Below are positions 1-36,064 of a stretch of 36,064 nucleotides of DNA, in pieces. The stretch comes from Geobacteraceae bacterium (GTDB taxonomy: Bacteria > Desulfobacterota > Desulfuromonadia > Geobacterales > Geobacteraceae), in contig WSYB01000034.1 in the NCBI GenBank assembly GCA_009773645.1, positions 1-36,064 on the forward strand. The letters run 5' to 3'. Positions within the stretch are counted from its first letter, which is position 1, and the number at the start of each line of letters is the position of its first letter. The notes beneath the pieces are model-generated. The model was not told where the DNA came from. It did not search any database and was given only the letters and a program-made list of their open reading frames with translations. The translations under genes and the position numbers were made by a program.

Positions 1-96
1 AAAGTTATCAGCTGTTGACTGCGCCGAGACGTGAAATGAAAGCGGTCCCTCACCGGAACAGATGTCGTGCAGCGAAACCTTAAACTAGCGCCATTC
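1..96. repeat. Left copy of 96-bp terminal inverted repeat (IS-end-like)
   Basis: Bases 1-96 are the exact reverse complement of 35966-36061. Read from the inner edge outward, the repeat begins GAATGGCGCTAGTTTAAGG, which resembles the tip of IS4-family elements (IS4 starts AATGCCGATCAGTTAAGG, from memory). No transposase reading frame is visible in the 96 bases. The inner flank (97-110) is a short hairpin, GGGACA-GA-TGTCCC. The repeat is seen directly; assignment to an insertion sequence is inference. Confidence 0.85.
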
Positions 97-153
97 GGGA
101 CAGATGTCCCCCTTTTCCCTTATGATGGCGAAAGCCTGATATGAAATGGTATG

Positions 154-471
154 TTACGAGATACAGCAGGCGGGCATTCCGAGCTTTTCTGCAACTACAC
201 GAATCCTGGTCTTGAGTTCCCTGATTTCACTCTCCAGGGCGCTGGTCCGGTTGATGTCGATGCCTTCCATCCCATTCTCCTTGCGCAGTTCGAGATTCTT
301 TGCCTTCAGTTCGCTCGCAAGGCTGGAAGTTTCATTCCTGAACTGCTGCACGGCCTGAGGGTCCTTACATTTCCCGCCGTCACCACACGCGTTGCACCCC
401 GCTGCATATGCCGAGCCGGCAGCAAACATTCCCAGCACCAGCGCGATACTAATGATAGCCCGTTTTTTCAT
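154..471 (-). CDS. ZraP/CpxP-like periplasmic metal-stress protein
   Basis: A 105-residue exported protein. The start at 471 is chosen because GGAGG lies 8 bases upstream and the first 23 residues form a signal peptide (MKKRAIIS...ASAYAA type, cleavage near residue 23). The mature part has a Cys cluster (CNACGDGGKC, residues 26-35), then a charged alpha-helical stretch with a QQFRNETSSLASEL segment and a later ESEIRELKTRI segment. That is the pattern of the Metal_resist/ZraP family of zinc-responsive periplasmic chaperones. It ends in two adjacent cysteines (102-103). A longer in-frame start at 519 is less likely. Its place beside a transporter operon and other metal genes fits, but the bound metal cannot be read from the sequence. 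Confidence 0.7.
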   Translation of the reverse strand: MKKRAIISIALVLGMFAAGSAYAAGCNACGDGGKCKDPQAVQQFRNETSSLASELKAKNLELRKENGMEGIDINRTSALESEIRELKTRIRVVAEKLGMPACCIS

Positions 472-655
472 TGTGTGCACCTCCGTCTTGTTATTGATGG
501 CCTGCCAATATGGCCTCATTCATCGTTTATCTTTTCAAATGGCGTGCCATCCAAGGCCACAGCCATAACAACCTGTAGTAACAAGCTTTTTTAACAGTCA
601 TCCTTTTTGATTGCGACAGTCATTAGATATTACTCAATAATATTCTCCATTCGTC

Positions 656-686
656 GAAAAAAATCGTAGCTTTTTCTACAACGATT
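656..686 (-). terminator. Rho-independent terminator of the ABC operon
   Basis: On the minus strand AATCGT (686-681) pairs with ACGATT (667-662), with an inner GTAG/CTAC pairing, and is followed by a run of seven T (663-657). It lies 20 bases beyond the stop of the ABC ATPase gene, where a transcript from that operon should end. Confidence 0.6.
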
Positions 687-705
687 CGCAAGGCAAGGGT
701 ATTTC

Positions 706-1386
706 CTATTCGTTCCCCGTAATTCTTCCGTCTTTCACCTTGATGATTCTCTCCGCCCGTCTCGCTATCTCGTTGTTGTGGGTGACGATAACAACTGTCT
801 TTCCTTCCCGGTGAAGCCTGAATACGGTATCCAGTACTTCGGCCTCAGATTCCGAATCGAGGTTGCCGGTCGGCTCGTCCATGAGGAGTATCTCCGGATC
901 GTTGGCGAGCGCTCGGGCAATGGCGACCCGTTGCTGCTGGCCGCCGGAGAGCTCGGAGGGCTTCGCTTTCAGCTTATCTAAAAGCCCCACCAGAGAAAGA
1001 AGCTCCCGCGCCCTCTCCGACTGCCTCTTTTCCGGCGCCCCGGCGAACATCATGGCGGTCGCCACGTTCTCCTCTGCGGTGAGGCTTGAGAGGAGGTTGA
1101 AAAACTGGAAGACGAAGCCGATCTTGCGTGCCCGCAGCGCTGCCAGGCGGCTGTTGGAGAGACGGTTGATCTCTTCACCGGCGAGGAATATCGTACCCCC
1201 GGTCGGCCTATCGAGGCCGCCGATCAAGTGCATGAGGGTGCTCTTCCCGTGTCCCGAGCGGCCGACTATTGCCGTGAAAGAGCTCCTTGGTATCTCCAGG
1301 CTCACCCCGCGCAGGGCGTGGGTCGTGATCTTACCGGTCGTGTAAGTTTTGTGCAGATTTTCCGTTCTTATGATTGCATCATTCAT
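706..1386 (-). CDS. ABC transporter ATP-binding protein (MacB/LolD type)
   Basis: A 226-residue ATPase subunit of the MacB/LolD class, which powers export or lipoprotein/peptide handling by an FtsX-type permease. Walker A is GRSGHGKST (42-50), the Q-loop is FVFQ (91-94), the signature is LSGGQ (146-150), Walker B is ILLMDE (166-171) and the H-loop histidine is 203. The fourth Walker A position is usually Ser or Cys in this family; here it is His (H46), a mild oddity that leaves K48 intact. The gene overlaps the end of the permease gene by 8 bases, so the two are translationally coupled. The length is normal. The substrate is unknown. Confidence 0.92.
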
Positions 1387-2542
1387 AGCTGATGGCCTCC
1401 ACTGGCGTCATTCGTGCCGCCTTCCAGGCCGGGTAAACCCCAGAAACGAGGGATACGACAACGGAAAAGATGATCGAGCCGAGGACGATCCGGGCATCCA
1501 GGGCTCCGGCGAGATCGCTCCCCTTGATGAGGGTGGTGAACTCGTTCTGGGATATGTAGGGTGAGGCGAACAGGGAAAAGAAGAGGCCGCCGACAACCCC
1601 GAAAACGCCGCCGAGCAAGCCATAAAAGCCCGACTCCAGAAAGAAGAGGGAAAAGATGGTTCCCTGCGGCGCGCCAATGGCCTGGAGGATGCCGATCTCA
1701 CGCTTCCTCTCGGAGACGGCGGTCATCATGGTGTTGATGATGCCGAAGGCGGCGGCCAGGACCGCCACGGCGGCGATGAGCTGCAACGTCATGCTGACCG
1801 TCCCGACGATGGAGAGGACCGACCTCAAAAGCTGCTTGTCGGACACCACCGCAACGTTGGCCGTTTCCTGAATCTGCAGGATGTACGCATCGATTTTGGC
1901 AATGTCATCCACCTTGATGGCGATGAAGGAGACCATCTCCCCCACCCCGTAGAGCTTTTGGGCGACGGAGAGCGGCAGGTAGACGGCGATGTCGTCCTTC
2001 CCGCCAGTCTCCTTGAGAACCCCTGATACGGGAAACTTCTCCCCCCGGATGGTCAGTTCGTCCCCCGGCTTCAGCTTGAACTGCCCGGCGATGCCGGAGC
2101 CGATGACCAGTGCCCTTTCATCCTGCGCCGAAAAGTACTTTCCCTGCTCCATCTCCCAGTTCTTGAACCGCTTCATCTCCTCCGGCAGGATGCCGATAAC
2201 GGAGACCGGGTTGTTCTTGTATGCGGTCCGTTCGGTCAGATAGGGAACGGCGGTCAACCCCTTGATGGCGGCGATCTTCAGCACAGTCTCGAAGGGGATT
2301 GCCTCGGGGAGTTGCTCGCCGGTCAGGACGGAGACCTGTTCATATGCGCACCACCCCTTGGGTGTGACCACCAGGTTCGCCCCCAATTCGCTCGCCTGCT
2401 TCCTGATCTCTTTCTTCAGCCCCCCGCCCAGAGATAGGAGGGTGACAAAGGAGGCGATGCCGACGGTGATGCCCAGCAGCGTGAAAACAAAACGCCCCTT
2501 ACGACGGGTGATGTTCTTCACAACCAGTTTCGGAATGTTCAT
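1379..2542 (-). CDS. FtsX/MacB-like ABC permease
   Basis: A 387-residue inner-membrane permease. The start at 2542 is set by GGAGGG about 9 bases upstream and by the typical opening MNIPKLVVKNITRRKGR, which leads into the first membrane helix (about 17-38). A large periplasmic MacB_PCD-like domain follows. Three further helices (about 250-280, 300-335, 350-375) form the FtsX domain, including the conserved ERKREIGILQAIGA cytoplasmic segment. It pairs with the ATPase whose gene overlaps it. The OB-fold protein gene stops one base before this start, so all three are one operon. Without the long coiled-coil adaptor of MacAB systems the substrate cannot be guessed. Confidence 0.9.
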   Translation of the reverse strand: MNIPKLVVKNITRRKGRFVFTLLGITVGIASFVTLLSLGGGLKKEIRKQASELGANLVVTPKGWCAYEQVSVLTGEQLPEAIPFETVLKIAAIKGLTAVPYLTERTAYKNNPVSVIGILPEEMKRFKNWEMEQGKYFSAQDERALVIGSGIAGQFKLKPGDELTIRGEKFPVSGVLKETGGKDDIAVYLPLSVAQKLYGVGEMVSFIAIKVDDIAKIDAYILQIQETANVAVVSDKQLLRSVLSIVGTVSMTLQLIAAVAVLAAAFGIINTMMTAVSERKREIGILQAIGAPQGTIFSLFFLESGFYGLLGGVFGVVGGLFFSLFASPYISQNEFTTLIKGSDLAGALDARIVLGSIIFSVVVSLVSGVYPAWKAARMTPVEAISYE

Positions 2543-2543
2543 A

Positions 2544-2945
2544 CTACCGCCCTCCCAGATTGAGATGGCGCAGGACATCCACCTTGCTCGCGTTGAAGAC
2601 GCGTCCCTTGTCGCTGAAGCTACCGGTGACGTTCACCTCGTCCCCCTCCTTCGGTGCCTGCCCCGCGTACTTCACCGGCAGATAGAACGTCGCGCAGGTT
2701 ACGATTTTGCAGAGCTTCGCCTCGCCCGTGTCGATGATGGTGAACAGTTTCGGGTCTTGCTTGGAAAAGCCCGATACCACGCCGTTGATGGTGACGGTTC
2801 CCGTATAGGCGGCGGGGTCGGCCTGGATATCGTTTACCGACAACACCCCTTTTGTCTGGACTTTTTTGGCCATGCCGCTGCTGAAGCCGGCAAAGGCAAA
2901 GCCTGTAATTATGATAGCCGCAAGGGCGAAGATGTACCTCTTCAT
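2544..2945 (-). CDS. Exported OB-fold protein of the ABC operon
   Basis: A 133-residue exported protein, first gene of the ABC operon. The start at 2945 has GGAGG 8 bases upstream. Residues 1-20 are a signal peptide or N-terminal anchor. Residues 47-125 alternate beta-strand patterns with a GxVxGF...FTIIDTG...YLPVKY...GDEVNVTGSF layout. This is typical of OB-fold modules such as those in CcmE-like and NlpE/YgiW-like envelope proteins. Two cysteines (79 and 84) could form a disulfide or bind metal. Its stop is one base from the permease start, which suggests it works with the transporter, perhaps as periplasmic partner. No specific family was recognised. Confidence 0.65.
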   Translation of the reverse strand: MKRYIFALAAIIITGFAFAGFSSGMAKKVQTKGVLSVNDIQADPAAYTGTVTINGVVSGFSKQDPKLFTIIDTGEAKLCKIVTCATFYLPVKYAGQAPKEGDEVNVTGSFSDKGRVFNASKVDVLRHLNLGGR

Positions 2946-3047
2946 GATAGACCTCCATGATCTTTGAAAAGTATAGATGTGTGGATGCAGAGACACACTT
3001 GTCCCTGTATCAGGGGGAGATTGATTCCCGCTTACAAATGTGGGGTG

Positions 3048-3386
3048 CTAGACGGGTGATGGTGGATGGAAGATCGATCTTATAAAGGGATCGGGAACCG
3101 GCTTTGGAATAAAGGCAAGGAAGGGAATGATTTCCGAGGAAACGATCTGCAGGGTTACAGATTCAATGTTGTCGACACTTAGACAGAGGAATGCCGGACA
3201 ACCAGGCTCGGACTTGGTGGGGACCGGGCTGCTTTCCTGGTCCTCGTCCTGGCCGCACCCGCCGCAGCAGGATTTCTCGGCCTTCACGACCGGCGCGGCG
3301 GAAGCGACGGTTTCCAGCCCGGTGAACATGGAGACCACCGCAACCAGGACAATCAGGGAAATTATTTGGAAAGCTCTACTCCGCAT
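3048..3386 (-). CDS. Small exported Cys-rich protein, unknown function
   Basis: A 112-residue protein not recognised from any named family. It has a signal peptide or anchor (about residues 1-30, ending VASAAPVV), then a compact cysteine patch SCCGGCGQDED (39-49) and two more cysteines in GCPAFLCLS. The acidic/Cys patch could bind a soft metal, but that is inference. The ribosome site is weak. It lies 102 bases upstream of the OB-fold/ABC operon on the same strand and may be its first gene. Confidence 0.55.
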   Translation of the reverse strand: MRSRAFQIISLIVLVAVVSMFTGLETVASAAPVVKAEKSCCGGCGQDEDQESSPVPTKSEPGCPAFLCLSVDNIESVTLQIVSSEIIPFLAFIPKPVPDPFIRSIFHPPSPV

Positions 3387-3501
3387 TTTACCACTCTAAC
3401 CAGTCGACAAGCATGTTGTCAATCCGTTTTTCTCCTTATCGGCGCAACAGCCGGGACGAGTTGGCAAGTATCCCCAAGTCTGGGAGCGGCTGGAGCGCGG
3501 C

Positions 3502-3550
3502 GGCAAGGGTATTTCCTATTCGTTCCACGTAATCTTCCGTCTTTTACCTT
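3502..3550 (-). pseudogene. Remnant copy of the ABC ATPase 3' end
   Basis: These 49 bases match 692-741, which covers the last codons and the stop of the ABC ATPase gene plus 14 bases beyond. There are two substitutions and one deleted base, and the deletion breaks the frame. The two copies are in the same orientation about 2.8 kb apart and bracket the whole ABC cassette. The rest of the 303-base geneless stretch 3387-3689 holds only this remnant and the hairpin at 3640-3663. Confidence 0.75.
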
Positions 3551-3639
3551 ACTTCGGATACTTTATTGCAAAATCCATTTCTGAGCGAGATCAACAGGAA
3601 TTGTTTTGGAAAATGTCTGGTAGGAAATAGGGGAAAGGA

Positions 3640-3663
3640 GTCCGGGACGCCATTGGCCCGGAC
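3640..3663 (-). terminator. Possible terminator hairpin
   Basis: A perfect 7-bp stem GTCCGGG/CCCGGAC with a 10-base loop lies 26 bases beyond the stop of the small exported protein gene at 3690. The downstream minus-strand bases are pyrimidine-rich (TCCTTTCCCC) but lack a clean T run, so it is only a candidate. Confidence 0.35.
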
Positions 3664-3689
3664 AACGGGGAAATGATCACTGACGAGAG

Positions 3690-4055
3690 CTACTTCACCG
3701 GCTGGATGAGGCAGGAGGCCGTTTGCTTCTTGGCGATGTCGCCCGGTCTTACCTCCCCTTTAACCACCTCTGCTTCAAAATAGTGCTCACCTGCGTAGGA
3801 AAGGACCTTCACCTGGCCGACCTCCTTGGACTGGGGATTCTTTGCCCCGCCTGTCTCCCGGTAGACGGTAATCACGTCGTTGAGGCAGACCTCCTTCTTT
3901 ACGTCGGCAGTGCCACTATGGAAGAGATGTACCTTGTTCCCTACTTTCATGACCACTTCGCTCTTCACTTTCTTGTCGGCGGCACCGGCGGTAAAGGGTG
4001 CAACAACCATGATGGCAAGGACCATCATTCCAAGTGCAACAGCAATTTTACGCAT
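3690..4055 (-). CDS. Small exported protein, paralog of 5435-5794 product
   Basis: A 121-residue exported protein with a signal peptide (about 1-26, ending TAGAADKK) and a strong ribosome site (AAGGAGG). The mature part is a short beta-rich domain: VVMKVGNKVHLFHSG, then DVITVYRETGG, then EVGQVKV and FEAEVVKGEVRPGD. This resembles the SH3-like C-terminal domain of FlgT-type proteins (a value, a 'GD' turn, then 'G.v.V....' strands); that comparison is by eye only. C57 and C115 are kept in the paralog, consistent with a disulfide. Over about 91 aligned residues the two proteins differ at roughly 20 positions. It lies just downstream of a lipoprotein gene that is also duplicated. Confidence 0.75.
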   Translation of the reverse strand: MRKIAVALGMMVLAIMVVAPFTAGAADKKVKSEVVMKVGNKVHLFHSGTADVKKEVCLNDVITVYRETGGAKNPQSKEVGQVKVLSYAGEHYFEAEVVKGEVRPGDIAKKQTASCLIQPVK

Positions 4056-4167
4056 ACTTCATCCTCCTTAAACAAGATATCGACTTCTAATGATACAAAT
4101 ATATCAGAGGATATCATGATTGCAATCTCCGAAACGCGTGAGGCAATTCGAGCAGGTTACCGCCACG

Positions 4168-5052
4168 TCACCTCGTCACCATCATTCCGCCGCCCCCCAT
4201 CATCCCGCCAGGCTGCCAGCGGTTCCCAGTATAGTTCCAGAAGGCGCTGTGGCTCGTCATGTTGCGAAACATCCCCGAGTAGTTCATGAAACCGGCGCCA
4301 ATTGGCACGTTCTGGAGGGTCGCGTGCATCTCGTTTCGCATCGCGGTCATAAACGGACTGTCCATTCCCAGGCCGTTCATGGCATTGTCGGCGATCTGCG
4401 GCATATTCAGGTTAATCTCTCCCATCATGGCCCGATAGCGGTTGACGTTTACGCCGCTACCGTTCATGACCAGAGGGGCCTGCTCTGCCATGAGAGTCGC
4501 CATCTGCCGGGCGGTTTCGCGCATGGTCTGGTAATGTATCTGGTGTTGTCCCGATTGAGAGCCTGCCACATAGTCGGCGAGCATGTCGACGTCGGACGGC
4601 ATGTTGAACTGGTTACGAAGCTGGGTCATCGCCTCGGCCATGGTCATGTCGGGATTGGCGGCCATTTTTCCCCTGATGAGCGACGACATGGGGCTGACAA
4701 AGGCCGTAACACCCGCTGGCGCCGATATGACATAGCCATTCTGGACCGTTTGGCCGGTATCCTCGTCGACCGTGCTTCCCGCCACGGCCCTGCACACGAC
4801 GGGGTACTCACCGAGGTCGGAAGAGGCAATGCTGAGGGTGTAGGCTCCACCCGCACGGCTGGCCGTCTTCGGCTCCCCTGCATCCCACTGGTAGTTGCCG
4901 TTCCTGTCGAGGAAAACCTCCGCTTCCCGCAGGTAGCCATCGGCAACCACCCCGCTCACCGTTGCCGCAGGTGTGCCGGCGCTTCCGCCGCTGCACCCGG
5001 CTGTGATTCCCGCGGTAAAAATAACTGCTGTCGTTACCACTATTTTCAACAT
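4168..5052 (-). CDS. Lipoprotein with Ca-loop-like domain and Met-rich C terminus (copy 1)
   Basis: A 294-residue lipoprotein with lipobox ITAGC (Cys20) and a good ribosome site (GAGGAG). Residues 30-75 form a short carboxypeptidase-regulatory/SdrD-B-like beta module with an acidic loop, DRNGNYQWDAGEP, of calcium-binding appearance. The middle is helical and rich in Met and Gln. The C-terminal third holds many methionines and the conserved segment GMFRNMTSHSAFWNYTG, ending in Gly-Met runs. Surface or outer-membrane attachment is inferred from the lipobox. A close paralog lies at 8432-9304. The Met-rich tail suggests soft-metal contact, but no function is established. Upstream sits only the 3' remnant of a membrane-barrel gene. 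Confidence 0.75.
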   Translation of the reverse strand: MLKIVVTTAVIFTAGITAGCSGGSAGTPAATVSGVVADGYLREAEVFLDRNGNYQWDAGEPKTASRAGGAYTLSIASSDLGEYPVVCRAVAGSTVDEDTGQTVQNGYVISAPAGVTAFVSPMSSLIRGKMAANPDMTMAEAMTQLRNQFNMPSDVDMLADYVAGSQSGQHQIHYQTMRETARQMATLMAEQAPLVMNGSGVNVNRYRAMMGEINLNMPQIADNAMNGLGMDSPFMTAMRNEMHATLQNVPIGAGFMNYSGMFRNMTSHSAFWNYTGNRWQPGGMMGGGGMMVTR

Positions 5053-5088
5053 CGGCTCTTCTCCTCTGATCGCTTCTGCAAGCGAAAG

Positions 5089-5190
5089 CTAGAATTCGTA
5101 GAATACGGCAACCCCGGTACCGTAGTCGGGACTTGCCGTCGTGATCCCCTTGGCTAGATAGCCATCGATGCCGGTATGTTTCGTGATCTC
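5089..5190 (-). pseudogene. 3' remnant of an outer-membrane beta-barrel gene (copy 1)
   Basis: The last 33 codons before the stop read TGIDGYLAKGITTASPDYG followed by a terminal strand ending in YEF. A final aromatic Phe on an amphipathic strand is the classic outer-membrane barrel insertion signal. The same C terminus occurs at 9341-9505. A terminator lies inside the upstream open frame, so no full gene remains. The stop is exactly 36 bases from the lipoprotein start in both copies. The parent family was not identified (MetA-pathway-type or similar barrel is a guess). The 382-base geneless stretch 5053-5434 holds this remnant, a terminator and a palindromic repeat. Confidence 0.65.
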
Positions 5191-5236
5191 AGGGTTGTGG
5201 ACGACAATGATCACGGTCACCTGGGCCAGGGGGTGC

Positions 5237-5277
5237 AAAAAAAAACCGGCCGAACAATTAACTCGGCCGGCTTTTTT
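5237..5277. terminator. Bidirectional Rho-independent terminator
   Basis: CCGGCCGA (5246-5253) pairs with TCGGCCGG (5263-5270) around a 9-base loop. Nine A precede it on the plus strand (5237-5245) and six T follow (5272-5277), so it can stop transcription from either side. It ends the unit finishing with the gene at 5435-5794 and isolates the barrel remnant and copy-1 lipoprotein from that unit. Confidence 0.85.
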
Positions 5278-5344
5278 GCCTGGCATCATTCAGCGTGATA
5301 ATTCGCTATTGCATTCAAGATGACATGAATTGCGCATAGGTTTT

Positions 5345-5398
5345 GTAGGGGCGGGCCTTGCGTCCGCCCAATCGGGCACCCGCAAGGGGTGCCCCTAC
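5345..5398. repeat. GTAGGGG...CCCCTAC palindromic repeat 1
   Basis: A 54-bp element with ends GTAGGGGCGGGC and GGTGCCCCTAC made of two head-to-tail hairpins (GGGCGGGCCTTGCGTCCGCCC and GGGCACCCGCAAGGGGTGCCC). It is nearly identical in sequence and equal in length to the one at 34034-34087. It sits between the terminator and the small protein gene at 5435. Confidence 0.85.
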
Positions 5399-5434
5399 AA
5401 GTGTCATCATGAATGCGCATTGGAATAAGCATCT

Positions 5435-5794
5435 TTAGCGCGGTGTCACCAGGCAGTAAGCCCCTTTCTTCATGGCGATGTCGCCGGGCTTGATCTCGCC
5501 TTTGACGATTTCGGCTTCGAAATAGTGTTCGCCGGCGTAACCGGTCACCTTGACCGCGCCCACTTCAGTGGATTTGGGGGCCTTTGCCCCGCCCGTTTCC
5601 CGGTAGACCGCGATTACGTCACCAAGACAGATCTCCTTCTTTACGTCCGCGGTGCCGCTGTGGAACAGGTTGACCTTGTTCCCTACCTTCATCACCACCT
5701 CGCCTTTGACCTTCTCGGCAGCCTGAACGGTAATCGGCGCACTTACTGCCGCGACAAAGGCTGCCATAATGGCAAACAACACGATTTTTCTCAT
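5435..5794 (-). CDS. Small exported protein, paralog of 3690-4055 product
   Basis: A 119-residue exported protein. The start at 5794 is preceded by AAAGGAG and begins a signal peptide (about 1-25, ending TVQAAEK). The mature domain matches the 3690-4055 product almost residue for residue (VVMKVGNKVNLFHSGTADV, ICLGDVIAVYRETGG, YAGEHYFEAEIVKG, GDIAMKK), including both cysteines. In this copy the gene follows a PepSY-like protein and a sensor kinase/regulator pair rather than following the lipoprotein directly. It closes that unit before the terminator at 5237-5277. Function unknown; a FlgT-C-like SH3 barrel is possible. Confidence 0.75.
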   Translation of the reverse strand: MRKIVLFAIMAAFVAAVSAPITVQAAEKVKGEVVMKVGNKVNLFHSGTADVKKEICLGDVIAVYRETGGAKAPKSTEVGAVKVTGYAGEHYFEAEIVKGEIKPGDIAMKKGAYCLVTPR

Positions 5795-5890
5795 GACCGT
5801 TCTCCTTTCGCGTAAAATCACTTCGCTCCTCCCCCATCAATTCATTTCATCGCACAACATCATCCGCGCGTCTTGGTCAATCCGGACCAT

Positions 5891-6229
5891 TCACTCAATG
5901 GAACGAATTCGCCCGCATCCCTTGTCAATGATGACCCGATCCCGCTTGGTATTAGACTTACGATAGATCTCCGCCTCATAGTAGCCGTCACGCTCCTTGA
6001 TAGTCCCGATCCTGATGTTGCTTGAAGCATAGAACTCTTCAAGGAATTTGCGGGCTTCATTTGCGGTGGTAACGTTCTGCCTGGCGCCGTACCACCCCCA
6101 CCGGGGAGATGCCCGATAGCCGCCATACGGTTTATCGCAGTCACACCCCTCCTCGGCCGCGACAACCGGCGCGATGGCCAGTACCGCAGCAACCGCCATT
6201 ATCAGGATTTTCCCGAATCTTCGCTTCAT
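5891..6229 (-). CDS. Small exported PepSY-like protein
   Basis: A 112-residue exported protein starting at 6229 (AGAGG close upstream), signal peptide about 1-24 (cleavage near VVAAEE). After a Cys/Tyr-rich spacer with CDCDKPYGGY, the C-terminal 60 residues read VTTANEARKFLEEFY, IRIGTIKERDGYYEAEIYR, then a charged strand and GCGRIRSIE. That alpha-beta-beta order is the PepSY-type pattern often found beside sensor kinases. It lies 80 bases downstream of the kinase gene on the same strand and is probably co-transcribed with it. A role in sensing is inference from position. Confidence 0.6.
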   Translation of the reverse strand: MKRRFGKILIMAVAAVLAIAPVVAAEEGCDCDKPYGGYRASPRWGWYGARQNVTTANEARKFLEEFYASSNIRIGTIKERDGYYEAEIYRKSNTKRDRVIIDKGCGRIRSIE

Positions 6230-6309
6230 CGCCTCTGCCTCACCCGCCTGCTGTCCCCTCTTCTCATGATTCAAGCATAGCAAAGGGTTGTGGAGGAAAT
6301 TTGAAGAGG

Positions 6310-7680
6310 TTATGGAGAATTATGGAGATTTTCCTGGTCGGGCAGCCGGACGGTAAAAGTGCTTCCTTCCCCGGGCTGGCTTGCGACCTCGATGGCGCCG
6401 CCGTGGGCGTCCACCAGTTCGCGGACAATCGGCAACCCCAGCCCCAGGCCGTCACTCTCTTTCCGATAGAAGCGCTCGAAGATGAGCGGCAGGTCTGCTT
6501 CAGTTATGCCCCGACCGGTGTCCGTTACATCAATCCGGCAACAACCCGGTTCGGCTGCCCCGCTGAGCCGGATGGTCCCCCCGCTGTCGATGGCCTTGAC
6601 GGCGTTGGTTACCAGGTTGATAAAGATCTGGGTTAGTCGTTCTAGGTCGGCATTGACCCGGACTTCATCATCGCACGCAACGGAAAAGGAGATGTTTTTC
6701 TTGCCAGCCGCATCTGAAAAGCGCTGCGCAATGCTCTCAAGAAAAGGTTTCAGGGGGAGCCGGATGCGCTTCAGGGTCAAGGCGCTGGCTTCGGCCTGGA
6801 CCAGTTCCTCGACGTTGCCCACAATCCGGGCAAGGCGGAGGTCCTCCTCCAGCAACGATTCCAGCACCCGACGTTCTATCGGGATGAGGCCGTCGAGCAT
6901 CCCCTCCAACTGCCCCTGCATGATAGCCAGCGGGGTTCTCATCTCATGGGCGAAATTAGCACTGACTTTCTTTCTCAGGGCGTTCTGCTTTTCCAGGGCC
7001 TGGGTCATCCGGTTGAAGGAGTGCGCAAGGGTCGCCAGTTCGTCGCTGCCGGTGATCTCGATCCGTTCGTGCAGGTTTCCCTGGCTGATGCTGTCCGCTG
7101 CCCGTGCCAGCCGGGATATGGGACGGGTGAGCCTGCGGGCAAGGATCATGCTAGACAGGATAGCGACGCCACCTAGAAGCAGGGCCGAGATGAGGAGAAA
7201 CCGGTTGGTCCGGGAAACGAACAGCGCCCTTTTCTCATGGGGGAAATAGCGCACCTCCAGGCGTCCTATTTCTTCCCCTTTGAGGAACAGCGGATAGCTG
7301 GCATACGGGCCGTGGCTGCGCGTGACATTGATTCCGGCGCTTGACAGGATGCGCTGAAGGCTTTCCGGGGAGAGTTGCTTAAGGGCTCTCGCCGTGTCCA
7401 TCACCAAGGCGCCGCGCCGGTCTTTCACCCGCATCTCGATGCCAAGCAGCAACGCCCAGACCGCATCTCCCGTCAGTGCTTCCCGATTCCACTCCTGATT
7501 CTTCTCGAAGGCGGTTTCCAGGGCGGCGCTCACCCAGTAAACACGGTCCTCCATCTCCCCTTCGGTCAACTGACCGAAATCGCGCACGATCAGCTTCCGC
7601 AGAATCAGTGATGACGATACGCCAAGGGCCGCAACGATGATCAGCACAAGCAAGAATTTCCAGCGGATACTGCTACGCAT
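6310..7680 (-). CDS. Membrane sensor histidine kinase (BaeS/CusS-like)
   Basis: A 456-residue sensor kinase. Membrane helix 1 is about residues 8-28 and helix 2 about 160-182. The roughly 130-residue periplasmic part between them carries no recognised domain. A HAMP domain follows (about 183-236). The HisKA box is NFAHEMRTPLA with phospho-acceptor H245. The ATPase domain has the N box NLVTNAVKAI (355-364), G1 DTGRGI (387-392), F box FERFYR and G2 GLGLGLP (411-417), so it should be active. Its start overlaps the response-regulator stop by 8 bases, making them a coupled pair. Envelope or metal stress is a likely signal given the neighbours, but that is inference. Confidence 0.92.
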   Translation of the reverse strand: MRSSIRWKFLLVLIIVAALGVSSSLILRKLIVRDFGQLTEGEMEDRVYWVSAALETAFEKNQEWNREALTGDAVWALLLGIEMRVKDRRGALVMDTARALKQLSPESLQRILSSAGINVTRSHGPYASYPLFLKGEEIGRLEVRYFPHEKRALFVSRTNRFLLISALLLGGVAILSSMILARRLTRPISRLARAADSISQGNLHERIEITGSDELATLAHSFNRMTQALEKQNALRKKVSANFAHEMRTPLAIMQGQLEGMLDGLIPIERRVLESLLEEDLRLARIVGNVEELVQAEASALTLKRIRLPLKPFLESIAQRFSDAAGKKNISFSVACDDEVRVNADLERLTQIFINLVTNAVKAIDSGGTIRLSGAAEPGCCRIDVTDTGRGITEADLPLIFERFYRKESDGLGLGLPIVRELVDAHGGAIEVASQPGEGSTFTVRLPDQENLHNSP

Positions 7681-8368
7681 CTTTCACCCCGCCGAACCTG
7701 TAGCCCAGGCCGTAGACGGTCAGCACGAACACCGGCGAATGGGGGTCGTCGCCCAGCTTGTGGCGGATGTTCTTGATGTGGGAGTCGATGTTTCTCTCGT
7801 ACCCCTCGAACCGATAACCCATGACCTTGTCGATCAGCTCTTCCCTGGTGAAGGTCTTCTGGGGGGTAGCGGCAAGAGCGAAGAGGAGCTTGAATTCCGC
7901 CGCGGTCAGCTTGACCGGCCGGCCTTTGCAGACGACGCTGAAGCCGGCGTTATCGAGGATGAGCGTGCCGCCGTTGAAGCTGAGCCGGTCGCCGCCGCCG
8001 ACCTTCCCGGCCCGTTTGAGGACCGCCTGGACACGGCAGACCAGCTCTCGCGGACTGAACGGCTTGACGATGTAGTCATCGGCCCCGAGGGCAAACCCCG
8101 CCAGCCGCTCTTCTTCGGAAGACTTGGCGGTCAGCATGATAACGGGTATCTCAGTGGTCTCGGCCAATTCCCGGCAGACCGCCTCGCCGCTCAGGTCGGG
8201 AAGCATCAGGTCGAGCACCACCAGAACCGGATTTTCCGTTTTGGCAAGGGCCAAGGCGCTGACTCCGCTTTCCGTATGGATGACCCTGAAACCGGCCTGC
8301 TCCAGATAGACGCGGGCGATTTCGGCAAGTTTCAGATCGTCTTCAACAAGGAGAATGGAATGTGACAA
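7673..8368 (-). CDS. OmpR-family response regulator
   Basis: A 231-residue regulator with a receiver domain (1-115) and a winged-helix DNA-binding domain (about 130-228). The phospho-acceptor is D53 in VLDLMLPD, with D10/D11, T80 and K102 as the other conserved active-site residues. The gene starts with TTG (8366-8368), supported by GGGAGG about 7 bases upstream; no in-frame ATG fits as well. It is the partner of the kinase whose gene overlaps its end. It follows the copy-2 lipoprotein by 63 bases, so it may be in the same transcript and may control it. Confidence 0.93.
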   Translation of the reverse strand: MSHSILLVEDDLKLAEIARVYLEQAGFRVIHTESGVSALALAKTENPVLVVLDLMLPDLSGEAVCRELAETTEIPVIMLTAKSSEEERLAGFALGADDYIVKPFSPRELVCRVQAVLKRAGKVGGGDRLSFNGGTLILDNAGFSVVCKGRPVKLTAAEFKLLFALAATPQKTFTREELIDKVMGYRFEGYERNIDSHIKNIRHKLGDDPHSPVFVLTVYGLGYRFGGVKDA

Positions 8369-8431
8369 CGGCTACCTCCCCCTCAAAATATGATACCCAA
8401 GATTTAAGCGCTACGAAGGTTTCTACCCCAT

Positions 8432-9304
8432 TCACATCATTCCAGAACCCATCATGCCGCCCGGACGCCAACGACTCCCAGTATAGTTCCAGAAGGCGCT
8501 GTGGCTCGTCATGTTACGAAACATCCCCGAGTAGTTCGTGAAACCGCCCCCGACCTGCATCCCCTGGAGCATGGTCCGCATCCGATCCCGCATCGCGGTC
8601 ATGGGTGCGCTGTCCATACCGCTGCCGTTCATGGCGTTGTCGGTGATCTGCGACATGTTAAGGTTTATCTCTCCCATCATGGCCCGGTAGCGGCCACGAT
8701 TGATTCCGGCGCCGTTCATGACGAGGGGGGCCTGCTCGGCCATGAGGCTTGTCATCTGCCTGGCGGTCTCCCGCATGGTCTGGTAGTGGACCTGGTGCTG
8801 TCCGACACCCGAGCCGGCCACGTAGTCGCCGAGCATATTCACCTCCGCCGGCAGGTTGAGCTGGTTGCGGAGCTGGACCATCGCGTCGGTCGTGGTCATC
8901 CCCGGATTGGCGGCCATCTTCTCCCTGATGAGCGATGACATGGGGCTGATGAAGCCGGTTGATCCGGACGGCGCGGAGAGGACGTAGCCGCTCTGCACCG
9001 GCTTACCGTCGTCCTCATCAACGGTACTCCCCGCCATGACCCTGACGACGATCGGGTATTTCCCCTCGTCTGCGGGCGCAACTGACAGAGTGTAGTAGCC
9101 GTGGGGGCCGGAGACGGTTTTCGGCTCCCCCTCGTCCCACTGGTAGTTGCCGTTCTTGTCCATGAAGACCTGGGCACCCACAAGATAGCCGTCGGCCACA
9201 GTCCCACTCACGGTAGCCGCGGGGGTGCTGCCACCGCTGCCGCCGCACCCGGCAATACTTCCCACAGCCAAAACAGCAGCTACTGCCAGAAATCTTTTTA
9301 ACAT
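8432..9304 (-). CDS. Lipoprotein with Ca-loop-like domain and Met-rich C terminus (copy 2)
   Basis: A 290-residue lipoprotein, close paralog of the 4168-5052 product: lipobox SIAGC (Cys20), the same beta module with acidic loop DKNGNYQWDEGEP, the same helical middle, and the conserved SGMFRNMTSHSAFWNYTG segment before a Gly/Met-rich end (PGGMMGSGMM). AAAGGAG precedes the start. DNA identity between the copies is high around 8478-8530 and 4217-4275. It lies directly upstream of a two-component system, whereas copy 1 lies directly upstream of the small protein. No function is assigned. Confidence 0.75.
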   Translation of the reverse strand: MLKRFLAVAAVLAVGSIAGCGGSGGSTPAATVSGTVADGYLVGAQVFMDKNGNYQWDEGEPKTVSGPHGYYTLSVAPADEGKYPIVVRVMAGSTVDEDDGKPVQSGYVLSAPSGSTGFISPMSSLIREKMAANPGMTTTDAMVQLRNQLNLPAEVNMLGDYVAGSGVGQHQVHYQTMRETARQMTSLMAEQAPLVMNGAGINRGRYRAMMGEINLNMSQITDNAMNGSGMDSAPMTAMRDRMRTMLQGMQVGGGFTNYSGMFRNMTSHSAFWNYTGSRWRPGGMMGSGMM

Positions 9305-9340
9305 GGTCTTTTCTCCTTTAATAGCTTCTGCAAGCGAAGT

Positions 9341-9505
9341 CTAGAATTCGTAAAAAACGGCAAGCCCCGTACCGTAATCGGGGCTGGCGGTTGTAATCCC
9401 CTTGGCCAGATAGCCATCGATGCCTGTTTGCCTCGTAATCTGGTATTTGACCTTCAGCCGCGCTTCCAGCAGGGCCGATGCTCCCTCGACGGGAGGTGTA
9501 CCTTT
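9341..9505 (-). pseudogene. 3' remnant of an outer-membrane beta-barrel gene (copy 2)
   Basis: An open stretch of 54 codons with no start codon ends in ARLKVKYQITRQTGIDGYL, then AKGITTASPDYGTG and a terminal strand closing with YEF. It is the same C terminus as at 5089-5190 but keeps one more barrel strand. An in-frame TAG at 9506-9508 cuts it off. Its stop lies 36 bases before the copy-2 lipoprotein start. The 331-base geneless stretch 9305-9635 holds only this remnant and, at about 9530-9545, an AT-rich palindrome ATATTC-T-GAATAT. Confidence 0.7.
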
Positions 9506-9635
9506 CTAAACGCGAAGTTCATTCAATATGATATTCTGAATATACATCTTTCTTCAAGCAGAATTTTGTCGGCGCTTCGCCTTCGTAACAGCTGGTAGTA
9601 GCCGGAGGTCTTCATGTTCCGTGAATCCTTTCTTG

Positions 9636-10493
9636 TCACTCATCCGCATTCCCAACATGATGTGCCTTTGGTGCGAGTCGGCGGAAACCCTCCCAGTCAG
9701 GAGGCGAGTAAGCATCCCGTCTCCAGTGAAGCCCGGCATCCCGGATCGTTCCCGGCAGGTCGGCCTCGAAGAGGAGCCGGAAAGCGAGGTAGAGAACGGT
9801 GAACTGCTGGTCGCGGTTCCCCGGCTCCCCTAAGGCGTGTCCGAATGGGAAACGGAGAAAGAGCGCCCGGGGAGGCGGTGTTTTCTCCGTGATTTCCCGG
9901 ACAATGGAGAGGGATATCGTGGGGATTCCCGCTGCTTCTATCGCCCGAGCTGCCAGTCCCACGGACCGGTTGCAGCTCCCTCAGGCAGGAACCAGCAGGG
10001 CATAGTCCGCCTTGGCATCGGCGAGCTTACGGGCAATCGCCGGGGCGGTCTCTTCCTGAAGAGTTTTCAGGTGGGGACCGTCGATGTGTCCCATCAGACT
10101 GAAGGCTGTCGTGTAAAGGGCGCCCAGGGCACCCGACTCAACAAGTTCCTGTAGCCTCTGGAGCGGTAAAACGAGGTTCAGGTCCCTTTCGGCGTCCCGG
10201 TGGTCGTAATAGTCGTGGGTAATGGTGAGGCTGTCAGCAGGGGTATCCGTGGGTATCTCCCGAAAGGTTGGATCGCCGTTCGGGTCGGCCATGTTGAACG
10301 GCTGCTGTGTCTTCAAATGGACCCCGCCCGTGGCCACCAGGGCCAGCACCGCTTCCTTCAAAGGTTTCCGGGGTTCAGTCCAGGGAATGCCGGCGATATT
10401 CGCATCGAGCCGCCGGCCCCACCGGGCCGCCAGGGATGGGAAAGAGGTAAAAGCCCTGGCAAGAAACCTGTTTTTCAGCCGAATGAAAGTCAT
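9636..10493 (-). CDS. GrdB-family selenoprotein (Sec at UGA 9981-9983)
   Basis: A 285-residue protein when the in-frame UGA at 9981-9983 is read as selenocysteine. Upstream and downstream parts share one frame and join as ...YALLVPA-U-GSCNRSVGLAARA..., giving U171-x-x-C174, the redox motif of the glycine/sarcosine/betaine reductase selenoprotein B family. After it come AIEAAGIPTISLSIVREI and PPPRALFLRFPFGHALGEPG, characteristic of the GrdB-like branch found outside glycine fermenters. The start at 10493 has AGGAGG 9 bases upstream. A good SECIS hairpin begins 3 bases after the UGA. The ends of the two halves would be nonsense otherwise. The substrate is unknown; no GrdA or GrdC is present, so a stand-alone reductase is more likely than glycine reductase. 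Confidence 0.85.
9947..9983 (-). promoter_or_regulatory. Bacterial SECIS element with UGA codon
   Basis: Immediately after UGA, GAGCUG (9978-9973) pairs with CAGCUC (9952-9947). A three-base bulge (CAA) follows, then CCGGUCC (9969-9963) pairs with GGACUGG (9959-9953), closing a three-base loop (GUG). Position, length and the GGUC beside the apical loop fit the SelB-binding hairpin of bacterial selenoprotein mRNAs. Confidence 0.75.
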
Positions 10494-10601
10494 GTGCCAT
10501 ATCCTCCTCATCAAGGATTACCACCCAGCAACGATCCACCATGCGTACGATCCGGGCTAGGAGCGTGTCGTCCGGACCCGATCACGTCCCACAGCCTGTC
10601 T

Positions 10602-11105
10602 TCAACCGGAAATTTCCTTCATCTTTAGACATGCGCCCGAAATTACATGTACCGCCCTGTCAATTTCGGTGATCAGGATCGTCTGCGGGGTAATGGCCCT
10701 TTCGACGTCATCGACACTTACCATTCCAAATTCATCAACAGGGAGATAGGTAACGGCATACCCCGTTCCTTCCAGGTATTCGCACACCTCGGTAACTGCG
10801 GGGTGCTCGATCCTGCTGGTGATGATGTGGTTTCCCCGCTGCCGGTGAGCGAAGGCGATCCCCTTGATGGCCCAGTTGTTCGATTCAGTGCCGCCGCTCG
10901 TGAATACGATCTCCGACGGGAGGCAGTTCAGGAGAGAGGCTACCTGTTCGCGGGCGGTCTCGACTGCTCTTTTGGTCTGTTCGCCGTACCAGTGGGAACT
11001 AGAGGGATTGCCGAAATGCTCTTCCAGATAAGGACGCATGGCGGCAATCATCTCAGGGTCATGGGGGGTGGTTGCGTTGTAATCGAGATAGATCGGCTTA
11101 ATCAT
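10602..11105 (-). pseudogene. Truncated cysteine desulfurase (NifS/IscS family)
   Basis: The frame starts at 11105 with MIKPIYLDYNATTPHDP and follows class-V aminotransferase cysteine desulfurases well through SGGTESNN, SRIEHPAV (PLP-stacking His) and ITPQTILIT. At about residue 145 it leaves the family: instead of the usual VMHANNEVGT it reads EIDRAVHVISGACLKMKEIS and stops at 167 residues. A full enzyme has about 380-400. The PLP-binding lysine and the persulfide cysteine are both absent, so it cannot be an active desulfurase. No remainder of the gene is visible downstream. It lies just upstream of the selenoprotein gene, where a full copy could have supplied selenium or sulfur. Confidence 0.8.
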
Positions 11106-11182
11106 CGGCGCTCCTTTGCTTCTTGATACAAATATGGCCTCCCGGCTCACCGAAAGGCCAGTTGACGTAACTTCTGAAGCTT

Positions 11183-11362
11183 TTACTTACAGTCTTCCCG
11201 CCAAAGACAGCTCATTTGCCCGCACTCGGCAGCCTTGCCGGTATCAAAGCACATGGGATTTCCCTCCGCCTCCTGGATAGCCCTGATGATCTCGCCCTTC
11301 TTCATTTTCCCGGTTTTCACACCCCTCTGTTTGGCTATTTCCTTGATTTCCTCCGTTTTCAT
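11183..11362 (-). CDS. SAP/Rho-N-like small Cys-motif protein
   Basis: A 59-residue protein starting at 11362 (GGGGGA upstream). Residues 1-35 (MKTEEIKEIAKQRGVKTGK, then MKKGEIIRAIQ) form a helix-extended-helix like SAP or Rho N-terminal domains, which bind nucleic acid. The tail carries four cysteines with the spacing of CFDTGKAAECGQMSCLWREDC, possibly a small metal site. It lies 20 bases after the YHS-protein gene and is probably in the same operon. The binding role is inferred from fold similarity by eye. Confidence 0.65.
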   Translation of the reverse strand: MKTEEIKEIAKQRGVKTGKMKKGEIIRAIQEAEGNPMCFDTGKAAECGQMSCLWREDCK

Positions 11363-11382
11363 GCCTTTTCCCCCTTCAACGT

Positions 11383-12027
11383 TTATTTGCGCTCCTCCAG
11401 GAAAGCCTCTTTGCAGACTTCCGAGCAAAAGTAGAACGTATGACCAGTCCACTCGACCTTGCTTGTCGCCGCAGTCGCCGAAATCTGCATGCCGCAAACA
11501 GGGTCAGAGACGATGTTGTCCTTCTGGTAGAATGGATGAGTTTCCAGGCGGAGGTAGGTATCGACAAACTCGATAATCTTTTCCTCCACCCACAAGCCTA
11601 TTGCTTCGTCCGAGTCATCAAGTGGGAATGTCTGCTCTTCATCCCGCTTGTATTCCATCAGCACGGGACGGATCTCAAGATCGTAGCGGGCCGTAAGCCC
11701 TGTACCGCTTTCCTCGGGAAGCAGACATATATCAAAGGAAACGGTGGCGGGGAAACGGGGGGTGTGGGCAAACTGGCAAAAACAGTGGAAATCGGCATCG
11801 CCATGCCGTTCCGAGATGGCAGCGTTGTCAAAATGCCGCGACAACTCCTCCATCCGAGGATGGATGACCAACTCCATGGTACGGCGGGCAACGGCGGCAA
11901 ATCGCTCCCGTTGCTCCAGCAGTTCTTTCATCGTACTGTCGATGAGCTTTTGCTGCTCGGCAAGTTCGTTTTGATGTCGTTCGAGACTATTGAGTATCCT
12001 GCTTGATAACCGTCCGTTGTCAGCCAT
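11383..12027 (-). CDS. YHS-domain protein with coiled-coil N terminus
   Basis: A 214-residue cytoplasmic protein; the start at 12027 has GGGAGG upstream. Residues 10-65 look like a coiled coil (SLERHQNELAEQQKLIDSTM). The middle (66-170) is a charged beta/alpha part with HCFCQF and does not match a family I know. Residues 174-212 are a YHS domain: SDPVCGM at the start, FYFCSEVCKEAF at the end, with C178, C201 and C205 as likely metal ligands. YHS domains occur in copper ATPases and metal-handling proteins. Position after a cytochrome gene and before the SAP-like gene indicates one operon. Confidence 0.75.
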   Translation of the reverse strand: MADNGRLSSRILNSLERHQNELAEQQKLIDSTMKELLEQRERFAAVARRTMELVIHPRMEELSRHFDNAAISERHGDADFHCFCQFAHTPRFPATVSFDICLLPEESGTGLTARYDLEIRPVLMEYKRDEEQTFPLDDSDEAIGLWVEEKIIEFVDTYLRLETHPFYQKDNIVSDPVCGMQISATAATSKVEWTGHTFYFCSEVCKEAFLEERK

Positions 12028-12053
12028 TGTCGTCACCTCCCGTGGGACTTGTT

Positions 12054-12476
12054 TCAGCGGAATTTTGCATGGCACTCGGTGCATTTCGCTTCCGCCTTCT
12101 GAAAGGCAGCCTTGGCCTTGGTAAAATCTCCCTTTTTCGCCAGTTCCACCGTTTCCTTAAGATCGCTTTCAAAGCCGGCCGCTATGTTTCTGAACGTTTT
12201 CGGCAGCTTGAGGTTCTTGTGGGGCTTAGCCTTCTTCAGATCTGGGGCCGTGGCGAGCATCTTACCGGCCTCCGCTTCGACAGAAGCAGAGTCCCCTTTC
12301 TCCAAGGCCTTTTCGACATTTGCCTGGGCAGCGGCGAACATCGGCATCATGTCGTGGAGCTTCTGCATCTGAGCATTGGCCTTATGCTTTTTCTCGTGCT
12401 TCTCCCCTTCGTGGGCGAAAGCCCCACTCTGGATCAGAAGAACTGCACTGAACGTTATTGCTATGATTTTCTTCAT
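12054..12476 (-). CDS. Periplasmic monoheme cytochrome, class II (c'-like)
   Basis: A 140-residue exported protein with a signal peptide (1-21, cleavage near AFAHEG), a His/Lys-rich N-terminal stretch (HEGEKHEKKHK) and four amphipathic helices. A single heme site, CTECH (132-136), lies at the very C terminus, which is the class II cytochrome c'/c556 arrangement. The start at 12476 is preceded by GAGGGG. It lies 24 bases after the GerMN lipoprotein gene and 26 before the YHS gene. Electron carriage or ligand binding in the periplasm is expected from the family. Confidence 0.85.
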   Translation of the reverse strand: MKKIIAITFSAVLLIQSGAFAHEGEKHEKKHKANAQMQKLHDMMPMFAAAQANVEKALEKGDSASVEAEAGKMLATAPDLKKAKPHKNLKLPKTFRNIAAGFESDLKETVELAKKGDFTKAKAAFQKAEAKCTECHAKFR

Positions 12477-12500
12477 ATTTCCCCTCAATTTTAACAGGCT

Positions 12501-13376
12501 TCAATGTTCTTTCACTTCAAGCGAATGCTCCTCATCGCCATCAGCCATTCTTCCGAGCTTATCCACCACTTTCCAGCGAACCTTCACCGGCAATCCGGCC
12601 TTGAATAGAGAAGGATCTTTCGGCTTCAGGACCGCGGCCATGTCGAAGACCGAGTGGAAGACTTCCCCGGGAAAAGCCTTCCCATCCTTGTCGGCGATGG
12701 TCAGCTCCTTGATTTCGACCGGCCGGTCGAAATAGGCGCTCACCTCTTCCACTTCCTTCGCCCCTTTATCCTTTACCGCCGTCACACTGAGCAGCCTGGG
12801 AGGCGAAGGATCGAGTACCGATGACGCGACTGGCAGAAGGGTCCCTTTCGCGAAGTCGAGGTCCTTCCCTTCCGAGAGCAGCCTCACGCCCTTGATCCCC
12901 TCGAATTGGGTAAGAGTCATAACCAGGGCGTTCAGCGTTCCTTCTTTATCCGTTCCGGTCTTCAAAAAATCCTTGCTCAAGTTGATCTTCACCAGGCCTT
13001 CCTGTTGAGTAAGCTCCAGGAGATGTGCACCGGCTGCAAACGGCTGAAGGATCTCACCTTTGTAAGCAGGCACCTCCATTCCGCCGATCAGACGTTCCAC
13101 GGCTACCTTCTTCATGCTGGCTTCGTCGAAGGTGAAGAAAGGGAAAGAGACAACTTTTCCCGTCTCCTTCGCGGAGGGAAAATAGATGACGAAGGCAAAG
13201 CAGGTCCCTTTGTCGGTGGTGGGGGCGGGTCCGAAGTATTTTTCGTAAGCTTTCGTCGCTGAAACCTTAGCAGGTTTAGCGGCCTGCGGGGCATCCTGTT
13301 TGCGGCATGCTCCAATGTGCAGAGACAGGGGCAGAATCATCGAAAACAAAAGTAGGCGCGATATTGTGAACATCAT
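12501..13376 (-). CDS. GerMN-domain lipoprotein
   Basis: A 291-residue lipoprotein with lipobox HIGAC (Cys24). Residues about 58-175 match the GerMN domain pattern: a variable beta strand start, VERLIGGMEVPAYKGEI, a loop, GLVKINLSKDFL, then a helix ALVMTLTQFEGIKGVRLL. A second beta-rich domain (about 185-285) resembles an Ig-like or Gmad-type module. GGAGGAG sits just upstream; two adjacent ATG codons make either residue 1 or 2 the start. In spore formers GerM acts in the cell wall; in Gram-negatives the role is unknown. It leads the cytochrome/YHS genes. Confidence 0.75.
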   Translation of the reverse strand: MMFTISRLLLFSMILPLSLHIGACRKQDAPQAAKPAKVSATKAYEKYFGPAPTTDKGTCFAFVIYFPSAKETGKVVSFPFFTFDEASMKKVAVERLIGGMEVPAYKGEILQPFAAGAHLLELTQQEGLVKINLSKDFLKTGTDKEGTLNALVMTLTQFEGIKGVRLLSEGKDLDFAKGTLLPVASSVLDPSPPRLLSVTAVKDKGAKEVEEVSAYFDRPVEIKELTIADKDGKAFPGEVFHSVFDMAAVLKPKDPSLFKAGLPVKVRWKVVDKLGRMADGDEEHSLEVKEH

Positions 13377-13431
13377 TCTCCTCCTCTCCGCTACTCTGCT
13401 ATGAGTGCTGTATTACTTGATGAATACACCA

Positions 13432-14211
13432 TCAGTTACAATTACCGCCTTTGTAAATCCATCCTGTCCGGGAGCATACATATTTCCTGCTGTACGAACA
13501 CGCTTCTTCTCCCTCCTGGTGTGGCCTGTCATGCAATGAACATTCTACAGGTGCCAAATGATCCTTTTTTTGTGCCCACAACCGGACCAGGCGGTTTTTC
13601 GACCCCTCTGCAAGGCCCCAATCCTGTTTCGCCAAGACATCTTCATAATGCAATATTCGATACTTGGAGAATATCTGCAAAAGCTCATTATCGGCAAATG
13701 TTGGATCATCCGGCAATATACGCATTTTCTGGCTGTCCCTGTGGAAAAATTCCACCATGACAATACCTCCCGGTTTCAGGCTTTCGTAGACTCTGTCAAC
13801 CATAATACGGTCGAAGGGGACATAAGAGAGGACGACCAAATCCCATTTGTTTTTGCCGTAATCAAAAACCGCAGCATCCTGGACAATGGTATTAATCTTT
13901 GTACCAGACACTCTGGCATTCTCAACAGCCATATTAACATCCATTTCCGAATTGTCGAACCCGGTAACGTCCCAGCCGAGCGTGGCCAGATAAATGGCGT
14001 TTCGCCCTGTTCCCATGGCCACGTCGAGCGCTTTGCCGGGCTTCATTCCTCGAACCATGTTCACGAGAAAAGCATTGGGCTCGTGATTGAAATCATCGTA
14101 ATAAGAAGGAGGATCAGCATGGTTGAACGAACTCTGATTTTTCTGCTGATTCGCCAGAACAGTTTCGAACTGGAGAAGAAGTATCAAGAGCAACGTAATA
14201 AATATACGCAT
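13432..14211 (-). CDS. Exported class I SAM-dependent methyltransferase
   Basis: A 259-residue protein. The start at 14211 opens a hydrophobic signal peptide, MRIFITLLLILLLQFETVLA, unusual for a methyltransferase because SAM is cytoplasmic. The Rossmann motif I is ALDVAMGTGRNA (61-72), motif II ends in GFDNSE and motif IV is DLVVLSYVPF, so the catalytic fold looks intact. It is close to TehB/UbiE-like families. The C-terminal tail holds four cysteines (PVECSLHDR...ACSYSRKYVCSRTGW...GNCN). The ribosome site is weak; a longer frame reaches 14298 but would bury the signal. The substrate is unknown. Confidence 0.75.
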   Translation of the reverse strand: MRIFITLLLILLLQFETVLANQQKNQSSFNHADPPSYYDDFNHEPNAFLVNMVRGMKPGKALDVAMGTGRNAIYLATLGWDVTGFDNSEMDVNMAVENARVSGTKINTIVQDAAVFDYGKNKWDLVVLSYVPFDRIMVDRVYESLKPGGIVMVEFFHRDSQKMRILPDDPTFADNELLQIFSKYRILHYEDVLAKQDWGLAEGSKNRLVRLWAQKKDHLAPVECSLHDRPHQEGEEACSYSRKYVCSRTGWIYKGGNCN

Positions 14212-14346
14212 CTGATGGCCGCCTTTCGATTCATATAGTTTTTCAGTATAGTTTTTACTTTGCCTCACCCTAGCCGATATGTCAATTACAGGTCTCATTT
14301 CTTCTTGATTATTTTTGTCAAGAATATGGGCGCACCTGTCCGCGGA

Positions 14347-14364
14347 AGTGACGAATCAGTCACT
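14347..14364. promoter_or_regulatory. Possible operator (inverted repeat)
   Basis: AGTGAC-gaatca-GTCACT is a perfect 6-bp inverted repeat with a 6-base spacer in the upstream region of the methyltransferase gene. Its form resembles TetR-family operators; no such regulator gene is in the window, so this is a weak candidate. Confidence 0.3.
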
Positions 14365-14410
14365 CATGTTTTTGCATGCCGGAAATTGAAACAAGAGCTA
14401 TCGTGTAAGT

Positions 14411-14447
14411 ACGGCGCACCGCAAATGCTGAATCTGAGGTGCGCCGT
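14411..14447 (-). terminator. Hairpin after the cus operon
   Basis: ACGGCGCACC (14411-14420) and GGTGCGCCGT (14438-14447) form a perfect 10-bp stem with a 17-base loop, 25 bases past the stop of the last cus-operon gene. It lacks a T run, so it may protect the transcript end or act as an incomplete terminator. Confidence 0.5.
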
Positions 14448-14471
14448 TGACAGCCGGAAGATTCAGATCGT

Positions 14472-14948
14472 CTACTTCACCGTATACCAGAACTTGGCAG
14501 ACCTCACCTTCCCGTCGGCGAGCTTGAACCTGGCCATCACGCCATATTTCCCCTTTTTGGCCATTTCGAAATCGGCACCGAAGTGCCCTTGCATCCCCAT
14601 CAAGTCCTTTGTCTGCTCGGATTTGTCGGGACCCTGCACCTTGACCTTGACCTCCCCCTCGGTGAGCTCCTTGCCTCTCTTGGCGTCCTTGAACTCCACC
14701 ATGACATGGTGGGTCTCCTTCATCTCCTTCGGCATCTCCATCTTCATCGCCTTCATGTGCTCGGCCATGCTGATGATCTTGAAGGTAGCCTTCACACCGT
14801 CAACCACCTCCTCATGGGCGAGACTCCCCTTGTCCATCATATGCTCACCGTGCTCCATTTTCATGGAACCGTGCTCCATGGCGGCAAAAGATGCCATGGG
14901 AATTGAGAGGGCCAGGATTGCTGCGATGATCACTGCTTCTTTCTTCAT
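14472..14948 (-). CDS. Met/His-rich YtkA-like periplasmic protein
   Basis: A 158-residue exported protein. The start at 14948 has AAAGGAG; signal peptide 1-22. The mature N terminus is packed with Met and His (MEHGSMKMEHGEHMMDKGS), a typical soft-metal-binding stretch. The remainder forms a beta sandwich like YtkA/FixH-type domains, with HHVMVEFKDAKRG, GEVKVKVQGPDKSEQTK and KYGVMARFKLADGK strands. It is the last gene of the cus operon, so a Cu(I)/Ag(I) chaperone delivering metal to the pump is the simplest reading. That role is inferred from composition and position. Confidence 0.7.
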   Translation of the reverse strand: MKKEAVIIAAILALSIPMASFAAMEHGSMKMEHGEHMMDKGSLAHEEVVDGVKATFKIISMAEHMKAMKMEMPKEMKETHHVMVEFKDAKRGKELTEGEVKVKVQGPDKSEQTKDLMGMQGHFGADFEMAKKGKYGVMARFKLADGKVRSAKFWYTVK

Positions 14949-14976
14949 GCTTTCTTCTCCTTTTGTGCGTTGTTGT

Positions 14977-15051
14977 GTAGGGGCACCCCTGCGTGGGTGC
15001 CCATTGCGTGGGTGCCCATTTGATCGGGCGGCCACACAGGGCCGCCCCTAC
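14977..15051. repeat. GTAGGGG...CCCCTAC palindromic repeat 2
   Basis: A 75-bp element in the cus operon between the pump gene and the YtkA-like gene. It starts GTAGGGGCACCCC, contains a doubled GCGTGGGTGCCCATT unit and ends GGGCCGCCCCTAC. A doubled ATTCACC follows at 15053-15066. Confidence 0.8.
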
Positions 15052-15071
15052 GATTCACCATTCACCGCTTT

Positions 15072-18000
15072 TCAATGTTTCATCCCCGAATAATGCAATT
15101 TCCCCTTCCGTAGATCCCGTATCTTCATCAGTACAAAGATAACCGGCGTCATTATCAGGACGTGGATGGCCGAAGAGATCATCCCCCCGATCATCGGCGC
15201 GGCAATCGGCTTCATTACGTCGGCGCCGGTCCCGGTGGACCACATGATCGGCACCAGGCCGATGAGCGCCACCGCCACGGTCATCAGCTTCGGCCGCAGC
15301 CGCAGCACCGCCCCCTCGAAGGTGGCGTCGTAGATATCCTGCTCGGAGCATGGCCCGTTGATGAGCTTTTTGTCGAGGGCCTCGTGGAGATAGATGACCA
15401 TCACCACCCCGGTCTCCACCGCCACCCCGTAGAGGGCGATGAAGCCGACCCAGACCGCCACCGACATGTTGTACCCCAGGAGCCAGACCAGGTAGACCCC
15501 CCCCACCAGCGCAAAGGGGACCGAAAGCATGACCATGGAGGCCTCCAGGGCGGAATGGAAGGTGAAGTAGAGGAGGATGAAGATGATCACGATACCCGCC
15601 GGCACCAGGAGCTGGAGCCGCTTCTTGGCCCGGATCTGGTTCTCCCACTGCCCCGACCAGGCGACGTAATAGCCGGCAGGGAGCTTCAACTGTTTCTCCA
15701 GCACTGTTTTCGCCTCGGTGACGAATCCCCCCATATCGCGGCCGCGCACGTTCAAGAAGACGATGGAGCGCAGGAGCCCCCCCTCGCTGTTGATCTCCGG
15801 CGCGCCGGTGGAGACCGTCAGTTTCGTCACCAGCGACAGGGGAACCTGGGTATCGCTGTTCATGCCGGAAACCAGTATCCGCTGGATGGCCGGGATGTTG
15901 TCGCGGTAGTCGCGCAGGTAGCGGATGCGGATCGGGAAGCGGTTTCTCCCCTCCACCGATGTGGAGAGCATCTCGCCGCCAAGAGCCGTCTCGATTACGT
16001 CCTGGACGTCGCCGACTCTGACGTTATAGCGGGCCGCCGCCTCCCGGTCGATGTCGATGTCGATGTAGTTGCCGCCGGTGACCCGCTCGGCCACCACGTC
16101 GGCGGCGCCGGGGACGGTCTTCAGGATACCCTCGGCCTGGACCGCCAGATCCTTCAGGACGTTCAGGTCGTTGCCGAAGATCTTCACCCCCAGGTCGGTC
16201 CGGACGCCGGTGGAGAGCATGTTGATCCGGTTGATGATCGGCTGGGTCCAGCCGTTACGCACCCCGATCTGCTGGAGCCTGGTGTCCAGCTCGGAGACGA
16301 TGTCGGACTTGGTGATCCCTTCGCGCCACTTTTCCTTAGGCTTCAGGATGATGATCGATTCGAACATGGAGACCGGCGCCGGATCGGTGGAGGTCTCGGC
16401 CCTACCCACCTTGCCGAGGACGTGCTCCACCTCCGGGTGGTTCTTGATGATCCTGTCCTGGACCTGGATGAGCCGCTTCGCCTCGCTGATGGAGACGTTG
16501 GGAAGGGTGACCGGCATATAGAGGAGCGACCCCTCGTCCAGTGGGGGCATGAACTCGCTCCCTATGCTCATGAACATCGGGATGGCGATCCCCAGGGCGA
16601 CGACGTTGAGAGCGATAGTGGTCTTTTTCCATTTCAGCACCCAGCGGATAACCGGCGAGTAGAGCCTGATGAAGAACATGGAGACCGGGTTGGCGCTCTC
16701 CGGCGGCATCTTCCCCCGCATGAAATAGTACATGAGGACCGGCACCAGGGTAATGGCGATGAAGGCCGAGCCGACCATGGAGAAGGTCTTGGTGAAGGCG
16801 AGCGGATGGAACAGCTTCCCTTCCTGCCCCTCCAGGAGAAAGACAGGCACGAAGGAGAGGATGATGATGGCGAGGGAGAAGAAGATGGCCCTACCTACCT
16901 GCTTGGCAGAAGAGATGATGACTTCCAGCCGTTTCTCCTTCCGCTCCTCGGGGGGAAGCTCCGAGAGGTGGCGGTAGCAGTTCTCCACCATGATGACCCC
17001 GGCGTCGACGAGAACGCCGATGGCAATGGCGATCCCCCCGAGGGACATGATGTTGGAGGTGACCCCCATCAGCTTCATGGTGATGAACGAAATCAACACC
17101 GCTATGGGGAGCGTCAGGACGATGACCAGGGAGCTCTGGAAGTGGAGAAGGAAGGCGAGAATCACCAGCGACACGACGATCGACTCCTCCGCAAGCGCGC
17201 GCTTCAGGGTATCGACGGCCCGCATGATCAGGTCGGAGCGGTCGTAGGAGACCATGATCTTGACGCCGGGCGGGAGCCCTTTCTCCAGGGCCTGTATCTT
17301 CTCCTTCACCCGGTGGATGACGTCGTGGGCATTCTCGCCGTAGCGCATGACCACAATGCCGCCGACCGCCTCCCCCTCGCCGTTCATGTCCAGCACCCCG
17401 CGGCGAATGGCGCCCCCGGTCTGGACGGTTCCCAGGTTCTTCACGTAAATGGGGGTGCCGCGCATGTCCGCGCCGACGACTATATCCTCAAGGTCCTTGG
17501 TGGACTTGATGTACCCCCTCCCCCTTATCAGGTATTCGGCGTCGGCCTGTTCCATGAGTCTGCCGCCCACGTCCTTGTTGGAACGCTGCACCGCCTCCAT
17601 GACTTGGCCGGTGGTGACCTTGTAGGAAAAGAGCTTCATCGGGTCGAGGTCGATCTGGTATTCCCGGACGAAGCCGCCGATGGAAGCCACCTCGGCCACG
17701 CCGGGGACGGTGTTCAACTGGTAGCGGACGAACCAGTCCTGCAGGGTGCGGAGCTGCTCCAGGTCGTACCCCTTCCCCTCGATGGTGTACCAGTAGACGT
17801 GCCCCACCCCGGTGCCGTCCGGGCCAAGGGTCGGCCGGACGTTGGGGGGGAGAAGCGAAGCGGCGTAGTTGAGCCGCTCCAGGACACGGGTACGCGCCCA
17901 GTAGATGTCGGCCTTGTCCTCGAAGATGACGTAGATCATGGAGAAGCCGAAGGCCGAGGAGGCACGCACGGCCCGCACCTGGGGGAGCCCCTGGAGGTTC

Positions 18001-18212
18001 ACCGCCAGGGGATAGGTCACCTGGTCCTCCACCACCTGCGGTGAGCGGCCGGGGTACTCGGTAAAGACGATCACCTGGTTGTCGGAGAGGTCGGGGATGG
18101 CGTCCACCGGGGTCTTGTAGACCGCCCACACACCCCACGCAATGATGAGTCCGAAGATCATCAGGATGATGACCCGGTTTCTGGCAGAATAGTCGATTAT
18201 TTTCTCAATCAT
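15072..18212 (-). CDS. cusA: CusA-type Cu(I)/Ag(I) RND efflux pump
   Basis: A 1046-residue HME-RND pump of normal length. The start at 18212 opens with the usual MIEKIIDYSARNR. The proton-relay aspartate in TM4 is D403 in IGVLVDAG. Three methionines line up with the copper/silver site of E. coli CusA (M573, M623, M672) at a constant offset of seven: M566 in LLYMP, M616 in DPAPVSM and M665 in NMLSTG. This favours monovalent Cu/Ag over zinc or cobalt. It extrudes metal from periplasm or cytoplasm through the adaptor and outer-membrane channel encoded just upstream. Spacing to the adaptor gene is about 106 bases and is filled by a palindromic repeat. Confidence 0.93.
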   Translation of the reverse strand: MIEKIIDYSARNRVIILMIFGLIIAWGVWAVYKTPVDAIPDLSDNQVIVFTEYPGRSPQVVEDQVTYPLAVNLQGLPQVRAVRASSAFGFSMIYVIFEDKADIYWARTRVLERLNYAASLLPPNVRPTLGPDGTGVGHVYWYTIEGKGYDLEQLRTLQDWFVRYQLNTVPGVAEVASIGGFVREYQIDLDPMKLFSYKVTTGQVMEAVQRSNKDVGGRLMEQADAEYLIRGRGYIKSTKDLEDIVVGADMRGTPIYVKNLGTVQTGGAIRRGVLDMNGEGEAVGGIVVMRYGENAHDVIHRVKEKIQALEKGLPPGVKIMVSYDRSDLIMRAVDTLKRALAEESIVVSLVILAFLLHFQSSLVIVLTLPIAVLISFITMKLMGVTSNIMSLGGIAIAIGVLVDAGVIMVENCYRHLSELPPEERKEKRLEVIISSAKQVGRAIFFSLAIIILSFVPVFLLEGQEGKLFHPLAFTKTFSMVGSAFIAITLVPVLMYYFMRGKMPPESANPVSMFFIRLYSPVIRWVLKWKKTTIALNVVALGIAIPMFMSIGSEFMPPLDEGSLLYMPVTLPNVSISEAKRLIQVQDRIIKNHPEVEHVLGKVGRAETSTDPAPVSMFESIIILKPKEKWREGITKSDIVSELDTRLQQIGVRNGWTQPIINRINMLSTGVRTDLGVKIFGNDLNVLKDLAVQAEGILKTVPGAADVVAERVTGGNYIDIDIDREAAARYNVRVGDVQDVIETALGGEMLSTSVEGRNRFPIRIRYLRDYRDNIPAIQRILVSGMNSDTQVPLSLVTKLTVSTGAPEINSEGGLLRSIVFLNVRGRDMGGFVTEAKTVLEKQLKLPAGYYVAWSGQWENQIRAKKRLQLLVPAGIVIIFILLYFTFHSALEASMVMLSVPFALVGGVYLVWLLGYNMSVAVWVGFIALYGVAVETGVVMVIYLHEALDKKLINGPCSEQDIYDATFEGAVLRLRPKLMTVAVALIGLVPIMWSTGTGADVMKPIAAPMIGGMISSAIHVLIMTPVIFVLMKIRDLRKGKLHYSGMKH

Positions 18213-18225
18213 GATTGATTCCCAT

Positions 18226-18316
18226 GTAGGGGCAAGCCCCGTGTGGTTGCCCAAATGTAGGGGCAACCCCGTGTGGTTGCCCAAGTATGAGGGCGGCCAC
18301 ATGGGGCCGCCCCTAC
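18226..18316. repeat. GTAGGGG...CCCCTAC palindromic repeat 3 (composite)
   Basis: A 91-bp element between the adaptor and pump genes. It holds two near-identical tandem units (TGTAGGGGCAA..CCCCGTGTGGTTGCCCAA) and then a third (GAGGGCGGCCACATGGGGCCGCCCCTAC), as if elements inserted into or copied beside one another. Its edge is 3 bases from the adaptor stop. Confidence 0.8.
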
Positions 18317-18318
18317 GA

Positions 18319-19740
18319 TCACATCTTCATGTCATCCATCTTAAAGGTCCCCTTCTTTTCCGGCTGCTGCTGTGCCGGTGGGGCACCATGATCTTCATGA
18401 CCTCCCTGGGGCTGCTGCTGGCCTGCTGCCGGGGTCTGTTCCTTCGCCCCCGGCGCGCCGCCGCTGTGCTTGCTGTGATCCTGCCCGGCGCCCCCTTTGA
18501 GCTGGGCCTCTGAGTCTATCAGATAGCCGCCGCTGGCCGCGATTTTGTCACCCCGCTTCAAACCTTCGATAATCTGAAGATAGTCGCCGACCCGGGCGCC
18601 GACCTTCACGTCGCGCGGCTCGAACATCCCCGGCTTCATCTCCACCCAGACCACCTGACGCTTGCCTGTATCCATCACCGCGGAAACCGGCGCCACCAGC
18701 GAGTCGCCCAGCGGAACCTTGACGGTTGCATTGACGAACATGTCCGGTTTCAGTTTCAGACCGTGATTGGCGAGTTCAACCCGAACCTTGACCGTCCTCG
18801 TTTTCGGATCGAGGAACGGGTAGATGAATGAAACCCTGCCGGTAAAAGTCTTGCCCGGATAGGATTGGGAGACCACATCCACCTTTTGGCCGAGCTTCAC
18901 GAAGGAAAACTCGTTCTCGTAGACCTCGACCTCGACCCAGACCGTGGAGAGATCGGCGATGTTGAACAGAGGGTCGCCGACATTCAGATACTGCCCTTCC
19001 TGCACCAGTTTTTCAATCACCACCCCGGAGAGAGGGGTATAGATGGGAAGCCTGATGTTGGGCTGCCCGGCCTTTTCCAGGGCGGCGATCTGCTCATCCT
19101 TGACACCCATCAGTTTCAGGCGCTGCCGGGACGAGGAAACCAGTCCGTCCCCCCCCTGGGAGATGGCGGCTATCGGCGAGCTCTTCAGCTGATCCCGACT
19201 CTTCAAAGCCAGGAGATACTCCTGCTGGGCCGAGACCAGGTCGGGGGAATAGACCTCCGCCACCGGCCTCCCTTTGGACACGTACGTCCCGACGGTATTC
19301 ACATGGAGACGGTCGATGCGCCCCGCCACCCAGGCGGTGACCTTTGCCTGCCGTGCCTGGTCGAACTGGACTATGCCGACGGCGTTGATCTCCTTGGCGA
19401 GCGGTTCCCTATTCACCTTGACTGTGGCGACGTTGGCCATCACCTGCTGGGATGGGGAAAGAGAAACGTGTCCCAGCATTTCCAGCTCTTTGTCTGAGGC
19501 CTGGGCGCCTTCCACCTTCTTGACCAGCGTCATCCCGCAGATTGGGCAGGAGCCCGGCTTGTCCTTGATGATGAAGGGGTGCATGGGACAGGTGTACTGG
19601 ACGGCCTGGGCCGCTTTTTCTCCTTCCTTGGCCCCCTTCCCGGCTCCGGCCTTCATCTGCCACAGGTAGTACCCTCCTCCGCCCGCAAGCGCCAGGAGTA
19701 TCACTACCAGGGAAATTATCGCCTTCTTGCTCAGTTTCAT
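18319..19740 (-). CDS. cusB: CusB-type periplasmic adaptor with heavy-metal-binding domain
   Basis: A 473-residue membrane-fusion protein. The start at 19740 has GAGG 8 bases upstream. Residues 7-27 are a membrane anchor. Residues 49-75 are a heavy-metal-binding domain, YTCPMHPFIIKDKPGSCPIC region, with C51, C65, C68 and nearby Met/His. The barrel-sandwich and hairpin region follows (AWVAGRIDRLHVNTVGTYVSKG; LVSAQQEYLLAL), then beta-barrel domains with VWVEVEVYENE. The last 50 residues are a His/Gln/Met-rich tail (DHSKHSGG, GGHEDHGAP, KMDDMKM) that probably binds metal. It links pump and channel in the Cus-type complex. Confidence 0.92.
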   Translation of the reverse strand: MKLSKKAIISLVVILLALAGGGGYYLWQMKAGAGKGAKEGEKAAQAVQYTCPMHPFIIKDKPGSCPICGMTLVKKVEGAQASDKELEMLGHVSLSPSQQVMANVATVKVNREPLAKEINAVGIVQFDQARQAKVTAWVAGRIDRLHVNTVGTYVSKGRPVAEVYSPDLVSAQQEYLLALKSRDQLKSSPIAAISQGGDGLVSSSRQRLKLMGVKDEQIAALEKAGQPNIRLPIYTPLSGVVIEKLVQEGQYLNVGDPLFNIADLSTVWVEVEVYENEFSFVKLGQKVDVVSQSYPGKTFTGRVSFIYPFLDPKTRTVKVRVELANHGLKLKPDMFVNATVKVPLGDSLVAPVSAVMDTGKRQVVWVEMKPGMFEPRDVKVGARVGDYLQIIEGLKRGDKIAASGGYLIDSEAQLKGGAGQDHSKHSGGAPGAKEQTPAAGQQQPQGGHEDHGAPPAQQQPEKKGTFKMDDMKM

Positions 19741-19765
19741 AGTCGTACCTCGTAGTCTTATCATT

Positions 19766-19835
19766 GTAGGGGCGAATCCTCGCCCGGAAATTGAATCTAT
19801 TCTTGGAACCGGGCGATCACAAGGATTGCCCCTAC
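19766..19835. repeat. GTAGGGG...CCCCTAC palindromic repeat 4
   Basis: A 70-bp element between the TolC-family gene and the adaptor gene. Ends are GTAGGGGCGAATCC and GGATTGCCCCTAC. On the minus strand its terminal GTAG supplies the TAG stop codon of the TolC-family gene. Confidence 0.85.
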
Positions 19836-21106
19836 TGCAGGCCCTTCCCCACCAGCGCCTCCAGCTGCGCCAGCTTCATCTGGTAATCGGCGAGCGAGTC
19901 GTAATACTCCCGCTCGTAGTTGAAGAGGGTGACCCGATTGTCCAGCAGGGTCAACAGATCGACCTTGTTGACCCGGTAGCCAATGGTGGCCGACTCCAGC
20001 GACTGCTCGGCCTGGGGAATGATGCCGGTCTTATAGAGCTCGACCAGCTTTCTTCTCCTCTCCAGTTGCGCGAGAAGATCGGCAATACCGGAATCGGTGC
20101 TGTTCTTGAGGGCGTTCAAATCCTCGGTGGCCATGCGCACGGTGGAATCCGCCTCAGCCACCATCTCCCGGCGGTGGTGCCGGTAGACGGGGAGATTGAA
20201 GGTAACCCCGAGAGAGTACATATCGTCGCCGGGATCATCTCCCACTCGATTCCTCTGCATATACTCCAGGGAGACGGTGAAGTCGGGGTAGAAATCCATC
20301 TTTGCCAGATCACGCCCGGCCTTCCCCTTCTCGATAAGGGCATTCAGGCTCTTGAGCATTGGGCGGCTGTCAAGGGCGATCCCCCTCAGCTCATCGGGGG
20401 AAAGAGGCAACGGCTTTATTTCAAAATCCGGGATGCGACCGACCGGGGATTCGGCCGGCCGATAGAGAAGGGCGTTGAGATTCGCCTGCAGGCTTTTTCT
20501 CCGGCTTTCCAGGGATATCCGCATGTCGAGCATTTTAGAGCGTTCCACCTGGGCCTTGAGGAGATCCTGCTGTGCCCCCTGGCCTACCGAATACTTGGTT
20601 TCGGCCAGGGTTATGAAATCATCGAGAATACCGATGTTCCTATCCACGATCTCCAGTGACTTGTCGATAAAATATATCTGGTAGTAAACCTCGGCCACCA
20701 TCCTTTTCAGTTCCAGCTTCCGCTCTTCCAATGCCCACCGGTAGGATTCGGCCTCTTTTGTCGCTACCTCTCCTCTGAGCCCCCGTTTCCCCCAGAAGGG
20801 GATCTGCTGGGAAATTCCGATCGCCTTCTGGGTCATGGTGTCTTTCCGGAAGTTGAACGGGTCGCTGACGATGCCGTTCTGGATCTTCAGCATCAGCATC
20901 GGGTCCTCGAGACGCCCCTCGTGGATCACCCGGTTCCTGAACATCTGCCAGCGGGCATCGGACGCCTTCAGCTCCGGGTTGTTGGCAAGGGCGGTGTCGA
21001 TGAGCCGGGAAAGGTTTTCGGCGGGCTTGGCCTCTTCAGCAAGGGCAGGATTCAGCATGCAAAGAAAGAACAAAAGGAAGAGCGAAAGAGTAAATCGCGA
21101 TTTCAT
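19832..21106 (-). CDS. TolC-family outer-membrane channel of the Cus-type pump
   Basis: A 424-residue outer membrane efflux protein. Signal peptide 1-23 (FLLFFLCMLNPALA); unlike E. coli CusC there is no lipobox. Two OEP repeats follow, with family landmarks DTALANNPELKASDARW, GISQQIPFWGKRGLRG, a central SMLDMRISLESRRKSL-type helix and the second repeat beginning DSRPMLKSLNALI. The start at 21106 has GGAG 7 bases upstream. It is the first gene of the unit that continues with adaptor, pump and YtkA-like protein. The stop codon TAG falls inside a palindromic repeat. Confidence 0.9.
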   Translation of the reverse strand: MKSRFTLSLFLLFFLCMLNPALAEEAKPAENLSRLIDTALANNPELKASDARWQMFRNRVIHEGRLEDPMLMLKIQNGIVSDPFNFRKDTMTQKAIGISQQIPFWGKRGLRGEVATKEAESYRWALEERKLELKRMVAEVYYQIYFIDKSLEIVDRNIGILDDFITLAETKYSVGQGAQQDLLKAQVERSKMLDMRISLESRRKSLQANLNALLYRPAESPVGRIPDFEIKPLPLSPDELRGIALDSRPMLKSLNALIEKGKAGRDLAKMDFYPDFTVSLEYMQRNRVGDDPGDDMYSLGVTFNLPVYRHHRREMVAEADSTVRMATEDLNALKNSTDSGIADLLAQLERRRKLVELYKTGIIPQAEQSLESATIGYRVNKVDLLTLLDNRVTLFNYEREYYDSLADYQMKLAQLEALVGKGLQ

Positions 21107-21216
21107 GATGACTCCAGGGAAATTTGTATTGAAAAAACGTATTTACACAAGTCGTGCCATATATGCAACTAACCGATTTATTCGATATTTTCAATTTGCA
21201 CCACCCCGATGTTTGT

Positions 21217-21249
21217 AGAATATTCGACAGCCCCTAACAGAATATTCTG
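21217..21249. promoter_or_regulatory. Paired GAATATTC palindromes upstream of the cus operon
   Basis: AGAATATTC occurs at 21217-21225 and again at 21239-21247, 22 bases apart (two helical turns). The second lies in a perfect 12-bp palindrome CAGAATATTCTG (21238-21249). The pair is about 110 bases before the TolC-family start in the 285-base region between pilT and the cus operon, a likely operator site. No regulator is assigned. Confidence 0.4.
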
Positions 21250-21391
21250 CATATTTTCAACGTTTGTTTTTCCAATCATAATCCTTATCGTTAAGATAGC
21301 AACCGGCTGAAGGAAATATCATTAAAGAATTGCAAATCCATTGACTTTACTCCGGCGGGACTGATGGGAGCTATAAGCAGGCCAACATCAT

Positions 21392-22462
21392 TTACTGCGG
21401 GGGCTGATTGGGCAGATACTGCTCAAACTGCTTTTTGTCCTGGGCGCAGCGGTACGCCTCTTCCGGCATGACCCGCTTGCTTTTGAGGAGGTCCAGAAGG
21501 TGCTGATCCATGAGCTGCATGCCGTCCTTCTTTGCAGTCTGTATGATGGAAGGGATCTGGAAGGTCTTTCCTTCCCGGATCAGGTTGCCGATGGCCGGCG
21601 TTCCTATCATGATCTCCAGGGCCGCCGCCCGCCCCTTGCCGTCGGCGGTCTTCAGCAACTGCTGGCAGACAACCCCCTTCAGAGATTCCGAGAGCATGGT
21701 GCGTATCTGCTCCTGGGCGTCCCTGGGAAAGGCATCGATGATCCGGTCAATGGTCTTGGCGGCGGAGTTGGTGTGAAGGGTGCCGAAGACCAGATGGCCG
21801 GTCTCTGCAGCCGTCATGGCCAGGCTGATGGTCTCCAGATCGCGCATCTCGCCAACCAGAATAACGTCCGGGTCTTCCCGCAGCGCCGCGCGCAGGGCGG
21901 CAGTAAAGCTGTCTGAATGCTCCCCTATCTGGCGCTGGTTCAACAGCGACAGCTTGTTTTCGTGGATGAATTCCAGCGGGTCCTCAAGGGTCAGGATATG
22001 TTCGCGGCGCGTTGAATTGATCAGGTCGATCATGGCCGCCAGGGTCGTCGATTTACCGGAACCGGTCGGCCCGGTAACCAGCACCAGTCCCTTTTTCAGC
22101 ATGGTCAGCTTCCGCACCCCTTCCGGCAGATTCAGGTCGTCCGCCGACAGAATCTTGCTGGGAATAATGCGGAAAACCGCCGCGATCCCCCGGTGCTGCA
22201 TCAATATGTTGCCGCGGAACCGGGCAAGACCGGGAACCGCATAGGCAAAATCCAGATCCTTTCTTGCCTCGAAATCCTCCTTCTGTTTTTCGGTGAGGAT
22301 CTCGAAGAGGAGAGCCTGCGTCTCTTCGTGGGTGAGTGATTTAAAATTGAGGCGCACCATCTCGCCATGCAGACGGAAGATGGGAGGTAGGCCGGTGGAA
22401 AGATGGAGGTCCGAAGCCCCCTGTTCCTGCATCATTTTGAACAGTCCGTCGATTCTTGCCAT
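21392..22462 (-). CDS. pilT: Type IV pilus retraction ATPase PilT
   Basis: A 356-residue hexameric ATPase that retracts type IV pili. The start at 22462 (MARIDGLFKMM) is preferred over 22498 on family length. The N-terminal PAS-like domain has ASDLHLSTGLPPIFR. Walker A is GPTGSGKS (131-138), the Asp box is LEDPLEF, Walker B is VILVGEMRD (200-208), the His box is TGHLVFGTLHT (221-231), and the AIGNLIREGKT motif needed for retraction is present near residue 300. All catalytic residues are in place. It lies directly downstream of a PilB/MshE-like gene that lacks a functional P-loop. Confidence 0.92.
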   Translation of the reverse strand: MARIDGLFKMMQEQGASDLHLSTGLPPIFRLHGEMVRLNFKSLTHEETQALLFEILTEKQKEDFEARKDLDFAYAVPGLARFRGNILMQHRGIAAVFRIIPSKILSADDLNLPEGVRKLTMLKKGLVLVTGPTGSGKSTTLAAMIDLINSTRREHILTLEDPLEFIHENKLSLLNQRQIGEHSDSFTAALRAALREDPDVILVGEMRDLETISLAMTAAETGHLVFGTLHTNSAAKTIDRIIDAFPRDAQEQIRTMLSESLKGVVCQQLLKTADGKGRAAALEIMIGTPAIGNLIREGKTFQIPSIIQTAKKDGMQLMDQHLLDLLKSKRVMPEEAYRCAQDKKQFEQYLPNQPPQ

Positions 22463-22495
22463 TTCTGTCACTCCGTCATAAAATCGTGAAAGGTC

Positions 22496-22519
22496 CACCC
22501 TTCACCCTTCACCCTTCAC
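22496..22519. repeat. Short TTCACCC tandem repeat
   Basis: Seven-base units TTCACCC repeat about three times between the PilB-like stop and the pilT start; a shorter ATTCACC doublet occurs at 15053-15066. Origin by slippage is likely. Confidence 0.6.
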
Positions 22520-24178
22520 TCAAAGAATTATCGCGGAAATATACTCGCCGGGAGAGATTTCGCCGGCATGCAGCAGATCGGTCCCCTCCTCAGCTATGCC
22601 GCGATACCCTTTGTCAGAGAGGTAACGCAGCACTTCCTTGCTCTCGTAGGCCGACTCAAAGGCTTCGAGCATTCCCTTGTCAAAGGGAATTATATCCATC
22701 AGGTATCTTTTCCCCTGGTAGCCGGTCTGGTCGCATGCAGGACAGCCGGCGGCCTTAAAGTACCCTGCGGCCGAGGTCAGGGGAGGCAGGACCGCCCTTT
22801 CTTCCGGAGTAGGGATATAGCTCTGCTTACAGTGCGGACAGAGCGTCAACACCCCCTTGCAGGCCACCATTCCGTTTATGGTGGCCGGAATGAAACAGTG
22901 CTTGTGCCGAAAGTAGAGGAGGTGCTTGAAGGCATGGACCGTATCGTAAGAGGAAATGCCGGCCACCACCAGCTTGCCGCGCATGGCGGCCTTATTTGCG
23001 GCGATAAAGGATTGACTGTCGGTTACGTCCTCAATGGCAATTATGTCCGGCTCATGCTCCAGCGCGGCCATAACCAGGTCCTGCGGTTCACCCCGAGTGA
23101 CGCCATGGATTGGAATGCGGGAAAACCGTTTCCTCCCCCGCCCCAGCCCTTCACCCAGGAGCAGGACGGTCTTGCCCGAGGTGTCGCATTCTTCCAGGTA
23201 GAGGTCCATGAGACGGCAGCGATCTCCGCTGTCCCGCATCGAGAAAAGCACCAAGCCGTTTTTGGCGGACGCCAGGGCGCGGAAACAATCCCCCTTTTCC
23301 GGCTGGAGGCCCAGGTCGGCAACCCTGACCGGAAATGTGGTCGAGACATGCAGCTTCAGCGTGACGTAATCCCCTCCCAGACCTCGCAGCAGCAAGACCT
23401 GGAACATGATATTCCGCTCCCTGTAACGAAACCCAAGAACACCTCTGGCGGAAATATCGGGAGAACCGTTTATTCTGCTCAGCTTCCGGATGCGCAACAG
23501 CAGGTCCGGATAGTATTTGACCCCCAGCCTGCCGATCTCCCGGGAAAAACCGCTCCGTCTTCCCGTTACCCTGATCGTATCCCCCAGAGGCTGCAGGGAT
23601 AATGCCGACAGATTATTCCGGACGATGTAAAGGAGGAGATAGTCCAGGAACCTGGCGCCGCTTACGTCGGCATTGATGCTTTTCATGACCTTGGCGGGAT
23701 AACAGTCGGAGGAAAAGCCGAAAGTCTCCTCCTTTCCCGCGGGGCCGTAAAGAAACTCCAGCATCTCCCGGATCTCCCGGATGAGGGCAATGGAAACAAT
23801 GAGCCTGCAGCCGGTGGCGTGCTCCACCGCCTCGATGGCGGCCTTGTTCAACGGGTCGGCCATGGCGACGCTCAATTCGTCACCTGCACGGATCAGCGGG
23901 ACGAGGTTGAACTGCCTCGCCAGCTCTGCTGAAACCAGTTCGACGGCGCTTCTGTCGATCAGCTCCTTTTTCAGCCGCACATAGGGGATGTTCAACTGAT
24001 TGGAAAGCGCCCAGTCTATGTCTTCCTGGGTCACGACCCCCAGACTCACCAGCGCCTCGCCGAAACGGCAACCGGAGACCTTTTGCTCCTCCAGGGCCTT
24101 TGTGATGTCTTCTTCCGAGATGATCTGCGACCGCAAGAGGATAAAACCGAGCGACCCTTCCTTTATCACACTGTCCAT
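22520..24178 (-). CDS. PilB/MshE-like pseudo-ATPase with MshEN domain
   Basis: A 552-residue GspE/PilB-type protein; GGAGGG precedes the start. Residues 9-32 and 38-61 are two 24-residue MshEN motifs, five apart (SLGFILLRSQIISEED.., RFGEALVSLGVVTQEDID..), the c-di-GMP-binding signature of MshE. The ATPase core is degraded: where PilB has GLVLVTGPTGSGKTTT, this reads GLVLFSMRDSGDRCRL (about 308-323), with no P-loop Gly-Lys-Thr. Walker B survives as EPDIIAIEDVTD (376-387) and the zinc pairs CPHC (447-450) and CPAC (479-482) remain. ATP hydrolysis is unlikely. It may regulate pilus ATPases, such as adjacent PilT, in response to c-di-GMP; that is inference. Confidence 0.8.
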   Translation of the reverse strand: MDSVIKEGSLGFILLRSQIISEEDITKALEEQKVSGCRFGEALVSLGVVTQEDIDWALSNQLNIPYVRLKKELIDRSAVELVSAELARQFNLVPLIRAGDELSVAMADPLNKAAIEAVEHATGCRLIVSIALIREIREMLEFLYGPAGKEETFGFSSDCYPAKVMKSINADVSGARFLDYLLLYIVRNNLSALSLQPLGDTIRVTGRRSGFSREIGRLGVKYYPDLLLRIRKLSRINGSPDISARGVLGFRYRERNIMFQVLLLRGLGGDYVTLKLHVSTTFPVRVADLGLQPEKGDCFRALASAKNGLVLFSMRDSGDRCRLMDLYLEECDTSGKTVLLLGEGLGRGRKRFSRIPIHGVTRGEPQDLVMAALEHEPDIIAIEDVTDSQSFIAANKAAMRGKLVVAGISSYDTVHAFKHLLYFRHKHCFIPATINGMVACKGVLTLCPHCKQSYIPTPEERAVLPPLTSAAGYFKAAGCPACDQTGYQGKRYLMDIIPFDKGMLEAFESAYESKEVLRYLSDKGYRGIAEEGTDLLHAGEISPGEYISAIIL

Positions 24179-24246
24179 TTCTCCCTCCCCGTCTTTTTCG
24201 TTTCGGCGCCGCCGGGATTTTCTGAAATGGTAATTCCCTCTCGTAT

Positions 24247-24298
24247 CTTGATAAAATCTTGATACATTTCGTTAGCATTTTGACCCTTTCTTTATGCC
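24247..24298 (+). promoter_or_regulatory. Shared K-transport motif, site 1 (before KimA-like gene)
   Basis: Two 11-base direct repeats, CTTGATAAAAT (24247-24257) and CTTGATACATT (24258-24268), are followed by ATTTTGAC (24277-24284), six bases, and TTTATGCC (24291-24298). The elements CTTGATACATT and ATTTTGAC-N6-TTTATGCC recur before the kdp unit at 26459-26510. Direct repeats about one helical turn apart suit an OmpR-family regulator such as KdpE. Confidence 0.55.
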
Positions 24299-24330
24299 GA
24301 TAAAATTATACTTGCTTGATTGTGTGAAAG

Positions 24331-24370
24331 CCTTGTCGGGAAGGTCACGAGCCTCGCACCAGACTTGGTG
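24331..24370 (+). promoter_or_regulatory. Two small hairpins in the KimA-like gene leader
   Basis: CCTT-gtcggg-AAGG (24331-24344) and CACCA-gact-TGGTG (24357-24370) could fold in the 5' leader of the permease gene. They do not match the ydaO c-di-AMP riboswitch known for kimA in Firmicutes, nor GEMM. The structure may be incidental. Confidence 0.3.
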
Positions 24371-24400
24371 TTAGAGCCATGCCGCCATTGAAGAGGAATT

Positions 24401-26383
24401 ATGCAGTCAGGCAACTCACCGGAAAACAACAACCCGCTCCGAAAATTCAAGCACGCCATTTTCGGTGCCCCCAAGCACCTCAAAGACACCCAACTTTTCC
24501 ACAAGATGGCGCTCATCCCGATCCTGGCCTGGGTCGGGCTGGGTGCCGACGGGCTTTCCTCCTCGGCCTACGGTCCGGAGGAGGCCTTCAAGGCCCTCGG
24601 CTCACATACCTACCTGGCGCTCCTCCTTGCCGTGGTGACGGCCCTGACGGTCTTTATCATCTCTTACTCCTACTCCCGTATCATCGAGCACTTCCCCCAC
24701 GGCGGCGGCGGGTACATCGTCGCCACCCATCTTCTCGGGGAAAAGGCGGGGGTGGTCTCCGGCAGCGCACTGCTGGTGGACTACGTGATGACCATCACCA
24801 TCTCCATCGCCTCCGGCGTGGATGCGGTCTTCAGCTATCTGCCGGTCCAGCATCACCACTTCAAGGTCCCCTTCGCCTGCTTCCTGATCGTGCTCTTGAT
24901 CATCCTCAACGTACGGGGGGTCAAGGAGTCGGTGACGGTCCTGGCGCCGATCTTCATGGTCTTTGTGGCGACCCACATCTTCATGCTCCTCTACGGGGTT
25001 TTCGCCCACGCCGACCGCTTTGTCCCGGTTGTGAGCGATTTCGGCGGCGGCCTCCGCCATGATGTATCCACGATCGGGATTTTCGGCATCCTGATGCTCT
25101 TCATGCGGGCCTACTCCCTGGGGGGCGGCACCTATACCGGGATCGAGGCGGTCTCCAACGGCCTTCAGATCATGCGCGAGCCGCGGGTGCAGACCGGCAA
25201 GCGGACCATGCTCTACATGGCCACCTCCCTGGCCTTTACCGCCTCGCTCATCCTTCTCTGCTACCTGCTCCTGGCCTTGAAACCGGTGGAAGGGAAGACC
25301 CTCAATGCGGTCCTGGCCGACACCCTCTTCAATGGCTGGCCAATGGGGAAGGCGATCGCCTTCGTCACCATTTTCTCCGAAGGTGCGCTCCTGCTGGTGG
25401 CGGCCCAGGCCGGCTTCGTGGACGGGCCGCGGGTCATGTCCAACATGGCCATCGACTCCTGGTTTCCCCACCGTTTCGCCGCCCTGTCGGTGCGGCTGAC
25501 CATGCGTAACGGCATCCTGCTCATGGGGCTCGCCGCCATTGCGCTTCTGTTCTATACCCATGGATCGGTCGGCACGCTAGTGGTCATGTACTCCATCAAC
25601 GTCTTCATCACCTTCTCCCTGTCGCAGCTGGGGATGTCGAAGTTCTTCATCGGCCGCAGGAAGGAAGACCCCCAGTGGCTCAGGCATCTTTCGGTACATC
25701 TGGTGGGCCTGGTCCTCTGCGTCACCATCCTGGTCGTCACCACATTCGAAAAGTTTACCGAAGGGGGGTGGATGACGCTATTGATCACCTCGGTGGTAAT
25801 CGGCCTCTGCTACCTGATCAAGGGCCACTACGGCCGGGTCCGCAAAGGGATGGCAGACCTGGACGCAACCCTGCTCGATTTCCCCACCACCCATGAGTTC
25901 AACCCCGACCCCCCCGACCGCAACGCCCCCACAGCCATCCAACTGGTCTCCGGCTACAGCGGATTCGGAGTCCATACCCTTCTTTCCATCGTCACCACCT
26001 TCCCCAAGACTTACAAGAACATCATCTTCGTGTCGGTGGCGGTCATTGACTCGGGGTCGTTCAAGGGGGCCGAGGAGATCGAGGCCCTGGAGAAATCGGG
26101 GCAGGAAGGGCTGGAGAAGTACGTGAACTTGGCCCGCCGGCTGGGCTTTGCCGCCGACTACCGCATGACCGTGGCCACCGACGTGGTCGAGAGCGCGATG
26201 GAGCTCTGCAAGGAGATCAACCAGCAATACCCCCGCTCCACGGTCTTCACTGGGCAGCTCACGTTCCGGCTGGAGAAGTTCTACCACCGCATGCTGCACA
26301 ACGAGACCGCCTTCGCCATCCAGCGCCGCCTCCAGTGGGACGGCATCACCACCGTCATCCTCCCGATCCGGGTTGCGACCTGA
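24401..26383 (+). CDS. KimA-like APC-superfamily potassium permease
   Basis: A 660-residue membrane protein with about 12 helices (residues about 38-455) and a cytoplasmic C-terminal domain (about 470-660). The N-terminal landmark GLGADGLSSSAYGPEEAF and EHFPHGGGGYIVATHLLGE match the KimA/YdaO-type branch of the APC superfamily, high-affinity K+ symporters. It is distinct from Kup. Further family features are SYSYSRIIEHF, GIEAVSNGLQIMREP and VDGPRVMSNMA. GAGG sits 6 bases upstream of the ATG. It is divergent from the pilus genes. Its neighbour is the kdp potassium ATPase with a shared upstream motif, which strengthens the potassium assignment over amino-acid transport. Confidence 0.8.
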   Translation: MQSGNSPENNNPLRKFKHAIFGAPKHLKDTQLFHKMALIPILAWVGLGADGLSSSAYGPEEAFKALGSHTYLALLLAVVTALTVFIISYSYSRIIEHFPHGGGGYIVATHLLGEKAGVVSGSALLVDYVMTITISIASGVDAVFSYLPVQHHHFKVPFACFLIVLLIILNVRGVKESVTVLAPIFMVFVATHIFMLLYGVFAHADRFVPVVSDFGGGLRHDVSTIGIFGILMLFMRAYSLGGGTYTGIEAVSNGLQIMREPRVQTGKRTMLYMATSLAFTASLILLCYLLLALKPVEGKTLNAVLADTLFNGWPMGKAIAFVTIFSEGALLLVAAQAGFVDGPRVMSNMAIDSWFPHRFAALSVRLTMRNGILLMGLAAIALLFYTHGSVGTLVVMYSINVFITFSLSQLGMSKFFIGRRKEDPQWLRHLSVHLVGLVLCVTILVVTTFEKFTEGGWMTLLITSVVIGLCYLIKGHYGRVRKGMADLDATLLDFPTTHEFNPDPPDRNAPTAIQLVSGYSGFGVHTLLSIVTTFPKTYKNIIFVSVAVIDSGSFKGAEEIEALEKSGQEGLEKYVNLARRLGFAADYRMTVATDVVESAMELCKEINQQYPRSTVFTGQLTFRLEKFYHRMLHNETAFAIQRRLQWDGITTVILPIRVAT

Positions 26384-26458
26384 ACAAAGTCTACCCTTTT
26401 TCTTCCTTCAGGGTCACGTAGGGGTTTACCGCCCTTTCGCACCCTTCAGAAAACCCGT

Positions 26459-26510
26459 CTTGATACATTATTGACGCTATTTCCCCCCATTTTGACACCC
26501 ATTTTATGCC
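26459..26510 (+). promoter_or_regulatory. Shared K-transport motif, site 2 (before kdp unit)
   Basis: CTTGATACATT (26459-26469), then ATTTTGAC (26489-26496), six bases and TTTATGCC (26503-26510) repeat the layout of 24258-24298, with the gap between parts longer by 11 bases (one helical turn). TTGACA within it could also be a -35 box. It lies 53 bases before the 69-aa gene, so that gene and kdpABC probably share this promoter. Confidence 0.55.
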
Positions 26511-26563
26511 TCCCCTGGTAATTTGAAACCATGGAAGAAGGTCTTGTAGGTGGGAGGTCCGCG

Positions 26564-26773
26564 ATGAAGATATATCTGTTCAATCCCGAAACGGGCGTTT
26601 ACCTGGGGGAAAGTTTCGCCGATGAGGCGCCGCTGGAGCGGGGGAAGTACGTAATCCCTCCCGACGCGACGACGATTGCGCCGCCCCAGGTCGAACATGG
26701 CCAGATATTGGTTTTCAATGTAGCCGAGAAACGCTGGGAAGTTCATCCTCCCCCTTCATTGACGTACTCTTAA
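26564..26773 (+). CDS. 69-residue protein leading the kdp unit, unknown function
   Basis: A small soluble protein starting at 26564, where GGGAGG lies 6 bases upstream; the longer frame from 26531 adds residues without a ribosome site. It reads MKIYLFNPETGVYLGESFAD, with PLERGKYVIPPDATTIAPP and FNVAEKRWEV later, a pattern similar to short phage tail-fibre-assembly type proteins. No membrane helix is present, so it is not KdpF. It lies 56 bases before kdpA, behind the shared promoter motif, and may be a small accessory or regulator of the Kdp pump. Function is unknown. Confidence 0.6.
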   Translation: MKIYLFNPETGVYLGESFADEAPLERGKYVIPPDATTIAPPQVEHGQILVFNVAEKRWEVHPPPSLTYS

Positions 26774-26829
26774 TGTAAAGTAGACTCAATAAAGAAAGGT
26801 CTGAATTCCATTGACCGGAGATTTACGTT

Positions 26830-28608
26830 ATGAACATGTATGAATGGCTGCAAATAATGCTCTTCTTTGTCGTTCTGCTGGCCACGGTCAAGCCTTTCGG
26901 CACCTTCATGGCCAAGGTCTTCCAGGGGGAGCGGACTTTCCTGTCGCCTCTCCTCGCCCCCTGCGAGAACCTTCTCTACCGGGTCTGCGGCGTGAAGAGG
27001 GAGGAGGAGATGGACTGGAAGAGTTACTCCGCAGGCCTGCTCCTCTTCAACCTGGTGGGCGGCGTCACCCTCTTCGTCATCCTGCTTCTCCAGGGGGTCC
27101 TCCCCCTCAACCCGCAGAAACTCCCGGCCTTCTCCTGGCACCTGGCCCTGAACACCGCCGTGAGCTTCACCACCAACACCAACTGGCAGAATTACAGCGG
27201 TGAATTGGCGGCCAGCTACTTCACCCAGATGCTCGGCTTCGCGGTGCACAACTTCACCTCCGCCGCCACCGGGATGGTGGTAGCCGTCGCGCTGATCCGC
27301 GGCTTCGTGCGGCGTAAGACTTCCGTCATCGGCAATTTCTGGGTGGATCTCAGCCGGAGCACCCTCTACATCCTGTTGCCGCTCTCGCTGGTTTTTGCGG
27401 TTTTCCTCGTCTCCCAGGGGGTGATCCAGAACTTCTCCTCCTACAGGACGGTGCCGCTCATGCAGGCGACGGCCTACTCCAAGCCAAAGCTGGACGACCG
27501 GGGAAACCCCCTCAAGGACGCCAAGGGAAATCCGGTGACCGAGAGCGTGACGGTGAAGGAAGTCACCATTCCCATGGGACCGGTCGCCTCTCAGGAGGCG
27601 ATCAAGGAGCTGGGGACCAACGGCGGCGGCTTCTTCAACGCCAACTCGGCCCATCCCTACGAGAATCCGACGCCGCTCTCCAACATGGTGGAGATCTTCC
27701 TGATCCTCCTGATCCCCGGCGCCCTCACCTACACCTTCGGCCGGATGGCGGGGAACCCGCGACAGGGGTGGGCGCTCCTGGCGGTGATGCTCGCCGTCCT
27801 CATCTTCGCGATGGGTGTCCTCTACCGGGCCGAATCGAGCGGCAACCCGCAGGTGGCTAAGCTCGGCGTGCACGGCATCAACATGGAAGGGAAAGAGGTC
27901 CGCTTCGGCCTTGCCGGGAGCAGCCTCTTCGCCGTCGCCACCACCGGCGCCTCCTGCGGCGCGGTCAACACCATGCACGACTCCCTCACCCCCCTCGGCG
28001 GCATGATACCGCTCTCCCTCATACTCCTATCCGAGGTGATCTTCGGCGGGGTCGGCACGGGGCTCTACACCATGCTCGCCTTCGTGGTGATCGCGGTCTT
28101 CGTGGCCGGGCTGATGATCGGCAGAACGCCAGAGTTCCTGGGGAAAAAGATCGAGGTCCGCGAGATGTGGATGTCGATCATCACGGTCCTCACCTCCGGC
28201 ATCCTGGTCCTGATCTTCTCGGGGATAGCGATGATAGTGCCGTCCGCGGTCGCATCCATGAGCAACCCCGGCGCCCACGGCCTCTCCGAGGTGCTCTATG
28301 CCTTCGCATCGATGTCAAACAACAACGGCAGCGCCTTTGCCGGGCTTTCCGGCAACACCGTCTTCTACAACCTGACCGGCGCGGCTTGCATGTTCATAGG
28401 GCGTTTTGCCCCCATCGTGGCGTCGCTCGCCATGGCCGGGTCGCTGGCGGAGAAGAAGTACGTCCCCGCGAGCCTCGGGACCCTGCCTACCGACAAGGTG
28501 CCCTTTGCGCTCTGGCTGACGCTGGTCATTTTGATCGTGGGGGCACTCACCTTTTTCCCGGCCCTCTCCCTGGGGCCGGTCGTGGAGCACCTGACCATGA
28601 CGATGTAG
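26830..28608 (+). CDS. kdpA: Potassium-transporting ATPase subunit A
   Basis: A 592-residue K+-selective channel-like subunit of the Kdp pump. It holds ten membrane helices with the four selectivity-filter loops of the family: [45 protein letters not shown] and [20 protein letters not shown] lies about 10 bases before the ATG; a second ATG two codons on is possible. The stop codon TAG at 28606-28608 is contributed by the GTAGGGG end of a palindromic repeat. The next gene is kdpB. No kdpF frame was found upstream. Confidence 0.97.
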
Positions 28609-28662
28609 GGGCGAATCTCGTATTCGCCCACCATATAGGGCGATCACAAGGATCGCCCCTAC
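28605..28662. repeat. GTAGGGG...CCCCTAC palindromic repeat 5
   Basis: A 58-bp element filling the gap between kdpA and kdpB. Its left GTAG gives the kdpA stop codon and the kdpB ribosome site (AGGAG) starts right after its right end. It is of the same subtype as 19766-19835 (GGGCGAAT.. and GGGCGATCACAAGGAT parts). Confidence 0.88.
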
Positions 28663-28675
28663 AGGAGAACCAACG

Positions 28676-30742
28676 ATGTCCAAACATGCACCCGAACCTA
28701 TATCCATTTTCGATCCGCGGATCATGGGACCTGCCCTGATCGAATCCTTCAAGAAGCTCGATCCCCGCGAATTGTGGCGCAACCCGGTCATGTTCTGCGT
28801 AGAGATCGCCAGCATCATCACCCTGGTGACCTTTGCCATGTCGCTCACCGGGGCGGGCAAGGAGCCGGCCCGGTTCACCGGCCTCGTGTCGCTCTGGCTC
28901 TGGCTGACGGTCATCTTCGCCACCTTTGCCGAGGCTCTGGCGGAGGGGCGCGGCAAGGCCCGTGCCGCTTCCCTTCGGAAGACACGCACCGATGTGACTG
29001 CCAAGCTCCTCTCCAAGCCGGAGTTCAAGAGCGCTTTCACCGCGGTCGGCGCCAGCCAGCTCCGCAAGGGTGATTATATTCTGGTGGAGGCGGGGGAACT
29101 GATCGCCGGCGACGGTGATGTCGTAGCCGGCGCGGCCTTGGTGAACGAAGCGGCGGTAACCGGCGAATCGGCGCCGGTGGTACGCGAATCGGGCGGAGAC
29201 CGCAGCGCCGTCACAGGTGGCACCACGGTCATTGCCAACTCGATCATCGTGCAAATCACCGCCAATCCGGGCGAGACCTTCCTGGACCGGATGATCTCCC
29301 TGATCGAGGGTGCCAAGCGGCGCAAGACCCCCAACGAGATCGCCCTGGAGGTCCTGCTGATCGCCCTGACCCTGGTCTTCCTGCTGGTCTGCGCCAACAT
29401 CAGCCCACTCTCCATCTACAGCGTGAAGGCCGCCGGCCAGGGTACGCCGGTATCGCTGACCATCCTGGTTGCCCTCTTCGTCTGCCTGGCGCCGACCACC
29501 ATCGCCGCGTTGCTCCCCGCCATCGGCATCGCCGGCATGGACCGGCTCTTCCAGAAGAACGTCATCGCCTTATCCGGCCGGGCCATCGAGGCGGCCGGCG
29601 ACGTCAACGTGCTGCTTCTGGACAAGACCGGCACCATCACTCACGGTAACCGCGAGGCGGTCGCCTTCGTCCCGGTGGGGGGGCACAGCGAGGAGGCACT
29701 GGCCAATGCCGTGCTCACGGCATCGCTCTCCGACGAAACCCCGGAAGGGCGGAGCATCGTGGTGCTGGCAAAGCAGAAATACGCCCTGAAAATGGAATCA
29801 TTACCTGCCAACGCGGAAAGCATCCCGTTCAGCGCCGACACCCGCCTCTCCGGCGTGAACGTGGGAGGCAAACTGTACCGCAAGGGGGCGGCCGACTCCG
29901 TCTCCGCCTATGTCAAGAGCCAGGGAGGCAATATCCCCAAGGACCTGGCTGGCAAGGTGGACGTGATCGCCCGCGCCGGGGCGACCCCCCTGGTGGTCAG
30001 TTGCGACGCCGAGGTCCTGGGGATCGTCAACCTCAAGGACATAGTCAAGGGGGGCATCCAGGAGCGCTTCCAACAGTTGCGCAGCATGGGGATCAGGACC
30101 ATCATGATCACCGGCGACAACCCCCTGACTGCCGCCGCCATCGCCGCCGAGGCCCAGGTAGACGACTTCCTGGCCCAGGCCAAGCCCGAGGAGAAGCTGC
30201 GGCTGATCCGCGAGAACCAGGAGGCCGGCTACATGGTGGCCATGACCGGCGACGGCACCAACGATGCCCCGGCGCTGGCCCAGGCCGACGTGGCGGTGGC
30301 GATGAACACCGGCACCCAGCCGGCCCGGGAGGCGGCCAACATCATCGACCTGGACAGCAACCCGACCAAGCTCCTGGACATCGTGGAGGTGGGGAAACAG
30401 ATCCTGATGACCCGCGGCAACCTCACCACCTTCAGCATCTCCAACGACATCGCCAAGTACTTTGCCATCATCCCGGCGATGATGCTCTCCGTCTATCCGC
30501 AGCTGGGGGTGCTCAACGTGATGCACCTAGCCTCCCCCCTCAGCGCCATACTGTCGGCGGTCATCTTCAATGCGGTCATCATCCCGCTGCTGGTGCCGCT
30601 CGCCCTCAAGGGGACCAAGTTCCGCCCCATGCCCGCCGAGCGTCTTCTGATCCACAACCTGCTCATCTACGGGGTAGGGGGGATCATCGCGCCGTTTGTG
30701 GGGATCAAGGCGATCGATATGGTGGTGGGGATGTTTGCGTAA
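28676..30742 (+). CDS. kdpB: Potassium-transporting ATPase subunit B
   Basis: A 688-residue P-type ATPase, catalytic subunit of the Kdp pump. The phosphorylated aspartate is D316 in [12 protein letters not shown]. The actuator loop is TGES (162-165); its Ser corresponds to the serine phosphorylated for shut-off in E. coli KdpB. The hinge [20 protein letters not shown] and TGDN motif are intact. AGGAG precedes the ATG, directly after a palindromic repeat. It works in the membrane with KdpA and KdpC to take up K+ at very low external levels. Confidence 0.97.
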
Positions 30743-30747
30743 TCAAA

Positions 30748-30785
30748 ATCCGACGGATCCGTCCGATCTGTCCGATCCGTCGGAT
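30748..30785 (+). repeat. kdpB-kdpC intercistronic hairpin
   Basis: ATCCGACGGATC (30748-30759) and GATCCGTCGGAT (30774-30785) form a perfect 12-bp stem with a 14-base loop that itself repeats GTCCGATC. It begins 5 bases after the kdpB stop and ends before the kdpC ribosome site. There is no T run; an mRNA stability or expression-balancing role is possible. Confidence 0.7.
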
Positions 30786-30804
30786 CATTAAAAAGGAAAT
30801 AACC

Positions 30805-31374
30805 ATGAAAGAACTAAAACCTACCATTCTGCTGTTCATCGCCTTCACCATCATCTGCGGCGGCATCTACCCCGCCATCGTCACCGGCGTCGCCTATGCG
30901 GTCTTCCCGAAACAGGCCAAGGGGAGCTTCATTGCCGACAAAAGCGGAAAGGAGATAGGTTCGGCACTGATCGGCCAGCCCTTCTCAGATCCGAAATATT
31001 TCTGGCCCCGCCCATCGGCCACCCCGGAATTCGGCTACAACCCGGCCGCGTCCAGCGGCTCCAATGCCGGCCCCACCAATCCCGCTTACCTGAATACGGT
31101 CGGCGACAGGGTTAAGACGCTCCAGGATTCGGGCATTTCCGGCGACATCCCGGCAGAACTGGTACAGGCTTCGGCCAGCGGCCTCGATCCACACGTCACT
31201 CCGGAAGCAGCGAAAGTGCAGATCCCCCGTGTCGCCAAGGCGCGCGGAATGTCAGTGGAACAGCTTGCCAAGCTCGTTGCCGCCCATACAGAAAGCCGCC
31301 AGTTCGGCTTTTTAGGGGAACCCAGGATAAATGTGCTTGTATTGAATCTGGAGCTGGATAAAATGACGCCATGA
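30805..31374 (+). CDS. kdpC: Potassium-transporting ATPase subunit C
   Basis: A 189-residue accessory subunit. The start at 30805 has AAGGA seven bases upstream; a much longer in-frame opening runs back through kdpB but is a shadow. One membrane helix (about 8-30, [20 protein letters not shown]) is followed by the periplasmic domain with [20 protein letters not shown] and [19 protein letters not shown], both KdpC landmarks. Its stop overlaps the kdpD start (ATGA), so pump and sensor are translationally coupled. Confidence 0.96.
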
Positions 31375-34037
31375 TAAATAATGATGACGACAAACGCCCC
31401 TCGCCGGAATCCCTGCTGAAGTTGGCCCAGGCCGAAGAAGCGGCAGAAGGACGGGGAAAGCTGAAGATCTTCCTCGGCTACGCCGCCGGAGTGGGGAAGA
31501 CCTACGCCATGCTGGAGGCGGCATGGCAGCTGAAACTGGACGAACGGGACGTGGTGGCGGCTTACGTGGAGTCCCACGGCCGGTTTGAGACCGATTCGCT
31601 CCTGGCGGGGCTGGAGATCATCCCCAGGGCGCAGATCGAGTACATGGGGGTGGTTCTCCAGGAGATGGACATCGATGCGGTGCTGGCCCGCAAGCCCCAG
31701 ATCGCCCTGGTGGACGAGCTGGCCCACACCAACGCCCCCGGTTCGCGTCACGAGAAACGGTGGCAGGACGTGGAGGAACTCCTGGCCGCGGGGATCGACG
31801 TCTACACCACGGTCAATATCCAGCATTTCGAGAGCCTCAACGACATCGTGGCGCAGATCACCGGCGTGGTGGTGCGGGAGACCGTCCCCGACCGGCTGCT
31901 GGACGAGGCAGCCGAGATCAGGCTCGTCGATATCCCGCCGGACGAGCTTCTGCAGCGCCTGCGGGAGGGAAAGGTTTACATCCCGGAGCAGGCGGCCTGG
32001 GCACGGGAAAAATTTTTCAAGCCCGGCAATCTGATTGCCCTGCGCGAGCTGTCGCTGCGCCGGGCCGCCGCCCGCGTGGACGATCAGATGCGGGCCTACA
32101 TGGAGTCACAGGCCATTGCCGGCCCCTGGCCCGCGGCGGAGCGCCTTCTCGTCTGCGTCAGCGGCAGCCCCTTCGGCGAGCGGCTGATCCGTACGACCCG
32201 CCGCCTGGCGGATGAGATGAACGCCCAGTGGCATACGGTGTACATCGAAACTCCCGGCGGAGGCAGGCATCTGCAGGAAAACCGGGAGCGGGTCTGGCGC
32301 GACCTGCGGCTGGCCGAAAGCCTGGGCGCCCAGGTGGCGACCGTAACGGCGACTTCGGTTGCCAACGCGGTCATCGACTATGCCGTCAAGCATAACGTCA
32401 CGAAAATCGTGGTCGGCAAACCGACCAGGCCGCGCTGGCGGGAATTCCTCCGTCCGCCCCTCGTGGACCAGATCATCCGCTTGAGCGGCATTATCGATGT
32501 CTACGTCGTCAGCATCGAACCTGGCGAAGCAAAGCCGGGAGTTGCGAGCGCCAGGCAGAAAAAACCGTTTATATGGTCCGGGTACATGAAAAGCCTGGCC
32601 CTGGTCGCCGCGGCGACGGTTGCCGGCCAACTGGTCCGCACGTTTCTTGCCCCGACCAACCTGGTCATGATTTATCTGCTGGCGGTGGTCCTGGCAGCCG
32701 TTCGTCTGGGGCTCAATCCGGCAATCATGACGGCGTTTCTGAGTGTTGCCGCCTTCGATTTCTTTTTCGTCCCCCCCCATCTGACCTTTGCCGTGGCCGA
32801 TACCGAATACCTGATCACCTTCGTGGCCCTCTTCACCGTCGGTGTGGTCATCAGTAAACTGGTGGCGACGGCAGGTGAACGCGCCGTGACCATCCGGGAT
32901 CGTGAGGTCCATACGGCCAGCCTCTATTACCTGAGTCGGGACCTGGCCGCAGCCGCCGATATCGAGGCAATCCTCGACGCCATCATCAGGAACTTCGGCG
33001 AAAGTTTCAACGGCCGTCTGCTGATTCTCCTCCCGGAGGGTGAACGTCTGGAAATAAAGGGCGCAAGCCACGGGATGCGACTTGACGAAAAAGAGCTGGC
33101 CGTGGCCGACTGGGCCTTCCGCAACCGCCAGGCTGCGGGGCGCGGAACGGGAACCCTGAGCTCGGCCGCCTTGCTGTTTCTGCCGCTCCAGACCTCGGCG
33201 AGTGTGCTGGGCGTTGTGGGTGTGAAGCTTGAGGAAGAGGCGGATTATGCAAACCCTTTAAGCCGCAGGCTCCTCGACGCCTTTGCCTCACAGGCAACCC
33301 TGGCCATCGAGCGGGTCCAACTGGTCAAACAGGCCGAACAGTCCCAACTCCTCCAGGCACGGGAGAGCCTGGAGCGCGCCCTCCTCAATTCCGTTTCCCA
33401 TGACCTCCGCACTCCCCTGGTGTCGGTGACCGGGGCCTTGGGCACCCTCCGGGAAAAAGGGAACAAACTCAGCGATGAGGCCCGGCGCGAGCTCCTCGAT
33501 GCCGCCTGGGAAGAGGCGGAGCGGCTGAATCGGTTCGTGGGAAACCTGTTGGATATGACCCGCCTGGAGGCGGGGGCGGTCAAGCTGAAGGAAGAACCGT
33601 GCGACATCCAGGACCTGGTCGGTTGTGCCCTGGCAGCCATCGAACAACGACTCGGCACGAGAAAAGTCGATGTCCGTCTGCAATCCGACCTCCCCCTGGT
33701 CCGGATGGATATGGCACTGATGACGCAGGTAGTGGTTAACCTGCTCGATAATGCCTTGAAGTATTCGCCGCCCGAGAGTAGCATTACGCTTGCCGCCCGG
33801 ACGGACGGCGCCGTCCTGACGTTGGAAGTCGCCGACCACGGCCCGGGGGTCCCAGAGCCCGACCTGAAAAGGGTCTTCGACAAGTTCTACCGGATTCCGG
33901 TCCCGGAAGGCGCCGGCGGAACCGGGCTGGGACTCGCCATCTGCAAGGGGATTGTCGAAGCGCACGGGGGGAAGATCCGGGCCGAAAACCGCGCCGGCGG
34001 GGGATTGCGGGTGATCGTCACGTTGCCGTTGAGGTAG
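31371..34037 (+). CDS. kdpD: Sensor histidine kinase KdpD
   Basis: An 888-residue potassium/osmotic sensor of full length. The N-terminal KdpD domain has Walker [10 protein letters not shown] (36-44) and [19 protein letters not shown] Usp-like domain (about 250-380) binds c-di-AMP in some homologs. Membrane helices of the DUF4118 module span about 405-505, and a GAF domain about 520-650. HisKA has H677 in [10 protein letters not shown], and the ATPase domain (about 775-888) has [18 protein letters not shown] and [11 protein letters not shown]. It phosphorylates KdpE to induce kdp. The stop TAG lies inside the GTAGGGG edge of a repeat. Confidence 0.96.
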
Positions 34038-34087
34038 GGGCGGGTCTTGCGCCCGCCCGAACGGGCACCCGCAAGGGGTGCCCCTAC
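34034..34087. repeat. GTAGGGG...CCCCTAC palindromic repeat 6
   Basis: A 54-bp element between kdpD and kdpE, almost identical to 5345-5398. Its first four bases GTAG supply the kdpD stop codon. Confidence 0.88.
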
Positions 34088-34117
34088 GAATCCATCAAAA
34101 TTGTCAGAGAAAGAATA

Positions 34118-34831
34118 ATGAACATGTCGAATGAGAAAAACAGCGCCAACCTGCCGCGCATTCTCGTGGTTGACGATGAGGCGGCGATCCAGCGTTTCCT
34201 GCGTACCGCCCTGGATACCGGCGAGTTTTCCCTGCACCAGGCGGAGAACGGCCATGCTGCCCTGGCGGCAGCCGTAGCGGTCAAGCCGGACATCATTCTC
34301 CTCGACCTGGGACTGCCGGACATGGATGGAGTCGAGGTAATCAGGCGAATCCGCGAATGGTCGCCGGTGCCGATCATAGTGCTTTCAGTTCGGGAGCGGG
34401 AGGACGACAAGGTGCAGGCGCTGGACGCCGGTGCGGACGATTACCTGACCAAGCCGTTCGGCGTCGCGGAACTGCTGGCGCGGATACGGGTATCGCTGCG
34501 ACGTTCCTTGCAGCAAGTCCCCGAACCTGTCTTCCGGATCGACGAGCTGGAGGTCGACCTCCCGCGCCGGCGGGTTCAGGTGCGCGGCGAGGAAGTGCAA
34601 CTGACCCCGACCGAATACGACCTGCTGCGCCTGCTCGTGACCCACGCGGGAAAGGTACTGACCCACGGCCAGATTCTCAAACAGATATGGGGAGTAACCT
34701 ATGTGGAGCAGCCTCACGTACTGCGGGTCAACATCAGCAACCTCCGTCACAAGATCGAACGTGACCCCTCCCGGCCCCGTTACATCCTCACCGAACCGGG
34801 TGTAGGGTATCGTTTAAAGGCAGATGTATGA
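34118..34831 (+). CDS. kdpE: Response regulator KdpE
   Basis: A 237-residue OmpR-type regulator. The receiver domain has D19/D20, phospho-acceptor D63 in ILLDLGLPD and K112 in TKPFG. The winged-helix domain (about 140-235) has LTPTEYDLLRLLVTHAGKV and the closing LTEPGVGYRLK. It is the partner of KdpD and should activate kdpABC when K+ is low; the motif before the KimA-like gene may be a second target. The ribosome site is weak, and the gene is separated from kdpD by a palindromic repeat, so its translation may be lower. Confidence 0.95.
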   Translation: MNMSNEKNSANLPRILVVDDEAAIQRFLRTALDTGEFSLHQAENGHAALAAAVAVKPDIILLDLGLPDMDGVEVIRRIREWSPVPIIVLSVREREDDKVQALDAGADDYLTKPFGVAELLARIRVSLRRSLQQVPEPVFRIDELEVDLPRRRVQVRGEEVQLTPTEYDLLRLLVTHAGKVLTHGQILKQIWGVTYVEQPHVLRVNISNLRHKIERDPSRPRYILTEPGVGYRLKADV

Positions 34832-34957
34832 AAGAATCCGCCAATTCATTAGACTTTACATTATCGTGCAGGATATGGTAGCCTGTCGAAAAATTTCGGT
34901 TCCGTAACGCGGCACATACGATGCCCGAAGACGCGTTATGGCGCCCCAGGAGACACC

Positions 34958-35962
34958 ATGCAACGTAAAGCCCTCGCCCTCCTCTCCGGCGGGCTCGACT
35001 CCACCCTCGCGGTCAAGGTAATGCTCGACCAGGGGATTGCCGTCGAGGCCCTCAACTTCACCTCCCCCTTCTGCACCTGCACCGGCAAGAACGCCGGCTG
35101 TAAATCCGAGGCCGTAAGGGTCGCCCAGGAGTTCAACATCCCCATCAAAGTCATGAACAAAGGGGTTGACTACCTTGAGGTGGTAAGAAAGCCGAAGCAC
35201 GGCCGTGGAAAAGGAATGAACCCGTGCATCGACTGCCGGATATTCCTCCTGAGAAAGGCCAAAGAGTATATGGCGGAGAGCGGGGCGGATTTTGTCATTA
35301 CGGGGGAGGTCCTTGGTCAGCGACCTATGAGTCAGCGCCGGGACACCCTGCGTGTCATCGAGCGGGAAAGCGGCCTGGCGGGCCTCCTGCTCCGTCCGCT
35401 CTCGGCCAAACATTTCGAACCGACCATCCCGGAAAAGGAGGGGTGGGTGGACCGGGAAAAGCTCCTGGCGATCCAGGGACGCTCCAGAAGAGAGCAGATG
35501 GAGCTGGCGGAGGAGCTGGACGTGAAGAACTACCCCTGCCCGGCAGGAGGCTGCCTCCTGACCGAGCTCTCCTTCGTCTCCAAGGTGAGGGACGTTTTCG
35601 ACCACGCGGACGCTCTGAACCTGCGCGATTTTCGGCTGCTCAAGGTAGGGCGACACTTCCGCACAGGTCCCGGGACCAAGGTCCTGATCGGCCGGAACGA
35701 GGCGGAAAACGAGGTTCTGGAAAGTGCGGTACAGCCTGGCGAAGCGGCCCTGCGCTGGCTGGAAGGGAGCAGCCCGCTTGGGGTCGTCATGGGGAAGATG
35801 GACGACTCGCTCCTGGAAAGTGCGGCAAAGATCGTTCTGCGCTACACCAAGGCGGAAGCCGGCAGGAGATGCGCCATCAAGGTGCTCATTGACGGCAACG
35901 AGCAGCGGCTCATGGTAACAAACGACTTTTCCGAAGCAAGGATCGAGGAGTTCAGGGTCTGA
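34958..35962 (+). CDS. PP-loop ATP pyrophosphatase, MnmA/ThiI-like
   Basis: A 334-residue enzyme with the adenylating PP-loop SGGLDS (10-15) of tRNA thiolation enzymes; AGGAG precedes the ATG. Cysteines occur in pairs: FCTC (39, 41) with C48, NPCIDC (90, 93) and CPAGGC (194, 199), which fits sulfur relay or an iron-sulfur cluster. The family is often annotated as 'tRNA methyltransferase/thiouridylase-like', but the target is not proven; it lacks the usual MnmA C-terminal barrel order. It stops 3 bases before the right terminal repeat and has its own 126-base upstream region after kdpE. Confidence 0.75.
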   Translation: MQRKALALLSGGLDSTLAVKVMLDQGIAVEALNFTSPFCTCTGKNAGCKSEAVRVAQEFNIPIKVMNKGVDYLEVVRKPKHGRGKGMNPCIDCRIFLLRKAKEYMAESGADFVITGEVLGQRPMSQRRDTLRVIERESGLAGLLLRPLSAKHFEPTIPEKEGWVDREKLLAIQGRSRREQMELAEELDVKNYPCPAGGCLLTELSFVSKVRDVFDHADALNLRDFRLLKVGRHFRTGPGTKVLIGRNEAENEVLESAVQPGEAALRWLEGSSPLGVVMGKMDDSLLESAAKIVLRYTKAEAGRRCAIKVLIDGNEQRLMVTNDFSEARIEEFRV

Positions 35963-35965
35963 TCT

Positions 35966-36061
35966 GAATGGCGCTAGTTTAAGGTTTCGCTGCACGACAT
36001 CTGTTCCGGTGAGGGACCGCTTTCATTTCACGTCTCGGCGCAGTCAACAGCTGATAACTTT
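35966..36061. repeat. Right copy of 96-bp terminal inverted repeat (IS-end-like)
   Basis: Exact reverse complement of 1-96, starting GAATGGCGCTAG just after the PP-loop gene and running to three bases before the window end. The two copies point the same IS-like tip inward. Interpretation as collapsed insertion-sequence ends at a contig break, or as flanks of a composite element, is inference. Confidence 0.85.
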
Positions 36062-36064
36062 TAG

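Follow-up and report, generated by a model that had tools for sequence, protein, structure and literature searches.

A UGA codon in the minus-strand gene described here is very probably read as selenocysteine (probability about 0.93), making the product a 285-residue selenoprotein of the PrdB/GrdB superfamily with selenocysteine at residue 171 (Sec171). The gene lies in the window, the 36,064-nt stretch of a Geobacteraceae contig that was analyzed. A single minus-strand frame runs from an ATG at 10493-10491 to a terminal TGA at 9638-9636 and is interrupted only by the TGA at 9983-9981; UGSC occupies residues 171-174 of the read-through protein. A sequence-only reading of the window had located the split gene (9636-10493) and its TGA (9981-9983) correctly, and had predicted that automatic callers would divide it, as a mechanical list of open reading frames (translation table 11) does, yielding pieces of 177 aa (9981-10514) and 108 aa (9636-9962). 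The chance of 114 open codons 3′ of the TGA is ∼0.018 at the local G+C; judged from the sequence, an open frame past a TGA is by itself weak evidence, and homology decides. The positions of the gene, its decoding signals, and its neighbors are collected in Table 1.

Table 1. Features of the selenoprotein gene and its surroundings, in window coordinates.
Feature	Positions	Strand	Basis
PrdB-like gene, 285 aa with predicted Sec171 (UGSC)	9636..10493	-	Read-through translation and profile matches
In-frame UGA, predicted Sec171 codon	9981..9983	-	TGA at the site in 63/64 distinct genes read
Cys174 codon, putative resolving Cys of U-x-x-C	9972..9974	-	Kept in at least 90% of a 59-row alignment
Ribosome-binding site AGGAGG, spacing of 9 nt to ATG	10503..10508	-	Sequence
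Putative SECIS apical stem-loop with GUG triloop; stem of 8 bp across the family and of 7 bp (9953-9969) in the window	9952..9970	-	Covariation
Lower stem extending the putative SECIS, window-specific	9947..9978	-	RNAfold of the window; 48.9% of cells paired in the family
Truncated nifS, N-terminal ∼141 of 379 positions plus ∼20 further residues	10602..11150	-	TIGR03402 positions 1-141/379; context
YHS-domain protein; L087 has a homolog 5 nt upstream of its PrdB-like gene	11383..12084	-	PF04945; context
Cytochrome c′-like protein; homolog 77 nt upstream in L086	12054..12488	-	PF01322; context
Germane-domain lipoprotein-like gene; Geomonas homologs precede the PrdB-like gene by 27-29 nt	12501..13376	-	PF10646; context
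CusA/CzcA heavy-metal efflux RND pump	15072..18302	-	TIGR00914, 1168.1 bits (cut-off 701.45); context
CusB-like membrane fusion protein with heavy-metal-binding domain	18319..19764	-	PF16576, PF19335; context

Profile matches to the protein were obtained from 13 of 48 genomes of the host's taxonomic family and, at E<=1e-20, from 87 of 395 genomes of a phylum sample, the host being included in both counts; a profile search of genome contigs gave 20 loci, among them loci from Geomonas, Geobacter, and Chloroflexota. The homologs continued past the UGA rather than ending there. Sixty-five loci, window included, were read at the site, giving 64 distinct genes once L028 (the same segment as L093) was dropped; the site counts leave out a partial locus (L042), one whose frame looks broken (L043), and the GrdB-length relatives L054 and L055 in G047 and G041. 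The site codon was TGA in 63 of the 64 genes and GGA (Gly) in the other, and none of the 64 was a Cys homolog at this position, so the usual pairing of Sec and Cys forms is missing among the genes read. Most lower-scoring matches in the phylum sample list one TGA inside the match, the site counts covering the 64 read genes. The gene with GGA (L109, at 7771-8544 of G404:C12) retains an intact hairpin (-17.0 kcal/mol) in a genome with selB, and its codon reflects either a sequencing error or a rare Sec-to-Gly change. Besides that genome, three matches lacking an internal stop are fragmentary and provide no reading across the site, having unrelated sequence upstream (L177), a run of N (L178), or an internal deletion (L179). 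Four distant relatives (L039, L040, L041, and L130) read UPLD, with Sec retained and the following Cys replaced by Asp; as aligned, the resolving Cys of the family is thus not universal.

The closest relative, from G034, is 85% identical, and a maximum-likelihood tree placed the window protein as its sister (support 100/98) inside the Geobacteraceae rows. Between these two genes, dN was 0.066 and dS 0.340 past the UGA, and 0.106 and 0.528, respectively, before it; in all eight comparisons, third positions took more than half of the substitutions both before and after the UGA, with dS saturated or not computable in the more distant pairs. These substitution patterns indicate that the protein past the UGA is kept under purifying selection. 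A Herpetosiphonaceae contig (L032) carries two neighboring PrdB-like genes (4209-4994 and 6292-7119). Elsewhere in the host genome, 71 bp (L092, G000:C21:2113-2183), near what by inspection look like a YtkA-like gene and a methyltransferase, are 93% identical to window positions 10111-10181 and are perhaps a remnant of a second gene copy.

The sequence-only reading had also described a two-part hairpin after the UGA, of which the apical part is a family feature and the lower part largely the window's own. RNAfold folds the 50 nt from the TGA into a hairpin of -19.9 kcal/mol, whose 7-bp and 6-bp helices are separated by an AAC bulge and whose loop is a GUG triloop; the features by which a SECIS element was recognized, a hairpin just after the UGA and a G in a small apical loop, are thus both present. 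Single-sequence folding is weak evidence here: the window hairpin had a z of -2.13, with 7 of 200 shuffles equal or better, the same hairpin scored a z of just -1.39 (22/200) when 10 nt more upstream were included, and the segment of the nearest relative scored -0.39 (64/200). Covariation, by comparison, argues strongly for the element. A gap-free alignment of the 51 bases from the TGA covers 63 sequences (61 distinct rows), and the apical 8-bp stem with its GUN triloop had 96.1% of cells paired (88.7% when shuffled), 40 double-change cells (12.0 when shuffled), and a covariation score of 0.319 (0.166 when shuffled), values each reached by 0 of 500 shuffles; further pair types numbered 10 (reached by 1/500) and pairs with a double change 3 (reached by 173/500), and sequence relatedness can beat such shuffles even without structure. 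When the stem was slid by -3 to +3, the original register was best in both paired percentage and covariation score, and six of the stem's eight pairs were recovered by RNAalifold in an unaided prediction; the window itself is without the outermost conserved pair (columns 14 and 32), where it has A-C. Over the 61 distinct rows, 48.9% of cells were paired in the lower stem (columns 6-12 with 31-37).

Synonymous covariation is, in our judgment, the strongest evidence for the SECIS element, since protein conservation alone would not yield it. Among 60 distinct sequences, counted with relatedness ignored, the third base of codon 4 after the TGA (mostly Asn or His) is correlated with the first base six codons later (T-A 32, C-G 24, C-A 3, G-C 1; Fisher p 1.4e-13, relatedness ignored); AAT/CAT pair with A-starting codons and AAC/CAC with G-starting codons, with three exceptions. 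Gln CAA is likewise found with Leu TTG in 6 of 6 cases and CAG with CTG in 28 of 28, UCC pairs with GGA/GGG, ACC with GGU, and GCC with GGC, and GGA encodes the Gly after the loop in 42 of 60 sequences compared with 13% elsewhere in the same genes. Synonymous-codon shuffling of 64 rows (L028 included) gave a modest but consistent signal, with a mean z of -1.38, 60 rows folding better than the shuffle median, and 20 in the best 5%; the window had a z of -1.91, with 4% of shuffles as good. The stem-loop pattern, which was drawn from the alignment and so checks uniqueness only, has a single match in the window with <=2 mismatches allowed and no match in any of 100 shuffles, and an Rfam scan of the window at gathering thresholds returned no family.

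The host genome (G000), a draft in 78 contigs with a completeness rating of 100% and 4.12% contamination, holds all four components of the selenocysteine machinery that the sequence-only reading had proposed to look for, each over its cut-off: tRNA-Sec (79.5 bits), selA (617), selB (383.6), and selD (347.6). The host selD (L020, G000:C47:86701-87618) itself carries an in-frame TGA. That the UGA is a true stop, followed by a decayed frame or a separate gene, has a negligible probability, since the two open reading frames of the table-11 caller and the truncated nifS just upstream, a sign that deletions may have hit the neighborhood, are outweighed by a TGA shared by 63 of the 64 distinct genes read, from Geobacteraceae and other phylum-sample members to Chloroflexota, purifying selection past the UGA, a covarying SECIS, the Sec machinery, and one confidently predicted domain across the site. 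The selenocysteine assignment made from the sequence alone is therefore upheld by codon conservation, homology past the site, the covarying hairpin, and the machinery.

An AlphaFold model of the read-through protein, with Cys in place of Sec, had a mean pLDDT of 92.6 and a pTM of 0.91, and predicts one alpha/beta domain spanning the Sec site. In the model, a strand at 164-168 runs to residue 171 and is followed by a helix at 174-187, and three strands (192-196, 209-212, and 249-252) come from the segment past the UGA, so that a product ending at residue 170 would miss much of the domain. A sequence search for solved relatives gave three matches, none convincing (best E 0.45, to fibrinogen-binding proteins), and Foldseek gave no match at E<=0.001. 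Microcystinase C was considered as a fold relative, with a Z of 8.4 compared with <=7.3 for the others among the matches listed, and was set aside, leaving the protein with no assigned fold relative.

The best profile for the read-through protein was TIGR04483 (PrdB), with 162.9 bits and an E of 8.5e-48, under the curated cut-off of 300; the alignment spans residues 38-246 and thus crosses residue 171. PF07355 matched at 27.1 bits (gathering cut-off 22), and the GrdB-type models reached only 37-41 bits, matching in their second half, with both TIGR01917 (37 bits, cut-off 602.2) and TIGR01918 (39.7 bits, cut-off 65.45) missed. All 59 aligned members were matched by TIGR04483 at E<=0.001, and by the GrdB-type models more weakly. 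On these scores, the protein is nearer to PrdB than to GrdB; it belongs to the PrdB/GrdB superfamily, a known selenoprotein family and not a new one. The earlier description of two halves of one GrdB-like protein was therefore right as to a single read-through gene, whereas the PrdB profile is the closer; the motif that it had recognized around the stop holds, UGSC fitting the U-x-x-C motif listed for PrdB (PMC9312934, PMC13188914). The gene had also been called an unannotated-looking selenoprotein; its family has been described in work on selenoproteins from 2005 onward (PMC1088965, PMC1794560, PMC2398784).

The namesake reductases have partner subunits, which were sought across genomes. GrdA was not found in the host genome, extending to the whole genome the earlier remark that no GrdA lies nearby, and was found in 5 of 47 genomes searched, namely the sister genomes G041 and G047, included as positive controls, and G073, G272, and G403. 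PrdA was found neither in the host nor, over the cut-off, in any of the 47 genomes, a search in which no match anywhere could act as a positive control; weak PrdA matches of 23-56 bits in G073, G272, and G403 are probably Grd proteins, because all three genomes carry GrdA. As PrdA and GrdA were not found, activity as a D-proline or glycine reductase seems unlikely, and the protein most likely acts without the partners of its namesakes. A filing as true PrdB or GrdB was accordingly rejected on the curated cut-offs and the partners not found. It is thus highly improbable that the gene encodes the PrdB subunit of a true D-proline reductase in amino-acid fermentation: TIGR04483 is the best profile and matches every aligned member, and an earlier survey labels the Geobacter uraniireducens selenoprotein "proline reductase" (PMC1794560), but the score is well under the cut-off of 300, and PrdA was detected neither in the host nor, over its cut-off, in the 47 genomes, albeit in a search without a positive control.

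In the window, a CusB-CusA-type cluster with the Germane-domain, cytochrome c′, and YHS genes precedes the selenoprotein gene on the same strand, and the truncated nifS lies just before it; this nifS, considered as a possible selenium-donor partner, is less than half a gene. The metal cluster also includes a secreted-looking SAM methyltransferase (13432-14298), for which PF03848 was over its cut-off and the NCBIfam model for tehB (tellurite) far below. Elsewhere in the window, two genes that by inspection look like lipoprotein-like paralogs (4168-5052 and 8432-9304) flank a sensor kinase/response regulator pair, the second having no Pfam or NCBIfam match.

Metal-exporter genes recur near the PrdB-like genes. 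A CusA-type RND pump or Cu-ATPase was present within 7 kb at 14 of the 64 loci, window included, and at 0 of 40 control regions (Fisher p 0.00075 by locus, with relatedness ignored and related loci not independent); counted by labeled taxonomic family, the context was present in 8 of 24 compared with 0 of 7 for the controls (p 0.15). The locus regions totaled 702 kb and the controls 600 kb (40 x 15 kb), the latter taken at author-chosen round-number offsets in 17 genomes, two of which (G041 and G047) hold none of the 64 loci. The exporter threshold of 340 bits was fixed after the controls were seen; at the raw search threshold of 1e-8, CusA or CopA matches were found at 15 of 64 loci and 4 of 40 controls, and the four control matches were not heavy-metal exporters (two under every RND cut-off with multidrug models best, one multidrug RND, and one Mg ATPase). 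Ten of the 14 exporters scored over a curated cut-off; of the other four, one (L102) shares 97% identity with L099 and three (L088, L106, and L114) are fragments. Some neighbors are very close. The PrdB-like gene is preceded in L117, at 34 nt, by a Cu-ATPase with YHS domains and in L114, at 22 nt, by a Cu-ATPase fragment that runs into the contig end; a rhodanese gene lies 12-58 nt upstream in L093, L097, L101, and L103 (by Pfam for L093, by BLAST for the others), and in L026 and L027 the upstream neighbor, at 27-29 nt, is a homolog of the window's Germane-domain gene. The metal-exporter context was seen at no Chloroflexota locus, and 50 of the 64 loci lacked a metal exporter by the 7-kb criterion. 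This association, the least expected result, suggests a role in metal or metalloid stress and is a lead, not a demonstration.

What the protein acts on can be read in two ways. It may possibly work alone in reducing an organic substrate, such as a halogenated or quaternary-amine acid, like the GrdB-like FarB, with the metal neighbors incidental. Attack on the C-F bond of fluoroacetate has been proposed for a GrdB-like protein (PMC10838667), so superfamily chemistry may be wider, and most loci have no metal exporter within 7 kb and neighbors that vary widely; however, FarB is described with a FarE partner and a transporter, no comparable partner recurs in neighbor clusters of at least three loci, and exporters stand near 14 of 64 loci compared with 0 of 40 controls. 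The second reading, that the protein handles heavy metals, metalloids, or reactive sulfur or selenium species, is tentative, as is a metal-stress role taken alone. It would fit the Cu-ATPase, rhodanese, YHS (L087), and Germane-domain (Geomonas) genes within 5-58 nt upstream, as well as a 2026 review in which several other selenoproteins are implicated in metal or metalloid resistance (PMC13188914); against it, the evidence is an association among related loci (p 0.15 by family). The fullest version, that a stand-alone PrdB-like lineage without PrdA or GrdA, almost always Sec-dependent, was recruited to heavy-metal or metalloid defense in the host's phylum, its selenol binding or reducing a metal, metalloid, organometal, or persulfide before export, is rather unlikely.

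For the selenoprotein itself, the following course may be proposed. SelB with Sec-tRNA would bind the hairpin, whose conserved stem starts ∼10 nt past the UGA, selenocysteine would be inserted at residue 171, and translation would continue to position 9636, a decoding to which sequence, covariation, and machinery point. In the computed model, Sec would sit between the central strand 164-168 and the helix 174-187, where a selenolate nucleophile would be well placed, and Cys174 would resolve the selenenyl-sulfide, as the chemistry of the family suggests. Because PrdA and GrdA were not found, the substrate probably differs from those of D-proline and glycine reductase; the gene context offers the best functional lead, the gene directly following or lying near heavy-metal export, YHS, or rhodanese genes in several lineages, so that a redox step dependent on the selenol may be envisaged in the handling of metals, metalloids, or reactive sulfur or selenium. 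Correcting the gene matters for annotation, as a standard caller would cut it in two and its nearest family names imply amino-acid fermentation, for which the partner genes were not found. If the tie to metal exporters holds, a widespread protein joins the selenoproteins of metal and metalloid handling, and recruitment to metal defense, if true, would be a function outside amino-acid reduction for the PrdB/GrdB superfamily.

Among known systems, the UGSC family (NF041046, PF24696) shares the letters UGSC and a weak local similarity of 16-17 bits, but the protein is under both curated cut-offs (16.3 bits compared with 125 for NF041046; 25 for PF24696), and this assignment was rejected. GrdB (PF07355, TIGR01917/01918, NF040794/5), whose known cases with GrdA are treated in PMC1242214, is alike in the PF07355 match over its cut-off and in the U-x-x-C motif, and unlike in that PF07355 is matched only at positions 214-344 of 347, GrdA is missing, the TIGR and NF cut-offs are not reached, and a full-length GrdB profile has 431 positions compared with 285 aa here. 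PrdB (TIGR04483) is alike in giving the best profile match, in its U-x-x-C motif, and in length (285 aa here, 238 in the profile), and unlike in that the window protein reaches 162.9 of 300 bits in a host genome without a detected PrdA. Selenoproteins of PrdB type were catalogued in 2005-2008, one of them in Geobacter uraniireducens: PrdB is given as the third most abundant known selenoprotein family in the Sargasso Sea, with 42 genes and the motif UXXC (PMC1088965), GOS data list 235 Sec and 110 Cys forms under pfam07355 (PMC2398784), a "proline reductase" selenoprotein is tabulated for Geobacter uraniumreducens and Anaeromyxobacter dehalogenans (PMC1794560), and a 2016 count gives 131 proteins in 110 organisms (PMC5029168). 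The GOS set differs in its 110 Cys forms, no Cys form occurring among the genes read here; judged by the shared pfam07355 assignment and UxxC motif, the Sargasso, GOS, and G. uraniireducens "proline reductase (PrdB)" selenoproteins (PMC1088965, PMC2398784, PMC1794560) are probably of the same family as the window protein.
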